Shown here: positions 1 through 64,000 of the stretch, one piece after another
Position numbering within the stretch: position 1 is the stretch's first letter
Layout: every line of letters begins with the position of its first letter
NCBI GenBank assembly: GCA_018653365.1
Contig: JABIAG010000001.1
Coordinates: 1-64,000 of the forward strand
Origin: Candidatus Woesearchaeota archaeon
GTDB taxonomy: Archaea; Nanobdellota; Nanobdellia; Woesearchaeales; JABIAG01
DNA: 64,000 bases
Reading direction: 5' to 3'
Translations under genes and position numbers: made by a program
Notes under the pieces: model-generated
Database searches by the model: none
What the model was told of the DNA's origin: nothing
What the model saw: the letters and a program-made list of their open reading frames with translations, nothing else

Positions 1-1
1 A

Positions 2-3000
2 GGTCCAACCTGGAGCAACAACCAAACCAACATAACAACTAATACAACCCAAGGAAGTTCAGTACATTTCAACATCACACTAACAGACACAAATCCTCAC
101 CAATACATATTCAGTTGGTATAATGGAACAAACTGGCAAAATGACACCCCGCTAAATTATACTAATGGAGAAACTATTTCAATAACAAAAACGATTACTA
201 AACAAAATGTTGACATTAACTGGACTTGGCATTTAAATGATTCAGCAGGCAATATCAACCAAACAGATGTTTGGAGTACGATTTTGTATACGCCCCCGAC
301 AATAAGTCTTTCAACAATTTACCCATTAACAGACATTAACGTTTCACAAAACGAAGGATTTAATGTCACAGTAAACATAACTTGTAACAATAATGATTGT
401 GGAGACATTAATGTAACCCTTGATCCCATAGCAGAAAATTATGTTTTTCAACCAGCATACACTCAGACATACAGTGGAACATACAGTTGGAGTTATATGA
501 TGGGATACAAATTCTCGCCAACAAAAGATATGTATATTACAGAACTTTGTAAATATACTGCCAAAGAAATTCCTGTACAAATATATGATTCTGACTTCAC
601 AAAATTAACAGAAATGAATATTTCGGGAAGTGCAGGATGGAACTGTGAACAACTGAATACCCCCATACAGATTTTTGCATCAGACGACTATTATGTTGTT
701 GGTGCATTGAAAGGATTATCCAATAATGGATATTACCGAAGAAATGCTGCAACACCCACCACATCCAACAATGTACAGATTAAAAATGCAGTTTACAAAA
801 GTTCGACAGGAACAACATTTACTAGTTCACACAGCACCACAACATCCCACGTTTATGGAATGGTGGACATAGGGGTCTCCGACTCAATGGGCTCAGATAA
901 AGGAATAATTAGCACAGTTGTTGGGACAGAACCTTTCTGGACAAATAAATCAAGTAATCCATTCCCAATAAACTTAAACCAAACAAATTCTAGTTTGATT
1001 ACATTTTGGGTAAATGCCACCGGAGATTTGGACACAACATATGAATTCTTTGTATACGCCAACAAATCATCAGACAAAAGCATTTCTAATGAAACAAACC
1101 ACTGGAATGTTACAATTATAGATACAGAAACGCCACAAATAAACTTTACTTCACCAACAACAACCAGCGGAAATCACGGCCAAACATATATTGATGCCAA
1201 TGTAACTGTGATAGACAACAATCTTGCCAGCAGCACAATTTATCTTTACAATTCAGAAGGTTTGATTAGTTCAACAAATGTTACAAATTCATCATATCAC
1301 CAATTTAGTTCTCTAGAAGATGGTACCTACTACCTCAATGCCACTGCCACAGACACCAGTGGAAATTCTCACTCAACTGAAACCAGAATTATTACCCTGG
1401 ATTCAACTGTCCCAAATATAATTTTAAACTTACCAATAGATGGGCATAACACCTCCAACTCAGAAGTTGAGTTTTCCTTCCAAGTTATTGAAAATTCAAC
1501 CAGCAACTGTACATTGTACACCAAAGCACAAGATGAAGCAGGATACACCCCCAAAGTTTCAAATGAGAGCACACAACCAGACATGATGACCACACTTAGT
1601 ATATCAAACCTTGAAAATAAAACATACTCTTGGTACATTAAATGTATCGATAGTGAAACTAATTATAATGTTAGCATAACAAAAACGTTTACACTAGATC
1701 AAATACCTCCCCAAATTAACATTGTTTCACCAACAGCTAACGCTAGTGCAGGATATTTCATTTATTTAAATACTGAAATCACAGATGCTACAACAAAAAT
1801 TGATTCTGCATCATATCAATTACTGAATGCGTCCAACCCCACTCAACAGTTTACAAGCGGAACCTTCAACAACTCAAACGAGTGGGATGCGACCTGGAAC
1901 ACAACCGAATACGAAGATGCAGAATGGAATGTGACACTAAGCATACTTGCAAATGACACTCTTGGAAATATTCAAAATGAAAATGTATCCTTTTCCCTTG
2001 ACAATGTTAATCCAGTAATACAATTAATTACCCCCGCAACTAATTTGGAATATTATAATGCCAACTTTAGTTTGAATTTAATCACCCAAGATACATCACT
2101 GAATTACACGCACTACAATATCAGTTCAACCAATACAGATCAATTCAATTCGATTAGTTATTCAATACCAACAACACAACACACCTGGCAAGATGTGGTT
2201 AACGTTTCAGGAATGGAAGACGGCACATATAACTTAACCGTGTATGGGGAGGACACTGCTTCCAATTATCAAAGTACATCAACAGAATTCATAATTGATC
2301 AAACTCCTCCTGAATTGACAATACATTCCCCACAAAACAATGCATATGTAAATTTGACCTCTCTGACTTTTAACTGGACAGTCACAGATAACCTCGCAAC
2401 CACATTTGAATGTAACATATCACTTGGTGAAACAACTAAACAGATCTCTTGTACTAATGCAAGCAACTGCAACCAAACATTTAGTGGATTTGCAGAACAA
2501 ACACATAATTATACAATTGATTGTAAAGATTTGGCTTTAAATCCAATTAGCACAACACAAAATTTTACCATAGATACAACCAGTCCAATAATAGAATATG
2601 TTTCTCCAAGCCTTGCTTCAGGAAGTTATTCACAAAACAATATACTTGTCAGTTTAAACATCGCAGAACAAAACATTGATTTGATAACTACCTTCTTGTA
2701 TAATTCTACCTACAATCAAATTAATGGCACTTTAAGCTCTACATCAACCTCACTAACAAACTTCACTTCCTTGCCAGATGGAACTTATTATGTTAATGCG
2801 ACAATAAATGATTCAATAGGGAATATTGCCCACACACCAACAAGAACAATCATATTAGATACGGTCAAACCGCTTGCAACAATTATAAAAAATGATTCAA
2901 CCAATCTAGAATATGAAAACGATGCGATTAAAGTAAACTGGACAACAAGTGATGATAATCTTGATGAAACCAACATAAATGTTACAAATCCGCTTGGAAA

Positions 3001-6000
3001 TACAGTATTCCATTCAACTAATTCCTCCGGAAGCATAGATCTAGTTTCTGACAATCTAACAATGCTGGGAGTTTACAATGTCACACTTACAGTTACAGAT
3101 AGTGCAAATAACATCAACATAACAAACACCAGCTTTCTTGTTAATGACATAAGTTATCCAACAATATCTTTTATTGAACCTCAAACAGGCAATAATTCCC
3201 AAGATTGGGTTTACATTAATGTGATTGCAACAGATAATCAATTAAACAGCGTAACAATTTATTTATACAACACATCAGAAATAGTAAATCAAAGTGCTAG
3301 CATAAATGGAGAACATGCAATTAACTTCACCTCATTACCTGATGGGATCTACCAATATAATGCTACTGCATGTGATAGCTATCAATGTAATTCTACAAAT
3401 ACAAAAACCATCCGATTAGATACTACTCCCCCAACAATAAACATTATTTCACCTCAAAATGCTAGTCACACATCAAATTCCGAATTAAAGGTTAACTATA
3501 CGGTGTCAGATATTTACTTGGACTCCTGCTGGTACAGTAACAACACACTCAGTGCAAACAGTACCCTAACAAATTGTGAAAATATAACCTCAACAACCTG
3601 GGCAGAAGGCCAACACAACATAACAATTTGGACAAATGACTCAACAGGAAATGAAAATCAAGATTCAATAACATTTACAATTGACCTAACCGCACCAGTT
3701 GTAACAATTACATCCCCAGATAATAATACCAACACAACTAATGAAAGTTTAAATATTCTTTACAGCGTGACTGAAACTAATTTGAACAACTGTTGGTATA
3801 AACATAACACTCTAATTACAAATAATACTCCAACAGAATGCAACAACATAACTTCAACTAACTGGAGTGCGGGTGAACATAATGTAACCGTATTTGTAGA
3901 TGATTACAGCCATAATAAGGGCAACGCCACCGTCACATTTACAATTTCATTAGACTCAGATAATGACGGAATTTCTGATGATGAAGACAATTTAGAAGGA
4001 AATGAATCCCATGTCAGAAAACAAGGAATAAACAAACTAAATATTACTGTTAATAATGGTTCGACTCGAGGATCATATAATGACACTCAAGAAATCAACT
4101 TTTATGATTCAGACAACATAATCATTAACTTCACCCACAACTTTGCAGTTTCAAAACTGGACCTGGGAAACGTAACTATACTTAAGGGTACAAATTATTT
4201 AGTTGTAAACTTCTCAGAACAGATTCAAGCTGCGTTTAACAAAAGCTTATATGTTGAAGATAATAATTTTGTGAGTCTATGTGTTAAAGATGCAGAGATA
4301 AGCGCAATTTCAGAAGTAAGTGTGGCCTGCGATGGGGCAAATGAAACAAATTTCACTTCTTGCTTAGGTAATAATACGGGCACAACAATAGGAAGTCTAA
4401 CCTGTGTGGATGAAGGAACACAAATAAAAATAAGTAATCTGAAATATTCTGCAATAAGAGGTACACCAGCAGACTCAACATCAACTACCAGTCCAAACTC
4501 AGGAAGTGGTGGAGGATCAGGCGGTGGAGAGGCATTAGTTCCCCTTGTTAAAGAACAATTACTTGAACCAATATATGAATGCTTAGAGGATTCTGACTGT
4601 AGCAAAAAACAACATTGTAAAAACTATATTTGTTATGAACTGGAATGTTCTGAAAATGAAGATTGTAAAAATGGAGAATCCTGCTGGGATAATAAATGCA
4701 TAGAATGGTTTGATGTTGAAATCCTAGACTTTGAATCGCCAATAAAAGTGGGGGATTTCTTTGACTTTACCTACTTTTTAAAAGGAATGGCAGAAATTAA
4801 TGGAGATGTTGAAATAAACTACTGGATTGAACGAGATGGAAATAAAATCACTTCAGGCCAAGATACAATTTATTTCGGAAGCTTCGAAGAAAAAACCAAA
4901 ACTAAAAAATTATTCTTACCTAAGACAATCTCTTCAGGAAGTTACACATTCTACATTGAGGTAACCCATGGATCTTATTCAGCAAGATCGTACAGAACTA
5001 TTGAAATAAGTGTTCAAGGAAACACCATAACAATAGGAATGGCAAACAAATTCAGTACTCAAACCGGACCTTTTGCGAGCTATCTTGTATACCCCATAAT
5101 ACTATTTGCTTTAGTTTTATTGATCATAATATACATTCAAAATCGTAATAAAAAACCCAAATTGAAGAAAGTATTGAAAAAGAAAAAACTAGTCGTAATA
5201 AAAGAACATTTGAAAAAAACAATATACAAAATAAAAAAGCTCAAAATAAAGAAGCACAAAACAATACAACACTTACAAAACAAGTTAGATCAAATTAAAA
5301 CCCAATTAAAAACTGAAGAAAATACAGAAAAAACCTCAAAAACAAAAGTAATAAAAAGGCTATTACGCAATATAATGTATAAAACACGCATAATCAAAAC
5401 TAAAAAACAAAAAGAAGAAATTAAAAAACGTAAAAATCTCAAAATGATAAGCAAACAAGAAGCAAAACAAAGAAGGTATGATAGTAAAATAGATGCAAAA
5501 ATACGGCTAAAAGAAGCTGAACACAAACTTAAACTGTCACTTATTAAAGCAAAAGGCAAAGAAAAAGAAAATGCCATTAAACTGTTACAAAAAGAAAAAA
5601 TAAAAGCATCAAAAGCAAAAAGATCCTACTTAAAAAGAATTTTACAGAACATTGGATTACTTAAAACAGATACAGAGCTATTGGCAATTCAAAACATAAA
5701 AAAATTGAGAGAAAAAGAAGATGAAAAAGAGATCAATGCTAAAATAAAACTTGATGAATCAAAACAAAAACTAAAACAACAAAAAATAAACGAAAAACAA
5801 AACAAACAACAACTAAAACTCAACAAAATAAACGCAAAACTAGAACTAAGAAAAGAAAAACAACAACTAAAACAAGCAAAAATAAATGCTAAACTGGAAG
5901 TAAGAAAAGAAAAACAACAACTAAAACAAGCAAAAATAAACGCAAAAAAACAAGAAATCATAGACAAAGAAAAAGAAAAACAAGCAAAAATAAAACAAAA

Positions 6001-7063
6001 AAGAGACAAAATACGTACTGAAAAGAAAGAAAGAGATAGAGAAGAAAAAAGAGACGAACAAAAAGAAAAACGACAACGGATTTGGAGAATAAATTTGGTA
6101 CGAGAGGTTCTACAAAAAATAGGGATACTTGATACTCCTGAAGAAAAAACTGCTAAACGAAACAAAGAAAATATGGAATCAAAAAATGAAATAGAAATAA
6201 AACAAGCAAAGCAAAAACTAAAACAACAAAAAATAAACGAAAAACAAAACAAACAACAACTAAAACTCAACAAAATAAACGCAAAACTAGAACTACGAAA
6301 AGAAAAACAACAACTAAAACAAGCAAAAATAAACGCAAAAAGACAAGAAATCATCAATAAAGAAAAAGAAAAACAAGCCAAGATAAAAATGCAACACTTG
6401 GATATTGTAAATCGTAAAAGAAGAAAAACAGAAAAAAGAAAAGAACAAAGTAGGAATCGAAGAAAAATAAAACAAACCATACTCCACATATTTGGGTTAT
6501 ATAAAACTAAAAAAGAATTAAATAACAAAAATGAAGAAGAAAAACAGAAAACGAATAAAGAAAAACTGAAAGAAGACGAGAAAGAAAAGAGGGTAAAACA
6601 AAAAGAAAAACAAAAAAGAATATTAAAAGAAATACAATTTGAAAAAGAAAAAATAAAAAAAGAAAGATCACTAAACAATCTAGCTAAAAAAATGAGAGAT
6701 TTAAATGTCAAACTTAAAAATCTTGAAGAAGAAAAGAAAAACAAACTTTTAGTTGAAAACGAAAAAAGAAAACAAAAAGAAGAAGAAGAAAAAAGAAGAA
6801 AACAAAATAGAGAAAAAATATATACTTTCAAAAAAGGTCAACAAGAGGAAAGACGTAGACAAATACGTAGACTTTTACATTCATTATTTGGATTTTATAA
6901 AACAAAAAGCGAACTTGATGAAATACAAAAAAACAAAGCAAATGCTGTACAAGAAAGATATAATAAAGAACAAGTAAAGTATGTAAAAAAGATGAACCAG
7001 TTAGAAGAACAAAGAAAAGAAAAGAAACTTGAAATAAGAGAAGAAAGATATAAACAATTATGA
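2..7063 (+). CDS. Giant surface protein with Ig-like repeats and a coiled-coil tail (5' end outside window)
   Basis: The frame is open from base 2, so the N-terminus lies outside the window; the TTG at 284 is only an internal codon. The visible 2353 residues begin with repeated Ig-like modules of about 90-110 residues carrying recurrent D-T-T-P-P-x-I boundaries and many N-x-S/T sites. A thrombospondin-3-like calcium loop DSDNDGISDDED follows (about 3955-3990), then a Gly-rich linker (about 4503-4530), a module with eight or more cysteines (about 4579-4710), a further beta-rich domain and one membrane helix (about 5078-5144). The last 640 residues or so are Lys/Glu/Gln-rich coiled coil ending at TGA 7061-7063. 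The layout suggests an outward-facing adhesin or stalk with a long cytoplasmic rod. The function is unknown; the topology is inferred from the single hydrophobic segment. Confidence 0.85.
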   Translation, partial: GPTWSNNQTNITTNTTQGSSVHFNITLTDTNPHQYIFSWYNGTNWQNDTPLNYTNGETISITKTITKQNVDINWTWHLNDSAGNINQTDVWSTILYTPPTISLSTIYPLTDINVSQNEGFNVTVNITCNNNDCGDINVTLDPIAENYVFQPAYTQTYSGTYSWSYMMGYKFSPTKDMYITELCKYTAKEIPVQIYDSDFTKLTEMNISGSAGWNCEQLNTPIQIFASDDYYVVGALKGLSNNGYYRRNAATPTTSNNVQIKNAVYKSSTGTTFTSSHSTTTSHVYGMVDIGVSDSMGSDKGIISTVVGTEPFWTNKSSNPFPINLNQTNSSLITFWVNATGDLDTTYEFFVYANKSSDKSISNETNHWNVTIIDTETPQINFTSPTTTSGNHGQTYIDANVTVIDNNLASSTIYLYNSEGLISSTNVTNSSYHQFSSLEDGTYYLNATATDTSGNSHSTETRIITLDSTVPNIILNLPIDGHNTSNSEVEFSFQVIENSTSNCTLYTKAQDEAGYTPKVSNESTQPDMMTTLSISNLENKTYSWYIKCIDSETNYNVSITKTFTLDQIPPQINIVSPTANASAGYFIYLNTEITDATTKIDSASYQLLNASNPTQQFTSGTFNNSNEWDATWNTTEYEDAEWNVTLSILANDTLGNIQNENVSFSLDNVNPVIQLITPATNLEYYNANFSLNLITQDTSLNYTHYNISSTNTDQFNSISYSIPTTQHTWQDVVNVSGMEDGTYNLTVYGEDTASNYQSTSTEFIIDQTPPELTIHSPQNNAYVNLTSLTFNWTVTDNLATTFECNISLGETTKQISCTNASNCNQTFSGFAEQTHNYTIDCKDLALNPISTTQNFTIDTTSPIIEYVSPSLASGSYSQNNILVSLNIAEQNIDLITTFLYNSTYNQINGTLSSTSTSLTNFTSLPDGTYYVNATINDSIGNIAHTPTRTIILDTVKPLATIIKNDSTNLEYENDAIKVNWTTSDDNLDETNINVTNPLGNTVFHSTNSSGSIDLVSDNLTMLGVYNVTLTVTDSANNINITNTSFLVNDISYPTISFIEPQTGNNSQDWVYINVIATDNQLNSVTIYLYNTSEIVNQSASINGEHAINFTSLPDGIYQYNATACDSYQCNSTNTKTIRLDTTPPTINIISPQNASHTSNSELKVNYTVSDIYLDSCWYSNNTLSANSTLTNCENITSTTWAEGQHNITIWTNDSTGNENQDSITFTIDLTAPVVTITSPDNNTNTTNESLNILYSVTETNLNNCWYKHNTLITNNTPTECNNITSTNWSAGEHNVTVFVDDYSHNKGNATVTFTISLDSDNDGISDDEDNLEGNESHVRKQGINKLNITVNNGSTRGSYNDTQEINFYDSDNIIINFTHNFAVSKLDLGNVTILKGTNYLVVNFSEQIQAAFNKSLYVEDNNFVSLCVKDAEISAISEVSVACDGANETNFTSCLGNNTGTTIGSLTCVDEGTQIKISNLKYSAIRGTPADSTSTTSPNSGSGGGSGGGEALVPLVKEQLLEPIYECLEDSDCSKKQHCKNYICYELECSENEDCKNGESCWDNKCIEWFDVEILDFESPIKVGDFFDFTYFLKGMAEINGDVEINYWIERDGNKITSGQDTIYFGSFEEKTKTKKLFLPKTISSGSYTFYIEVTHGSYSARSYRTIEISVQGNTITIGMANKFSTQTGPFASYLVYPIILFALVLLIIIYIQNRNKKPKLKKVLKKKKLVVIKEHLKKTIYKIKKLKIKKHKTIQHLQNKLDQIKTQLKTEENTEKTSKTKVIKRLLRNIMYKTRIIKTKKQKEEIKKRKNLKMISKQEAKQRRYDSKIDAKIRLKEAEHKLKLSLIKAKGKEKENAIKLLQKEKIKASKAKRSYLKRILQNIGLLKTDTELLAIQNIKKLREKEDEKEINAKIKLDESKQKLKQQKINEKQNKQQLKLNKINAKLELRKEKQQLKQAKINAKLEVRKEKQQLKQAKINAKKQEIIDKEKEKQAKIKQKRDKIRTEKKERDREEKRDEQKEKRQRIWRINLVREVLQKIGILDTPEEKTAKRNKENMESKNEIEIKQAKQKLKQQKINEKQNKQQLKLNKINAKLELRKEKQQLKQAKINAKRQEIINKEKEKQAKIKMQHLDIVNRKRRKTEKRKEQSRNRRKIKQTILHIFGLYKTKKELNNKNEEEKQKTNKEKLKEDEKEKRVKQKEKQKRILKEIQFEKEKIKKERSLNNLAKKMRDLNVKLKNLEEEKKNKLLVENEKRKQKEEEEKRRKQNREKIYTFKKGQQEERRRQIRRLLHSLFGFYKTKSELDEIQKNKANAVQERYNKEQVKYVKKMNQLEEQRKEKKLEIREERYKQL
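5345..6928 (+). repeat. Five-fold repeated helical motif in the coiled-coil tail
   Basis: The cytoplasmic tail of the giant surface protein repeats a motif of about 18-20 residues five times, near 5345, 5626, 6094, 6464 and 6860. Well-matched copies read YLKRILQNIGLLKTDTEL, IKQTILHIFGLYKTKKEL and IRRLLHSLFGFYKTKSEL; LVREVLQKIGILDTPEEK and the first copy are more divergent. The consensus is roughly basic-x-I/L-L-x-x-I/L-F/G-G-L/F/I-x-K-T-x-x-E-L. Copies are separated by about 95-155 residues of highly charged coil, so the tail looks like a periodic rod with hydrophobic nodes. I do not recognise the motif. Confidence 0.75.
5765..6333 (+). repeat. Near-perfect 122-bp direct repeat inside the coiled-coil region
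   Basis: Bases 5765-5886 recur at 6212-6333 with a single mismatch (AAG versus ACG near 5848 and 6295). The offset is 447 bp, a multiple of three, so the frame is kept. A partial third copy of the second half lies at about 5903-5940. Near-identity at the DNA level indicates recent duplication or gene conversion within the gene. Confidence 0.85.
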
Positions 7064-7127
7064 TTCTAAATTTTATTTAATAAAAAGCGTGCTCATCAGT
7101 TACTCTTTTATATCATCCTTTCGTCAA

Positions 7128-7141
7128 TTGGTGTTCACCAA
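7128..7141. promoter_or_regulatory. Perfect inverted repeat between the surface gene and the next gene
   Basis: TTGGTG-TT-CACCAA is a 6+6 inverted repeat about 35 bases before the TATA-like box of the small membrane-protein gene. It could be an operator or part of a terminator hairpin; the sequence alone does not decide. Confidence 0.35.
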
Positions 7142-7174
7142 ATCACAGCACAAGGAATAGAAAGGAAGAAAATG

Positions 7175-7182
7175 TTTATAAA
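7175..7182 (+). promoter_or_regulatory. TATA-like box before the small membrane-protein gene
   Basis: TTTATAAA lies about 42 bases before ATG 7217. It implies transcription from about 7203 and a short leader carrying the GAGGTG ribosome-binding site at 7206-7211. This argues against the longer reading that starts at ATG 7172, which would begin upstream of the box. Confidence 0.55.
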
Positions 7183-7216
7183 GGTTTATGCAAAATTTAG
7201 AAGAAGAGGTGATAAT

Positions 7217-7420
7217 ATGAAAAAATGTGAAAACAACCCATTTGTAGCAATACCCAGTTCGCTAGGAGGCTTATACCTAGGCGCAGCAGTGCTAATAATG
7301 ATATTCTTAGGTGCTGCAGGAATTCAGGCAATGATATCCATAGCATGGGCATTTGTAGTACTAGGAGCAATTGCACTATATTTTGCATACAAATCAGGAA
7401 TTAAAAGAGAAAAAAAGTGA
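7217..7420 (+). CDS. Small two-helix membrane protein
   Basis: This 67-residue protein has a short polar N-terminus (MKKCENNPF) and two hydrophobic helices rich in Ala, Gly, Ile and Leu (residues about 13-36 and 38-58), then a basic end KSGIKREKK. I chose ATG 7217 over 7172 because a GAGGTG ribosome-binding site sits just before it and a TATA-like box overlaps the earlier ATG. Its stop overlaps the GTG start of the flavoprotein gene, so the two are translated from one message. I do not recognise the family; it may anchor or partner the flavoprotein, but that is inference. Confidence 0.7.
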   Translation: MKKCENNPFVAIPSSLGGLYLGAAVLIMIFLGAAGIQAMISIAWAFVVLGAIALYFAYKSGIKREKK

Positions 7421-8019
7421 AAACACTAATTATAAACGGGACATACCATAAAAATGGTATGACCGCAACATTAACTAAGTCTCTAGAGAAAGGAATAAAA
7501 AACGTAAACCCTAAAGCTGATATTAAAACAATAATGTTGTTAGAACAAGAACCCGAATACTGCAAAGGGTGTAATACCTGTCAAAAAGAAAAGAAAAAAA
7601 GTATTGGAACCTGTGCAATAAAAGATGATGTACGAAAAACATTAGAAAATATGACAAAATATGATGTCATTGTTTTTGCATCACCAATATATGAATTCTG
7701 CGTGACTGCATTAATGAAAAAGTTTTACGAAAGATGTTTACCTCTATTCAAGTTTGAAAGAGGAATCAGTGGCAGAAATAAAAAAAGTAAAAAACGAATT
7801 GGAGTTATCATGCTTTCATCAGGTGCACCAACTCCCTTTAACACAATATTACGCATGAGTAGATATCCTGTTTTTGTTGGTAAATTTATCTTAAAATCTG
7901 CAGGTTGTGGTAGCATAAAAAAATTCATCGCAGGTGCTATGGAAAATAACAAAAAAACAAAAGAAAAATATGCAAACAAAGCATATAAACTAGGACAAAA
8001 GATTGCTAACTTGTTTTAA
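7417..8019 (+). CDS. Iron-sulfur flavoprotein / NADPH-dependent FMN reductase family
   Basis: The 200-residue protein has the flavodoxin-like fold of the FMN_red superfamily. It begins with a beta strand and a phosphate-binding loop (LIINGTYHKNGMT), and later has VIVFASPIYEFCVTALMKKF, the family's second flavin-contact segment. The cysteine cluster CKGCNTC followed nine residues later by another Cys (residues about 49-67) matches the Fe-S site of archaeal iron-sulfur flavoproteins of the Isf type. It probably carries FMN and a 4Fe-4S cluster and moves electrons between NAD(P)H or ferredoxin and an unknown acceptor. GTG start, 4-base overlap with the upstream membrane protein. Confidence 0.8.
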   Translation: MKTLIINGTYHKNGMTATLTKSLEKGIKNVNPKADIKTIMLLEQEPEYCKGCNTCQKEKKKSIGTCAIKDDVRKTLENMTKYDVIVFASPIYEFCVTALMKKFYERCLPLFKFERGISGRNKKSKKRIGVIMLSSGAPTPFNTILRMSRYPVFVGKFILKSAGCGSIKKFIAGAMENNKKTKEKYANKAYKLGQKIANLF

Positions 8020-8036
8020 TTAAAAAAAATAAAAAA

Positions 8037-8237
8037 TTAAGCAGCGTCTTTAAATATCAGGCCTTGAGTAACTGCATCGGACACATCAGTAATAGTACAT
8101 TTTTCTATCTGAGTAATAAATGTACGAAACTGACGTCCAGTCACTACAACCTTTCGACCATCAACTTTAAGCACCCAAGACTCTTTTCCCCACAGTAGAC
8201 CTGCAGGTTTTCTTCTAAGAACTTTTACATCAACCAT
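8037..8237 (-). CDS. Small hypothetical protein, 66 residues
   Basis: A short basic protein with no hydrophobic segment: MVDVKVLRRKPAGLLWGKES, then alternating beta-like segments (WVLKVDGRKVVVTG) and a small helix. The AT-rich stretch just upstream (8245-8275) could supply its promoter. It follows trm5 on the same strand after 57 bases, so it may be the last gene of that group. I do not recognise the family. Coding status rests on normal composition, clean start and lack of overlap. Confidence 0.55.
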   Translation of the reverse strand: MVDVKVLRRKPAGLLWGKESWVLKVDGRKVVVTGRQFRTFITQIEKCTITDVSDAVTQGLIFKDAA

Positions 8238-8294
8238 ATTAAATGCTAAAATTTGAATATTAATAAATATTTTGTTTTAAAAAAAGTAAAAAAA

Positions 8295-9128
8295 TTATTT
8301 AAGAGCAATATCTAAACAAACACGAGACTCTTGTGGTGAAAACTGACCGCATCGAGTGATCTTAATAGAAGAACAGTGTTTTTTGCTCTTTTCACAAATT
8401 TGTTTGATAAACTGCTTCTTTTCTTTCACTAACTTAGCATCTTTAACATTTAGAAATGAGTATAAATGAATTGTTCCTTTCTTTTTTACTTTAGTAAGTG
8501 CAAGCTCCAAAAAATCTTCAGCAGATTTAGGAAGGGGCATCAAAACATGATCAAACTTCTTCTTAATAGTGGGCAAAATTGCTGTAACATCCCCATTAAA
8601 CAAGGTTACATTGTTAATTTTATTAAGTTTAACATTCTCCTCAGCAAACTTGTGCGCATGAGGATTAATTTCAACAGCATAAATCTCTTTAGCTAAAGAA
8701 TTTTTAGAAATTGTAACAGGCAATGGTGCAATACCTGAAAACATCACCAAAACAGATTCGTTAGGTTTAATCAACTTAAAAATACGCTTTCGCTCTGTAG
8801 ATGTTCGACTAGAAAAATATGCAGTTTCAGGATTAACACTCAGACGGATAGCGTTCTCCTTGTGAACTGTTAACTTTCTTCTCTCACCAGCAATAATTCT
8901 TAACGTAGGAGTTCTATACTTTCCAGAATACTTCTTTGACTTTCGTGTAATAACCTTAATGTTAGTAAAATTATCTAAAATAACCTTGCCAATAACTTTT
9001 TCTTTCTTTTTTAACTCAACAGGAAAATCATTGAAAATAAGAATGTCACCCACCAGATCAAAAGAAGAGGGTAAGATAGCTAGTTCTTTACTTGTTAATT
9101 CTTTTTTCAACAATTGTTTTAGTTTCAT
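8295..9128 (-). CDS. trm5: Trm5/TYW2-family tRNA methyltransferase, short form
   Basis: This 277-residue class I SAM methyltransferase matches the Trm5/TYW2 family. It opens with LPSSFDLVGDILIFNDF, the usual start of the middle RNA-binding domain, and continues with the methyltransferase core: FSGIAPLPVTISK, then IYAVEINPHAHKFAEENVKLN as the SAM-binding acidic strand, and FDHVLMPLPKSAEDFLELAL as the catalytic loop. Archaeal Trm5 makes m1G37 in tRNA, which guards the reading frame. Two oddities: the roughly 70-residue N-terminal D1 domain seen in Trm5b is absent, and the catalytic loop reads M-P-L-P where many Trm5 proteins have N-L-P. It directly abuts eamA and is the third gene of the fen-eamA-trm5 group. 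A TYW2-like role in wyosine synthesis is the main alternative. Confidence 0.8.
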   Translation of the reverse strand: MKLKQLLKKELTSKELAILPSSFDLVGDILIFNDFPVELKKKEKVIGKVILDNFTNIKVITRKSKKYSGKYRTPTLRIIAGERRKLTVHKENAIRLSVNPETAYFSSRTSTERKRIFKLIKPNESVLVMFSGIAPLPVTISKNSLAKEIYAVEINPHAHKFAEENVKLNKINNVTLFNGDVTAILPTIKKKFDHVLMPLPKSAEDFLELALTKVKKKGTIHLYSFLNVKDAKLVKEKKQFIKQICEKSKKHCSSIKITRCGQFSPQESRVCLDIALK

Positions 9129-10010
9129 TTATATAACAACCAATATAGCGCCAAAAACAATAATCAAAGCAGCAATTGTTTTTTGTAAAAGATTCTTTTC
9201 TTTAAAAATTCTACCCCCAAAAAAGGTTATAATCACACTTCCCGAACTACTTAATGCGTGAGCAAGAACGGCGTGGGCTGCAGGAAAAGACATTGCAAAA
9301 TACATTAAAATATTTCTAAAAAACATCACAACAGAAATGAAAGATATTTTCTTAAAATCGCGCTGAAAATCTTTTAAATCACTTAAACCATAAGTAGAAA
9401 CTTCCTTAAAAGTAACAATTAGACTAATAAAAAACCAGGTATAAAAAAATACGGTGATAAAGTTTTCTTCAAGTAAAATATGTCTTTCAAGAATTGTTGA
9501 AAAAGAAAAAACCAGTATAACTAACAGATACATTCTTAGTTCTTTATGCTTGAAAACGGTTTTGAAAGGTTCCAAAAAACCCTTATGATGAAATTCTAAA
9601 ACGTATACACCTAAAAAAACGATTCCAATCCCGATAAGGTTTTGCCAAGAAGGAAACTCTTGTAAAAACAACATACCCAAAAGAAGGACAAAAATATTAC
9701 CTAAACCACCAAGAGGAGCAATCTCACTAATCTTTGCATGTTTAACAATTTTGTTTCTCTGCAATATGCCCAGAGCACCAATAACAGCAACAATGAACAC
9801 TATAACAATTCCTTTTGTTGAAATTCTTAAATTGATAAATAAAGACAGAATGGCTAATAAAATAAGATTAATAAACGATCTAAAAGAGGTGAATTCCAGT
9901 GCGTGCTCGTGAATTAAAACTTCTTTACGTGTAATGAAAGCAATCGAACCAATAATTGCAGCCGTTAAAACAAACACCCACCAAGGAAGCGTGGTTAAAA
10001 AATCATACAT
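9129..10010 (-). CDS. EamA-like DMT-superfamily transporter
   Basis: The 293-residue integral membrane protein has about ten hydrophobic helices in two halves, as in drug/metabolite transporters with two EamA domains. Family-like features are the N-terminal WWVFVLTAAIIGSIAFITRK, a Gly-rich segment APLGGLGNIFVLLLGMLFL followed by GIGIVFLGVYVLEF, and a second-half copy with LAHALSSSGSVIITFFGG. The substrate cannot be read from the sequence. It lies 1 bp from fen and abuts trm5, so it shares their transcript. The pairing with DNA and tRNA enzymes looks like genome compaction rather than shared function. Confidence 0.8.
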   Translation of the reverse strand: MYDFLTTLPWWVFVLTAAIIGSIAFITRKEVLIHEHALEFTSFRSFINLILLAILSLFINLRISTKGIVIVFIVAVIGALGILQRNKIVKHAKISEIAPLGGLGNIFVLLLGMLFLQEFPSWQNLIGIGIVFLGVYVLEFHHKGFLEPFKTVFKHKELRMYLLVILVFSFSTILERHILLEENFITVFFYTWFFISLIVTFKEVSTYGLSDLKDFQRDFKKISFISVVMFFRNILMYFAMSFPAAHAVLAHALSSSGSVIITFFGGRIFKEKNLLQKTIAALIIVFGAILVVI

Positions 10011-10011
10011 T

Positions 10012-11043
10012 TTACATAAAATCTCCTAAGCTCTTTTGTTTCTTCTTATCTTCACTCTTTTTTAATTTTTCTAAAGAAGATTCAACACGATCAATAGCAA
10101 AATCATGATTTTCAACAAGAAGAGTTTTGATCTTATCTTTATTTAACCGTGACCATTCCAGCACATAATCATCAGTGTGAGGGAGTTTCTTAAACAAATA
10201 AAAAACTTCTTCCCAAGGATAGGGAAAAAAATCATCCCACTTTAATTCTTTAAATAATGCATCCCAATCATCAGTTTCTTTAACTTTTTTCAATGCACCC
10301 TTAGGACCAACACCCTTAATTCCACCAACATTAAAATCAGTACCGATACACATACTTAAAACAATTAATTTATCTCTATCAATCCCTAACTTATTAAACA
10401 CCTCGCTAGACCTAATAAGTTCTGGTTTAACAGTTTTATAACCTAATCCATGAATCTTTTTTCGCTTACCTGCAATAGAAAGATTGTGAATAAGTAAATT
10501 ACATCCAAACAACAAGCTATCATAATCTTGACTAACACATGCAAATGCCTCGCCTTTCTCAACCATATATGCAGCTTGAGCTTCACCCTCGCTTGGGGCC
10601 TGAACAATAGGAATTCCAAATGCAGCAATTAATTCTTTAGCATCATTAACCATTTCCTCAGTTAACTTAGAAGAACGTGAAGCGAATTTTTTCATAGAAT
10701 CCACATCTTTTTCTTGAAGTGCAACTTTATACTTAGCTTCAGCATCTAACTTTAGCTTTTTTCTTCTTTCTCTCTCTTTCTTTTTCAAATCAGGGGCCTC
10801 ACCATCAAAAACAAAAATGGGTTTTATGCCTGCCTCTAAAAAACGCACAAGCCTACTAAACAATCCAATTAAGTGAGAGGTTACATGACCTTTCGAATCA
10901 GTTAAGGGTGAACCATCAACAGCACGAATTGTTGTAAGAAACTGATACAACATGTTAAATGCATCAAAAGCAAGAACCTTACCAGAAAGATCTTTTAATT
11001 CGATCTCTTCTTTAGTTATAAGTTCTTTAAGTGAAACTCCCAT
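10012..11043 (-). CDS. fen: Flap endonuclease FEN1
   Basis: The 343-residue protein is full-length archaeal FEN1, which cuts 5' flaps during Okazaki fragment maturation and repair. It starts with the conserved MGVSLKEL and carries metal-binding acids in AFDAFNMLYQF, FVFDGEAPDLKKKE, APSEGEAQAAYM, SQDYDSLLFG and GTDFNVGGIKGVGPK (helix-hairpin-helix). The C-terminus QKSLGDFM occupies the PCNA-binding (PIP) position but has Met where the second aromatic is usual. A TATA-like box about 25 bases upstream (11065-11074) suggests a near-leaderless mRNA that also covers eamA and trm5. Confidence 0.95.
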   Translation of the reverse strand: MGVSLKELITKEEIELKDLSGKVLAFDAFNMLYQFLTTIRAVDGSPLTDSKGHVTSHLIGLFSRLVRFLEAGIKPIFVFDGEAPDLKKKERERRKKLKLDAEAKYKVALQEKDVDSMKKFASRSSKLTEEMVNDAKELIAAFGIPIVQAPSEGEAQAAYMVEKGEAFACVSQDYDSLLFGCNLLIHNLSIAGKRKKIHGLGYKTVKPELIRSSEVFNKLGIDRDKLIVLSMCIGTDFNVGGIKGVGPKGALKKVKETDDWDALFKELKWDDFFPYPWEEVFYLFKKLPHTDDYVLEWSRLNKDKIKTLLVENHDFAIDRVESSLEKLKKSEDKKKQKSLGDFM

Positions 11044-11104
11044 ACTGATAAAAACAACAGGAAGTATATAAAATTAATTAAGAACTAATAACAATTAAAG
11101 ACTG

Positions 11105-11172
11105 ATTACGCCTTGCCCGCATTCTTTCGCCAATGCCAAGCGAAGTAGGTCTCCCTTTGGTCGAGCCTACAA
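11105..11172. other. GC-richer intergenic segment with two hairpins (possible ncRNA)
   Basis: In an AT-rich genome this stretch between fen and the next gene is conspicuously G+C rich. It can form TTCGC...GCGAA with a 9-base loop (about 11124-11144) and GTAGG...CCTAC with a 16-base loop. High G+C in an AT-rich intergenic region is a common signature of structured RNA. I do not recognise a C/D, H/ACA or tRNA pattern, and a dispersed palindromic repeat is equally possible. Confidence 0.4.
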
Positions 11173-11177
11173 AAAAA

Positions 11178-11690
11178 TTAAGCCTTACCCCAAGCAAGCA
11201 TTCCCCACATAACATACATCCAAAAACCCCCAAAAAAAGGAATGATAAGAAGAATTGCCCACCAACCTGGACGGTGCATTCTTTCACAAATTTTCCATTG
11301 CCAAACAATAGAAAAAACTACGAAAATGATGATTGCAACAACATAAAGAATCATAAAAGCAGCCAGCATAATAATTAGAGCAGTTGAGCTACCTAAGCCA
11401 CCTAGAGCAAAAGAGGTAAGTGAAACTAACATTGCAACTAAATAAAGAACCAATCCAATAATTGCTGTTAAGATCGGCCACCAATGCATTTTAGCAAAAG
11501 CAGGCAACATCCACAAATTAGCAATAGGGATCCAGGCTAACCAAGATTTTTTGTATCTTAACTTTTTAGCTACTGTCTGTAAAGCCAAACCCATAAAAAC
11601 ATAAGAAAATACTAAAAAAGCACCATAAAAAACAAGCATAATCGCCATGATTCCTGCAGGATATACTCCTGGACTTAAAGATTCAAACAT
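11178..11690 (-). CDS. Membrane protein resembling the DUF5684 family
   Basis: The 170-residue protein has about four hydrophobic helices. A conserved loop follows the first helix (GLALQTVAKKLRYKKSWLAWIP), then W-rich segments AKMHWWPILTA and MHRPGWWAILLIIPFFGG. This repeated pattern of a basic loop followed by W-W and a helix is typical of small DUF5684-like membrane proteins; the role is unknown. I chose the start at 11690 (MFESLS) because AGGT lies just upstream and the TATA-like box at 11711-11722 precedes it. The longer reading to 11798 would begin before that box and overlap the divergent gene. Confidence 0.7.
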   Translation of the reverse strand: MFESLSPGVYPAGIMAIMLVFYGAFLVFSYVFMGLALQTVAKKLRYKKSWLAWIPIANLWMLPAFAKMHWWPILTAIIGLVLYLVAMLVSLTSFALGGLGSSTALIIMLAAFMILYVVAIIIFVVFSIVWQWKICERMHRPGWWAILLIIPFFGGFWMYVMWGMLAWGKA

Positions 11691-11710
11691 AATAACCTGG
11701 ATTAGAAACA

Positions 11711-11722
11711 AATATTTAAATA
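11711..11722. promoter_or_regulatory. Shared bidirectional TATA region
   Basis: The self-complementary core ATATTTAAATAT lies about 21 bases before the minus-strand start (11690) and about 24 bases before the plus-strand start (11746). One AT-rich box could serve both divergent genes, giving short-leader or leaderless messages in each direction. Confidence 0.55.
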
Positions 11723-11745
11723 TATCGGTTTCAATCATTGAAAGG

Positions 11746-12903
11746 ATGAAAGGACAAATCAATGCATTACCATTTATAATAATACTATCAATTATCATAA
11801 TTGGTGCGCTAGCACTCTTCTTTTACCAAAAAACGTCAGAAGTTAACACCCAGGTAATAGGTATAGAACACAATAACTTTTTAAGAAATATTGAGAAAAA
11901 AATAACCGAATACTCAAATAAAAATAAGGGAAGTACAGAAACATTTTCATTTAACATACCAGAACAAATAAACCTGGTTTGTTTTATTGATCGAGAAGGA
12001 GAGGTACAAAAGTTTTCAAATCCAGAACTAGACATACAAACTAACGCAGAAATAGATAAAAACATATTTTTTCAACCAAAAGAATTTCAATCTGCAAAAA
12101 TTGAAAACTTTGAGGTTGAAGAAAACCCCTTATGTGTAAAAAATGTAAACTCAAAAATAAACTTAAGACTAGAAAGTTTAGGAAAGAAAACCAAAATAAG
12201 AGCGGCCAGTCCTGAAGAAATAAAACAAACTGAATGTACATCCCTAATCTATAATGGAGAAGATAAAGAAAAAATAGACGTTGCATTTATTGGATATGGA
12301 TATGAAAATAACAAAAAACTAACTGACGATGCAATGATTTACATAGAAAATGTATTTGAAACCATAGAACCCTATGCATCAAACCAAAACAAATTCAATT
12401 TTTATCAAATAAATGAGCCAACAGAACACTGTGAACTAACATACTACATAAAATGTAATAATTTTGAGGTTAAAAAACAGGCATCGAAATGCCCAAATGA
12501 TTTCGTAATAGTTTTAGCAGAAAGAAACAAAATATTGAATCTGGCATCACCAATAAGAAGTTCAGCAATTGGAAATCTTGCAAAAATCAATACTGCTGAC
12601 AATATTCTAGTACTTGCACATGAATTTGGACACTCTTTTGGAGACCTGGGAGATGAATATGTAGATGATGCATATTACGGCCAATTTAACATCAAAGCAA
12701 ACGAAATACCCAACTGTGGTGAAGTAAACTGTAAAGAATGGAAAGATATAGAAGGATCAAGTTGCTATAAAGGATGCACATTAAGCACATTATACAGAGC
12801 CACTAAAAATTCAATAATGAATCTTTACTTTAAAGATGGTGGCGAAACCTATGGACCAGTAAATGAAAAAGAACTAAATGATAATTTGAGGTTATACAAA
12901 TGA
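11746..12903 (+). CDS. Membrane-anchored zinc metalloprotease, M64 (IgA peptidase)-like
   Basis: The 385-residue protein begins MKGQINALPFIIILSIIIIG, an N-terminal hydrophobic anchor after a K-G-Q motif resembling archaeal class III (pilin-type) signals. The C-terminal half holds LAHEFGHSFGDLGDEYVD (His292, Glu293, His296 and the downstream D-E-Y), the HExxH zinc site of M64 peptidases, followed by NSIMNLYF and GPVNEKEL, which fit the family's Met-turn and C-terminal helix. Eight cysteines around it suggest an exported, disulfide-bonded enzyme. I chose ATG 11746 over 11647 because the promoter lies between them. It overlaps the next gene by 4 bases (ATGA). Substrate unknown; surface protein processing is plausible given the neighbourhood. 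Confidence 0.8.
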   Translation: MKGQINALPFIIILSIIIIGALALFFYQKTSEVNTQVIGIEHNNFLRNIEKKITEYSNKNKGSTETFSFNIPEQINLVCFIDREGEVQKFSNPELDIQTNAEIDKNIFFQPKEFQSAKIENFEVEENPLCVKNVNSKINLRLESLGKKTKIRAASPEEIKQTECTSLIYNGEDKEKIDVAFIGYGYENNKKLTDDAMIYIENVFETIEPYASNQNKFNFYQINEPTEHCELTYYIKCNNFEVKKQASKCPNDFVIVLAERNKILNLASPIRSSAIGNLAKINTADNILVLAHEFGHSFGDLGDEYVDDAYYGQFNIKANEIPNCGEVNCKEWKDIEGSSCYKGCTLSTLYRATKNSIMNLYFKDGGETYGPVNEKELNDNLRLYK

Positions 12904-13439
12904 AAAAAATAAGTTGGTTCTTAATATTATTATTAATTCCATTAGTTTATGCAGAACCAACCTCAATAAACGTACTTAATTTAGAATACAATAATGAAGA
13001 CATAAACATACTAGAAAAATTTAGTACAATAGGATATTATCCAGACAGAAACATACAACCTGAAAAAGGATACCTATTAAAAATAATGTCACAAGAAAAT
13101 ACAATATTATACTCCTTCAGATTCTTACCCCCTACAACAGAATATTTAGATGGATTTGATGGAACATACAATCTAGGAAGAAGTGAAATAAGTAATAAAC
13201 TAAACTTTTCATTAATCATACCCTCATTTGAAAATGAAAAAGAAATTTTAATCGTCAAAGAGGGAGAACAAATGAGTTATGATCTAACTGAATCCAATAA
13301 AGGAAAAATAATGTTAGGGGGACTGTTAATTTTAATAATAATATTCTTTTTTTTAGCATTCAAAAAAAAGAAAAAAGTGAACCCAGAAGAAAAAATCATA
13401 AAAAAAGTAAAAGAAGAACTTAAAGCTGAACAAAAATAA
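12900..13439 (+). CDS. Secreted, C-terminally anchored protein co-encoded with the protease
   Basis: The 179-residue protein has a clear Sec signal (MKKISWFLILLLIPLVYAEP, cleavage probably after VYA), about 110 residues of extracellular beta-rich sequence, a single C-terminal membrane helix (GGLLILIIIFFFLAF) and a basic cytoplasmic tail. Its ATG overlaps the stop of the protease gene, so the two probably work together, perhaps as protease and membrane partner. I do not recognise the extracellular domain. Its 3' end overlaps the convergent gene by 20 bases. Confidence 0.7.
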   Translation: MKKISWFLILLLIPLVYAEPTSINVLNLEYNNEDINILEKFSTIGYYPDRNIQPEKGYLLKIMSQENTILYSFRFLPPTTEYLDGFDGTYNLGRSEISNKLNFSLIIPSFENEKEILIVKEGEQMSYDLTESNKGKIMLGGLLILIIIFFFLAFKKKKKVNPEEKIIKKVKEELKAEQK

Positions 13440-14439
13440 TATTACGAAATTCTTTACCTAACTTTTCTTGAGAAGTTTTAGTTAGTGAACCCGGTGCCAA
13501 TAAAATAGAGGGTAGTTTCTTCAATTCTCCACCAACATATGCGGCATGAATATCTGAATCATTTAATCGTTTCTTATTTTTAGCTTTACAAAAATAAAAT
13601 AAAATGCCAATACTGCTTGGGATTTCTACTTCTAAATCAATCTCAGATTCTTTTTTTATAATATCATAAGTGACAACTTCTGCATCAATACTTGAGAAAT
13701 AATCACCAACTTGCTTAAGAAATTTGTCTGAAGAATCAAAAGCATTTGAAATGTGTTTTTGTGTTTCTTTTTTTGGTTTAACTGCCTTTTTTTCAACCAC
13801 TACCTCTTTGACCTTTGGTTTAGTAACTTTTTTAGTGACTGGTTTTGGCTCTTGCTTAACAGGTTTTGGTTCAGGCTTTGAAATAGGTTTGACTTTTTCT
13901 ACTTCAGATTCTTTAACTTCCTTTTTAACAATCTCAACAGGAGCCACCTCTGTTTTCTTAACTTCCGGCTCGGGAAGAGGTTCTTCTTTAATCTCTTCTT
14001 TAGGTAATAACAAGGTTCTAATGGTTTCACTAGCCTCATCATTAGACAAAGAATAAAACTTCCAAAAAATTTCTTTTTTATTTTTATACGTAACTTCTAA
14101 AGGCACTGCAAAATCTTTAATATTTCTTAAAGAAACCCTTAACAAAGGTGAAATTTGAGAATCTTGAAGAACCTTATTGGCTTTTAACTCATTAAATGCT
14201 GCTTGATCTTTTTGATGTAAATGATTAGAAAACTTTTCTAACATGCTTTTTTGTTCAGGCAGAAAATACAAAGGAGAAGAACCCAACTTCAAACTACTAA
14301 TCTGAATAAGCTTTTTAGACAAAAGATCAGATAAGTGTGCAGAAGCAATATATGATTCAACCCGCATATTGTTCGCTAAATCCATAGGCACTATCGGCCC
14401 TTTAGCCTTAATAAACGCAATAATATCTTCCTGACTCAT
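13420..14439 (-). CDS. Winged-helix protein with a C-terminal restriction-endonuclease-like domain
   Basis: This 339-residue protein has three parts. Residues 1 to about 75 form a winged helix (MSQEDIIAFIKAKGPIVPMD, then IASAHLSDLLSKKLIQI). Residues about 150-230 are a low-complexity Lys/Pro/Glu/Val linker. The last 100 residues or so (FLKQVGDYFSSIDAEVV, ESEIDLEVEI, FYFCKAKNKKR) look like a PD-(D/E)xK-type core, with acidic residues before a beta hairpin and a Lys after it. I chose ATG 14439 because a TATA-like box (14461-14468) lies about 25 bases upstream, giving a leaderless message. It is probably a DNA-binding protein; nuclease activity is inference. Confidence 0.6.
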   Translation of the reverse strand: MSQEDIIAFIKAKGPIVPMDLANNMRVESYIASAHLSDLLSKKLIQISSLKLGSSPLYFLPEQKSMLEKFSNHLHQKDQAAFNELKANKVLQDSQISPLLRVSLRNIKDFAVPLEVTYKNKKEIFWKFYSLSNDEASETIRTLLLPKEEIKEEPLPEPEVKKTEVAPVEIVKKEVKESEVEKVKPISKPEPKPVKQEPKPVTKKVTKPKVKEVVVEKKAVKPKKETQKHISNAFDSSDKFLKQVGDYFSSIDAEVVTYDIIKKESEIDLEVEIPSSIGILFYFCKAKNKKRLNDSDIHAAYVGGELKKLPSILLAPGSLTKTSQEKLGKEFRNIIFVQL

Positions 14440-14502
14440 AAAAAGAGAGCGTGGAAAGGCATTTATATGTATTTCTAGTTTAGAAAGCAATTATGAAAAA
14501 AA

Positions 14503-15036
14503 TTAAGGACGAACCCATTTAACTTCCCAGTAAGTAACATCACCTTCAGCATCGACTGCTGCGATCATTAGCCTTTTTTTCGTTGAATGAGCAACTCTAT
14601 TCTTAGCGGAGAATTCATACCAAGTTAAACTTTCACCTTCATGAACAGGATAAATAACCCATTTAGCATGATCCTCACCGGGTTTAATACCTCTATCATA
14701 AACACGAAAGTCTGCGCCAAACTTAAGAGCGGTCTTAACAATATAACCGCGATCTCTCAAATCTTTAAATACAGTATATCTAATCCAGAAATTCTTTTCA
14801 AAACGTTGAGCCTTGTTAATATACTCATCTTTTTTTAGTTCTTTTTTCTTACCATCAAAAATACGAATTTTCTTCTTTTCAAATAAATAAAGTGCCTCTA
14901 ATAAAGAAAGTTGAACCTGACCATCATCAAGAATGTTTCCATACCTACCATTATTATAAAGATCTCGGGCATCATCAGAAGCCGCAGTAAGAATCCTTTC
15001 TCTTGCAAATAACGTCTTTAACCTATGCTTTGCCAT
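14503..15036 (-). CDS. endA: tRNA-splicing endonuclease EndA
   Basis: The 177-residue protein is the short archaeal EndA that cuts introns from pre-tRNA at bulge-helix-bulge sites, usually as a homotetramer at this length. The catalytic domain begins at YTVFKDLRDRGYIVKTALKF and contains the triad: Tyr113 in FRVYDRG, His123 in GEDHAKWVI and Lys153 in HSTKKRLMIAA. A TATA-like box (15059-15066) sits about 25 bases upstream of the start. Its presence implies that some tRNAs of this organism contain introns. Confidence 0.92.
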   Translation of the reverse strand: MAKHRLKTLFARERILTAASDDARDLYNNGRYGNILDDGQVQLSLLEALYLFEKKKIRIFDGKKKELKKDEYINKAQRFEKNFWIRYTVFKDLRDRGYIVKTALKFGADFRVYDRGIKPGEDHAKWVIYPVHEGESLTWYEFSAKNRVAHSTKKRLMIAAVDAEGDVTYWEVKWVRP

Positions 15037-15119
15037 ACAACAAATGAGTTAGAATTAGTTTATAAGAGTTTTGGTTTTTTAAGGAATCTTTAAAAAATAA
15101 CAACAATTACCTTAAAGAT

Positions 15120-15497
15120 ATGGCAAGGTCAGAAACAATAAGAATACCAATTGGAAAAACTCAACAAGTAATGTACCAAACAGGAGGGCCGCTTCTAGAT
15201 ATTTTAATACCCACTGCAAGAGCTACAAGAAGACTTGGAAAAAAACCAGGCGAACTTGTTTTTGTAGAAGCAGGAAGTCAATATGGAATATTGAGTTTAA
15301 CTCGAGTTCCATTAGAAGAAACACCCGGACCTGCAATGGGAGGAGAATTTGACATTCCATTAAATCATGCAATTTATGTGAGAAGAAGAAATAGACAAAT
15401 AAAAGCAATTTGTATGTATGCTTGTGATATTGAAAGATCAGCTTATCAAGGAACTTTAGCAGAATTATTAGAAAATCCAAACATACAAAAAACATAA
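15120..15497 (+). CDS. Conserved-looking hypothetical protein, 125 residues
   Basis: A soluble protein with no signal or membrane segment. It has two compact parts: MARSETIRIPIGKTQQVMYQ and an Arg-rich middle (ARATRRLGKKPGELVFVEAG), then HAIYVRRRNRQIKAICMYAC and a C-terminal helix. The density of Arg and Lys suggests nucleic-acid contact, but I do not recognise the family. A TATA-like box at 15089-15098 lies about 25-30 bases before ATG 15120, so the message is probably leaderless. It is divergent from endA and followed by rnz, which has its own promoter. Confidence 0.65.
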   Translation: MARSETIRIPIGKTQQVMYQTGGPLLDILIPTARATRRLGKKPGELVFVEAGSQYGILSLTRVPLEETPGPAMGGEFDIPLNHAIYVRRRNRQIKAICMYACDIERSAYQGTLAELLENPNIQKT

Positions 15498-15509
15498 TTA
15501 ACAACAACT

Positions 15510-15517
15510 TTTATATA
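15510..15517 (+). promoter_or_regulatory. TATA-like box of rnz
   Basis: TTTATATA lies 31 bases before the rnz ATG (15541), the spacing expected for a leaderless archaeal transcript. There is no ribosome-binding site between them. Confidence 0.55.
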
Positions 15518-15540
15518 CTTTAGTAGATACTTCTAACCAT

Positions 15541-16431
15541 ATGAAAATAACATTTTTAGGAACAGGCTGTATGGTGCCAACCAAAGAAAGAAACCACCCC
15601 GGAATTTTTGTTAAACAGAAAACTCAAGGGATTCTATTAGATTGTGGAGAAAACATTCAAAGACAACTAAAAATTGCAGGAATAAAAAATAACAAAATAA
15701 CTAAAATTTTCATTAGTCACTGGCACGGAGACCACTCACTAGGTTTACCGGGATTACTTAACAGTATGTCCCGCTTTGAATATAATGGAACCCTAGAAAT
15801 TTATGGACCAAAAGGAACCAAAAAATTTTATGAACATATGAATAAATCATTTGAATCAACAGTTGATGTAGAAGTAAAAATAACTGAAATTGAGGAAGGA
15901 ATAGCATATGAAGATGACGAACTCAAAATAATTGTTTTACCTTTAGAACATGGGGTACCAACAATTGGAATAAGAATAGAAGAAAAAGATAGGTTAAGAA
16001 TAAATAATGTTAAAGCTAAAAAATTAGGATTAGAAGAGGGACCCTTAATGGGACAATTACAACAAGGTAAAGATATTGTGTTAAAAGGTAAAAAAATAAA
16101 ACATAAAGATGTAACTTACATTGTAGAAGGAATAAAAATAGCATACATATCAGACACAGTATTTTGTAAAAACACCCTTGCAATAGCAAAAAATGTTGAT
16201 TTGTTAATTGCCGAATCAACCTTTGAATCAAGCCTAGAAGAAAAAGCAGAAGAATACAAACACATGACTGCACAACAAGCAGCAACAGTAGCAAATAAAG
16301 CAAACGTAAAACAATTAGTATTAACACACTTTAGTCAAAGATATAAAGACATAACAGTAGTATTAGACGATGCTAAACAAGTATTTGACAACACTATAGC
16401 TGCAAAAGATTTTATGAAAATAAAATTATAA
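15541..16431 (+). CDS. rnz: Ribonuclease Z (tRNA 3' endonuclease)
   Basis: The 296-residue metallo-beta-lactamase enzyme removes the 3' trailer from pre-tRNA. It starts MKITFLGTGCMVPTKERNHP, carries the zinc motif HWHGDHSLG (residues about 60-65), the GLPGLLNSM segment, the His in LPLEHGVPTIGIRI, the Asp in YISDTVF and the terminal His in LVLTHFSQRY. The length fits short-form RNase Z. It forms a tRNA-processing neighbourhood with endA but has its own promoter. Confidence 0.93.
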   Translation: MKITFLGTGCMVPTKERNHPGIFVKQKTQGILLDCGENIQRQLKIAGIKNNKITKIFISHWHGDHSLGLPGLLNSMSRFEYNGTLEIYGPKGTKKFYEHMNKSFESTVDVEVKITEIEEGIAYEDDELKIIVLPLEHGVPTIGIRIEEKDRLRINNVKAKKLGLEEGPLMGQLQQGKDIVLKGKKIKHKDVTYIVEGIKIAYISDTVFCKNTLAIAKNVDLLIAESTFESSLEEKAEEYKHMTAQQAATVANKANVKQLVLTHFSQRYKDITVVLDDAKQVFDNTIAAKDFMKIKL

Positions 16432-16487
16432 TTCTAAACTTAACTAAAATAGAAAGATTTTTGAAACTTGCTCTCAAATAACTTAAA

Positions 16488-16886
16488 ATGAGTAAACAAA
16501 GATGGGCTAAAAGAAAAGGAACTCAGGGTGAAAGAGATTTAATCAATTTATTTTGGGAAAATGGTTGGTCAGCACACAGAATAGCAGGAAGTGGATCTAG
16601 CAGATATCCCTCGCCTGACGTAATAGCAGGTATTGCAACAAGAAAACTAGCAATTGAAGCAAAAGTATGTAATGATAAAAAAAAGTACTTTAAGGATGAA
16701 GAAATTCATGGATTAAAAGAATTTTGCAGAATATTTGGGGCAGAGGCATGGATAGCAATCAAGTTTGGAGGCGAGGAATGGATGTTTATTACATTAGAAG
16801 ATTTAAATGAAAGCGGACAAAGTTATAATATTTCTATACAAGATTTAAAAAATAAAGGGTTATTGTTTGAAGAAGTAATCAAATAA
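16488..16886 (+). CDS. hjc: Holliday junction resolvase Hjc
   Basis: The 132-residue protein is archaeal Hjc, which resolves four-way DNA junctions as a homodimer. Catalytic features are KGTQGERDLINLFW (Glu15), RIAGSGSSRYPSPDVIAG (the Asp) and KLAIEAKV (Glu-x-Lys), all in the order of the PD-(D/E)xK nuclease fold. It follows rnz by 56 bases. Confidence 0.93.
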   Translation: MSKQRWAKRKGTQGERDLINLFWENGWSAHRIAGSGSSRYPSPDVIAGIATRKLAIEAKVCNDKKKYFKDEEIHGLKEFCRIFGAEAWIAIKFGGEEWMFITLEDLNESGQSYNISIQDLKNKGLLFEEVIK

Positions 16887-16920
16887 TATAAAATAAAAAG
16901 AGTAAATTAAAATAAAAAAA

Positions 16921-17178
16921 TTATTTCTTCTTTTTAGAAACTTTTTTCTTAGCAGGTTTTTTCTTAACAACCTTCTTTTTAATTTTAACAGGTTTCATTT
17001 TTAGGGCTTTTTCAATTCTACCTTCCTCAAAAAGAATCCGTTCAGTCATTCGTTCCATATTCAAATCAATTCTAGAAATTCTTCTCTCAAGAACAACTAA
17101 AACCCTTAATGAATAAACTATGGCTGCAAGTGTTGCGATAATAATTGATAAACTTACTCCTTCAAATCCTAATGGCAT
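16921..17178 (-). CDS. Small single-pass membrane protein with poly-Lys tail
   Basis: This 85-residue protein has one N-terminal membrane helix (VSLSIIIATLAAIVYSLRVL), an amphipathic helical segment with regularly spaced Arg and Glu, and a C-terminal tail made almost entirely of Lys, Val and Pro. The tail resembles histone H1-like or other nonspecific nucleic-acid-binding tails, so it could tether DNA or RNA to the membrane; that is inference. A strong ribosome-binding site (GGAGGTGA) precedes the ATG by 5 bases, unusual in a window where leaderless starts dominate. Confidence 0.7.
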   Translation of the reverse strand: MPLGFEGVSLSIIIATLAAIVYSLRVLVVLERRISRIDLNMERMTERILFEEGRIEKALKMKPVKIKKKVVKKKPAKKKVSKKKK

Positions 17179-17261
17179 CTAATTCACCTCCGTTTTCAAA
17201 TGCAATATGAATATTTCAATATATAGCTTAACTTATTTAAAAACTTTTCGAAAAAGAGAAT

Positions 17262-18017
17262 TTATGCAGTTGCCCATTTAGTCTCAAAAAGATCTCTCAA
17301 AGTATTAACAGAATACTCTGAATTAATCCACAAAACATAATTTTGAGAAGAATTATTAGTTAAAAATAAAGCCGCATGTTTATCAGTAACACAAAAGTTT
17401 GATGCATTTGGAACTGTTTTTAATGTAACAATATTAGAAAGTTCACTAGGTACTTCTGAAGATTCATTAGAAATGATTTTAATTTCTGGTTTTCTTGAAG
17501 AAGTTTTAAGTAAATTTTTAATAGTATTAAAATGATTTTTTAAATTAATATTATCAGTAGATAAAAAAACTTTATCTGCATTCTTAATCATAAAAGAAAT
17601 TTGATTTTTAATGTTTTTATCACTTTTAATTATGCTTGTTAACTCTTCAGGTTTAATATTTTTGAATCCAGAATTGTGAAGTTCGTTAAGGTTATTCATA
17701 ACATCAGAAGTTTTAAGATTTTCAACAATACTTATTTTTTCATTAGCATCAAGTAAGAGTTTTTGTTTAGTTCTTTCAATAGCTTCAATAGGAGAAACTG
17801 CAATATACTTAATAGGTCTACCTACTTTCATAACAATAAATCCTTTTTTCTCTAAACTTTCAAGAACATCATAACATCTACTACGAGGAACATCAGTAAT
17901 TTCACTAAGATTACCTGCAGTAGCAGATCCTTTCATAAGTAAAGCTAACCAGATTTTACTCTCATAAGTATTAAGATTAAAATCCTTCAATTTACCTAGT
18001 AATTCTCTATTAATCAT
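17262..18017 (-). CDS. TrmB-family transcriptional regulator
   Basis: The 251-residue protein starts with the TrmB-type winged helix (FNLNTYESKIWLALLMKGSA, DVPRSRCYDVLESLEKKGFI) followed by a helical linker (VSPIEAIERTKQKLLLDA) and a C-terminal effector-like domain. TrmB proteins regulate sugar or other metabolic genes and often their own promoter. The target is unknown here, since no sugar transporter is nearby. An inverted repeat spanning the TATA box upstream suggests autoregulation. It is divergent from cdc6 across the candidate origin. Confidence 0.85.
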   Translation of the reverse strand: MINRELLGKLKDFNLNTYESKIWLALLMKGSATAGNLSEITDVPRSRCYDVLESLEKKGFIVMKVGRPIKYIAVSPIEAIERTKQKLLLDANEKISIVENLKTSDVMNNLNELHNSGFKNIKPEELTSIIKSDKNIKNQISFMIKNADKVFLSTDNINLKNHFNTIKNLLKTSSRKPEIKIISNESSEVPSELSNIVTLKTVPNASNFCVTDKHAALFLTNNSSQNYVLWINSEYSVNTLRDLFETKWATA

Positions 18018-18032
18018 GCTGACTTTGAAGAA

Positions 18033-18058
18033 CAGAAAGTAGTTTATAAAGCTTTCTG
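18033..18058 (-). promoter_or_regulatory. Candidate autoregulatory operator over the TATA box of the TrmB-family gene
   Basis: CAGAAAG (18033-18039) and CTTTCTG (18052-18058) form a perfect 7-bp inverted repeat around a 12-base centre that contains TTTATAAA. The box lies about 25-30 bases before the start codon at 18017. A dimeric regulator bound here would block TBP. Confidence 0.55.
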
Positions 18059-18450
18059 GCTTTTAACCATTATCCAGTGATAATTTTATTAATTTGTTAA
18101 TTGGGGGTGACACCCTGGTTTCTATTGGAAATATTATTTTGATGAAGTTGTGTTTGTTGTTTTTTTATTATTGTTATTTTGATTTGTGCTAGCTTTTCTT
18201 TTTTTTCTTTTATTATTATATTATATATTATATATTATATTATATATATATTATATATATATTATATATATATTTACAATATAGTAATTAATTAATTAAG
18301 GAGAATAAAGTTAGAAATGATTTGTTTAACTTTTTAATAAAAAAATACAAAATTTTTGGATTATATTATTATATTATATAACATATAGTTTATAATATAT
18401 AGTATGTATGTTATAATTGTTTAAATATGTAAGAAAGAACACAAACGGAA

Positions 18451-18471
18451 GGAAAGGAAGAAAACCTTTCC
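18451..18471. promoter_or_regulatory. Inverted repeat upstream of cdc6
   Basis: GGAAAGG-AAGAAAA-CCTTTCC is a perfect 7-bp inverted repeat 22 bases before the cdc6 start. It could be an Orc1 site used for initiation or self-regulation, or an RNA hairpin in the leader. Confidence 0.45.
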
Positions 18472-18492
18472 AAATGAAATGAGGGTGTCAGT

Positions 18493-19698
18493 ATGTGTGC
18501 GTTATCAAACTTTTTTGAAAAATACTTAAATGCAGAACCAATATTTGAAACTAAGAAGGTTTTACAATCTTCTTATACTCCTGAGGTAATTCCTCATAGG
18601 GAAAAACAAATGGAGGATGTTTCAAGAATTTTAGCTCCTGCTTTAAGAGCAGATAAACCATCTAATTTGTTTATTTATGGAAAAACAGGAACTGGAAAAA
18701 CTATTACGGTAAGATATACCTTACAAGAATTGCTTAAAATAGCAAAAAAAAGAAAAGTTCCGGTAGAATCAATATATTTAAATTGTAAACTCAAAAAAGT
18801 GGCAGACACAGAATATAGGCTAATTGCACAGTTATCAAGAGAACTAGGAAGAGACATTCCTGCAACCGGATTACCCACTGAAGAAGTATATAAAATATTT
18901 TTTAGTGAATTAGAAAAACGAGAGGGATTAATCTTATTAATTTTAGATGAAATAGATCAATTAATAAAAAAAGTGGGAGATGAACTTCTTTATACTCTTA
19001 CAAGAATTAATGCAGAATTAGAAAATTCACAATTATCTCTTATAGGCATATCAAATGATACACAATTTACAACTTATTTGGATTCAAGGGTAAAATCTTC
19101 ATTATCTGAAGAAGAATTATTATTTCCACCATATAATGCATTACAACTACAAGATATATTGAAAGAAAGAGCGGATTTAGCATTTAAGGAAGGAGTTCTT
19201 GACGATGGAGTAATAGAAAAATGTGCAGCATATGCTGCAAGAGAACATGGTGATGCAAGAAGAGCACTAGAATTATTAAGAGTTTCTGGTGAATTAGCTG
19301 AACGAAACGGGGATGGCAAAATTTCAATTAAACACTTAGATGAAGCAGAAAACAAAATAGAACGAGATAAAATTTACGATTTAGTAGAAACACAGCCAAA
19401 ACAACACCAAGTTGTTCTTTATTCAATATTATTAGTTTGTGAAAAAAGAAAAGAACGTATTTTTACCGGAGAGGTATATGAGGTATACAAAGAAATTTGT
19501 ACTAAAATAGGTTTAAGACCTTTAACCCAAAGAAGGGTATCAGACATAATTGGGGAATTTGATATGCTGGGAATAATATATGCAAGAGTGATATCCAAAG
19601 GAAGATATGGAAGAACAAGAGAAATATCACCATCAATACCTGAAACAACACAACCAAAAATCAAAAAATTATTAACAAAAGATTTAGGATTAACATAA
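18493..19698 (+). CDS. cdc6: Orc1/Cdc6 replication initiator
   Basis: The 401-residue AAA+ protein marks replication origins and loads MCM. Walker A is YGKTGTGKT (residues about 63-70), Walker B LILDEIDQL (about 150), sensor-like ISNDTQF, and LRVSGELAERNGDGKI lies before the C-terminal winged helix (RRVSDIIGEFDMLGIIYARV). The ATG at 18493 has GGTG just upstream. It heads a rightward run with polB and polC and is divergent from the TrmB-family gene across the candidate origin. Confidence 0.95.
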   Translation: MCALSNFFEKYLNAEPIFETKKVLQSSYTPEVIPHREKQMEDVSRILAPALRADKPSNLFIYGKTGTGKTITVRYTLQELLKIAKKRKVPVESIYLNCKLKKVADTEYRLIAQLSRELGRDIPATGLPTEEVYKIFFSELEKREGLILLILDEIDQLIKKVGDELLYTLTRINAELENSQLSLIGISNDTQFTTYLDSRVKSSLSEEELLFPPYNALQLQDILKERADLAFKEGVLDDGVIEKCAAYAAREHGDARRALELLRVSGELAERNGDGKISIKHLDEAENKIERDKIYDLVETQPKQHQVVLYSILLVCEKRKERIFTGEVYEVYKEICTKIGLRPLTQRRVSDIIGEFDMLGIIYARVISKGRYGRTREISPSIPETTQPKIKKLLTKDLGLT

Positions 19699-19710
19699 TC
19701 TCTGATACTT

Positions 19711-21183
19711 ATGAATATTCAAGAATTACAAAAAGAAATAGTAAATACCTTAATGGAAAAGGGCGTCTTAGTTACAACTGAAATATTAAAAAAAGTAAAA
19801 GACTTAGATAATGAAGAAAAAATAAATTTTGTTAAAACTAAGATAGAAACTACCACTGTATTAACTACAGATAATGTTTTAACCACGTTAGAATATTTGT
19901 CAAAAAACACTTGTGATGTAAAAGAGGGCAATGTCGAAGTAGTTTTTTCTTATAAAGAAAACAATGAAAAGAAAAAAGAGGTTGCAGATTTTGTAACTTA
20001 TTTCAGAAATAGATACAAAGCATTAGAACGTATATTAAAAAACAGACCAGAATTACAACGAACATTATCAATTAGTCGAGTCTTAGATAAAAACAAATCC
20101 GAAACAGTATCTATAATAGGTCTGGTAACAGAAAAAAGAGAGACAAAAAATGGCAATCTCTTATTAGTCTTAGAAGATTTAACTGGATCAATGAATGTTC
20201 TAATCAATAAAAATAAAGAAGACCTGTTTGAAGAAGCAAAAGATATAGTTTTAGATGAAGTTATAGGAATTGTTGGAACAAATAAGGAAACAATTATATT
20301 TGTAAATAATGTTTTATGGCCAGACATACCGTTACATAAAGAACTGAAAAAAAGTCCTGATGAAGCATACGCAATTTTCTTATCAGATGTTCATTATGGT
20401 AGTATTGATTTTTTACCAGATAAGTTAAATAAATTCTTATCTTGGCTAAATGGTGAAATTGGAAGCGAAGAACACAAAAATATAATTCCAAAAATCAAAT
20501 ATTTATTCATAGCAGGGGATCTAGTTGAGGGAATTGGGATATATCCTGGACAGGAAGAAGAACTAACCGTAAAAGACATATATGATCAGTATTCTGGCGT
20601 GGTGGAATACCTTAAAAAAATACCTTCACATATAAAAATAATTATTTGTCCAGGAAATCACGATGCAATGCGAATTTCTGAACCACAACCAATCATTCAC
20701 AAAGAGTTAGCTCCAGAACTTCATGCCATGCCGAACGTAATTCAGGTAAGTAATCCAGGAATAGTCAAAATACATAAAAGCGAAGGATTTCCAGGATTTG
20801 ACGTATTATTATATCATGGTTACTCTTTCGATTATTATGTATCTAATGTAGACTCGATAAGAAATCAGGGAGGTTATCACAGAGCAGATCTTATAATGCA
20901 ATTTTTGTTAAAAAGAAGACATTTAAGCCCAACACATACAGCAACACTATACGTTCCAGACATAACTCATGATCCATTAGTATTAACAACAGTACCTGAC
21001 TTTTTTTTAACTGGACACATACATTACACTTATGTTGAAGATTATCATAATATAACTTTAATTTGTGGAAGTTGTTGGCAAAGACAAACCTCCTTTCAAT
21101 TAAAAGTAGGGCACGATCCTGAACCTGCAAGGGTTCCATTAGTAAACTTAAAAACAAGAAAAGTAAAAATATTGAAATTTTAA
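19711..21183 (+). CDS. polB: DNA polymerase D small subunit DP1
   Basis: The 490-residue protein is the 3'-5' exonuclease subunit of the archaeal replicative polymerase PolD. A helical N-terminus is followed by an OB fold (VSIIGLVTEKRETKNGNLLL) and a calcineurin-like phosphoesterase domain with intact metal motifs: SDVHYGS (about residue 225), GDLVEGIGIYPGQ (about 269), PGNHDAMRISEPQP (about 314), LLYHGYSFD and GHIHYT (about 434). It lies 12 bases after cdc6 and one base before polC, so initiator and both polymerase subunits are probably co-expressed. Confidence 0.95.
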   Translation: MNIQELQKEIVNTLMEKGVLVTTEILKKVKDLDNEEKINFVKTKIETTTVLTTDNVLTTLEYLSKNTCDVKEGNVEVVFSYKENNEKKKEVADFVTYFRNRYKALERILKNRPELQRTLSISRVLDKNKSETVSIIGLVTEKRETKNGNLLLVLEDLTGSMNVLINKNKEDLFEEAKDIVLDEVIGIVGTNKETIIFVNNVLWPDIPLHKELKKSPDEAYAIFLSDVHYGSIDFLPDKLNKFLSWLNGEIGSEEHKNIIPKIKYLFIAGDLVEGIGIYPGQEEELTVKDIYDQYSGVVEYLKKIPSHIKIIICPGNHDAMRISEPQPIIHKELAPELHAMPNVIQVSNPGIVKIHKSEGFPGFDVLLYHGYSFDYYVSNVDSIRNQGGYHRADLIMQFLLKRRHLSPTHTATLYVPDITHDPLVLTTVPDFFLTGHIHYTYVEDYHNITLICGSCWQRQTSFQLKVGHDPEPARVPLVNLKTRKVKILKF

Positions 21184-21184
21184 G

Positions 21185-24100
21185 ATGGCAGAAGAAAAAG
21201 AAGTACCTTTTGAAACAAAGGAAATGAAAAAATACTTTGAAAGTATTAAAAAACAGGTTTTAAAAGAGTACGAAATTGCAAACGAAGCAAGAAAGAAAGG
21301 GTTTGATCCAGAAGAAAAAGTAGATAGTCCCTTAGCAGAAAACATGATTGAACGTGTAGAGGGAATAATTTCTGTGGTAGCACCTCAATTAGTTGGATCT
21401 GGAGCAGATAAAAGAATGTTTGAATTAGAAAAAGAGTACGGAGTGCTAGATTGGCGAGTTGCACTCGTAATTGCAGAAGAGGTAGCAAAAGAAAAATTCT
21501 GTAAATTTAAAGATAAAAAAGAGGCAATGGAGGTAGGAATAAGAACAGGATTCGCTTATCATACCTTGGGAATTGTAGCTGCACCATTAGAAGGGTTTAT
21601 TGGAATAGATATAAAAAATACTAAAGACGGAAAAGAATATTTTGCAATAAGATTCGCAGGACCAATAAGAGGGGCAGGTGGAACAGGAGCATCAGTATGT
21701 GTACTAATTGCAGATTATGTACGAAAAAAAATGGGGTATGCAAAATACGATCCTGATGAAAATGAGGTTAATCGTTTTGTAACAGAATTATATGATTACC
21801 ATGAAAGAATAACCAATTTACAATATCTTCCAACTGAAGATGAAATAAAATTTTTAGCAAGTAATATGCCTATTGAAGTCGGAGGAGATCCAACAGAAAA
21901 AATAGAGGTTTCAAACTATAAAGATTTACCAAGAATAAATACTAACAAAATACGTGGTGGGTTGTGTTTGGTTTTTGCAATGATAGCATTAAAAGCACCA
22001 AAACTCTGGAAACGATTAGAAAAATGGGGGACTGACTTTTATGATGAAGACTGGCAATTCTTAGATGAATTCTTAAAATTACAAAAAAAGAAAAAAGCAG
22101 GAACCAAAAAAAAGGAAAGTAAGGATGAAAAACCTAAATTAACACCTAATAAAGTATTCATTGCAGACCTGGTTGCAGGAAGACCTGTTTTAACACCTCC
22201 AATGGGCGTAGGAGGGTTTAGATTAAGATATGGAAGGTGTAGAACAACCGGATTTTCAGCATCAGCAATACATCCAGCAACAATGCACTTAATGAATGAT
22301 TATATTGCTGTAGGAACACAATTAAAGGTAGAACGTCCAGGAAAAGCAGCATCAATGACTGTTTGTGATTACATAGAAGGGCCTATAGTAAAATTAAAAA
22401 ATGGAAATGTACTAAAACTCAATACTGAAGAGGAAGCAAAAGAAATTAAAAATGATGTAGAACAAATTCTTTTTTTAGGGGATATATTGTTTAATTATGG
22501 AGACTTTTCAGAAAATGGACACATGCTAGTCCCTCCTGGATACTGTCCAGAATGGTGGCAAAAAGAGCTAGAAAAAGAGATAGTAAACTTATTTGGAAGT
22601 TTAGATTTAGAAAAAGCAACATCACTAGTTAATACAACTAAAGAAGACCTACAAAGAATCATCAAAGACCCAATAAAACAGTTTCCATCTTTAGAACTAA
22701 CAAAACAAATATCACAAAAATTTAATTTAGCGCTACATCCAGAATACACTTTCTATTGGAAAAGTATAGTAAAAACAGACTTATTACATTTATTAGATTT
22801 TTTAGAAAAGGCAAAAAAAGAAGATGGGAAAATAATTCTTGGTATAAATCCAGAATACAAATTAATATTAGAAAAAATAGGGGTGCCACATTCAGTAATC
22901 AATAATGAATTTATAGTAATAGAAAAAATAAATGCAGAAAAATTATTCTTAAATTTAGGCATAACAACAGATTTTGAAGAACAAATAAGTAAGGTAACAA
23001 AAACAGAAAAGGTAGAGGTCTTAGATATTTTAATGAAACTTACTGGTTTAAAAATTAAAGATAAATCTGGAACTTTTATTGGAGCAAGAATGGGACGGCC
23101 AGAAAAAGCTAAAATGCGAAAATTAACTGGAAGTCCACACAGTCTATTTCCTGTAGGTGAGGAAGGGGATAGGTTAAGATGCTTTCAATCAGCACTACAA
23201 AAAGGAAAAATAACTTCAAATTTTGCACAATTTTATTGTAAATCCTGTAAAAAAGATACTGTTATTTCTGTGTGCGAATCTTGTGGAAAAAAAACATTTA
23301 AAAGATATTTTTGTAAAATTTGTGGAAAAAACGTAAAAGAAAAAGATTGTGACCATGAAAAAACAAGATACAAAAGAATGGAATTAGATATTAATCATTA
23401 TTTTGAGGCTTGCTTAAAAAAACTCAAAACAAGAGTATATCCAGATTTAATTAAAGGAGTTAGAGGGACACCAAATAAAGATCATCTTTCTGAACATTTA
23501 ATAAAGGGCATCTTACGAGCAAAACATGATGTTTATGTGAATAAAGACGGCTCAGTTAGATATGACATGACAGAATTGCCAATAACTCATTTTAAACCTA
23601 ATGAAATAGAAATGCCTGTATCAAAATTGAAAGAGTTAGGGTATGAAGTAGACATGAACGGGAAAGAATTAGTTCAAGATACCCAAATTTTAGAATTAAA
23701 ACCACAAGATGTAATTTTGCCCGATTGTCCAGATGCACCTGATCCAACTGCAAGTGAAGTACTGTTAAAAGTAAGTATGTTTGTAGATGAATTATTAGAA
23801 AAATTATATGGATTAAAACCTTATTTTAATGCAAAAACAAAACAAGACTTAGCAGGACACTTAGTACTTGGTTTAGCACCCCACATTTCAGCTGCAATGG
23901 CGGGAAGAATAATTGGATTTTCAAAAACAGCAGGATGTTATGCACACCCCTTATGGCATGCCGCATTACGAAGAGACTGCGATGGAGATGAAGCATCAGT
24001 ATCATTATTATTAGATTCATTACTAAACTTTTCAAGACAATACCTCCCAGACAGAATCGGAAGTCGAACAATGGATGCGCCCCTGGTTATGACAGCAAAA

Positions 24101-24757
24101 TTAATACCTTCTGAAGTTGATGACATGGTGCATGGAATGGATGTTGTTAAAGAATACCCTGTTGAATTTTATGATGCAGCAATGAATTACAAAATGCCCT
24201 GGGACGTAGATATTGAACAAGAAGGAAAGCGCTTAGGTAAGTGGAAACAATACGAACAAATAGGATTTACTCATGACACAACTTCAATAAACCAAGGAAT
24301 ACTTTGTTCAGCATATAAAACACTCCCATCAATGCGAGAAAAATTAGATGGACAAATGCAAATAGCAGAAAAAATAAAAGCAGTAAACACACAAGACGTA
24401 GCAAGATTAGTAATAGAAAAACACTTCATAAAAGACATAAAAGGAAATTTAAGAAAGTTCTCAATGCAACAGTTTCGTTGTGTAAAATGCAATGGAAAAT
24501 TTAGAAGACCCCCGTTGTTAGGAAGATGCACAAGTTGTGGTGGGAAAATCATCTTTACAATATCAGAAGGATCAGTAATAAAATATTTAGGACCGGCAGT
24601 AGACCTAGCAAAAAAGTATGATCTAGCATTATATTTACAACAAACACTTAACTTAGTACAAAGAAGAGTGGATGAAGTATTTGGAAGAGAAAAAGAAAGA
24701 CAAGAAGGGTTAGATAAATGGTTTGGAGATAAATCAGAAAGCGCTAAACAAACTTAA
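21185..24757 (+). CDS. polC: DNA polymerase D large subunit DP2
   Basis: The 1190-residue catalytic subunit of PolD has the two-barrel fold related to multisubunit RNA polymerases. Visible family motifs are RFAGPIRGAGGTGASVC (about residue 155), GRPVLTPPMGVGGFRLRYGR (about 330), the catalytic-acid segment LRRDCDGDEASVS (about 928), a four-Cys zinc element with further CxxC pairs (CKSCKK, CESCGK, CKICGK; about 680-720) and a C-terminal zinc finger (CVKCNG, CTSCGG). No intein interrupts it, although DP2 is a known insertion site. It forms the heterodimer with DP1 encoded immediately before it. Confidence 0.96.
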   Translation: MAEEKEVPFETKEMKKYFESIKKQVLKEYEIANEARKKGFDPEEKVDSPLAENMIERVEGIISVVAPQLVGSGADKRMFELEKEYGVLDWRVALVIAEEVAKEKFCKFKDKKEAMEVGIRTGFAYHTLGIVAAPLEGFIGIDIKNTKDGKEYFAIRFAGPIRGAGGTGASVCVLIADYVRKKMGYAKYDPDENEVNRFVTELYDYHERITNLQYLPTEDEIKFLASNMPIEVGGDPTEKIEVSNYKDLPRINTNKIRGGLCLVFAMIALKAPKLWKRLEKWGTDFYDEDWQFLDEFLKLQKKKKAGTKKKESKDEKPKLTPNKVFIADLVAGRPVLTPPMGVGGFRLRYGRCRTTGFSASAIHPATMHLMNDYIAVGTQLKVERPGKAASMTVCDYIEGPIVKLKNGNVLKLNTEEEAKEIKNDVEQILFLGDILFNYGDFSENGHMLVPPGYCPEWWQKELEKEIVNLFGSLDLEKATSLVNTTKEDLQRIIKDPIKQFPSLELTKQISQKFNLALHPEYTFYWKSIVKTDLLHLLDFLEKAKKEDGKIILGINPEYKLILEKIGVPHSVINNEFIVIEKINAEKLFLNLGITTDFEEQISKVTKTEKVEVLDILMKLTGLKIKDKSGTFIGARMGRPEKAKMRKLTGSPHSLFPVGEEGDRLRCFQSALQKGKITSNFAQFYCKSCKKDTVISVCESCGKKTFKRYFCKICGKNVKEKDCDHEKTRYKRMELDINHYFEACLKKLKTRVYPDLIKGVRGTPNKDHLSEHLIKGILRAKHDVYVNKDGSVRYDMTELPITHFKPNEIEMPVSKLKELGYEVDMNGKELVQDTQILELKPQDVILPDCPDAPDPTASEVLLKVSMFVDELLEKLYGLKPYFNAKTKQDLAGHLVLGLAPHISAAMAGRIIGFSKTAGCYAHPLWHAALRRDCDGDEASVSLLLDSLLNFSRQYLPDRIGSRTMDAPLVMTAKLIPSEVDDMVHGMDVVKEYPVEFYDAAMNYKMPWDVDIEQEGKRLGKWKQYEQIGFTHDTTSINQGILCSAYKTLPSMREKLDGQMQIAEKIKAVNTQDVARLVIEKHFIKDIKGNLRKFSMQQFRCVKCNGKFRRPPLLGRCTSCGGKIIFTISEGSVIKYLGPAVDLAKKYDLALYLQQTLNLVQRRVDEVFGREKERQEGLDKWFGDKSESAKQT

Positions 24758-24768
24758 AAAACACAGTA

Positions 24769-25059
24769 TTACATCCTAATAACAAACGCGTATTTAACTT
24801 TTTCTACTTCAGAAACGGTTTCAACTAGATCATGTTGTTTGCCAAGTTCTATGCTGTTGTTACCAATAAACTGAATAGAATACGCTTGTTCAAATAACGT
24901 ACTTATTTCTTGTCCATCAACTTCTTCACCTTGATAGAACTTTTCTGTTAAATCAATTTTAATAGTATCATTCTCTAAAATTTTATCTTTAAGTTCTAGG
25001 TCTACAATGTTAAGAAATAATTTTCCATCTCTTGAATGTTTAGATAAAATAAAGTTCAT
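24769..25059 (-). CDS. DUF424-family protein
   Basis: The 96-residue protein resembles the archaeal DUF424 family: an N-terminal hairpin (FILSKHSRDGKLFLNIVD), ELKDKILENDTIKIDLTEKF as the central acidic strand, FYQGEEVDGQEI and a final strand KVKYAFVIRM. Its ATG overlaps the stop of the aIF2-beta gene (ATGA), a linkage that hints at a translation-related role. The family's function is not known to me. Confidence 0.7.
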   Translation of the reverse strand: MNFILSKHSRDGKLFLNIVDLELKDKILENDTIKIDLTEKFYQGEEVDGQEISTLFEQAYSIQFIGNNSIELGKQHDLVETVSEVEKVKYAFVIRM

Positions 25060-25463
25060 AGTCTTGTTTTAACAACATACTTAGTACCACAAGCTTGGCA
25101 GGTTAAGTTTACTAATTCACCATCTTTACTTAACTGTGTATCTGGTTTGCCACATTTTTTACATAAAACAAATTCTTCAGCATATTTACGAACTCTTTCA
25201 TTAATTTTAGAAGCAGGAATCTTAGCACCAAAAATAGCATGCGCTTTGTTAATTGTACCAGGCGCTGCTAACTCTTTAAGTAAAAATCGAAATAAATGTT
25301 GAACAGGACGTTGAAATGATTCTGCAATCTGAGGAAAATTACTAATAATAGTTTTATTACCTTGTAAATGCCCCTTAACTTTAGGAATTTCAAAACGTTC
25401 ACGTTCATGAACTGCACTAGGCATATCATCAATTGCTTTAGTTAACATAGCTTCATAATCCAT
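25056..25463 (-). CDS. eif2b: Translation initiation factor aIF2, beta subunit
   Basis: The 135-residue protein is aIF2-beta, part of the heterotrimer that delivers initiator Met-tRNA to the ribosome. It has the N-terminal helix (MDYEAMLTKAIDDMP), the central alpha-beta domain (RFEIPKVKGHLQGNKTIISN, VQHLFRFLLKELAAPG) and a C-terminal zinc ribbon (CKKCGKPDTQ and CQACGTKY). I chose ATG 25463 rather than 25505 because the TATA-like box TTTTATAAA (25486-25494) lies between them, which also implies a leaderless message. Confidence 0.93.
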   Translation of the reverse strand: MDYEAMLTKAIDDMPSAVHERERFEIPKVKGHLQGNKTIISNFPQIAESFQRPVQHLFRFLLKELAAPGTINKAHAIFGAKIPASKINERVRKYAEEFVLCKKCGKPDTQLSKDGELVNLTCQACGTKYVVKTRL

Positions 25464-25564
25464 ACACTTTAGGAAAGAAAGTTGTTTTATAAATGTTATC
25501 CTCATAATGTCCGAAGATTAAAGATTTAGAAAAGTTTTTAAACATAGTTTACAAAATATAAACT

Positions 25565-26416
25565 ATGGTATTGGAATCGCTAATTTCTCCACTAAAAGCA
25601 GAAAAAGAACCCTGGGAAATGTTTTTTGTTGGAATAATGTATTCTTCTATTGCAATATTTTTAGCACTATTTGTTTTCGGGGGAGACGAAATGTCCTTAG
25701 TTATTGTTTTTTTAACAGTAATGGCTTGTGGAATTTTAATGTATCGAACTATGAAATATGAAGAACATAAAGATTTAGAAATTAAAAGTGAAAGAAAATT
25801 GTTAAGACAACACGGAAAAGCATTATCACTATTTTTATTTTTATTCTTAGGCTTTTTAGTAAGTTTTGCTTTATGGTATGTATTTCTTCCTGGTGAATTA
25901 GCACAACAAGTATTTTCAATGCAAATAAGTACAATAAAGTCAATAAATAGCAATGTTCAAGGAATGATCACAGTTCCGTTCTCATTATTAAAAATATTAT
26001 CAAATAACATAAAAGTACTTCTCTTCTCACTATTTTTCTCATTCTTTTATGGGATGGGAGCAATATTTATTTTAACCTGGAATGCATCTGTAGTGGGAGC
26101 AGCAACAGGGATAGCAATAAAAAATAGTTTAAGTGCATTTTTAGCTAAGGCTGGCGCGGTAGGCTTTGCAGGATATTTTACTGCAATATCTGTTGGGTTG
26201 TTAAGATACTTACTTCATGGAATTCCAGAAATTGCAGCATATTTTATCGGTGGGTTGGCTGGTGGACTAATTTCTGTAGCAGTAATAAATCATAAAGAAA
26301 ATAATGAAGAATTTAAAAAAGTAATGAAAGATGCATCTTGGTTAATTCTAATTTCATTAGTAATATTAGTAATTGCTGCATTTTTAGAAGTGTACGTCAC
26401 ACCAATATTTTTTTAG
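25565..26416 (+). CDS. SpoIIM / DUF95-family membrane protein
   Basis: The 283-residue protein has about six membrane helices and the family signature near the end: LLRYLLHGIPEIAAYFIGGLAGG, in which the H-G-x-x-E-x-x-A pattern is diagnostic for stage II sporulation protein M-like proteins. Archaeal members are common, lack any link to sporulation and have unknown roles, possibly in membrane remodelling. A TATA-like box at 25535-25543 sits about 25-30 bases before ATG 25565. Confidence 0.8.
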   Translation: MVLESLISPLKAEKEPWEMFFVGIMYSSIAIFLALFVFGGDEMSLVIVFLTVMACGILMYRTMKYEEHKDLEIKSERKLLRQHGKALSLFLFLFLGFLVSFALWYVFLPGELAQQVFSMQISTIKSINSNVQGMITVPFSLLKILSNNIKVLLFSLFFSFFYGMGAIFILTWNASVVGAATGIAIKNSLSAFLAKAGAVGFAGYFTAISVGLLRYLLHGIPEIAAYFIGGLAGGLISVAVINHKENNEEFKKVMKDASWLILISLVILVIAAFLEVYVTPIFF

Positions 26417-27000
26417 GCTAAAATTTTAAGAATTCCTGGAGATATTTCAAAAATTTCTCCTGCTTCAAGAAGTTTTTTGATTATTTTTTCTGAATCTTTG
26501 CCCAAATTATCAACAAGACTTTCAGTAGAAACTCCCTCACCTTTATCTAATTCTTTAATTAAATCAATAATTGGGGGTTGCTCTTTAACTGCAGTTTCTT
26601 TAATTGGTTTAACAACTGGCTTTTCAACAGTAATTGGTTGTTGAAGTTCTAATTTTCTAACATTAATCCAATTTTTGTCTTCAATCTTTTTAACAATTTC
26701 AGGCATGACGTACCGTTCTTCATTATACTCTCTTGGCCTACCAATAACTAAAAGAACATCACCCACACTAAAATCTAATTTTAATTCATTAAAACTTCTC
26801 AAAACAATTTCCCCAGTACCATCATCAAGTTTAATCAAGTTTTCAGAAGAATCAATAACAATACCTAAAACATTAACTCTAGAAAACTTTTTGTTATTAA
26901 TTTCAATAAAGTTGGGTTCCCAACCTTCTTTAACAACATATTCTCCATTCAAAATTTCTTTAATCCAAACTTTAAATGCAATTTCTCTTTTAGCTTTCAT
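26413..27000 (-). CDS. OB-fold nucleic-acid-binding protein, RPA-related, with C-terminal winged helix
   Basis: The 195-residue protein has an OB-like domain (EPNFIEINNKKFSRVNVLGI, LDDGTGEIVLRSFNELKLDF, VGDVLLVIGRPREYNEERYV), a Pro/Val/Lys linker and a C-terminal helical segment (IDLIKELDKGEGVSTESLVD...) that fits a winged helix. This OB plus winged-helix plan is that of RPA32-like and RPA-associated proteins. I chose ATG 27000 because GGAGGT lies 9 bases before it; the TTG at 27006 is too close. It lies downstream of mcm on the same strand, consistent with single-stranded DNA work at the fork. Confidence 0.7.
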   Translation of the reverse strand: MKAKREIAFKVWIKEILNGEYVVKEGWEPNFIEINNKKFSRVNVLGIVIDSSENLIKLDDGTGEIVLRSFNELKLDFSVGDVLLVIGRPREYNEERYVMPEIVKKIEDKNWINVRKLELQQPITVEKPVVKPIKETAVKEQPPIIDLIKELDKGEGVSTESLVDNLGKDSEKIIKKLLEAGEIFEISPGILKILA

Positions 27001-27057
27001 ACTCAAAAAACCTCCTGTTTTTTGGTCGAAATTTTATGTATTCAAATTTCATTTTTT

Positions 27058-29064
27058 TTATAATCTCTGGATAAATCCGGGCTTGGGTTCAAAGATGTCT
27101 CCTGAACGCCTTAATTTTTCAATGGCTTCCTCACAGGCAGATCTGCTAATGTCTTTCTCACCAGCTTCTTTTACCACATTTTCAAGGGAAATCGGTTTGC
27201 CCAATCTGTTTTCTAAATCAGCAACAATTTCTTTAATTTGAATAATTTTTCCACGTTGTGAAGTAGAAATTCCCGTAGTTATAATATCAGTATCAATCTT
27301 GCCTGTTTCAGGATCGACCCCAACTTGTGAAAGACAATTATGAAGTAGTTCAATTGCCATTTTAGCTTCTTTTCGAGTAACCTTATTAGAAAGCTTCATC
27401 CTAGACATGCCTTCTGAAAGCCTAACTAATGCTTCAAGTTGTCTTGCAGTGATAGGCACTGATTTAGAACCTGACTCGTCAGATGTTTTGTTTCTGATAT
27501 TAACATAATATCTTTTTAATTCATCCATTGCACCATCAGTAAGAACTGGATTAATTCGTTTAGAATAAGCAACATACTGCCTTAAAAGTTCTGTATTGAT
27601 TTCAGGTTCTTCAATATTAGGATTTTGGTGAAGTGAAAGAATGTGTGAAGCAAGTCGAGTATCTTTATCAGAATCAGGTAGATCCCTTAATGGAAAAATA
27701 AGATCAAATCTAGAAATTAAAGGAGGTGGAAGATCAATTTGAGTAACAATTGGTGAGTAAGGATCAAACCTACCAAGCTTAGGATTAGCAGCAGCTAAAA
27801 CAGTAGTTTTACAGGTAAGTGTAGCTTGAATGTTTGCTTTCGAAATAGATACTGTTTGCTGTTCTAGGGCTTCATGCATTGCAGATCGGTCTTCAGTAGT
27901 CATTTTATCCAACTCATCAATACAACATAATCCATCACTAGCAAGAACTAGGGCACCTGCTTCTAAACTCCAACCCTGAAGAAATTCATCTTTAACAACA
28001 CTTGCAGTAAGACCTGCCCCAGAAGCACCTTTACCAGAAACATATCTGCTTTTAGGAGCAACTATGTTGGCACGTTTAAGAAGTTGAGACTTACCACATC
28101 CTGGATCCCCAATTAATAAAATATGAATGTCCCCTCTAGTAATAACGCCATCACTTCTTTTTTTATTAACTCCACTAAACAATTGAATCAACAATGCTTC
28201 TTTAACAAGATCATGACCATAAATGGATGGGGCCACAGCAGCAATCATTTTTTTTAGTAAATGAGGATCTTTACTTAATTCTAGAATTGCATCCTCTTGT
28301 TTTTTAGAAATCGAGAGTTCATGAAATGATTCTTCCTTAGGTTCAACATGATTAATATCCACCATTAAATCAAACCTAGTAGAGGGCGCGCCTGTACGCG
28401 AAATTATTGGAACCTCTTTAATTTGACCAGTAACCAAAATATTCATTCCAGGATTGGTTCTTTTTTCACTCAAAGGACTAACTAGATCTGCCTTAAGAAA
28501 TAGATTTATACGTTTAGGTTGTTCTCCCCCTTCTAACTTTTCAGGATTTTCCTCTAAAACAATTCCTTGGGCATCAACGAGCTCTTTTTCTAATATTTTA
28601 AACTTGCCTTTCCTACCACAACCACATCTTGTGGGTTCATGAAATTTAGTATCTAATTGAGGAACTGAAATAACATTACCACATGCAGGACATTCAAATT
28701 TAGCAATAGTTACTTGAGGACGAACATCAGACTTTTGTCTCACCACTCCATCAATAGAAACAAATTTTCCAATATGAGAACTACGAATCTCTCTAACTTT
28801 AACTTGAGCAGACTTAGGTAGGTCTTTGAAACGTAAATAAAAGTTTTTAATAGCACTATTTATGTTTTTAATAGCTAAATTACCGGCTTGTAAAATATCT
28901 TCAGGATTATCTAATAATTCTTCAGCAAGTTCAGGATCAAATCTAGAAATTTCAGAGAAACTAATATTTAAATGAAGTTCTTTTTTCCTAATAAGTTCAG
29001 CAATTTCTGCTTTTTTTTTATCTAGAAACTCACCCATACGTTGGATTTGTTCTGAAGCATCCAT
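27058..29064 (-). CDS. mcm: Replicative helicase MCM
   Basis: The 668-residue AAA+ protein unwinds DNA ahead of the fork as a hexamer. The N-terminal domain contains the zinc site (CPACGN and CGCGRK), and the motor domain has Walker A GDPGCGKSQLLKRA (about residue 316), Walker B CCIDELDKM, sensor 1 LAAANPKLG and arginine-finger SRFDLIFPLRD. A C-terminal winged helix follows (RGKIIQIKEIVADLENRLG...). No intein is present. It lies upstream of the OB-fold gene on the same strand. Confidence 0.96.
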   Translation of the reverse strand: MDASEQIQRMGEFLDKKKAEIAELIRKKELHLNISFSEISRFDPELAEELLDNPEDILQAGNLAIKNINSAIKNFYLRFKDLPKSAQVKVREIRSSHIGKFVSIDGVVRQKSDVRPQVTIAKFECPACGNVISVPQLDTKFHEPTRCGCGRKGKFKILEKELVDAQGIVLEENPEKLEGGEQPKRINLFLKADLVSPLSEKRTNPGMNILVTGQIKEVPIISRTGAPSTRFDLMVDINHVEPKEESFHELSISKKQEDAILELSKDPHLLKKMIAAVAPSIYGHDLVKEALLIQLFSGVNKKRSDGVITRGDIHILLIGDPGCGKSQLLKRANIVAPKSRYVSGKGASGAGLTASVVKDEFLQGWSLEAGALVLASDGLCCIDELDKMTTEDRSAMHEALEQQTVSISKANIQATLTCKTTVLAAANPKLGRFDPYSPIVTQIDLPPPLISRFDLIFPLRDLPDSDKDTRLASHILSLHQNPNIEEPEINTELLRQYVAYSKRINPVLTDGAMDELKRYYVNIRNKTSDESGSKSVPITARQLEALVRLSEGMSRMKLSNKVTRKEAKMAIELLHNCLSQVGVDPETGKIDTDIITTGISTSQRGKIIQIKEIVADLENRLGKPISLENVVKEAGEKDISRSACEEAIEKLRRSGDIFEPKPGFIQRL

Positions 29065-29159
29065 AATAATTCCCCCCGAAATAAATATGAAACATACTAA
29101 AATCCAAAAACCTTAGTTTTTGAATGAATCAACTGATTCTTAATATGAATTTAAAAAAG

Positions 29160-29717
29160 TCACATTACTTTTTTAAGTTGTTCAACAAGCATGTCTAAAG
29201 CAATATTAACTTCATCCTCAGATTTTGTACCTGTACAAACAATCTTACCATTACTAAATAATAAGAAAGTAGCTTTAGCAGCAGGAAGCTTATAAACTAA
29301 ACCTGGAAATTGTTCAGGTTCATATTCTGTATTATCTAACTTCATAGCTAAAACATTAAGGTTCAAATCCATGCCTACGCTGCCTGAAGCAACAATATTC
29401 TGAATTGTAATCTTTGGAGCAATTTTAATCTTAATATTAATTTTTTCAAGACTTTTAATGATTTTTTTGATTGATTCATCAACTTTATCAAGTGTTCTAG
29501 CACCAGTACAAACAACTTTACCGCTAGAAAATATTAAAGCAGATGTTTTTGGATCTTTGATTCTAATAACTAAACCTGGAAATTGTTCAGGATTGTATTC
29601 AGTATTGGATAGTGTGGCAGCCATTCTTTCAAGTGGAATATCATGTTCTAAAGCGGTTGAAACTACTATATTTACAATAGAAAGTTCTTTTTTGCCTTCA
29701 TTTTGTTTTTTAGCCAT
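29160..29717 (-). CDS. tbp: TATA-binding protein TBP
   Basis: The 185-residue protein has the two imperfect repeats of about 90 residues that form the TBP saddle. Repeat 1 has NTEYNPEQFPGLVIRIKDPK and FSSGKVVCTGART; repeat 2 has NTEYEPEQFPGLVYKLPAAK and FSNGKIVCTGTKS. It binds promoter TATA boxes together with TFB. Its own promoter shows a CCTTT-T-AAAGG element at 29743-29753, about 30 bases before the start, and a similar CCTTT-TT-AAAGG copy farther out at 29794-29805, which could allow self-regulation. Confidence 0.96.
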   Translation of the reverse strand: MAKKQNEGKKELSIVNIVVSTALEHDIPLERMAATLSNTEYNPEQFPGLVIRIKDPKTSALIFSSGKVVCTGARTLDKVDESIKKIIKSLEKINIKIKIAPKITIQNIVASGSVGMDLNLNVLAMKLDNTEYEPEQFPGLVYKLPAAKATFLLFSNGKIVCTGTKSEDEVNIALDMLVEQLKKVM

Positions 29718-29830
29718 TTTTACCCTCGTAATAGTTTATTCCCCTTTTAAAGGAGTTATTTAAATAGTAGTTTATAAGCATTTATAAATACTTCCTTTTT
29801 AAAGGTTTATTTACTGTAAACATAGTGCCT

Positions 29831-29933
29831 CCTACATTTCCTGTAGAGTTCTTGGCTTAGGGGGCCTGTATTGCCTGATTTGGGCTTTTTCATGCTTTTT
29901 TTGATTCTGTTGACCCCTCCATTTCCTGTGGAG
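29831..29933. repeat. Pair of 18-base near-identical elements
   Basis: CCTACATTTCCTGTAGAG (29831-29848) and CCTCCATTTCCTGTGGAG (29916-29933) differ at two positions and lie 85 bp apart. Each can form a 5-bp hairpin (CTACA/TGTAG; CTCCA/TGGAG). They lie between tbp and the isc operon. They could be regulatory sites or part of a small RNA; the two differences retain the ability to pair in each copy. Confidence 0.5.
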
Positions 29934-29946
29934 ATTAAGGATAAAC

Positions 29947-29970
29947 TTTATATAGTTAACACTGTTAACT
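29947..29970 (+). promoter_or_regulatory. isc operon promoter with an operator directly after the TATA box
   Basis: TTTATATA (29947-29954) is 30 bases before the ATG at 29977, so the message is probably leaderless. AGTTAAC-ACT-GTTAACT (29954-29970) is a perfect 7-bp inverted repeat between the box and the start site. A regulator bound there would block transcription; the HTH protein encoded next is the obvious candidate. Confidence 0.65.
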
Positions 29971-29976
29971 TTACTT

Positions 29977-30315
29977 ATGTTTTCACAAGAAATAGAGACA
30001 TATTATCTTATTCCCGCAATACGTAGAGAAATTGCTAAAATAATGATAAAAAAAGGACAAACTCAACAAGAAGTAGCCCTAAAATTGAAATTAACAAAAT
30101 CTGCAGTTTCTCAGTATGTATCTGGAAAAAGAGGGAAAAAGTTTGTTTTAAGTAAGGGAACTGTAGAAGAGTGTTGTGCTCAAATTTTAAACGGAGTACA
30201 CTATTTACGAGCAATACAGGATTTGTTAATTAAACTGAAATCAAATAAAGAAATTTGCAAAATTTACGCACAAAATTCGGTGCGACCAGAAGATTGTGAG
30301 GTATGTAAAGGATGA
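29977..30315 (+). CDS. HTH regulator with clustered cysteines, head of the isc operon
   Basis: The 112-residue protein has a Cro/C1-type helix-turn-helix (IAKIMIKKGQTQQEVALKLK and LTKSAVSQYVSGKRG; residues about 19-53), then a helical region with Cys66, Cys67, Cys94, Cys107 and Cys110 (EECC, EICK, DCEVC). Cysteines spaced like this could hold an Fe-S cluster or a metal, making the protein a functional analogue of IscR or SufR. Its stop overlaps the iscS start (ATGA), and an inverted-repeat operator sits at its own promoter. Cluster binding is inference. Confidence 0.75.
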   Translation: MFSQEIETYYLIPAIRREIAKIMIKKGQTQQEVALKLKLTKSAVSQYVSGKRGKKFVLSKGTVEECCAQILNGVHYLRAIQDLLIKLKSNKEICKIYAQNSVRPEDCEVCKG

Positions 30316-31436
30316 TATATTTAGATAATGGCGCAACAACCCAGGTAGCAACAGAGGTTGTTAAAGAAATGGACGAAGTAATGCTTAATGATTACGGTAA
30401 TCCTAGTTCACTACATTCACTAGGAAGAAAAGCAAAAGAATTAATTGAGGAAGTAAGAGAAAAAATAGCAAAAGAAATTAATGCAACTGCGGATGAAATA
30501 ATTTTTACATCTGGTGGATCAGAAGCAAATAATTTAGCTTTGAATGTGTTGGAATCAGGAGACCATCTCATAACCACTAAAATTGAACATCACTCAATTG
30601 AGGTTACTCTAAAAGAATTAGAAAAAAAAGGGATTGAGGTCAGTCAGTTAAATGTTGATGCCGAGGGAGTTATTGATTTAGAAGAGCTGAAAAAAAGTTT
30701 TAAACAGAATACTAAACTTGTTTCAGTAATACATGGAAATAATGAGATTGGAACATTACAAGACCTGATTAAAATTGGGGAAGTTTGTTCTGAGAAAAAG
30801 GTAATGTTACATTCAGATTGTGTACAAAGTTTTAAAAAAGAAAAAATTGATGTTGTTAAAGCGAATTTAAGCATGCTTTCTTTATCAGCACATAAAATAC
30901 ATGGACCAAAAGGAGTTGGAGCATTATATGTTAACAAGAATATTAAAATAAAACCCTTGATTTTTGGCGGAGCACAAGAAAATAAGAAACGAGCAGGAAC
31001 AGAAAACGTACCCGGCATTATTGGACTAGGAAAAGCGGTTGAATTGGATCTTGAATTAGATAAAGTAAAAGAATTAAGAGATTATTTTATTAAAAAAGTT
31101 GAGAGTGAGATGGAGGAGGTTAAGCTTAACGGTTCACGTTCAAACAGATTATGTAATAATGCAAACTTTTCTTTTAAATATGTTGAGGGCGAATCATTGT
31201 TAATGAGTTTAGACTTAGAAGGAATAGCGGTATCAACAGGTTCGGCATGTAGTTCAAGAAGTTTAAAACCATCACATGTACTAATGGCACTAGGAATGGG
31301 AGCAGAACAAGCACACGGAAGCATAAGATTCACATTTTCAAAATTTAATACAAAAGAAGAAGTTGACAAAACCGTTGATGTTTTGAAAAAAATTGTTGAG
31401 AGGTTAAGGAAGATAAGTCCTTTGAGAAAAAAATGA
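30312..31436 (+). CDS. iscS: Cysteine desulfurase IscS/NifS
   Basis: The 374-residue PLP enzyme converts cysteine to alanine and passes the sulfur to the IscU scaffold. It begins MIYLDNGATTQVATEV, has SGGSEANN for the cofactor phosphate, the PLP lysine in SLSAHKIHGPKG (Lys195) and the catalytic loop Cys in STGSACSSRSLKPSHVL (Cys313). The short loop is that of group I enzymes. It is linked by 4-base overlaps on both sides to the regulator and to iscU. Confidence 0.95.
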   Translation: MIYLDNGATTQVATEVVKEMDEVMLNDYGNPSSLHSLGRKAKELIEEVREKIAKEINATADEIIFTSGGSEANNLALNVLESGDHLITTKIEHHSIEVTLKELEKKGIEVSQLNVDAEGVIDLEELKKSFKQNTKLVSVIHGNNEIGTLQDLIKIGEVCSEKKVMLHSDCVQSFKKEKIDVVKANLSMLSLSAHKIHGPKGVGALYVNKNIKIKPLIFGGAQENKKRAGTENVPGIIGLGKAVELDLELDKVKELRDYFIKKVESEMEEVKLNGSRSNRLCNNANFSFKYVEGESLLMSLDLEGIAVSTGSACSSRSLKPSHVLMALGMGAEQAHGSIRFTFSKFNTKEEVDKTVDVLKKIVERLRKISPLRKK

Positions 31437-31801
31437 ATTATACTAATAAAGTAATAGAACGTTTCAAATCCCCAAAACATATGGGTGAATTAAAAGAAGC
31501 AAATGGAAAAGGCAAAGTGGGTAATCCAGTTTGTGGTGATGTTATGGAAGTTGCAATCAAGGTTGAAAACAACATTATTGTAGATGCAAAAGTAAAAACT
31601 TTTGGATGCGTTGCAGCAATTAGTACATCTGATGTGGTTTGCGAATTAGCTATTGGAAAAACAATAGGTGATGCAGAACAAATAACTAAAGCAGATGTGG
31701 TATCAAAATTAGAAGATCTACCTCCAGAAAAAATACATTGTTCTTTATTGGGATTAGATGCGCTTAAGAAAGCAATAAGTGCATATAAAGAAAAACATTA
31801 A
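31433..31801 (+). CDS. iscU: Fe-S cluster scaffold IscU
   Basis: The 122-residue protein has the three scaffold cysteines and the conserved Asp: NPVCGDVM (Cys34, Asp36), TFGCVAA (Cys59) and IHCSLLG (Cys103). The PPxxK segment (LPPEKIHC) contacts the Hsc chaperone in bacterial IscU. It overlaps iscS by 4 bases. Regulator, desulfurase and scaffold together make a minimal ISC operon that would supply the many Fe-S and radical SAM proteins in this window. Confidence 0.94.
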   Translation: MNYTNKVIERFKSPKHMGELKEANGKGKVGNPVCGDVMEVAIKVENNIIVDAKVKTFGCVAAISTSDVVCELAIGKTIGDAEQITKADVVSKLEDLPPEKIHCSLLGLDALKKAISAYKEKH

Positions 31802-31827
31802 ATAGTTAATACATAATTAATTTTTTA

Positions 31828-32433
31828 ATGAAATACCAATTATTAATTTTGGGTTTAATCCTGCTTATTATTCCTTCTACTCTGGCTGCAATGGAACCAT
31901 CTAGGCCGTTTTGTGAACGCCAAGGATATGATTTCCTTGTTAAATACGATGCAACATATGAGGGAGAGAAAATTGGGTATGTTGAAATTGAAAGAACCTG
32001 GGAAATCACATACCAAAATATGACTTTAATAATTCCTTTTGAACATAATGGAAGATATATAGAACAAGACGGAATACGATTAGATAAAAGTAAAATAAAT
32101 CGATCAGATGCAAAAGCTTTTTGTGTTTTAAATTCTCAAATAACTTGCGACTCATATGCATTTTTCAGGGGAGAATGCGGACAAGAATTTAGAAAACCAT
32201 TACCTTGTGTGAAAGAGGGTGAAACAGTTTTCAAACAATTTGAAGATTGTTGTGAAGGAACGAGACCCTATTTACGAAGGGGTACTGTAGGACAACCAAC
32301 CTGTCAACGATTAAGTAAAGGATTTTTTACAAATAATATTATTTCTGTTTCTACATTAATTGGAATTATAATAGTGTTAGTACTGATTGCATTAGTATTT
32401 TTTTTAATAATTAAAAAGAAAAAAATAAGTTAA
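31828..32433 (+). CDS. Secreted, C-terminally anchored Cys-containing protein
   Basis: The 201-residue protein has a Sec signal (MKYQLLILGLILLIIPSTLA), an extracellular domain of about 150 residues with about eight cysteines, one C-terminal membrane helix (IGIIIVLVLIALVFFLII) and a short Lys tail. It lies 26 bases after iscU and may be read from the same transcript, but nothing suggests an Fe-S role. The same type I anchor layout occurs in the 12.9-kb protein. Family not recognised. Confidence 0.65.
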   Translation: MKYQLLILGLILLIIPSTLAAMEPSRPFCERQGYDFLVKYDATYEGEKIGYVEIERTWEITYQNMTLIIPFEHNGRYIEQDGIRLDKSKINRSDAKAFCVLNSQITCDSYAFFRGECGQEFRKPLPCVKEGETVFKQFEDCCEGTRPYLRRGTVGQPTCQRLSKGFFTNNIISVSTLIGIIIVLVLIALVFFLIIKKKKIS

Positions 32434-32729
32434 TAGCCAGTTAACTCATAATTAAACTGTCTGATAAAGTCCTCTTCCATGTTCTTATTGCCCTTAATCA
32501 GGCCTTCAAAGACTTCTTTAGTAAAGCAATGCCGACACACGGTCATCTCTTCTCCACAGATAACACAACTATGCAGAGGTTCCATACCTAGATAAAGATT
32601 CGCGATGTCCTTCATCTCACTTACCAAACTTGGTTTTGTTTCGTTGAACCACGCTTCCATTTCTCTGCTAAGACATTCTACGCAGATTGGGTTAGTGACG
32701 GCTTCGTCACAAAGTGTGCATTTCATCAT
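32430..32729 (-). CDS. Small zinc-binding protein with CxxC pairs
   Basis: The 99-residue protein has CxxC pairs MKCTLCDEA and PICVECLSREM near the N-terminus and CVICGEEMTVCRHCFTKEV in the middle, enough for two treble-clef or ribbon-type zinc sites, separated by a helix (SLVSEMKDIANLYLG). Two ATG codons are adjacent; GAGGTGA upstream fits the second slightly better. It may be a protein- or RNA-binding adaptor; the family is not recognised. The 3' end overlaps the convergent gene by 4 bases. Confidence 0.65.
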   Translation of the reverse strand: MMKCTLCDEAVTNPICVECLSREMEAWFNETKPSLVSEMKDIANLYLGMEPLHSCVICGEEMTVCRHCFTKEVFEGLIKGNKNMEEDFIRQFNYELTGY

Positions 32730-33021
32730 TTCACCTCACCAGGTTCGGTTCCATTCTGAACACACAATGTTGTTGTGTATTTCATTTTCGTTTTCACCTT
32801 TTATTTTTTTTCAAGGGCTTTAACTTCATCCAGAATTAGTTATCTGTTCATCAAAGCCAATGAGCTTTAACAAACCAGATAGCTCACTCTACCAAACAGC
32901 TTACACTTAATCGGTTTTGAGTGAGTCATTTTCATGATTATTCTATAACACTTTTGGTATTTAAATGTTGTGTATATTCTGTTGTAAGAATGTTTTTAAA
33001 GTTTTAAAAATAAGTGATATC
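32730..33021. other. 292-base gap with an inverted repeat and no gene seen
   Basis: The region holds the start signals of the flanking genes and an inverted repeat TGAGCT...AGCTCA (about 32870-32895) in a stretch less AT-rich than its surroundings. Its reverse complement superficially resembles a tRNA D-arm (TTTGGTAGAG) but lacks a T-arm and acceptor stem. A small RNA is possible. Confidence 0.3.
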
Positions 33022-34257
33022 ATGAAGAAATTAATACTGGTAAATCCTGCTTTTAGAGGCCATATTCTTGGGTTAATTGGCAAGACCCTTAAGTTTGCAA
33101 ATCCACCTATTTTTTCAGTATTAGAAGCAATGAGTCCAAAGTGGGATGTTAAGGTTTACAATCAACCATTCAAAGTAAAATATGAAAAAGGACTTGTAGG
33201 AATAACATCATTTACTTCTAATATTTATCGAGCATATAAACACGCAGACAAATTTAGAAAGGTTGGAGCAAAAGTTATTATGGGCGGACCCCATGTAACT
33301 TTTCGGATAAAAGAAGCATTAAAACATTGCGATTCTGTAGTTGTTGGCGAGGTAGAGGGGGTGTGGAAACAAATATTAAAAGACTATCAAAATGATAACT
33401 TAAAATCTGTTTACTATGGAGAACCAAAAGAAAACTTTTGGGAATATTATCAAAACGGTTTTTTAAAACTTAAGGACACAAAAAAAATAAATGCGATACA
33501 AGCAACAAGAGGATGTAAATTTCAGTGTAAATTTTGTACGATTCACAAGCTATATAAAGGGGGTCTGAGAAAAGTCCCCATCGAAAAAATTGTTCAACAA
33601 ATAGACTCAGTAAAACCTTTTTGGCGAACTTCAATATTCTTTACTGATAATAATTTGTTTACAGATCCTGTTTATTGTAAAAAATTGTTCGAAGCATTAA
33701 TCCCTTTGAAAATTACTTGGTCTGGTTTAGCATCAATAGACATTGCAAAAGATGATAAACTTTTGAAACTGGCAAAGAAGAGTGGGTGCAATAGATTGGG
33801 GATTGGTTTTGAAACAGTTAACGAAAATGTAATTAAAAGCAATCCGGGTAAGTTAAATTTGTACCAGGATTATTTAAAATTAATAAAACGAATAAAAAAA
33901 CACAAAATAAAAATAACGGGAACGTTTATTGTGGGATTTGAAGAAGATACTTTCAAATCTTTATGGAAATTATTTGTTTTTACTTTAAAAGCAAATCTTC
34001 ATTTGTCTTTCTTTTCAATACTCACTCCTTTTCCCGGAACTGAACTGTTTGATAATGTTGTTAAAGAAAGAAAAATCAAGGTTTTTAATTGGACAAAATA
34101 TGATGGGTTATCGTTAGTTACAGAACACCCAAGCTTTAATCGTTTTACTATTCAGCCAATCTTTTATTTTTTTAGATTGTCTTTTTTAGTTAATACAACT
34201 TGGGGGAGAATATTGTTTGCGTTGATAATTCTTTCCGCTTCTGCATATTTTTGGTAA
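33022..34257 (+). CDS. B12-binding-domain radical SAM protein
   Basis: The 411-residue protein has an N-terminal cobalamin-binding-like domain (FTSNIYRAYKHADKFRKVGA, VIMGGPHVTF, VVVGEVEGVW) and a radical SAM domain starting at ATRGCKFQCKFCTIH (C-x3-C-x2-C) followed by SIFFTDNNLFTD and GTFIVGFEEDTF. This architecture is that of class B methylases and relatives acting on unreactive carbons or phosphinates. The substrate cannot be inferred. The C-terminus has hydrophobic segments (FFRLSFLVN, WGRILFALIIL) suggesting membrane association, perhaps lipid modification. I chose ATG 33022 (MKKLILVNP), preceded by GTGAT, over the upstream reading. Confidence 0.85.
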   Translation: MKKLILVNPAFRGHILGLIGKTLKFANPPIFSVLEAMSPKWDVKVYNQPFKVKYEKGLVGITSFTSNIYRAYKHADKFRKVGAKVIMGGPHVTFRIKEALKHCDSVVVGEVEGVWKQILKDYQNDNLKSVYYGEPKENFWEYYQNGFLKLKDTKKINAIQATRGCKFQCKFCTIHKLYKGGLRKVPIEKIVQQIDSVKPFWRTSIFFTDNNLFTDPVYCKKLFEALIPLKITWSGLASIDIAKDDKLLKLAKKSGCNRLGIGFETVNENVIKSNPGKLNLYQDYLKLIKRIKKHKIKITGTFIVGFEEDTFKSLWKLFVFTLKANLHLSFFSILTPFPGTELFDNVVKERKIKVFNWTKYDGLSLVTEHPSFNRFTIQPIFYFFRLSFLVNTTWGRILFALIILSASAYFW

Positions 34258-34273
34258 CATTTAAATAGTGGTG
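34256..34273 (+). promoter_or_regulatory. Promoter element AACATTTAAATAGTGGTG
   Basis: A TATA-like TTTAAATAG core about 95 bases before the wHTH gene. Nearly the same 18-mer occurs at 59632-59649 before the second surface locus, suggesting a shared promoter type. Confidence 0.4.
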
Positions 34274-34318
34274 TTTCAATTAAATGAAATTAAAGGAGTA
34301 ACGAGATCAACTAAGAGG

Positions 34319-34337
34319 TTTATTTTGGTAAAATAAA
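34319..34337 (+). promoter_or_regulatory. Perfect inverted repeat before the wHTH gene
   Basis: TTTATTTT-GGT-AAAATAAA is a perfect 8-bp inverted repeat 21 bases before ATG 34359. It could be the operator of the wHTH protein or a leader hairpin. Confidence 0.45.
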
Positions 34338-34358
34338 TGTTACTTTAACAAAGATCAA

Positions 34359-34619
34359 ATGGTTCAATTAATTGAACTCGTAAAGAGTGGAAAAGTGGTG
34401 GACTTAGTCCTGTTTTTTTTAGAGACTTCGGGGGAATATTCTCAAATACAGTTAACAAAAAAGGTAGGGTTAGCAAAAGCAACTGCAGTAAAATGGTTAA
34501 GATTGATGGTAAACGCTAAAATTTTACAAATTAGAAAAATAGGACCAACCAATCTTTATACAATAAATTCAGATCATAGACTAGTTAAAATTATTAAGGA
34601 GTTAAATAATGAAAAATAA
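34359..34619 (+). CDS. Winged-helix DNA-binding protein
   Basis: The 86-residue protein is a single winged helix: helices VVDLVLFFLETSG, YSQIQLTKKVGLA and KATAVKWLRLMVNAKILQI (recognition), then the wing IRKIGPTNLYTIN. It overlaps the next gene by 11 bases, so it is translationally coupled to the large surface-protein genes and probably regulates them. A hairpin-like inverted repeat precedes it. Confidence 0.8.
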   Translation: MVQLIELVKSGKVVDLVLFFLETSGEYSQIQLTKKVGLAKATAVKWLRLMVNAKILQIRKIGPTNLYTINSDHRLVKIIKELNNEK

Positions 34620-36528
34620 GGGACAAGTAACCATATTCATTATAATTGGACTTTTATTAGTTATCAGTATCGGATTATTGTTATACTTTGTTTTATCTTC
34701 TACTGGAGATGAAATAGACACCAGTTCATCATTACAAACACAAGATGTAGAGTTCATGATTGATAATTGCATTAAAAAAGTGGGTATGGACGGACTAAAT
34801 TTGCTTGGTCAGAATGGAAATTATATTGAAATCCCAAAACTTTTAGAAGTTAATGAAACGTCTTATTGGATATATAATTATGCTAATGTTATGCCCGTAT
34901 TAAACTCATCCATTGACGAATTTCAAATTTGGTTTGATGATGAATTTGAGAGTTGTGTAGATTATACTGGGTTTATAGAAAATAAAATAGATGTTGGAAA
35001 ACCAAAGTCAACAATACAATATGGGGCAGAAGATGTAATTATAACTTTGGATTATCCAATAAATATCACGCAGGGAGAAAAGTCAAAAAGAATAGATCGG
35101 TTTGAACACACCTTAAACGTTCGTTATAGAAGAATATATGAACGAGCAAGAGAAACAATAAACGCTCATTTTATACAATTTTTTGATTATAGGTATGCAT
35201 TAAAACTTGTAAGTCAAAGAGATTTTTATATTGCTTACGAGGCAAATGACGAGCACAATCTGATTTTTACAATATTCGATAATGAAAATCCTGAATTGGA
35301 AACAATTTACAAATTTAAATTTGCGACCAATTTAGAAAAAAGTAAGCTTAAAAGAACGGTAGATATTAGTGATGAAAGTTTAAATTTCATGATGCCGTAT
35401 ATATTAAAAAGTCCAGATAATCTCGCACAATTGTTTTTAAATAAAGGTGTAAGAATAAATCAAAATCAACTTTATGTGTGGCAAGAATATTTTACAAACG
35501 CATCAAGAATTGTAACTTCTCATGTAACATATACGATTAAAGGAGGGGTCAAACCTGGAGCAAAAACGCAGGAAGAAATAACTTGGACTTTAACCTATCC
35601 CATATATCATTTTGGACCTGATGGAACAGAGTTTGAAACACATAATGGTTCCATTTTTCCGCAAAGACTTGCTATAGGCTGGGATGATGAAAAAATACCA
35701 AATACGGGACCTATGGGAATTTTGTATAAAGGACCTAATTCAGATTATACTTGGATGCCATTACAAACTAAAGCAAACTATAATTTGAGTCTGGTTTATA
35801 CCGATATACCTGGGTTTTCAGAATATACTCCTCTGGATTGTAATAAACAAGCGTGTAAATCAGTATCCGTGACATCAAAAAATAAACCTGCCAAATCAAC
35901 AATGTGTGCAATTAGTGCAATTCTTAAATCTTTATTACCTATTTTAATTATTCTAGTTGTTATAATTTTGATTGTTGCTGCAATCACAACTACAATAGGT
36001 CTTGTTGTTGTTGCAATAAAAGCAATGTTTGCAGCACTAATTCCTGGTGGAGCAACAGCCGCAACAGTATCTGCAGCATTTGTTGAAGCTGCTTTTATGA
36101 GTACTTTAGCCGCAGGAGGAACTGCTGCAGCAACTGCGGCCAGTGTTGCTGCTAGCGCCGCAATTGCAACTGCGATAACTGTTGTTGTGGTTGCATCGGC
36201 ATCTCTTGCCATAACTGGGCTCGGTCCAGTTGCGTTGGATTATTTGGGTGCAGATGCATATGACTCCGGACATACAAGTGTTAGTTTTTTGCCTACTTGT
36301 GATCAAAAAGTATTGGTAACTTGTGCGGGAAGTAGTAAATTAGATAATGGTTATGGAACTATAACTGCTGAGAGTTTTGGTTCGGGAAGAATACCCAAAG
36401 GGGGTACGAAAGAATTTACTGTTTTAGCTGGAGAGCAAGTGACGCTCTCATCAGTTGCAGAAGAGTGTGATGAAGGAAGTACAACCTGTTATTCATGTAG
36501 TCATACTTGCACTGCATCATATAAATAA
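34609..36528 (+). CDS. Membrane-anchored surface protein with K-G-Q pilin-like N-terminus
   Basis: The 639-residue protein starts MKNKGQVTIFIIIGLLLVIS, a K-G-Q motif before a long hydrophobic helix as in archaeal class III signal peptides. A mostly hydrophilic domain with CIKKVGMDGLNLLGQNGNY follows. Residues about 430-540 form a very Ala/Val/Ile-rich, helical hydrophobic region containing GGATAATVSAAF, then a Cys-containing C-terminus. It is a paralogue of the protein at 58145: both have C-x(8)-L-x-L-L-G-Q-x-G after the N-terminal helix. It may be a surface-complex or pilus-related subunit; function unknown. Confidence 0.7.
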   Translation: MKNKGQVTIFIIIGLLLVISIGLLLYFVLSSTGDEIDTSSSLQTQDVEFMIDNCIKKVGMDGLNLLGQNGNYIEIPKLLEVNETSYWIYNYANVMPVLNSSIDEFQIWFDDEFESCVDYTGFIENKIDVGKPKSTIQYGAEDVIITLDYPINITQGEKSKRIDRFEHTLNVRYRRIYERARETINAHFIQFFDYRYALKLVSQRDFYIAYEANDEHNLIFTIFDNENPELETIYKFKFATNLEKSKLKRTVDISDESLNFMMPYILKSPDNLAQLFLNKGVRINQNQLYVWQEYFTNASRIVTSHVTYTIKGGVKPGAKTQEEITWTLTYPIYHFGPDGTEFETHNGSIFPQRLAIGWDDEKIPNTGPMGILYKGPNSDYTWMPLQTKANYNLSLVYTDIPGFSEYTPLDCNKQACKSVSVTSKNKPAKSTMCAISAILKSLLPILIILVVIILIVAAITTTIGLVVVAIKAMFAALIPGGATAATVSAAFVEAAFMSTLAAGGTAAATAASVAASAAIATAITVVVVASASLAITGLGPVALDYLGADAYDSGHTSVSFLPTCDQKVLVTCAGSSKLDNGYGTITAESFGSGRIPKGGTKEFTVLAGEQVTLSSVAEECDEGSTTCYSCSHTCTASYK

Positions 36529-36537
36529 AAACGAAAA

Positions 36538-39500
36538 ATGAAAAACAAATTATTAATTAGTCTGACAATTGTAACTCTTTTGTTAGTGTCAGCATCAATA
36601 ACTTTGAATAAAGGAGAGACTAAAATTACAGGATATGCAGTGAACTTTGGACAAGGATGTTGTGAACTAACTTGTACAGAAACAGATTCTGCAGATTGTC
36701 CAGCAAATTTGTTTAGTCTTGGAGAAAGTTGTTTTAATTTAGAAGAATGCAATTTGGGATGTTGTATAGATGGGGAAGGCTATTGTTATACAAACTATTT
36801 GCGAAGTTCATGTGAAAGAGAAGATAATGTTTTTGTAAGGGGAAGGGAATGTTCAGAATATAAAGAATGTCTTGTAGCGCCCCCTTTTCCCGCAGATCAG
36901 ACAGGGTATATGTTTACAAATAAAGACGGAGTTTTGGGTTCAGTTATGAATCCGTATGCTGGAAATGTGGGAACAAAATTTGAAATCGCAGTAACAACAT
37001 TAAGTAAAGAAGCAAGTGTAAAAGTCAATATAAGTTCTACAACTTACCAGGTAGTTTTGGAGTTAGCAGATGACGGAATTTTACCTGACTTGTTTGTAAA
37101 TGATGAAGAATATAGGGTTGAGTGGGATTCAAGAGATCATCCTTCTGTGTGGCAAATAACTCCTGTTAAAATACAACCTATTCTAGATGGGAAAGAAAAA
37201 GGATTGGAAGAATTATTGTTTTTAACCCCCAATGACTGTGCACCCTCAATGCCAACCTGGGATTTAACGGCGAATAGAACTAATATACTGTTTGCGAGAA
37301 AATCAAATTTAGATTATTTAGATACACAACAAAGAGGAATAGGCCTGTGGCATCAATTATTAAATGATTTATATGAAGTGCAAGAAAATTATGAATTGTA
37401 TCACTTGGAAAATACCCGAGAAAACACTATAAATATTGCTTCGGATTGTGCAATAGGGTTGGGAGAAAACGACTTAATAATTTTATTTGATTTTGATGAA
37501 CCTTTTTGTAGACAAGAAGGAAAAATGGTTGTAGCCAGTAACGCAATCATACCAAAGGCAGGAATGACAATAACAAATGCGAACTTTACTAAAAACTTCT
37601 GCGACTATGTACACTCACCAATACAAGACCTTGAAGACTTTATAACAAGCTTTCAAAATCCCATAATAGAAATACTTGATCCCCTAGAAAATGTAAGCAC
37701 AAATGAACCTACTCTGGATTTATCATTTAGGGTAACTGATAATCAAAGTGGAATGTTAAGATATAGTGTTTATCTTGGAAGTGATAATAACCAATTAGCC
37801 TGGGGCTATATGGTTGCTAATACTACTGTAACAAGAACTGTGAACTTACAAGATGGATTACATAAGTTATACGTAATGGTTCAAGATCTGGATATGAATG
37901 TCATTGGAGAACAAAGAATATTAAACGTAAGTGTAAATAATTTTACGTTACAATCAAATCTTGAACCTGAAATGATCTCGTTAAAAACGTTTACAATGGA
38001 GCTAAACGTAACTCATGATACTCAAGAAAACATAACTGCACTAATTTTTGATGGATGGAACCCAGTAATGATTGGAAATTTAACAGTAAACGAAACAAAA
38101 ATAGCAACATTTAATCTAACCCCTGGAGAACATGAAATTTGGGCAGCAGCATATGACAAAAATGGAAGAAAAGCAACAACACCCGTTTCAGATGTAACTG
38201 TATTTGGGGTGCCTGATGATGCAACTTCACCATCACAAAGACTAAGTTTACAGATTGCAGCAATAGACAGCATAGGGGGAATAAATTACACTTCAGAAAC
38301 AATAAACTATCAAATGTTCATAACAGAAAACCCCCAAACAATAACTCTTGATAAATGTGGCTTGGATGAAGATACTGGAGAGGGAGATACAAACCCTGCA
38401 GAAACAATAGATGAGTATTGTTTAAACGAAATAAGAATCAATCAAAATACAATAGAACTAGACTTTTACTACAGTCATGGTGGAGAAAGTTATATACAAG
38501 CCATACAAGTAAACGGAACGTTAGAAGGAACTAATTTTAGTGAAGAAAAGATTATAGCAACTATAAAACCTGATGGAGAAGAAGTTGGTGATGTAACAAT
38601 AACAACCGGTAGTTCAGGACTGACCGCATTAACCGGAGCATTCTTATGGTTTGATGATGAAGAAGAAAGATTTAGTCCAACAGTAGCAGCACCATCTTGG
38701 GTAGATGATGAAAATGTGGCAGGTTATACTGGCGGGCCAGAACCTGATGAAGAGGGATGTATCGAAGGACCTGACGGAAAAAGACATTGTCCAATAGATG
38801 ATGCCGGTTTTTACGAACCAATGTTATTATGTAGTGAAGGTCAAGACCAAGGAATTATGTTTAGGCCAATACAATGTATTGATTCATTCACAACAGACAT
38901 ACAAATAGATAATGGATTAAAAACCAAAGAAGAAACAGGGTACAAATATCAATTAAATTATGAAGTATTTTCTTGTAATGAAGACATTTTTGTCGATATA
39001 CGTCTAAAAAATTGTGTAATAGAGGGAGTGCCAGGAACACAAGAAGAAGAATTATTCTCTACAACTTTGGATGTGGCATATAAAGTAACCTCAACCGAGG
39101 AATACGAAAGTCAATTAAACTGTGCAGAATTCTGTATATTTGTATCCGACGAAACAGTAGCAGATGTTCCGAGATGTATTCCTTTTGAAATACCTCAATG
39201 TAGTGATGGAATAGATAATGAAAATCCAGGAGATGGACTAACTGACATGGATGATCCTGGCTGTTCAGAACCAAATGACAATGATGAGGGGGACGGAACA
39301 AGTGAGTGTCAAGATACAGACGACAATGATAGAGATGGATTAGTAGATGAAGATGATCCAGGATGTCACGAAGAAGGAAAATTAAGCAAACCCTACAAAC
39401 CAACTCATAATAATGAAGCAGGCGCAACAACACAGTGTCAGGATGGAGCAGATAATGATGGGGATAAAGTGTGTGATTATGCTGGCTGTACAATTGGAGG

Positions 39501-40041
39501 GACATTAATGCCGCCAGATCCAGGATGTAGTTCACCAAGCGATGATAGAGAGAACGATGGAACAACAGAATGTCAAGATGGAATAGATAACGATTTTGAT
39601 GGTAGATGCGATAATGGATGTACCATAGCAGGATTCACACTTCCACCAGATCATGGCTGTTTTTTAGACCTAAGCTGTTACCCTTCATGTTATGATCAAA
39701 CAATAGATGATGAAAATAGACAGGTTCCAGTATGTTATTTGCTTGATGATAATACAATAGAATTAAATGCCAACATATATGGAACTGGGTCAGAATTCAG
39801 ATACGTGCTAGACTATACCATACATGCCTGTAGGGCGAGAATGGTATACAATGTATACTTGACTACCCTTGATGGAAGTTCAACTTACAATGTAATTGGA
39901 GATGCAGGTGGGACATTAATAAAAGACCAAAGCGAAATAATAACAGATTATGAAATAACTCTCCCAGACCAATACGACAAATTATGTGTATGGACTGCAG
40001 GGGAAGGAACACAATGTACAGGGATACAGGCAGGAATGTAA
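36538..40041 (+). CDS. Large secreted Cys-rich protein with calcium-type DxDxDG repeats
   Basis: The 1167-residue protein has a Sec-type N-terminus (ISLTIVTLLLVSASITL) followed by ETKITGYAV, a pattern I associate with surface proteins of Woesearchaeota-like genomes. A Cys-rich segment (residues about 40-110) and Ig-like modules follow (NPIIEILDPLENVSTNEPTL). Near 39196-39675 there are four repeats of the type C-x-D-G-x-D-N-D-x-D-G-x-x-D, several continuing to D-P-G-C, for example CQDGIDNDFDGRCD. The acidic ladders probably bind calcium and the cysteines pair up. It lies 9 bases after the previous gene in one operon. Probably an adhesive or structural surface protein. Confidence 0.75.
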   Translation: MKNKLLISLTIVTLLLVSASITLNKGETKITGYAVNFGQGCCELTCTETDSADCPANLFSLGESCFNLEECNLGCCIDGEGYCYTNYLRSSCEREDNVFVRGRECSEYKECLVAPPFPADQTGYMFTNKDGVLGSVMNPYAGNVGTKFEIAVTTLSKEASVKVNISSTTYQVVLELADDGILPDLFVNDEEYRVEWDSRDHPSVWQITPVKIQPILDGKEKGLEELLFLTPNDCAPSMPTWDLTANRTNILFARKSNLDYLDTQQRGIGLWHQLLNDLYEVQENYELYHLENTRENTINIASDCAIGLGENDLIILFDFDEPFCRQEGKMVVASNAIIPKAGMTITNANFTKNFCDYVHSPIQDLEDFITSFQNPIIEILDPLENVSTNEPTLDLSFRVTDNQSGMLRYSVYLGSDNNQLAWGYMVANTTVTRTVNLQDGLHKLYVMVQDLDMNVIGEQRILNVSVNNFTLQSNLEPEMISLKTFTMELNVTHDTQENITALIFDGWNPVMIGNLTVNETKIATFNLTPGEHEIWAAAYDKNGRKATTPVSDVTVFGVPDDATSPSQRLSLQIAAIDSIGGINYTSETINYQMFITENPQTITLDKCGLDEDTGEGDTNPAETIDEYCLNEIRINQNTIELDFYYSHGGESYIQAIQVNGTLEGTNFSEEKIIATIKPDGEEVGDVTITTGSSGLTALTGAFLWFDDEEERFSPTVAAPSWVDDENVAGYTGGPEPDEEGCIEGPDGKRHCPIDDAGFYEPMLLCSEGQDQGIMFRPIQCIDSFTTDIQIDNGLKTKEETGYKYQLNYEVFSCNEDIFVDIRLKNCVIEGVPGTQEEELFSTTLDVAYKVTSTEEYESQLNCAEFCIFVSDETVADVPRCIPFEIPQCSDGIDNENPGDGLTDMDDPGCSEPNDNDEGDGTSECQDTDDNDRDGLVDEDDPGCHEEGKLSKPYKPTHNNEAGATTQCQDGADNDGDKVCDYAGCTIGGTLMPPDPGCSSPSDDRENDGTTECQDGIDNDFDGRCDNGCTIAGFTLPPDHGCFLDLSCYPSCYDQTIDDENRQVPVCYLLDDNTIELNANIYGTGSEFRYVLDYTIHACRARMVYNVYLTTLDGSSTYNVIGDAGGTLIKDQSEIITDYEITLPDQYDKLCVWTAGEGTQCTGIQAGM

Positions 40042-40042
40042 A

Positions 40043-40747
40043 ATGAACTACTTAAAAGAAGAACTAAGACATTTTATCAACGCATTTAAGTTCAAAAAAC
40101 ACCATCTTTTGGGCTTAATATATGACATAATCTTATTAGTAATTTTTGTTATCGCAGGATATGTATTCTTAAAAGTAATACTCAACTTGGCATTTGCACA
40201 AGACCCCATTATTGGGTTGATGGAATTCATAAATGAGGGCACCAGAGTTTATACTTCATTTATAATTGGCATAATCCTGTTTTTTTTTATTATTATAGGA
40301 ATTTATTCATTATTCAAATTTTTAGTTTGGAACAATTTGCTAAACGAAAGTTTTCATCGATCAGGTTTTGCTAAATATTATTTCACTAACCTGTTAATGT
40401 TTTTTATTTTACTAACCTTACAGGTATTTTTTGCAATAAAAATGGGCTTTAAAGGATTAGTATTGGCTGTTATCTTAGGAATAATCGCCACACACTTTAA
40501 TTTTTTATTCAAACTTCATTTTATAAAACATAAAAGCGTTAAAAAAGCACTAGCAATAACAACAAAAAAAGGACTTAAAGTTCATGAATTCGTATTCGTT
40601 TACGTTGTAATCGCAGTTTTAGTTTACTTGTACTTATTTGTGTATGCAATACTAAACAGTTTTATACTGTTTCTAATAACCCCTGTATTACTTGTACTCA
40701 TGATATTTTGGTTAAGACACTATTTCAGACAGAGGCACGAATTTTAA
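40043..40747 (+). CDS. Polytopic membrane protein, about six helices
   Basis: The 234-residue protein alternates long hydrophobic helices (YDIILLVIFVIAGYVFLKVI, SFIIGIILFFFIIIGIYSLF and others) with short basic loops. No catalytic motif or recognised signature is visible. I chose ATG 40043 (MNYLKEEL), one base after the previous stop; the longer reading overlaps that gene by 56 bases. It lies one base before rnp3. Confidence 0.65.
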   Translation: MNYLKEELRHFINAFKFKKHHLLGLIYDIILLVIFVIAGYVFLKVILNLAFAQDPIIGLMEFINEGTRVYTSFIIGIILFFFIIIGIYSLFKFLVWNNLLNESFHRSGFAKYYFTNLLMFFILLTLQVFFAIKMGFKGLVLAVILGIIATHFNFLFKLHFIKHKSVKKALAITTKKGLKVHEFVFVYVVIAVLVYLYLFVYAILNSFILFLITPVLLVLMIFWLRHYFRQRHEF

Positions 40748-40748
40748 A

Positions 40749-41261
40749 ATGGACATAGCATTCCCAAAAAATAACGAAAAAGAATTCCTAAAAAGAACCA
40801 AAGAATTAGGAAAAGAAACTAGATTCATCTACCCATTCAAAAAAAAGTTTAAAAGTACACACAAATACGGATTTTTATCAGATAAAAAAGTAGCACCATA
40901 TTCAGTTTATTTATCAAAACAAAATGATCGAGCAGTATTTGAAAAAGGTGTTGATCTAATTTATGGATTAGAACTTAGCAAAAGAGCAGACTTTATATTT
41001 CATAGAAATTCAGGAATGAACCAGGTATTAGCAAAGATCGCACAAGTAAAAGGAATTACTATTGGTTTTTCTTTTAGTGATTTCATGAAAGCAAAAAATA
41101 AAGCTAGACTCTTAGGGAGAATGCAACAAAACTATCGATTATGCAAAAAATACGGTGTTAAAACACTAATAGCAAGCTTCGCACACACCCCTGAAGAATT
41201 ACAAGATAAAACTACCTTAAAATCATTTAAACAGATCCTAGAAAAAAGGAAATTATTCTAA
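40749..41261 (+). CDS. rnp3: RNase P protein subunit p30 (Rpp30/Rnp3)
   Basis: The 170-residue protein fits archaeal RNase P p30, a TIM-barrel-like subunit that with Pop5 activates the catalytic RNA in tRNA 5' maturation. It begins MDIAFP and has the family's ADFIFHRNSGMNQVLAKIA and GFSFSDFMKAKNKARLLGRM segments, then a C-terminal strand-helix KTLIASFAHTPEEL. It is short by family standards (usually about 210-240 residues). It lies at the end of the surface-protein operon, an unexpected place for a core gene, and overlaps the convergent peptidase gene by 35 bases. Confidence 0.8.
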   Translation: MDIAFPKNNEKEFLKRTKELGKETRFIYPFKKKFKSTHKYGFLSDKKVAPYSVYLSKQNDRAVFEKGVDLIYGLELSKRADFIFHRNSGMNQVLAKIAQVKGITIGFSFSDFMKAKNKARLLGRMQQNYRLCKKYGVKTLIASFAHTPEELQDKTTLKSFKQILEKRKLF

Positions 41262-42273
41262 TAACAAAATTACCCCCAAAAATCAGGGTTAACAACACCC
41301 CAACAAACAAATAAAATGCAAAATGAGTGGTTCCAACAATTTCTACCTGATCAAAATCTCTTTTAGCAGATTGGATCTTGTTAACTTCTTCATCATTTAA
41401 CCCTTCTGCATTAGGAGAAACAAGTTTCTTACCAATATTACCCAGACTACACTTATCCTCTTTCCAAATAACATTTGTGGCAAGAATCATGCCTGTTTTT
41501 AACTTACTAACTTTAATTTTTGTAATAAAATCATTATTAGTTATGGTAATTAACATGATTCTAGTAACTTGAAACAAAACAAACAAAATTAGGGTTTGAA
41601 TTAAAAAACTCAGGGAAAAAATGTTAGAAAAAATAGCACGAATAACAACAAAAATTAGGGCAATATAAAAATAACTCTTTTCTAAGTAATTCTTCAAAAT
41701 AAATATAATGATTAAAACTAAAGCATAACGTAAAAGCTCATGACTAATAAAAAAGAAAACAAAAGAAACAAACCAATAAACACCTATAACAGAAACCAAA
41801 ATCGAGATTACACTCAAAAAAGAAAATTCTTTTTTAATTAACGGCAAACTTTTCTTTAGATTAGTTTTGGTTAAACTTTTAATAAATAAAACAACCCCTA
41901 GCGGGATAAACGTGTTAAACAATAAGGTAAATGCAGGAAAAAATTCAAATCCACCCACAGAATAAAACGATAAAGGAACTAAAAAAGCAAATGCAATAAA
42001 CAATTTGCCATCTCCAGCACTCCAAAAATTAAAATGCCATAAAAAGTACCCAACTAAAATCGAAATAACAATATTGACAATTATTGTAATTAGTTCAACA
42101 GAAACAAAAGTATTATTTAAAAAGCCATTAAAGAAAAAAACATAATAAACAAATAATGCATAAATAATTGCAGAAAAGGTCCATTTATTCCGAATTTTAC
42201 CAAATTTTAAATCTTCAAAACTAGTTAAAACTCCCAACAAAAATATTACTGGTAAAAGAAGATAATTTAACAT
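41227..42273 (-). CDS. A24-family prepilin peptidase (PibD/FlaK-like)
   Basis: The 348-residue polytopic aspartic protease carries both catalytic acids: Asp21 in SFEDLKFGKIRNK and Asp88 in WSAGDGKLFI, matching the D and GxGD motifs of archaeal preflagellin and prepilin peptidases. About eight hydrophobic helices are visible, with a C-terminal soluble segment (GMILATNVIWKEDKCSLG...) before the last helices. It cleaves class III signals of pilin-like proteins. It is the third gene of a minus-strand operon whose first two genes encode pilin-like proteins. Confidence 0.88.
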   Translation of the reverse strand: MLNYLLLPVIFLLGVLTSFEDLKFGKIRNKWTFSAIIYALFVYYVFFFNGFLNNTFVSVELITIIVNIVISILVGYFLWHFNFWSAGDGKLFIAFAFLVPLSFYSVGGFEFFPAFTLLFNTFIPLGVVLFIKSLTKTNLKKSLPLIKKEFSFLSVISILVSVIGVYWFVSFVFFFISHELLRYALVLIIIFILKNYLEKSYFYIALIFVVIRAIFSNIFSLSFLIQTLILFVLFQVTRIMLITITNNDFITKIKVSKLKTGMILATNVIWKEDKCSLGNIGKKLVSPNAEGLNDEEVNKIQSAKRDFDQVEIVGTTHFAFYLFVGVLLTLIFGGNFVIRIISFFLGSV

Positions 42274-42314
42274 AAGAATAAATAATAAATTAGTAGTTAT
42301 TAAATTTTATTAAG

Positions 42315-42752
42315 TTAACAACATACAATTGTTCCAGTACGACCACTAGCAGTAGCATACAACATAACTTTGTCAGACGGACAAGAAATATCACCATTCG
42401 AATTTGTTCCAAAACTTCGAGTAATTACTTCACATTTGTATTTGATCTGATTCCATAAATTAGCATAAGTACTGCAAGACTGGAGATTATTGTTAGACTC
42501 ATCAAACCCTCTTAAAACCCCTGTGTAACAAGAACCTAACCCTTGAATGTAATAAAATGATAAATCTGAAGAGGTATCCGAAAAGTCAATTCGACCATTA
42601 GAATCAGCATCTACCGAATCTAGATTAGAATCAACAAAATTAGCCAATCTTTGTTTAACAGGGCCTTCAGCAGAAATTAAAAAGCTTCCAATTAAAACTA
42701 CAAAAACTAACATAAACCAAAATGCAATTTTTCCCGTAATTATTATTTTCAT
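42315..42752 (-). CDS. Pilin-like or anchored small protein with EF-type calcium loop
   Basis: The 145-residue protein starts MKIIITGKIAFWFMLVFVVL, a short basic N-terminus and a single long hydrophobic helix, then a helical stretch, a perfect EF/dockerin loop DADSNGRIDFSD and a Cys-bounded segment CYTGVLRGFDESNNNLQSC. It ends in paired cysteines (IVCC). It is homologous to the proteins at 42761 and 56472. Given the adjacent prepilin peptidase it may be a minor pilin or pseudopilin, although a typical Glu at +5 is not evident; a plain signal anchor is the alternative. Confidence 0.7.
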   Translation of the reverse strand: MKIIITGKIAFWFMLVFVVLIGSFLISAEGPVKQRLANFVDSNLDSVDADSNGRIDFSDTSSDLSFYYIQGLGSCYTGVLRGFDESNNNLQSCSTYANLWNQIKYKCEVITRSFGTNSNGDISCPSDKVMLYATASGRTGTIVCC

Positions 42753-42760
42753 TTTAACAT

Positions 42761-43141
42761 TTATCTTTTCATTTCAATCCAACACTTATTTCTTGTGGTA
42801 GCAGCAACATATTCACACTCAAAATCAACATAAGTACAAATTGGATTACCTGAACTATCAAAACCAGTTAATAATTGGTTTTCTAAACAAAGACCTGGCA
42901 CGTTATCAATATTTGCCATTTGAACCTTAAATGCTTTTTCAGATTCATCAATAATCCCATTATTATCCGCGTCAACACTCATGAAATCAAAACTCGATTT
43001 AGTAACTTGACTTAAAGAATTATAAAAAGGGGGAGTAAGAGAGGAAGAAGAGAGCGAATTAAGAGCGATAAAACTAACTAAAATAACAAATAAAGCACAA
43101 AGGGTATATTTGGCCTTTTTCTCAATTATAATCTTAAGCAT
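42761..43141 (-). CDS. Pilin-like or anchored small protein with EF-type calcium loop
   Basis: The 126-residue protein starts MLKIIIEKKAKYTLCALFVI followed by the hydrophobic helix, then a Ser-rich stretch, a perfect calcium loop DADNNGIIDESE (acids or Asn at positions 1, 3, 5, 9 and 12) and CLENQLLTGFDSSGNPIC, a Cys-bounded motif shared with its paralogues. It is the first gene of the pilin-like/prepilin-peptidase operon; a TATA-like box at 43167-43174 lies about 27 bases upstream. It is 8 bases from the next gene. Confidence 0.7.
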   Translation of the reverse strand: MLKIIIEKKAKYTLCALFVILVSFIALNSLSSSSLTPPFYNSLSQVTKSSFDFMSVDADNNGIIDESEKAFKVQMANIDNVPGLCLENQLLTGFDSSGNPICTYVDFECEYVAATTRNKCWIEMKR

Positions 43142-43186
43142 GATTAAATTAATAAAACAATTACTATTTATATATTTCGGTGTGAA

Positions 43187-43200
43187 AACTTTTAAAAGTT
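43187..43200 (+). promoter_or_regulatory. Palindromic promoter element of the HXS operon
   Basis: AACTTTTAAAAGTT is a perfect 14-base palindrome whose TTTAAAAG core is 25-28 bases before the hxsD ATG at 43219. It can act as the TATA box and as a binding site for a symmetric regulator. The implied message is leaderless. Confidence 0.5.
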
Positions 43201-43218
43201 ATAGACCACAAACAAAAA

Positions 43219-43590
43219 ATGCAAAATATCAAAATAAAAAACGGAATTGTAAAAATTAAGGTAAATACCTCAATTTATCCTCTAGAAACCATTTATTCCG
43301 CACTCTATGTTTTCTTAGATAGGGCATATGTGTTATTAGATGGAAATCCTAAAAAAAACGTAATAGTAAATTTAAAACCCAAATGTGACGAAGATTTGAA
43401 TATAATCGGACAAGAGTTCAACAATGAACTGATAAACTATGCTAGTTACAAAGAAATCTCCGAAAGAAACAAAGAGGTTAAAAAAATACTTTTAAGCAGA
43501 GCACTGTTAACAAATAACCCTCAAAGTGTACAAAAACAACTATTAGAAGAAGACGAAGAGGTAAAAATCCCCTGGGAAGATGATCAGTAA
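43219..43590 (+). CDS. hxsD: His-Xaa-Ser system protein HxsD
   Basis: The 123-residue protein matches the HxsD family, defined in bacteria by its place beside HxsB/HxsC radical SAM maturases. The N-terminal half has STSIYPLETIYSALYVFLDR and AYVLLDGNPKKNVIV. The C-terminal half has FNNELINYASYKEISERN followed by KEVKKILLSRAL, the region corresponding to the family's conserved N-x-L-L-N-Y...R-E helix. It is probably a partner or leader-binding protein rather than an enzyme. It heads a four-gene operon and overlaps the next gene by 11 bases. Confidence 0.85.
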   Translation: MQNIKIKNGIVKIKVNTSIYPLETIYSALYVFLDRAYVLLDGNPKKNVIVNLKPKCDEDLNIIGQEFNNELINYASYKEISERNKEVKKILLSRALLTNNPQSVQKQLLEEDEEVKIPWEDDQ

Positions 43591-43783
43591 AACAAGAAAA
43601 GGATACAGAATAAAATTCAATAAAGAGTTTTATTCAGAAAACACACTAAAAAAAGCACTGGATGATTTTAAAGAGGTATTAACAGGTACTGTTAAAAACA
43701 ACATGATGATGATAAATTTGAAGGTTTCTGATGAAATCATCCCGTATGAGTTCTGCAACTATGTTTTCAGCTTAACAAAATGA
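43580..43783 (+). CDS. Short HxsD-like protein
   Basis: The 67-residue protein looks like a reduced HxsD: GYRIKFNKEFYSENTLKKAL resembles the first strand-helix of HxsD, IINLK-type strands follow, and it ends with EFCNYVFSLTK, echoing the N-x-L-x-N-Y motif. It overlaps hxsD by 11 bases and hxsB by 4 (ATGA). It may serve as a second peptide-recognition element, like small PqqD-type proteins in other peptide-modifying systems. Homology to HxsD is my reading of pattern, not an alignment score. Confidence 0.65.
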   Translation: MISKTRKGYRIKFNKEFYSENTLKKALDDFKEVLTGTVKNNMMMINLKVSDEIIPYEFCNYVFSLTK

Positions 43784-45141
43784 AAAATTTCAGATTTAAA
43801 AAAAAAGGAAATGAATACTTGTTAACAAATGATTCAGGTAATTGGGAATTCATCACAAAAGAAGAATATTCACAGTTAAATAATTTAAGTGAAACAAGCG
43901 AGTTGTATGGGCGATTAGAAAAAAAAGGACTAATCATAACAGAAAAGAATAAAGAACAAATAGTAGAAGATTTAAGGGAAAAAAAGGGATTCTTATTTCA
44001 GGGACCGGGACTACACATACTAATTCTAACTTTAAGATGTAATGAACATTGTGTTTATTGCCATGCTAGTTCAAAAGACCTGAAAGAAAAACAGTACGAT
44101 ATGACCAAAGAAATTGCAGAAGACGTGGTTAAAAGAATATTCGAAAGTAATAATCAAAAACTTTGTATTGAATTCCAGGGAGGAGAACCATTAGTTAACT
44201 TCGAAGTTTTAAAATTAGTTGTTGAAAAAGCAAAAGAACTATCCAAGGGAAAAGAGGTATTGTTCAGAATTGTAACAAATTTAGAACTAATGAACAAAGA
44301 TAAATTAAATTTTCTAATAGAAAACAATTTTGATATATGCACTTCGTTAGATGGTCCAAAAGAATTACATAATAAAAATCGTGGAGGATACGAAAAAGTT
44401 ATTGAATGGATCACTAAAATAAATGAAGAATACAAAAAAAACAATCAAAAAAGAAACGTAAACGCTTGTTTAACACTAACAAAACAATCCCTGGATAAAG
44501 GAAAAGAAATCATTGATGAATATATAAAACAGGGAATGAAAGAAATTCCTTTAAGATCATTAAAAAAGTTAGGTGATGCAAGAAAAAATGTCGAAATTTA
44601 TTACTCTGTTGAAGAATTCATCCAATTTTGGAAAAAAAGTCTTGATTACATAATAAAACTCAATCTTACGGGTAAATTAATAATAGAAAGAAAAGCACTA
44701 ATCATATTACAAAAATTATTTGAAACAAAAGATCCTGGGTACGCAGATTTAAGAAGTCCTTGCGGCGCAGTACTTGGACAGGTACTCTATAATTATGATG
44801 GACAGGTTTACACCTGTGACGAAGGAAGAATGTTAGACGAAGACTTATTTAAAATAGGTAATGTAAAACAAAGCTTAACCGAACTAACAACAAATGACGA
44901 AGCACTGGCAGTAATAAGCGCATCAATAAATGATTCATATATTTGTGAAAGTTGTGTATACAAACCCTTTTGTGGAGTTTGTCCAGTACTAAACTATGCC
45001 GAATTTGGATCAACAATAGGAAGAATAGCAGAAAGTGACTGGTGTAAATTACATAAAGCACAATTCGATTACATCTTTGAAAAATTAAAAGAATCACAGA
45101 TTAAACAAGTATTCATGAACTGGCTTAAACGAAAGATTTAA
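43780..45141 (+). CDS. hxsB: Radical SAM/SPASM maturase HxsB
   Basis: The 453-residue protein matches HxsB, one of the radical SAM enzymes that modify His-Xaa-Ser peptides. An N-terminal recognition domain precedes the radical SAM site LRCNEHCVYCHASS (Cys87, Cys91, Cys94) and FQGGEPLVNF. The C-terminal SPASM part binds auxiliary 4Fe-4S clusters: SPCGAVLGQVLYNYDGQVYT, TCDEGRML, CESCVYKPFCGVCPVLNY and SDWCKLH. The SPCGA, CDEGRM and PFCGVCPV segments are the family hallmarks. It overlaps the HxsD-like gene and is 25 bases from the precursor. The HxsC enzyme usually paired with it is not in this window. Confidence 0.9.
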   Translation: MKNFRFKKKGNEYLLTNDSGNWEFITKEEYSQLNNLSETSELYGRLEKKGLIITEKNKEQIVEDLREKKGFLFQGPGLHILILTLRCNEHCVYCHASSKDLKEKQYDMTKEIAEDVVKRIFESNNQKLCIEFQGGEPLVNFEVLKLVVEKAKELSKGKEVLFRIVTNLELMNKDKLNFLIENNFDICTSLDGPKELHNKNRGGYEKVIEWITKINEEYKKNNQKRNVNACLTLTKQSLDKGKEIIDEYIKQGMKEIPLRSLKKLGDARKNVEIYYSVEEFIQFWKKSLDYIIKLNLTGKLIIERKALIILQKLFETKDPGYADLRSPCGAVLGQVLYNYDGQVYTCDEGRMLDEDLFKIGNVKQSLTELTTNDEALAVISASINDSYICESCVYKPFCGVCPVLNYAEFGSTIGRIAESDWCKLHKAQFDYIFEKLKESQIKQVFMNWLKRKI

Positions 45142-45166
45142 AATAAATAAGCACATAAAAATAAAA

Positions 45167-45376
45167 ATGACTAAGCTTCCACAAATAAAAAAGAAATTAT
45201 CTTCCTTTCTAACAAGTGAAGAGGGAAAAATAAGTAAAAAAGCAGCAATAACATTAAGCTTAATTGCAGCAGGAAGTGCAGCAATAATCTTAAGTACGCC
45301 AGTAGAAGCAGGAACAACCTGGACATTCAGATGGGCACAACATGAAATACACCATGCAAGTCACAGTAGTTATTAA
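45167..45376 (+). CDS. HXS peptide precursor (HxsA-like)
   Basis: The 69-residue peptide has a basic N-terminus (MTKLPQIKKKLSSFLTSEEG), the motif EEGKISKKA, a hydrophobic segment (ITLSLIAAGSAAIILSTP) that resembles an export signal with possible cleavage at VEA-G, and a short C-terminal core TTWTFRWAQHEIHHASHSSY. The core ends with two His-Xaa-Ser triplets, HAS (45353-45361) and HSS (45362-45370). Typical HxsA proteins are longer with more repeats, so this is a minimal version. Its place directly after hxsB and the HXS ending make it the likely substrate. The modification is unknown from sequence. Confidence 0.78.
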   Translation: MTKLPQIKKKLSSFLTSEEGKISKKAAITLSLIAAGSAAIILSTPVEAGTTWTFRWAQHEIHHASHSSY

Positions 45377-45378
45377 AT

Positions 45379-48300
45379 CTAAGGAACATAAGTTAAATCA
45401 ACATTTTCTACTATAGACCAATTAGAACCCAACCAACCATTACCCTTCTTAATCCATCCCCTTGACCAAACATCTAGACTCGCTTCACTTCCACTAACAG
45501 GAAAGTGTAAGTATTTAACTGAACTAGTAGGTTCATAGAAAACAGTTGTGTAAAGGGGACTAGTTGCAGTTATAGTACAATCACCCCCATTCCACGCACC
45601 ACACTGGTTACGTACTATATTTTCACCAGCATCATAATATCTGAAATAAAGTTCAATACCCTTTCCAATAAGATATTCGGGGTGAGACACAGAACAATCA
45701 ACAAAACCTGTAGTGTATTCACAATAAACTAATGGAACTTCATTACTATCCTGAATTTCAACACCATCATAAAATTTACAACACAAGTTAGTATCATAAA
45801 CATCTGGGCCACCAACATGACCGTTAATTGGATCTGTTAAAGAAATCACTCTTTCATACCCTGCACACTCATTAACAGTTCCCAACTTACAATGAATATT
45901 ATAACCAGGATTAGAATCAACAACGTGTTTTAAACAAATTAAGTTAGTTGAAGAATATGCTTGAGAATTAACATGAGTATTATATTCAGTAGCTAAATCA
46001 ATAACAGGAGAAAATCCAGGAGAACAACCGGTTTGAGAAATCTCAACTAATAATTCACCCTCTTCAGGAATCAAACAAACTTTTTGATCAATATTTGCAG
46101 GATTGCCTGCACCAATCCAAGAAGCATGACCATTCTCCAAATCTGAAATTGCAAATAAATCAAACTCTTTAAGTGCAGGATTACAATCTAAACCAATCTT
46201 TGAATCTAAAGCAAAAACAGGAGAAATTTCAGGACAATCTAAATCCCCATCTAATTCACGAGACTTACCAGGAGCACAACAGCCATCACTACCATCATCT
46301 GCCCAGGTAACTGGATCAAACTCACACAAACCTAATGTATTACATCCAGAGGCATTAAAACAAACAGGAACATCACACGCAGTATTTAACGTTCCATCAG
46401 TTACATCCGTTTGAGAACATTCAGCAGTAAAAAAATCACTACCCGTAGCATCATTACCTCTTAACCTTAACTGACTACTAAACGAGGTCCAAACATCATC
46501 ACGAATCGTTGCAGGAACATCCGCACTAAAACCAATAACCTCCTTATCTAAAAGAGTTCTAACATCAGCAGAACTACCTCCACCCTCACTTACACAACTA
46601 AAATCAACACCATAAAATTCATTCTTTGCATCACAAACCCGCATTACAAACTTACTAAAATTTGCATCAACACTATTTTCAGGATTAACCACTTTAGAAA
46701 TTAAACGATTACTCTCCAAAACAGAATAAAAATAAAATTCATTTTCTTTACCAACAAAAGAACGATCAAATCTTGAAAGCAAAGAATTATCAAAATAATC
46801 ACCATACGAAGCTAATGCAGGTGCGCCATCAATTAAAGTTTCAATATGTTGAATAGGATTACGTAAAAAAGATAAAAAACTAACATCCCACTTATTAGGA
46901 AATGCAACTTCCTCAAATAATGTCTTCAAATTAGTCTCATCTTGAACAACAAATAATAATTTCAAAGGTTGATAATAATAAAGTCCATTCTGAACCTCCC
47001 AACCCTCTTGAGGATTTGTTGGAGAATTAAAATCAAGACCAAAATATGCCCTATTTGGGGGATCAACAATTGTTGAAAAACCAAGAATAACTCGTTGAGA
47101 ATTAGACAAAGGAAGAGTACCAACAGAAGCGTCACCACCATGCTCAATCTGAGTAGAATAATCATCATTTACCAATAAAACACATGCTTCACTTAATTCA
47201 TTAGTCATTCCTGTAAACTCTGAATCATCATTTAAAAGTTGAAGTATCTCACCACGAGGTACATACCCTCCGGTAAGAGTTGAAAATGTATGTGCAATGT
47301 TATCAAAACTATCACAATAAACAGAATAACCATCAACAGCAACATCTGTAGTGGCTCGTTCACCAATTGCAATCAAAAGTTCATTAATTTTACTTGTACG
47401 AGAGGCCCAATAAGCAACACCTTCCTTATTTAAAACACAAAAATTATCTCCTGCCATTTCAGGACCCTCCGTAGACCAAAACGTATTGGCTTCTGCACAA
47501 AATGAGAAAAGCCCATCTTTTAATGCACAGGTGTTAACTGGACAAGAAATTGTTTCACCAGAAACACTAATTTTTGGAGAGGTAGAAACCCATTTTGTTG
47601 GGGTGGTAGTTTTTTGAATAGAAAAAACAGCAGGCAAGTTAACCTTGGTTCTAGAGGTTTCTTCTTCATTATAACAAACATAAGTATTACCTTGTTCAGA
47701 AATGGTACTTCCTACTTCTGCAGCAGTACAAAAACAACCCTCTGGAAATGTAATTGCACTTGTTGAGTCATCACAATCATATCCTCCCGAAGGCTCCAAA
47801 TAAGTCCAATCATTACCCGGACTACAACCAATAACTGTATCCCCCCAATAATTATCCCCATCAGAATTCTTATACCAAGTAGTATTAGGATTTATTAAAT
47901 TAGCAGCAGTTCCACTATCAAAATTTGGACAATCTTCTCCGGACAGACTCAATAATGATTTCCGAGTACCTTCTCGAATCTCTGCAGGATCAACATCGGG
48001 TTTTATTTGACAATCCGCACCATAACCATCGCCATCAGTATCTAAACAATAAACAGTTTCAGGAGTGCTAAACGCATCATTATCTGCAGTTTTACACAAG
48101 TCATTAACATAACTATAACCAACACATTCAGTTTCACTTAAACTTCCAACTTGTGAAGCAGAAATAGTATACCAATAAAACGGATCACGACAATCATCAC
48201 GATCTGTTGCAGTTGTAAAAGAATCACATAAAACGGTCTCAAAAGGAGGCGTACAACCCGTTTCGGGAGGACTTAAATAATGATAAGAATAATAACCATC

Positions 48301-49197
48301 TCCATCTTTATCAAAAACCCAATTTTCTTCATCACAATCACAGGTTAGTAAAATTTCAGAATCTAAACCAGGTTGAACTGAATATCGAACAAAGTTAGGG
48401 CTGGGACCTACTCTAGAACCATCACCCCACATATAAACCTTAATTTTTCTAGTATTAGAAGGCAACCTTGCAGGACCTAAGGTTGTTTTAGAAGCAAGAG
48501 GGGCAGTTCTATAAACAGAAAAAAGAGTCATCAACGCATTATCTGCATGATCTAAAGCTAAGACTGTCATTAAAACTGGAAAATCACTCGTTGTAGTTGA
48601 GGTAAACTTATATGGAAACTTAATTGAAACACCCCCACTATCAATTGCAGTATGATAATCTGCAGGAATGCTTCTAGTTCTTATAATTTCCCTTGGTTGT
48701 CCAGCATTAACATCTACCACTCCAATTTGAGGATTCCCACTAAACGGACAACACTCAGAAGCTTGAGTAGTAATTAAATTAGCACCCTTAGAATCTAAAG
48801 TACACTGGCCAAGTACACTATTACACGAATAATCATCATGAGATTGCCATAAGTCTCCAGCGGCACTACAAAATTCACTTCCTGCAACAGAACTATCTAA
48901 TTTATTACAATCAATAACTCCACACTCATCAGAAACATCATTAACAAAATCACAAGCAACACATTCATCACCAATAATTGCAGGATTTTCAGAAGGATTA
49001 TGACACCAACCATGTGCTTGAGTACAAGTTTGAGTTAAATTATTTTCATTACAAGACCAAGAACAACCCCCAGAACAGCCAACATAATACTCTCCTGAAA
49101 TACAACCATCCCCTAGTGGACGATCATAAGCACTAACAGAGAAAGCTAAAATAGATGTGATTACCAAAAATGCAATTAAAGTAGTTTTCAACTTCAT
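45379..49197 (-). CDS. Large secreted Cys-rich protein with MopE-like metal-binding repeats
   Basis: The 1272-residue protein has a clear Sec signal (TLIAFLVITSILAFSVSA) and more than 50 cysteines. Repeated acidic motifs such as DKDGDGYYSY, DTDGDGYGADC and NSDGDNYWGD, followed by GGYDCDDSTSAITFPEGC, match the metal-binding motif family named after MopE. No membrane anchor is seen, so it may be released or held by other means. It is convergent with the HXS precursor, leaving only 2 bases between them. A TATA-like box (49224-49233) lies about 30 bases upstream. It is a candidate partner or target of the HXS system by position only. Confidence 0.75.
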   Translation of the reverse strand: MKLKTTLIAFLVITSILAFSVSAYDRPLGDGCISGEYYVGCSGGCSWSCNENNLTQTCTQAHGWCHNPSENPAIIGDECVACDFVNDVSDECGVIDCNKLDSSVAGSEFCSAAGDLWQSHDDYSCNSVLGQCTLDSKGANLITTQASECCPFSGNPQIGVVDVNAGQPREIIRTRSIPADYHTAIDSGGVSIKFPYKFTSTTTSDFPVLMTVLALDHADNALMTLFSVYRTAPLASKTTLGPARLPSNTRKIKVYMWGDGSRVGPSPNFVRYSVQPGLDSEILLTCDCDEENWVFDKDGDGYYSYHYLSPPETGCTPPFETVLCDSFTTATDRDDCRDPFYWYTISASQVGSLSETECVGYSYVNDLCKTADNDAFSTPETVYCLDTDGDGYGADCQIKPDVDPAEIREGTRKSLLSLSGEDCPNFDSGTAANLINPNTTWYKNSDGDNYWGDTVIGCSPGNDWTYLEPSGGYDCDDSTSAITFPEGCFCTAAEVGSTISEQGNTYVCYNEEETSRTKVNLPAVFSIQKTTTPTKWVSTSPKISVSGETISCPVNTCALKDGLFSFCAEANTFWSTEGPEMAGDNFCVLNKEGVAYWASRTSKINELLIAIGERATTDVAVDGYSVYCDSFDNIAHTFSTLTGGYVPRGEILQLLNDDSEFTGMTNELSEACVLLVNDDYSTQIEHGGDASVGTLPLSNSQRVILGFSTIVDPPNRAYFGLDFNSPTNPQEGWEVQNGLYYYQPLKLLFVVQDETNLKTLFEEVAFPNKWDVSFLSFLRNPIQHIETLIDGAPALASYGDYFDNSLLSRFDRSFVGKENEFYFYSVLESNRLISKVVNPENSVDANFSKFVMRVCDAKNEFYGVDFSCVSEGGGSSADVRTLLDKEVIGFSADVPATIRDDVWTSFSSQLRLRGNDATGSDFFTAECSQTDVTDGTLNTACDVPVCFNASGCNTLGLCEFDPVTWADDGSDGCCAPGKSRELDGDLDCPEISPVFALDSKIGLDCNPALKEFDLFAISDLENGHASWIGAGNPANIDQKVCLIPEEGELLVEISQTGCSPGFSPVIDLATEYNTHVNSQAYSSTNLICLKHVVDSNPGYNIHCKLGTVNECAGYERVISLTDPINGHVGGPDVYDTNLCCKFYDGVEIQDSNEVPLVYCEYTTGFVDCSVSHPEYLIGKGIELYFRYYDAGENIVRNQCGAWNGGDCTITATSPLYTTVFYEPTSSVKYLHFPVSGSEASLDVWSRGWIKKGNGWLGSNWSIVENVDLTYVP

Positions 49198-49255
49198 TCT
49201 ATGACTTAAAACTCACAACTAACGTATATAAACTTTTTGATTCAGGATATTTTGT

Positions 49256-50050
49256 TTAATACTTTACCCCAATGATTATTGCCATTCTTGGACAGGTTTG
49301 TCCCTCAATAACTTCTCTTAGAGGGGGTTCAGACACAAACTTAATCTTACAAACAAACCCTGCTTCAGATAGAGCACTAAAATATTCTTCAGAGGAAATA
49401 GAAAAATGACTTTCATACATCTCAAAAGAACTCTTTTTAGAGTCATGACTTTGTAAAAAATGATTAAATTCAAAAAAGTCTTGAGCAGAGAGGTTTATCA
49501 AACCATTATTTAACTCTTTGAAAGAAACCTGTCTTTTTTTATAACCCTCTTGAAATTCTTTTAACAAATTTAGATCAAAATGATTAGAATCAACAACTAA
49601 ATTATTTTTCAGGTAAATAAAATCTCGGATTATTATTTTACCTCCCTTTTTTGTTGTTCTATAAATCTCTTTAACAGATTTTTTAAACTCTTCATAACCT
49701 GTTACAGACTGAATCTCATGAGCAACATGAATTAATAAAACACTATCAAAAAAATTATCTTCAAACGGTAAAACACTAGCTTTCTCAATTAAAGAATACC
49801 TAGCTTTGGGAAAAAAGTCCTTAGCAACATTTACCATATCTTCCTCAATATCTGCTCCGAAAAGCTTTAAATTATCAATATTAAAATCAATAAAATTTAG
49901 AACATGACCCACTGCACACCCAATCTCTAACACATTTGGACCTTTAATAAATTTTAAAAAAGAACCATACACTTTAGGATTATTCTTTATTCGATTCTTT
50001 AATTCTTGAATCTTAAGTTTAATATCCTCTTCAGTTCTTAAAACCCCCAT
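49256..50050 (-). CDS. Class I SAM-dependent methyltransferase
   Basis: The 264-residue protein has the Rossmann-type SAM core: GPNVLEIGCAVGHVLNFI (motif I), LKLFGADIEEDMVNVAKDFF (motif II acidic strand), ASVLPFEDNFFDSVLLIHVA (motif IV) and KEIYRTTKKGGKIIIRDF. The C-terminal third is helical and substrate-specific. I chose ATG 50050 (MGVLRTEED) because the box shared with cmoA lies just upstream. It is divergent from cmoA; if it uses carboxy-SAM it could be a CmoB analogue, but it does not resemble CmoB by eye and that is speculation. Confidence 0.75.
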   Translation of the reverse strand: MGVLRTEEDIKLKIQELKNRIKNNPKVYGSFLKFIKGPNVLEIGCAVGHVLNFIDFNIDNLKLFGADIEEDMVNVAKDFFPKARYSLIEKASVLPFEDNFFDSVLLIHVAHEIQSVTGYEEFKKSVKEIYRTTKKGGKIIIRDFIYLKNNLVVDSNHFDLNLLKEFQEGYKKRQVSFKELNNGLINLSAQDFFEFNHFLQSHDSKKSSFEMYESHFSISSEEYFSALSEAGFVCKIKFVSEPPLREVIEGQTCPRMAIIIGVKY

Positions 50051-50081
50051 AAAACAAACTAAATTCTGAATTTTAAAAATC

Positions 50082-50089
50082 TTTATATA
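50082..50089. promoter_or_regulatory. Bidirectional TATA box between methyltransferase and cmoA
   Basis: TTTATATA is 29 bases before the cmoA ATG (50111) and about 32 bases before the divergent methyltransferase start (50050), so one box can drive both genes. Confidence 0.5.
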
Positions 50090-50110
50090 CTCAAGAAGGA
50101 TAACCAAAAT

Positions 50111-50821
50111 ATGACAAAAGATACTAAATTTTCTGAAAAAATGGAGGTAACAGATTTTGTATTTGATGGGTCTGTTGCAAATGTATTTGATGACATGTTA
50201 AGCAGATGCATTCCTTTTTATGAAGAGACAAATCAAATGATAAAAAAGTTAGTTCTAGAACACGTAAAACCAAACACAAATGTGTACGATCTGGGATGTT
50301 CAACAGGAGCCTTACTGAGTATGCTGACAGAAAACTTATCAAATTCTGAAATTAGGTTTGTGGGAGTTGATAACTCAGAGGCTATGATAAAAAAAGCCAA
50401 AGAACGATTAGAAGAAAAACAAATAGAATTGATAAACAAGGATTTAGAAAACATCGAAATAAAAAATGCATCAGTTGTTGTGATGAATTGGACATTACAA
50501 TTCATAAGACCCTCTAAACGAGAAAAAATACTAAAAAAAATATTTGAGGGATTAACAGAGGGAGGATGTTTAATAATAAGTGAAAAAATTTTGAGTGAAA
50601 ATTCAAAATTAAATTCACGCTACATAAAACAGTACTATGATCTAAAAAAATCAAAAGGGTACTCAGAACTAGAAATTGCACAAAAAAGAGAGGCACTAGA
50701 AAACGTACTCATACCCTATAAATTAAGTGAAAACATAATTGAACTAAAAAAAGTAGGGTTTAAAACGGTAGATTCATTCTTTCAATGGTACAATTTTGCA
50801 AGCATAATAGCAATAAAATAA
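50111..50821 (+). CDS. cmoA: Carboxy-S-adenosylmethionine synthase CmoA
   Basis: The 236-residue protein is strikingly like bacterial CmoA, which converts SAM plus prephenate to carboxy-SAM for making cmo5U34 in tRNA. Matching segments in order are FVFDGSVANVFDDMLSRCIP, NVYDLGCSTGALLSML, FVGVDNSEAMIKKAKERL, IENA-like IEIKNASVVVMNWTLQFI, LTEGGCLIISEKI, KSKGYSELEIAQKREALENV and the end KVGFKTVDSFFQWYNFASII. CmoA is mainly a bacterial protein, so its presence beside archaeal genes suggests horizontal transfer. No CmoB is recognised in the window, but two U32 proteins of the type that hydroxylate U34 lie 2 kb away. Confidence 0.88.
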   Translation: MTKDTKFSEKMEVTDFVFDGSVANVFDDMLSRCIPFYEETNQMIKKLVLEHVKPNTNVYDLGCSTGALLSMLTENLSNSEIRFVGVDNSEAMIKKAKERLEEKQIELINKDLENIEIKNASVVVMNWTLQFIRPSKREKILKKIFEGLTEGGCLIISEKILSENSKLNSRYIKQYYDLKKSKGYSELEIAQKREALENVLIPYKLSENIIELKKVGFKTVDSFFQWYNFASIIAIK

Positions 50822-50877
50822 TTTAAATCAACCTATTTAAGAAAGATTTAAATAGACCTATAAAAATAAATTACAAA

Positions 50878-52578
50878 ATGAAAAAGAGGAATATTGCTAT
50901 ACTAATTATCATTATATTAGTCATTCTTACATTAACAGTGTTTCTAACATATAAACTAACTCCTGTAATAAAATATGAACTAAAAAACCTTCCTGAATTT
51001 AAAACAGATGTTGCAGAGGTATCAAGTATATATGACTATATTAGTTTAGAAAATGGAAATTATCTGATAGTTGATGACGACCTAAGAAGAATAGTTGAAT
51101 ATGAAAATGATGAGTTCAAAAGAGTTGTTATGAGTAATGACATAACAGAATATGAAGACCTAGAAAGATTTGGAAGGGTAAGATCATTTTCAAAAATTAA
51201 AAATAAAATATATGTAACAACTGCAACAAGAAACCTGTTTATATTAGATCTAGAAAAAGATCAATATGCATATCCTGACCTACTTAATGCTTATTCAATT
51301 GCAGAAAATGAGAATAATGAAATATACTTCTTTTCTTTTGAAAAAGAACTAATAAAGGTAGGAAAAGAGGACAAAATATATGGAAAAGAACTTCCAGAAA
51401 AACTAAATGAACTAAAAATAAAAAACAAATACATATACGCACTCTCAAAAAACGACAATCAAATAATAAAGATCAACAAAAATTTCAAAGAAGAGGCAGA
51501 AGAGGTAATAAAATTAACAGTTAATAAAAAAATAGTCTCTTTTGATGTTGAAAAAGAAATCTATTTACTTGTATATGATTATGAAACTAAACTGAACACG
51601 ATATTTGTTTATGACCTAGAAGGAAATGTAAAAAACGTAAAAGCACTAACCAATGGAATAGAATCTGGACACATAATAAAAGAAAAAAACAGAATTGTTC
51701 TAGTCTCCATAGAAGAAAGCAAACTATATTTTTATGATGAAAATTTTGAGTTAGCAAAAGAAATTAGTGGAAAGGCAATAGACCAACTATATGACTTTTT
51801 TGACCCAAGATACGTACTACCTCACGAGAAAGGTTATCTAATAAGCGATGATGATAATGATAGAGTAATATATGTAGAATGCGAGGGTTATGAAAACTGC
51901 AATATTAAAGAAGAAATAGAAACATACAGACCAAGACAGATAACAACATATGATAACTTAATCTGCTTTGGAAAATATCAAAATGGAATAAGCTGCTATG
52001 ACAAAGAGTTTAACTTAGTAAAAAATGTAAAACAGTTTGAAGATCAACTCTTAGAAAGATCAAGAGGAATAAACATAAATGAGGAAGGAATATTTATTGC
52101 TGAAAGTGATTCAGGATGTGTGTACAAATTAACCCATGAATTTAAAGAGGCAGGTAAGGTTTGTTCAATGAGCCAACCCTGGTATCTAACAAAAATTAAA
52201 GAACATGTTGTCGTGGTAGATGCAGCAGATAATAATCTTAATTTTATAAACCCTGAATCAATGCAAATTGAAAAAACGATCAGCTTAACTGGAGGAACTA
52301 TCCCCCGGGGAGTTTCTTATAAAAATAACATGCTGTACGTAGTTTTCAAAAGAGATGGAATATTCAAAGCAAAAATATTTGAAGAAGAAAAATTAATAGA
52401 AAACCCAGAATTCTTCTTTGTGGCAGAAGTAACAAACGCAAGAGGATCAGAATTTGAGGGAGAAAACTTACTTGTATGTGATGAAGGAGATGGAGTAATA
52501 AATGTATATGAAAATGATATTATAAAAGAAAAAATTAAAATACAAACCCAAGACGATTACGAAGCTAACTCATACTAA
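50878..52578 (+). CDS. Membrane-anchored beta-propeller-like protein
   Basis: The 566-residue protein has an N-terminal signal anchor (NIAILIIIILVILTLTVFLT) and then an all-beta extracellular region with recurrent units such as YIYALSKNDNQIIKINKNF, GYLISDDDNDRVIYVECEGY and IFIAESDSGCVYKLTHEF, as in NHL or YVTN-type six- or seven-bladed propellers. It would act outside the cell in binding proteins or sugars. A TATA-like ATTTAAATAG (50846-50855) precedes it. The 3' end overlaps the convergent U32 gene by 9 bases. Confidence 0.7.
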   Translation: MKKRNIAILIIIILVILTLTVFLTYKLTPVIKYELKNLPEFKTDVAEVSSIYDYISLENGNYLIVDDDLRRIVEYENDEFKRVVMSNDITEYEDLERFGRVRSFSKIKNKIYVTTATRNLFILDLEKDQYAYPDLLNAYSIAENENNEIYFFSFEKELIKVGKEDKIYGKELPEKLNELKIKNKYIYALSKNDNQIIKINKNFKEEAEEVIKLTVNKKIVSFDVEKEIYLLVYDYETKLNTIFVYDLEGNVKNVKALTNGIESGHIIKEKNRIVLVSIEESKLYFYDENFELAKEISGKAIDQLYDFFDPRYVLPHEKGYLISDDDNDRVIYVECEGYENCNIKEEIETYRPRQITTYDNLICFGKYQNGISCYDKEFNLVKNVKQFEDQLLERSRGININEEGIFIAESDSGCVYKLTHEFKEAGKVCSMSQPWYLTKIKEHVVVVDAADNNLNFINPESMQIEKTISLTGGTIPRGVSYKNNMLYVVFKRDGIFKAKIFEEEKLIENPEFFFVAEVTNARGSEFEGENLLVCDEGDGVINVYENDIIKEKIKIQTQDDYEANSY

Positions 52579-53346
52579 ATCTAACATCCCCTGAAAAACA
52601 AGAATTCTATTAACCTTGCCTTTTAGTCTAGGATCAATTCTTATTTCAACCTTTAAAAATTCAGCATTTCCTAACATAAAGATCAACTTTTCATGAAACT
52701 TAGTATTCTTAACAACACAGTAATCCTCACACTCTTTTTTACAATCTTTAATAGAATATGTAAAGTTTTCCTGATCACAATCAATGAACGGACATCGTCG
52801 TGTTAACGAAAGCAAAACATTACCTAAATACAGAGTAATGTTTTCTTTAGCTGGAAGTTTAATTCCCTGCTCAGGAAGATCGGTTTCAAACCTTCCCACT
52901 CCATTGTTTTTTAAGAAATTAATATATAATTTATTGGTTAAACTATTGGCCTTAAAAGTTTCAACATTCTTGCTTAAAACAGTAGATAATATTTCGGGTC
53001 CTTTCTTCATCTTTATTAACAGTCTTCCACAATTTATCTTAATATTGGGAAATTCCTTCATTAGGTTTAAAACCCCAAAATCGTTAATTGTCAATTCAAA
53101 ATCCTCTTTTAGAATATACAACTCTTTAATTAGAACCCTTAACTTTTTAATCCCTGAATCAGTAACTAAAGGAGACAAAAGAACTGGAGTCTTACCTTTT
53201 TTAATACAGTACTCAAAAACTTTTTGAGCAAAACTAAGTCCTGGAATTTTTCTTTCACAACATTCGTCCCCAAAATAAATAAAATTATATTTATCTTTAA
53301 CAGATCCAAGTTGTTCAATGTTTTTTATCTTAATTCCAAATTCCAT
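52570..53346 (-). CDS. U32-family protein, UbiV/TrhP-like
   Basis: The 258-residue protein belongs to the U32 peptidase-like superfamily, though shorter than most. It has an N-terminal strand set (KYNFIYFGDECCERKIPGLS) and a C-terminal cysteine group LTRRCPFIDCDQEN...CKKECEDYC, where UbiV has its 4Fe-4S ligands (aRCp-type motif followed by C-x3-C). Together with the next U32 gene it mimics the UbiU-UbiV pair (O2-independent hydroxylation of quinone precursors) or the TrhP1-TrhP2 pair (hydroxylation of tRNA U34). It is the third gene of a minus-strand operon. Confidence 0.7.
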   Translation of the reverse strand: MEFGIKIKNIEQLGSVKDKYNFIYFGDECCERKIPGLSFAQKVFEYCIKKGKTPVLLSPLVTDSGIKKLRVLIKELYILKEDFELTINDFGVLNLMKEFPNIKINCGRLLIKMKKGPEILSTVLSKNVETFKANSLTNKLYINFLKNNGVGRFETDLPEQGIKLPAKENITLYLGNVLLSLTRRCPFIDCDQENFTYSIKDCKKECEDYCVVKNTKFHEKLIFMLGNAEFLKVEIRIDPRLKGKVNRILVFQGMLDLV

Positions 53347-53350
53347 TTTT

Positions 53351-54262
53351 TTAGTAATAACAATTATTTTTACAGTCTATTCCAAATCTTTCAATGAAAA
53401 GAGCTTTGCACTTATTTTCAAAAGTTTCTTCGTTCAACTCTGACAGTTCTAACACATCCTTAATCAGTTTAGCGTCTAGAAACTTTCTTTTTGAATCATG
53501 ATCCCTACCTACAATTTTAACCCCCTTAATTCCAATTTCTTCTAATTTTTTTAAAAAACAGATTCCACATTCAGGTTTAAAATTAGTGAGAATAGAAGAA
53601 ATATTTTTATGAACTAATTCTGTTTTTTGATTACCCTTTTTCAGATTAAGCACTTTACTTGAAAAGGGAACATAACAATTAGATAATTGATGTTCGCCGT
53701 TGGGGATGTGACATCTAGAACAAAACCCATCAACATTTCTACAAAACTGATTAAGAATAAACACTTCAAAACAAAAATCAGGATTGTTTTTGACAAGAGT
53801 CTCAATTTCATTTATGTTTAAGTGCCGAGGTAAAATTATTCTTTTTACTCCCAATCGCTCATAAAATTTAACTGTTTCAGAATTAAAACAAGTACCAATA
53901 CAACTCAAAATGATTCCTTTTTTTGGTGCAATTTTCTGGATTAGATTAATTAATGAAGGATCAGCAATAATGTAATTGTCAACACAACTTTTAGTTAAAT
54001 GTATCTGCTTTTTAACTTGATTAAGCTGTTTATTATTAAAAAAAGAATTATTTAAAGTAAATGAAACTGTTATTGTGGGAACTAGGTCTTTAATTTTCTT
54101 AATATTTTTTAGTGATAAAAAGTTTGCATTTTTTTCATTTCGTTTATTTGTTAATTCCCATTTATTTTTAGCTCGTTTGAATCCTAAATAAACTTCATCC
54201 ACACCTAATTTCTTATATTCAGATATGTCCTCTAAACTGCTTGCTGGAGCTATTATTTTCAT
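53351..54262 (-). CDS. U32-family protein, UbiU/TrhP-like
   Basis: The 303-residue protein begins MKIIAPASSLEDISEYKKLG and continues GVDEVYLGFKRAKNKWELTN, the typical opening of U32 proteins (x-A-P-A, then G-A-D-x-V-Y-x-G). GVKRIILPRHLNINEIETLV and FEVFILNQFCRNVDGFCSRC follow; the Cys set C-x6-C-x2-C plus a later Cys (LSNCYVPF) occupies the 4Fe-4S ligand positions of UbiU. It overlaps the tandem radical SAM gene by 4 bases and is followed by the second U32 after 4 bases, so the three form one operon. Confidence 0.78.
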   Translation of the reverse strand: MKIIAPASSLEDISEYKKLGVDEVYLGFKRAKNKWELTNKRNEKNANFLSLKNIKKIKDLVPTITVSFTLNNSFFNNKQLNQVKKQIHLTKSCVDNYIIADPSLINLIQKIAPKKGIILSCIGTCFNSETVKFYERLGVKRIILPRHLNINEIETLVKNNPDFCFEVFILNQFCRNVDGFCSRCHIPNGEHQLSNCYVPFSSKVLNLKKGNQKTELVHKNISSILTNFKPECGICFLKKLEEIGIKGVKIVGRDHDSKRKFLDAKLIKDVLELSELNEETFENKCKALFIERFGIDCKNNCYY

Positions 54263-56385
54263 TTTTTTAATTTATAATCTAAGTTACTTAAAGATAATAT
54301 GTTGGAAATCAAATCTACATATTCCAATCCTAATTTTGTGAATGTTATTTTGTTACTTTTAATGTTAATAAATTCATTTTTTAACAAATATCTTAAACTA
54401 TCTGAAAAGAATGCTTTCAAACTCACATCCCCTTTTTTATTTATTTCATCTAAATCAACATTTAATAATCTTGAACCTAAAAACAATTTTGAATACAATC
54501 CTTCTTTGTTTTGTTCTTCATAATACAGTAATCCTTCAGAAGCTTTTCTAAAATGAACTCCATTAATAAAACTAAAAGTACCCTGACCCAAACCTAAAAG
54601 ATTATCACAATTTAACAGGCCATGCTGGTAAGAAAATAACTTGTTATCTCGAGAAAAATCTTCACCACTAACCTGTTTAAATCCTTCTTGATTAAGAATT
54701 TGTCTACCTGTTGTGTTTAGTTCAATCTCATTAACAATCTTTTCTTTATGAAACTCTAACTCCTCTATAAAATGAAGGGGTTGAAACGTAACCTGATCTG
54801 GTTTAAAAGATAAAATGTCTAAAAAATCATCCTTAAAAATATCTTTTTGATTTATGAAAAGACCATAAATTATATCAAAATTAACTTTTTCAAAATCCAA
54901 CGCTTTTACTTTTTTAATAAAATCTATCATATCTTTTCTTGAAGATTTTCTTCCCATCTCATTTAGTATATCATCATTAAAACATTGCAATCCTATACTC
55001 ACACGGTTAACATACTTTTTAATATAATTCATCAGATCTGAATCAAAAAAGTCAGGAAACAATTCAAAATTAACTTCGGGAACTTTGTTTTTTATTATTC
55101 CGAAAAGTTTTGAAAACACTTTTTCAGCATTCTTAACTCCCATAAGTTGAGCACAACCTCCACCAAAATAAATCGAAGAAACAAAATTATTTGACAAGAG
55201 CTCTTCATTGTTTTCTATATCTAAGATTAAATTATTAATGTAATCATCACTATTTTTTTTATTTAACTTTTCAATTTTACAAAACTTACAAAACCCTTTA
55301 CAAAAAGGAAAGTGAAGATAAACAGAAATTTTACCCTCTTTAAAATTAATAATCTTTTTTAGTTGGGAGGGCGTGGTTTTTTTCATAACATGAAATGGAA
55401 CATAGCGCATAAAAAAGTCAGAGTTTTCAAAATATGTCTGTCTAAGATCTGAGGAAAAATTAGACTGTGGAAGAATGTTTTTAATTTTATTTTGCAATTT
55501 TGTTAAATAATTATTAAAAAAAACGTGGTTAAACAACGGATCAACAGAATACCCCTTATTCGCTATAATTCCAGAACCACAATAATCTTTAATCACACAA
55601 TCTTTGCAAAGATCTAACTTATTTTGAACTAGCTGAATTCGTTCTTGATTTGTCTTGTAAGCATATTCTAAATTGATGCTGCTAACTTGACCTAAACTTA
55701 TGTTAGAATATGCAGAGGGCTTAACATTGCCATCCTCAGTAATATATACCCTATCATTTCCATTATCAAACCTTTTACCTGAACAAAAATCAATGTTCTT
55801 TTTAGCAACAAAACATAAAGGGAACGAGTTAGCAAAAGATATTTTTTTAGTTAGTTGAAGAACACGTTCAACACATTCATTAAGTTTGATAAAATAATTT
55901 TTAGACGGCTTGTTCACATCTCTTAAAAAGAAAAAAGAAGAAAAATTCAACGAATCAACCAAACTTGCAAGTTTTTTTAGATCTTTAAGCCAAAATTCTT
56001 GAAAAACTATGCACCCCATTACCTCTTTATCTAAATTATTTAAATTGAATTCCTCGAGTTGGGCCAGATTTTGAAAAGAAACCAATAAAATATCAAATGA
56101 TTCCTTTATCTTTAGAGCATCTGAATATCGATCAAAAGAAATATTAAGAATAATTTTAAGATTAGCACTTTTTATCATTTTAAGAATTTTCTCAAGTTTA
56201 GGATGTTCAAAAACATCTCCCCCGGTTAATCTTACGTACTCAATATCGTTCTTTTTTGCTAAATCAACACTATTTTTCACTATCTCTTCAGAAATGAAGT
56301 TGTCATTTTTTTTATCTAAATGACAATAATCACAATTAATTTTACATACAGTAGTCAAGCAAAGTTGCAGCTCAGTTAATTTCAT
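54259..56385 (-). CDS. Tandem radical SAM protein (two domains in one chain)
   Basis: The 708-residue protein contains two complete radical SAM domains. The first, residues 1 to about 280, has CLTTVCKINCDYCHLD (Cys14, Cys18, Cys21), VRLTGGDVFEHPKLEKIL and a SPASM-like end LCKDCVIKDYCGSG. The second, residues about 355-700, resembles HemN/HemW: VYLHFPFCKGFCKFCKIEKL, YFGGGCAQLMG, VSIGLQCFNDDILNEMGR and FDIIYGLFINQ, with a C-terminal helical part. I do not know a characterised enzyme with this exact arrangement. It leads the U32 operon; a TATA-like box (56407-56415) lies about 25 bases upstream. Substrate unknown. Confidence 0.85.
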   Translation of the reverse strand: MKLTELQLCLTTVCKINCDYCHLDKKNDNFISEEIVKNSVDLAKKNDIEYVRLTGGDVFEHPKLEKILKMIKSANLKIILNISFDRYSDALKIKESFDILLVSFQNLAQLEEFNLNNLDKEVMGCIVFQEFWLKDLKKLASLVDSLNFSSFFFLRDVNKPSKNYFIKLNECVERVLQLTKKISFANSFPLCFVAKKNIDFCSGKRFDNGNDRVYITEDGNVKPSAYSNISLGQVSSINLEYAYKTNQERIQLVQNKLDLCKDCVIKDYCGSGIIANKGYSVDPLFNHVFFNNYLTKLQNKIKNILPQSNFSSDLRQTYFENSDFFMRYVPFHVMKKTTPSQLKKIINFKEGKISVYLHFPFCKGFCKFCKIEKLNKKNSDDYINNLILDIENNEELLSNNFVSSIYFGGGCAQLMGVKNAEKVFSKLFGIIKNKVPEVNFELFPDFFDSDLMNYIKKYVNRVSIGLQCFNDDILNEMGRKSSRKDMIDFIKKVKALDFEKVNFDIIYGLFINQKDIFKDDFLDILSFKPDQVTFQPLHFIEELEFHKEKIVNEIELNTTGRQILNQEGFKQVSGEDFSRDNKLFSYQHGLLNCDNLLGLGQGTFSFINGVHFRKASEGLLYYEEQNKEGLYSKLFLGSRLLNVDLDEINKKGDVSLKAFFSDSLRYLLKNEFINIKSNKITFTKLGLEYVDLISNILSLSNLDYKLKK

Positions 56386-56439
56386 ATAACTTAAAAGGAT
56401 AGAGTAAATATAAACTTTCTTATGATCAACTAATAGAAA

Positions 56440-56447
56440 TATATAAA
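56440..56447 (+). promoter_or_regulatory. TATA-like box of the second surface locus
   Basis: ATATAAAT lies 32 bases before ATG 56472; another AT-rich TTTATATAAA lies just before the ATG. The divergent radical SAM operon has its own box 25-30 bases away from this one. Confidence 0.45.
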
Positions 56448-56471
56448 TACTAATTCTTTATATAAAACCAT

Positions 56472-58103
56472 ATGGAGATTATAATCACAAATAAAGCAGC
56501 TTATGTAATGATATTCTTTTTAGCATTATTAGTTATTGGAATGGGTGTAAATGCAAGAGTAGACCTATCTAAAGCATATCACACTTTACAAGATATAGTA
56601 AAAAGTAACGATCCTTCACAAAGCGTAGATAGAATGGGTGATGGAATTATTGACGAAGCAGATGAAACTCTAAACATAAACTGGTATGATATGAAAAACT
56701 TTCCAAGTTGTACTGGAGAGGGACCTAGTGGTGAAGATAAATTTCTTACCGGATTTTTGGGAGGCGTACCCACTTGCAAAACCTTGGGAGTAACATGTAC
56801 CGGCACGAATTTAAATACTAATTGTCAAATAACACCCACTGTAACCGGAAGCGTTGTCAATACGGGATTGAGTGTGACACAAAATTTTGTTCCACAATAT
56901 GCACTTAAAACTGCAGGATCTTTATGGGTGTCTCTTCTTCCTGAAGCAGCACAATTCACAACAGGACTACTTGTAAAATTAAGCTGTTTATCTGCAGGAA
57001 ATTGTCCTTCTACAACCGAAATGTATAATATTTCTGGACCAAGACAGGTCGATACATATAATTTAGGGACTTATGTTGGAACCGACCAGGCTAATCCTTC
57101 AGGTAAATTCTATAAAATTGATCCAACCGGTTGTATTGGTGTAACAACTAATGTGGATGGACTTAGTTTAGGAAAAGCAAAATCAGTTATTGCAAACGCT
57201 CATGGAGTATTTGTATTAGATGAATTGCGGGAAGAACTAAATAAGTATACTTTAGAACTAATACCTGTAAGTAAGGTTACAATACCAAATCCAGAATATA
57301 TGACTGAAGGTACTTTCGGAGGAATAACCAAACTATTAGTATTGAGCCAGGGCTTGACTGAAAGTTATGTTAAAATATACGATGCTGCAACACTAACTTT
57401 AGAAGAAACTCTTGCAGTACCTGGAGCATTAGAAGGAATAACACTTGATGATGCAGAAAAAATGTTGTTCTTACCCCAGTCTACGGATATTGTAAGATAC
57501 CCACTTAATTACGTTTCAGGCACGTATACTCTAGGAAGTAGAACCGTACTTCCAATAACACATTTAGGAATAAAAACATTATACGCAGCAAACTCCCAAT
57601 TATACTTACCGTTACATCTTGAGAATAAAATAAGTGTTTATAATGCAGCAAATACTGCAACACCTGTACTTTTAGCAGATATTACTACTGCAGACCTATC
57701 CGGAACTATGTTGGACTGTGATGATGCAAGTTTATGTGGACCAATAACCGTCAATGGCGAACCCTATCCACCACAAACAAACTCACAAATTGGAACCGGA
57801 ATAACAACAACACCACAAGCGTGGCAGTATATCACTGGAACGCCAGGAGTATGCCAGTTTACCTGTACAGGAGGAAAAACATATGTTCCGGCAACAAATT
57901 CTTGTGGAGAAACATGGTATAATGTGGGTGTGGGAACAACATATAATTGTGCAGCTGCAACAGATCCTGTAACTCATACATTATTACAAGCAGGAGATTC
58001 ATGCGATACAACACAAGGAGATACTATAAAGTATTATTGTTCAAATTGTAATGCAGATCAAACAAGTTGTGATTATGATAAGTTTGAGTGTAGATTAAAT
58101 TAA
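56472..58103 (+). CDS. Large paralogue of the pilin-like proteins, with propeller-like domain
   Basis: The 543-residue protein starts MEIIITNKAAYVMIFFLALL, closely similar to the N-termini at 42315 and 42761, followed by a calcium-type loop DRMGDGIIDEAD and CTGEGPSGEDKFLTGF...PTC, the same Cys-bounded motif. A long C-terminal extension has beta-rich repeats (VFVLDELREELNKYTLELIP, KLLVLSQGLTESYVKIYDAA, LYLPLHLENKISVYNAANTA) typical of propellers, then a Cys-rich end. It heads the second surface locus. Confidence 0.7.
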   Translation: MEIIITNKAAYVMIFFLALLVIGMGVNARVDLSKAYHTLQDIVKSNDPSQSVDRMGDGIIDEADETLNINWYDMKNFPSCTGEGPSGEDKFLTGFLGGVPTCKTLGVTCTGTNLNTNCQITPTVTGSVVNTGLSVTQNFVPQYALKTAGSLWVSLLPEAAQFTTGLLVKLSCLSAGNCPSTTEMYNISGPRQVDTYNLGTYVGTDQANPSGKFYKIDPTGCIGVTTNVDGLSLGKAKSVIANAHGVFVLDELREELNKYTLELIPVSKVTIPNPEYMTEGTFGGITKLLVLSQGLTESYVKIYDAATLTLEETLAVPGALEGITLDDAEKMLFLPQSTDIVRYPLNYVSGTYTLGSRTVLPITHLGIKTLYAANSQLYLPLHLENKISVYNAANTATPVLLADITTADLSGTMLDCDDASLCGPITVNGEPYPPQTNSQIGTGITTTPQAWQYITGTPGVCQFTCTGGKTYVPATNSCGETWYNVGVGTTYNCAAATDPVTHTLLQAGDSCDTTQGDTIKYYCSNCNADQTSCDYDKFECRLN

Positions 58104-58144
58104 TCATTTAAAGATTTTTGAGTAATAATTTTGATAAAACGAAA

Positions 58145-59617
58145 ATGAAGAAGGCACAAGTAACAGTATTCATAATCTTAATGTTGTTAATCCTTATCGT
58201 ATTTGCATTCTTATTCTATATTATGCAGCAAGCATCACAATCAGAATCAAGAACACAACAACAAATAAGCGCAGAAGAAATAATTGCAAGAACAAATGTA
58301 GAACAAGGAACTGAGGCATGTTTAAATGAGGCTGCAAAAGCAGCATTAGTGTTGTTAGGACAACAGGGAGGCTGGTTATATAAAGATCAGATTATTTCCA
58401 GTCCTTACGGTCCATTGCAGGTTGGAGATGCAACTGATTTGGAACTGAACGGAAACACAGTTGAATACAATTCTAAAAATTACACAATTTGGATAGAAAA
58501 AAAGGCACAAACAGCATATAGTGGAAAAGTGGACGCAGATTTTCAAACATCACCCAATTCAAAAATATTCCAACCCTATTTATATCCTTGTTTGAGTATG
58601 AACTCAAATCCATTTAAGCCATCAGAACAAATAAATTTGAGCAGTGCTCTTGTTACTGATTGTGAAGAACTTTATGCGATTGATCAATACATGCCATCAT
58701 TTTCTAAACTTATAAACTTTCCAACTTTATGTAGTAGAAATCAGAGCGTTTGTACCCCTTGTGAAGTAAACTGTGAAAATACAATACAGCATAAGCTAGA
58801 AAAAGTTACGACAAAATATTTTGAAAAATGCTTTGAACAATTGGACTTTCCAGAGTACACTGTTGAAATTGGAGAACTAAATTTAAAATCATTGTTTACA
58901 GCAGAAACAGTTGATTTTGAGACAAAACCAAAATTAAATGTATCCTCAAAAGACCAGGTCTTTGATTTAGAACTCTCAACAATACGATCGAGAAAATTCC
59001 AGGTAAAATTCAAAGCATTAATTGAAATGCTAGATAGCATGAGAGATGAAGAATTACAAATTGCATCATTTAATCTAAGTAATGAAATCAAAAATTATCT
59101 TAAAGGGATTGATGGAAGACCTTTCGCTCAAGACCCAAAAATTGAGGAGCCATTAACACCATTATTTTATGATGGTCATTACTACAAAATATTTTCAATC
59201 ATACTTGATGAGGGAGATGCAAATATAGATGGTAAACCGTACCAGTTTACGTTTGTGAGAGAAAATCGCGGTCCTGTTTTACAATATATTCATTCTAGAG
59301 ACTATAAAAAAGCAAATTATCCAACCGCTAAAATTCCTGTAACTCTGTGTAGCGCAGATCCTGATGAAGATCCAATCTTATACGATTTTACGATCAATCC
59401 AGCAGTTAGATCTGATGGTACGCCTCTAACTTATTCAATAGGCAAATGCACGACAATTGATTGCCCTTGCCTATATATTCAAACAATTACTAATGACTTT
59501 AATTCTGGAAGAATATACACCTTGCGAGTTGATGTAAAAGATGCGGTTCACAATTTTGATCCGTTAATGAATCATACAGATTGGCAACAAGGAATAAGAT
59601 TAAGACTCACTACTTAG
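58145..59617 (+). CDS. Membrane-anchored surface protein, paralogue of the 34.6-kb protein
   Basis: The 490-residue protein starts MKKAQVTVFIILMLLILIVF, like MKNKGQVTIF at 34609, then TEACLNEAAKAALVLLGQQGGW, matching the paralogue's C-x(8)-L-x-L-L-G-Q-x-G. Later there is an extracellular domain with pairs of cysteines (CTPCEVNCEN) and a C-terminal beta-rich segment (IPVTLCSADPDEDPILYDFT) resembling an Ig-like fold. I chose ATG 58145 over TTG 58118 because the paralogue begins at the same position. It probably forms part of the same surface structure as its neighbours. Confidence 0.7.
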   Translation: MKKAQVTVFIILMLLILIVFAFLFYIMQQASQSESRTQQQISAEEIIARTNVEQGTEACLNEAAKAALVLLGQQGGWLYKDQIISSPYGPLQVGDATDLELNGNTVEYNSKNYTIWIEKKAQTAYSGKVDADFQTSPNSKIFQPYLYPCLSMNSNPFKPSEQINLSSALVTDCEELYAIDQYMPSFSKLINFPTLCSRNQSVCTPCEVNCENTIQHKLEKVTTKYFEKCFEQLDFPEYTVEIGELNLKSLFTAETVDFETKPKLNVSSKDQVFDLELSTIRSRKFQVKFKALIEMLDSMRDEELQIASFNLSNEIKNYLKGIDGRPFAQDPKIEEPLTPLFYDGHYYKIFSIILDEGDANIDGKPYQFTFVRENRGPVLQYIHSRDYKKANYPTAKIPVTLCSADPDEDPILYDFTINPAVRSDGTPLTYSIGKCTTIDCPCLYIQTITNDFNSGRIYTLRVDVKDAVHNFDPLMNHTDWQQGIRLRLTT

Positions 59618-59631
59618 ACGAGAGACAACGC

Positions 59632-59649
59632 AACATTTAAATAGTAGTT
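59632..59649 (+). promoter_or_regulatory. Promoter element AACATTTAAATAGTAGTT
   Basis: TATA-like core TTTAAATAG about 55-60 bases before ATG 59697, nearly identical over 16 bases to the element at 34256-34273. A leader of about 35 bases with GGTGG near the start codon follows. Confidence 0.45.
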
Positions 59650-59696
59650 CTCCTAAAAATAGGGTAGGGAAAGATTTATTTTAGGTGGGTGGATTA

Positions 59697-62600
59697 ATGC
59701 GAAAAAGAGGTAGTGGATTAATTATAGTTGTAATTTTAATTGTTCTAGCAGTTTTAAGTTCATTTTTAGTTTTAGCACCAAGTCCTGGAGACTTCATATG
59801 TGATGTTACAGATGCGTGTACTGATGCAGGACAACCTGGTTGTACTGATGTAGCAAATAAACATCCTGATCTTTCAGGAGCATACCAATGTAATCAAATT
59901 TTTGCCTGTTGTGCTCAAACAACAAGCGGACAATACTGCCAATCCGAAACTCCATTAACAAACTGTGCATTTTCTAAAATATCACTGCCACTAGTAACAT
60001 CTTGTTTAGACACTGCAAGCGAACCAAGATGTGAACAGGGATGTTGTCAAAAAAGAGTGGCCAATGGATTACTAGTAACTGAAAAAACTTCGGCATACTT
60101 TATCGAATGCCAAGATTTGGTTGGAGCAGACATAGTTTTTTCATCAAGTTGTTTACCTTCTGGATCTCCAGTTCCACAAAATAACGTAATTTTCAACATA
60201 AAAAAACAAGGCACTGTCGATGTTGTAACCGGCACAACAATATCTTCAGTAGTAAAAGCAGTATCTGATCAAGATACTGAAGATCAAAGCACTACGTCAG
60301 GAACAATACAAATGTTACATGACGTTGGCCTGTACTATTTTACCATTTCTGCACCAAATTACGAACCACTAACCGGAACGTACGAAGTTTCATCTTCGAG
60401 TGTTCGAACATATGATGTAGAATTAATTTATAATCCCACCAGTCTAGCAACAATAAATTTTAATGTAGTTGATAGTGCAAGCGGAGTAGGAATTTCTGGT
60501 GCAACAGTAAACTGTTTAGAATTAGGCTGTGACGTTTTAGGTTATACATTAAGCACTGGCGAATTAACATTAAATATTCCAATTGCATCAACAGGAACAA
60601 GAACCTTTAGTTTCACCCACCCCAGTTATGATCCTTTAACTTCTGGGCAAAGTTTTCCTTTAAATCCTGCAGTACCTTACGACGCACCAAATGTGGAATT
60701 AGTATTAAAAACTAGTGGTGCAACTTGTGTAAATGATGGGGACTGTCCTGGTGAAAGGTGCGAACCTGGAAGTGGACAGTGTGTAAGTCTTTGTGAAGAC
60801 TATTATGGAAGTTTACAACATTGTGCACAATCAAATGCATGTTCAACTGCCGGAGGATCACCCGATCCAATTCTTTCTTGTGCAAACGGTTTAACCTGTT
60901 GTGATACAAATCCTGTAACTACGCTGGGATCTTGTCAAGTAGATGCAGTAATCAGTCCAGGACAACAATGTTATTGTGTAGATAGTTACGTAGAACATAA
61001 TCCTAATGCAATACAATTTTGTTGCCCAACAGGAGTAACCTCACAACAGTGTGGAGCAAAACAATACACAATAAAAGGAAGACTAAAAAATACACAAGCA
61101 CAATATCTTGATGGAATTGCAGTGTATATAAAAGGATTCGATTCACTAAATAATCCCTTATTTACCTCGCCTTTAAGCAGAGTAGAAGAAACAGGCTTTC
61201 CACCAGGAGTAAGACAACATGGAGAATTCGAATTCTACTTAGTTCCCTTAAGTGATTTAATATCAAAAGTAAGTTTATACACAGTCCAGGGCAATCAATG
61301 GATTGCAGATTGGGGATACGTGGATGCACAACTAAGATTAAATGGCAGAGATAAAACCGCAGGATTTGATGAATATAATGTTGGCGAAGTAACAATGCCT
61401 TATACTGGCCCTGAAATATGTAGTCAGGATTCAGAATACACTCCAATTAGTCCCTCAGTATCAACAAATGAACGAGGACAACCATTCATAAAAACAAGTT
61501 GGAGAATGAAAGCAGAATGTGCTCCAGAAGTTGCCAGAGTAATGGTAACAAGATTCAAAAAAGTAGGAACTGCATTTGTAGCTGAAGACACATTTACAGA
61601 CGAATTTGCAAATTTTCCTGAAAGACAACCAGGAATTGGAGACACGGGATTCTTTTATTATACTCGAGTTGGAGATCCACAAGCAAGTTTTTTCTATGTT
61701 GACGCAACAACCGAATGGGAAAACACATACAGATATGAAATTGTTGTAACAAGTAGAAAAGCAAATCGAAAAACAGGAACAACTCTAAGCATGTACACTG
61801 GAGATCGAGCATGTAATGGAATGAAAACAACCGACCGATTTTGTCTAGCAGAAGATAGAACAGCAAGTTACAAATGTTTGGACCAGGGAGTAAATGGATA
61901 TAAAATAGCACTAGCAGAACCTTGTTTGCCAGAAACTGCAAAACCCACTTATTGTATAAACCAACCAATGCTTGGGGGAAACTTACAAACAACCTGTTCA
62001 TTAACTCAAGATTGTAGTAATTTTGGAACAAACTATGATGGTACGTTATTTGGCCAATCAAACTTTTTCGGAATGTTAAACTTTAAAGAATTTGGAAGTG
62101 TAACTTGTGAAGACAGACCATTATGTTACTTAGATCAAGCCGAATATGAAAATAATGACTTTCAAAGAAGACCTACTGATGCCTGTGGAAATTGTGATAA
62201 AGTTTCATCATGTTTAGATTATAAATCCGAATACGGATGTGAACGTAATACCTGTAACATAGGCGAGGTAACAAGAAGTGCAACTGGAAGCGAGTACAAA
62301 TGTGACTGGATAGAATTGCCAGAAACCACAAATTTGGGAGAAGGACTATGTGTTAAACCAACCTCTAAAGAAGAAGAATGTAACAAATGTGATGATCTTA
62401 ACTTATTAGCAGGATGTACTGAACAAGTTTGTGGAGAAATTGGCGAGTGTGGAAAAACAAGAACAGATAGATTAACTGAAGAATACTTTACTCTTGCTAA
62501 CAGTCCGGTAGAAGTTTGTACTGGATGCAGTAATATTAAAGATAGAGTGATAACTGGAAAAGGATGTACCTTATTTACAGAAGAAAATTGTAATGTTGAT

Positions 62601-64000
62601 TTTCAAACAAACTCTTTAGATGCAGGGTATGGTACTCCAGATCAAATAAGAAATAGTTGTGAAATAGACTTATGCGTGTGGGGCTCAATAGATCCACAAG
62701 TATCAAGAACAGTACAAAAACCTGACTTTTTCCCAACAACACCTGCAACTAGTCAGGGTGGAAACGTATGTAGAAAAACAATTTGCGACAAACTTGATGA
62801 AAATAGATACACATTACTTTTATCAGATATGGAATTTAATGAACGATTCAGAGAGTGTGAAATAGACCTAGAAGCTCCAGTAACTACAGCAAGCATAAAA
62901 GGAAGAGCAGCAATTACCGAGCCTGTAACTGAAGCATTATACACAGAAAATTCAGTAGCACATTTTGCAATCTCAAGCGATGGACTATTTGAAGATGAAA
63001 TAACCGAAGCCGTATTGCGATTCAATTATTGTTTTGGAAGGGATATTGCTACTGATTGTCTAACTTCTGCAGAATGGACCGAGATCACACCAAAATTTGG
63101 AAGCGCAAAATTAAACGGAATAGATGTTGACGCAATAAACGGTGACGGAGAAAAATACAAATATGTGTTTTACGATGATAATGGTGCAGGAGAATTCACA
63201 ATTCCAAAAACCGGATTGGGGGTAAGAGGATTTGTAAAATTTTATGCAGAAGACCAAAACTTCAACAAAGAAAAAATACAAAATAAATCATTCCCTATAG
63301 ATACACAACCACCAACAATTACACTAGACACTAATGGTGAAGATTTCGAACTAACCGAAGTGGTTTCAGGAATCAGTAACTTATTAATTCAGTATACTAT
63401 AGCAGATGATGCATTTGGTGGCTGTTCGGAAACAATAACTCGTATGGATCAATATCAAGTGATGCACTCAGAAACAAAGTTAGTTCTAGAAACCGACACA
63501 CCCCAAATTTCCCTATCTAATGTTGCAGACGGAGTTTATTCTTTAATCATTACCTGCAAAGATGGATTTGGAAACGTAGATGAGGTTACTCGAACCATTC
63601 ATTCAGATACTAATACAGAAATAGAGCGAGAGTCAATAATTGCAAAATATGTTACAGGAACCGCAGAAATACAACTACAAGATTTGGGTTTAAGAGTTAG
63701 GGGACAAAACTTCAAATTACAAGCTAATAATACTATTCACACCGGACAAAGTGGCAATCCGGCATTTCAAAACACTAATTGTAATTTCAAATTTTATGAT
63801 TTGAATGAAAATTTACTTGAAATAAATACTGCGGGAAAGATGCAAGCAGACATACTTGTCGGCTGTGGACAAAAGCCAGGCGATGATTGCAAACAAAGTC
63901 AAGAAATAGATCATGCACATTTACAAAGTCAAAACCCAAGTGGAATATACAAAGTAACATACACTTGCTCTGAAGTATTTAGTGCTCAATTAGTTAATGA
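59697..64000 (+). CDS. Very large secreted Cys-rich protein (3' end outside window)
   Basis: The frame stays open from ATG 59697 to the right edge, more than 1430 codons. The N-terminus MRKRGSGLIIVVILIVLAVL is a signal anchor or signal peptide. The extracellular part is Cys-rich. It includes a carboxypeptidase-regulatory-like Ig domain (about 60450-60700), an EGF-like stretch CVNDGDCPGERCEPGSGQC also found in the giant protein at 4.6 kb, many C-x2-C and C-x6-C pairs (61900-62800), and Ig-like modules towards the right edge (DTQPPTITLDTNGEDF). A GGTGG motif lies just before the ATG. It is probably a surface-layer or adhesion protein; where it ends is unknown. Confidence 0.8.
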   Translation, partial: MRKRGSGLIIVVILIVLAVLSSFLVLAPSPGDFICDVTDACTDAGQPGCTDVANKHPDLSGAYQCNQIFACCAQTTSGQYCQSETPLTNCAFSKISLPLVTSCLDTASEPRCEQGCCQKRVANGLLVTEKTSAYFIECQDLVGADIVFSSSCLPSGSPVPQNNVIFNIKKQGTVDVVTGTTISSVVKAVSDQDTEDQSTTSGTIQMLHDVGLYYFTISAPNYEPLTGTYEVSSSSVRTYDVELIYNPTSLATINFNVVDSASGVGISGATVNCLELGCDVLGYTLSTGELTLNIPIASTGTRTFSFTHPSYDPLTSGQSFPLNPAVPYDAPNVELVLKTSGATCVNDGDCPGERCEPGSGQCVSLCEDYYGSLQHCAQSNACSTAGGSPDPILSCANGLTCCDTNPVTTLGSCQVDAVISPGQQCYCVDSYVEHNPNAIQFCCPTGVTSQQCGAKQYTIKGRLKNTQAQYLDGIAVYIKGFDSLNNPLFTSPLSRVEETGFPPGVRQHGEFEFYLVPLSDLISKVSLYTVQGNQWIADWGYVDAQLRLNGRDKTAGFDEYNVGEVTMPYTGPEICSQDSEYTPISPSVSTNERGQPFIKTSWRMKAECAPEVARVMVTRFKKVGTAFVAEDTFTDEFANFPERQPGIGDTGFFYYTRVGDPQASFFYVDATTEWENTYRYEIVVTSRKANRKTGTTLSMYTGDRACNGMKTTDRFCLAEDRTASYKCLDQGVNGYKIALAEPCLPETAKPTYCINQPMLGGNLQTTCSLTQDCSNFGTNYDGTLFGQSNFFGMLNFKEFGSVTCEDRPLCYLDQAEYENNDFQRRPTDACGNCDKVSSCLDYKSEYGCERNTCNIGEVTRSATGSEYKCDWIELPETTNLGEGLCVKPTSKEEECNKCDDLNLLAGCTEQVCGEIGECGKTRTDRLTEEYFTLANSPVEVCTGCSNIKDRVITGKGCTLFTEENCNVDFQTNSLDAGYGTPDQIRNSCEIDLCVWGSIDPQVSRTVQKPDFFPTTPATSQGGNVCRKTICDKLDENRYTLLLSDMEFNERFRECEIDLEAPVTTASIKGRAAITEPVTEALYTENSVAHFAISSDGLFEDEITEAVLRFNYCFGRDIATDCLTSAEWTEITPKFGSAKLNGIDVDAINGDGEKYKYVFYDDNGAGEFTIPKTGLGVRGFVKFYAEDQNFNKEKIQNKSFPIDTQPPTITLDTNGEDFELTEVVSGISNLLIQYTIADDAFGGCSETITRMDQYQVMHSETKLVLETDTPQISLSNVADGVYSLIITCKDGFGNVDEVTRTIHSDTNTEIERESIIAKYVTGTAEIQLQDLGLRVRGQNFKLQANNTIHTGQSGNPAFQNTNCNFKFYDLNENLLEINTAGKMQADILVGCGQKPGDDCKQSQEIDHAHLQSQNPSGIYKVTYTCSEVFSAQLVN

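What the first reader, a model, noticed from the sequence alone, without database searches (positions are those of the whole stretch)
43219..45376. Compact His-Xaa-Ser (HXS) radical SAM peptide system in an archaeon
Four tightly linked genes (HxsD, a short HxsD-like protein, the HxsB SPASM maturase, and a peptide ending HASHSSY) form one operon with 11-base and 4-base overlaps. The HXS system is known from bacterial genomes as HxsA-D with two radical SAM enzymes. A version with only one maturase, in a genome with archaeal replication genes, is to my knowledge not described. It predicts an exported, post-translationally modified His/Ser peptide in a DPANN archaeon.
Basis: partly seen in the sequence, partly recalled or inferred. 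Interest (0 to 1): 0.9.

Follow-up and report, generated by a model that had tools for sequence, protein, structure and literature searches.

The report
Archaeal one-enzyme His-Xaa-Ser peptide system
A tiny archaeon carries a five-gene kit that appears to make, chemically modify and export a histidine/serine-rich surface peptide; the kit recurs in at least 24 families of its phylum, uses one radical enzyme where bacteria use two, and comes with its own pilin-type leader peptidase.

Summary
The four genes are real and in one operon: HxsD, an HxsD-like protein, the radical SAM/SPASM maturase HxsB, and a short HxsA-type precursor. The genome is archaeal: full archaeal 16S and 23S rRNA lie on the same 762-kb contig. 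It is not a one-off or contamination: HxsB is above cut-off in 32 of 371 sampled genomes of the phylum, and 35 archaeal loci from 24 families keep the D-d-B order, often followed by HxsA. No HxsB-positive archaeal genome tested has HxsC above its cut-off, whereas 29 of 29 bacterial or prophage HxsB loci outside the HxsC model's seeds have it adjacent. Archaeal HxsB keeps all seven SPASM cysteines; bacterial HxsB has mostly lost three. The precursors share a leader resembling an archaellin-type signal with G/A at the expected cut. Predicted pathway: HxsB modifies the His/Ser tail and the A24 peptidase processes the leader at the membrane. The chemistry is unknown. NCBIfam already holds HxsA3, HxsA4 and HxsD-like families, so this is a new variant of a known kind.

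The parts
43219..43590 (+). hxsD: small adaptor protein (123 aa)
   Evidence: TIGR03976 50.2 bits, cut-off 50; leave-window-out profile E 4e-46; present in all 35 archaeal hxsB loci examined; AlphaFold pLDDT 85, beta-beta-alpha-beta-beta-long-helix
43580..43783 (+). HxsD-like protein (67 aa), homologue of HxsD, overlaps hxsD by 11 nt and hxsB by 4 nt
   Evidence: NF038315 46.3 bits, cut-off 41; 26 of 26 aligned relatives match NF038315; second HxsD-type gene in 32 of 35 archaeal loci
43780..45141 (+). hxsB: radical SAM/SPASM peptide maturase (453 aa); CxxxCxxC at C87/C91/C94; seven SPASM cysteines C328, C346, C389, C392, C398, C401, C422; N-terminal 3-strand + 3-helix domain that resembles a RiPP recognition element
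   Evidence: TIGR03978 464.5 bits, cut-off 370; cysteine census; AlphaFold pLDDT 91, nearest solved folds CteB 5WGG and anSME 4K37
45167..45376 (+). hxsA (HxsA3/A4-type) precursor, 69 aa: leader MTKLPQIKKKLSSFLTSEEG, hydrophobic stretch, tail ...HHASHSSY
   Evidence: NF038309 E 1.1e-6, below cut-off; leave-window-out profile E 1e-11; alignment A1
45167..45226 (+). conserved leader (residues 1-20) ending E-E-G before K-I-S-K; predicted A24 cleavage site after G20 (inference)
   Evidence: residue at this position is G (25) or A (2) in 27 precursors, E at -2 in 25 and K at +4 in 26 (the pattern used required G/A, but column G20 is also at least 90% conserved in the unbiased alignment)
41227..42273 (-). 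dedicated A24-type (prepilin/archaellin-type) peptidase, 348 aa, predicted catalytic D21 and SAGD88
   Evidence: Arc_PepC PF06819 25.2 bits over cut-off, Peptidase_A24 sub-cut-off; profile occurs in 31/35 HxsB+ versus 8/336 other genomes; active-site columns; a separate general A24 gene lies at G000:C1:211185-211517
43142..43218 (.). 77-bp intergenic region upstream of hxsD, with a TATA-like ATTTATATATTTC about 50 nt upstream of the hxsD start (candidate promoter, by eye)
   Evidence: sequence read; not tested

Best explanation
A HxsC-less, peptidase-coupled variant of the His-Xaa-Ser (Hxs) RiPP system. The ribosome makes HxsA, whose leader ends in E-E-G|K-I-S-K and is followed by a hydrophobic stretch and a His/Ser-rich tail. 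HxsB, guided by its own N-terminal recognition-like domain and by an HxsD/HxsD-like pair, uses SAM-derived radical chemistry to modify His/Ser (and perhaps terminal aromatic) residues of the tail. The dedicated A24 peptidase then cuts the leader after Gly20 at the membrane, leaving a mature peptide anchored by its hydrophobic N-terminus, or assembled in pilin fashion, with the modified tail outside the cell. Shown: gene identities, conserved neighbourhood, absence of canonical HxsC, intact SPASM cysteines, peptidase co-occurrence, leader conservation. Inferred: that HxsA is the substrate of HxsB and of the A24 enzyme, the order of steps, the topology, and the chemistry (unknown; crosslink, epimerisation or other).
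For: Family models and leave-one-out profiles. Neighbourhood A24-D-d-B-A repeated over 24 families. HxsB over cut-off in 32/371 genomes of the phylum. HxsA relatives with long HGSHGSHGSH tails and the same leader. HxsC over cut-off in 0 of 34 HxsB+ archaeal genomes, but adjacent in 29 of 29 bacterial or prophage loci outside the model's seeds. Archaeal SPASM C328/C346/C401 kept in 31-32 of 33, versus 1-3 of 31 bacterial. A24 profile in 31/35 HxsB+ versus 8/336 others, Fisher p 2e-33. HxsA next to A24 even where HxsB is on another contig or a second HxsA copy is involved (L173, L175). An A24 gene also sits inside a bacterial prophage-like HxsA3 cluster (L087).
Against: No biochemical data. The window's own tail is short and its HxsA score is below the NCBIfam cut-off. 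The A24 profile was built from hxs-linked genes, so part of its specificity is by construction; the genomes are phylogenetically related, so the Fisher value overstates independence. HxsB-like proteins in two f33 genomes lack the radical SAM cysteines yet keep A24, HxsD and HxsD-like, so the radical step is not essential everywhere. In ten loci a short HxsC-like radical SAM gene does follow hxsB, so 'one maturase' is not universal in archaea. HxsC-like proteins scoring up to 222 bits, below the 267.9 cut-off, exist elsewhere in some relatives.
Confidence: 0.72

Rival explanations
1. A plain Hxs system in which the A24 gene is only a conserved neighbour; the peptide is exported by a normal signal peptidase (cut near VEA|G in the window, AxA-like in relatives) and works as a secreted peptide.
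For: Hydrophobic segment followed by AxA-like ends such as PVEA-G, NANA-G, KAEA-N; bacterial HxsA proteins have ordinary signal-like N-termini.
Against: 31/35 versus 8/336 co-occurrence of the dedicated A24 subfamily, a second general A24 in the same genomes, HxsA-A24 adjacency without HxsB, conserved G/A at the predicted -1 site.
Confidence: 0.2
2. The peptide mainly binds metal (His-rich tail, Ni/Cu/Zn), and HxsB installs a minor modification or acts as a chaperone.
For: His-rich tails of very variable length; f33 genomes keep the operon with an HxsB that has lost its cluster cysteines.
Against: CxxxCxxC is invariant in the 33 archaeal HxsB of the main clade and the SPASM cysteines are nearly so, which implies selection for catalysis.
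Confidence: 0.2
3. Bacterial contamination or a recent bacterial transfer into one assembly.
For: Hxs was known mainly from bacteria; a Marinimicrobia MAG HxsB falls with the archaeal group.
Against: Archaeal 16S and 23S rRNA on the same 762-kb contig; operon in 24 archaeal families, often beside archaeal RNase P p30; archaeal HxsB on one side of a 95/93 branch.
Confidence: 0.01

Closest known systems
His-Xaa-Ser system HxsABCD (Haft and Basu, as cited in PMC9062424; NCBIfam TIGR03976-TIGR03979)
   Same: HxsB and HxsD over cut-off; a His-Xaa-Ser type precursor in the same operon
   Different: No HxsC; an extra HxsD-like protein; a dedicated A24 peptidase; archaellin-like leader; full seven-cysteine SPASM domain in HxsB
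NCBIfam HxsA3 (NF038309), HxsA4 (NF038313) and HxsD-like (NF038315)
   Same: Archaeal HxsA proteins match HxsA3 (18 of 21) and HxsA4 (9 of 21); all 26 HxsD-like proteins match NF038315
   Different: The window peptide itself is below the HxsA3 cut-off; bacterial or prophage carriers of these families seen here (L087, L088) also have HxsC
CteB, SCIFF thioether maturase (PDB 5WGG)
   Same: Best solved fold match to the HxsB model (E 6e-20, TM 0.70); radical SAM + SPASM with an N-terminal domain
   Different: 18% identity over the structural alignment; the precursors here are His/Ser-rich and mostly lack Cys in the core
FlaK/PibD archaellin and pilin peptidases (Pfam PF01478/PF06819)
   Same: Paired catalytic Asp motifs, membrane protein, substrate-like leader with G/A at -1
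   Different: Longer diverged paralogue next to hxs; the genome has a separate general A24 gene

Membership tests
Canonical His-Xaa-Ser system (HxsABCD) | HxsB maturase (TIGR03978) | tested here: met
   464.5 bits versus cut-off 370
Canonical His-Xaa-Ser system (HxsABCD) | HxsD (TIGR03976) | tested here: met
   50.2 bits versus cut-off 50, marginal; synteny in 35 loci
Canonical His-Xaa-Ser system (HxsABCD) | HxsC second radical SAM (TIGR03977) | tested here: not met
   best 51 bits in own genome; none over 267.9 in 34 HxsB+ archaeal genomes
Canonical His-Xaa-Ser system (HxsABCD) | HxsA precursor with HxS repeats | tested here: inconclusive
   window peptide 28.4 bits versus HxsA3 cut-off 65 and no TIGR03979 match; relatives with long HGSH arrays share its leader
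HxsD-like family NF038315 | score over curated cut-off | tested here: met
   46.3 versus 41
SPASM-domain radical SAM maturases | CxxxCxxC plus seven SPASM cysteines | tested here: met
   C87/C91/C94 and C328, C346, C389, C392, C398, C401, C422
A24 (prepilin/archaellin-type) peptidase | Pfam Peptidase_A24/Arc_PepC and two catalytic Asp | tested here: met
   Arc_PepC over cut-off, Peptidase_A24 20.6 bits below its cut-off 26.5; D21 and SAGD88
Class III (archaellin-type) signal peptide in HxsA | basic leader, G/A at -1, hydrophobic stretch, cleavage by an A24 enzyme | tested here: inconclusive
   sequence pattern present in 27 precursors; cleavage not testable here
RiPP | post-translational modification of the peptide | not testable with these tools
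   needs mass spectrometry

The most novel reading that the evidence does not exclude
A RiPP pathway coupled to the archaeal pilin/archaellin export route: a radical-SAM-modified His/Ser peptide with an archaellin-type signal, processed by its own A24 peptidase and displayed or polymerised on the surface of small-genome archaea, with HxsB acting alone through a second auxiliary iron-sulfur cluster that bacterial HxsB has lost.
Probability: 0.4. Interest if true: 0.82.

Novelty: new variant of a known kind. Interest (0 to 1): 0.62.

Why it matters
Peptide natural products of small-genome archaea are almost unexplored, and the Hxs system has had no assigned function or chemistry (own knowledge; very few papers in the library mention it). 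A one-maturase version is a simpler system for finding the modification. The difference in SPASM cysteines gives a testable reason why archaea could do without HxsC. The A24 link proposes the missing leader peptidase and places the product at the cell surface, where it could act in host contact.

Tried and rejected
HxsC elsewhere in the window genome: only generic radical SAM scores. Contamination: rejected by archaeal rRNA on the same contig and wide recurrence. RNA genes in the window: none found. HxsD fold search: no hit with E below 0.001; the top hits are Rpb11-type dimerisation folds (E 0.02, TM about 0.5), so an HxsD/HxsD-like heterodimer is only a suggestion. The genome-contig scan with the single window HxsB gave only 6 bacterial relatives. 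A24 search in plasmids: no match.

Full report
Observation. The four ORFs and their overlaps are exactly as described. HxsB passes its NCBIfam cut-off by a wide margin, HxsD only just, and HxsD-like clearly; the peptide matches HxsA3 at E 1.1e-6 but below the curated cut-off. Profiles built from relatives without the window rows recover each gene among 388 window ORFs, with the HxsA ORF as the only HxsA hit.

Host. The contig is 762 kb and carries full-length archaeal SSU rRNA and archaeal LSU rRNA (contig length). The genome is 1.09 Mb, 94.9% complete, 0.24% contaminated. Names are withheld, so 'DPANN' is an inference from the small genomes of the phylum.

Distribution. Among 371 genomes of the phylum, 32 have HxsB over cut-off; with sub-cut-off or truncated copies there are 35, in 24 families. 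In the 35 loci, hxsD is always present, a second HxsD-type gene is present in 32, and an HxsA was found in 24, directly downstream of hxsB in 17; several contigs end early. Many HxsA relatives end in long HGSHGSHGSH arrays, and two others (L067, L059) share a short HHxSH..SSY-type ending with the window, so the window tail is not a random His/Ser stretch.

HxsC. None of 34 HxsB-positive archaeal genomes has HxsC over cut-off (best 222 bits versus 267.9). In contrast, 29 of 29 bacterial or prophage HxsB loci outside the seeds of my HxsC profile have HxsC next to hxsB (21, 8; some are near-copies). Ten archaeal loci have a short, distant HxsC-like radical SAM gene just after hxsB; the window does not.

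HxsB. In a tree of 67 rows the archaeal HxsB proteins, plus one Marinimicrobia MAG sequence, lie on one side of a 95/93 branch; the window row's exact place inside is unresolved. Archaeal HxsB keeps C328, C346 and C401 (31-32 of 33), which bacterial HxsB has mostly replaced by Ser/Ala/Asp (cysteine in 1-3 of 31), while C389, C392, C398 and C422 are kept in most of both. By analogy with anSME (own knowledge), the three lost cysteines would be ligands of auxiliary cluster I. The exceptions on the bacterial side are informative: the Marinimicrobia MAG and the prophage-like contig L087 keep all of them. The predicted fold is that of CteB and anSME, with an N-terminal three-strand, three-helix domain like a recognition element.

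A fifth part. Clustering of neighbours showed an A24-type peptidase in 26 loci, usually directly upstream of hxsD on the same strand. In the window it lies at 41227-42273 on the opposite strand, beyond two small secreted-protein ORFs. A profile of this subfamily hits 39 of 371 genomes, 31 of them HxsB-positive (31/35 versus 8/336; Fisher p 2e-33, not corrected for kinship). Two of the eight exceptions (G182, G203) turn out to hold A24-HxsD-HxsD-like next to a degenerate HxsB, and a third (G157) holds an HxsA with His-Xaa-Thr repeats. Fourteen HxsB-negative genomes have exactly one general A24 gene each, while most HxsB-positive ones have that plus the hxs-linked one. The precursors share a leader with G or A at the position expected for A24 cleavage, followed 4-11 residues later by a hydrophobic stretch. 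A bacterial prophage-like contig has HxsA3-HxsD-A24-HxsC-HxsB in a row, so the peptidase link is not confined to archaea.

Literature. Only four papers in the library hold the first set of Hxs terms and none treats archaea; no DPANN radical SAM RiPP paper on this system was found. Only open-licence papers are searched, and the original Haft and Basu paper is not held. NCBIfam models HxsA3, HxsA4 and HxsD-like already exist, so curators have seen parts of this type.

Verdict. A new variant of the Hxs system: HxsC-less, with an HxsD-like partner, a full SPASM domain and a dedicated A24 peptidase. Identity and distribution are strongly supported; substrate relations, order of steps and chemistry are inferred.

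Noticed in passing
L165:4063-5331 (-) and L166:6402-7628 (+), relatives G182 and G203: HxsB homologues that have lost CxxxCxxC and most SPASM cysteines but still sit beside A24, HxsD and HxsD-like genes: a probably dead maturase kept in the operon.
   Followed up: partly
L115, L116, L117, L118, L119, L041: Arrays of about 5-10 tandem HxsC-like radical SAM genes (many about 300 aa, some fused) near hxs genes or on other contigs of HxsB-positive relatives.
   Followed up: partly
L170:1-339 (-); L177:3450-3758 (-); L178:6401-6898 (-): Precursor-like proteins with other repeat cores: His-Xaa-Thr repeats in G157, and HTNCSH-type Cys-containing repeats directly upstream of the A24 gene in f27 genomes.
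   Followed up: partly
L087:2907-7404: Prophage-like contig (integrase nearby) with HxsA3, HxsD, A24 peptidase, HxsC and a full-SPASM HxsB in one row.
   Followed up: partly
window 42315-42752 (-) and 42761-43141 (-): Two related small secreted-type proteins between the A24 gene and hxsD, with DADxNGxID EF-hand-like motifs; the second also resembles the protein at 56472-58103.
   Followed up: no
window 40749-41261 (+): RNase P p30-like gene convergent with the A24 gene; a p30 neighbour occurs in 11 other hxs loci.
   Followed up: no
window 45379-49197 (-) and 36538-40041 (+): Very large Cys-rich surface-type proteins flanking the hxs region; the 1272-aa one has no Pfam match and no relatives in the loci examined.
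   Followed up: no
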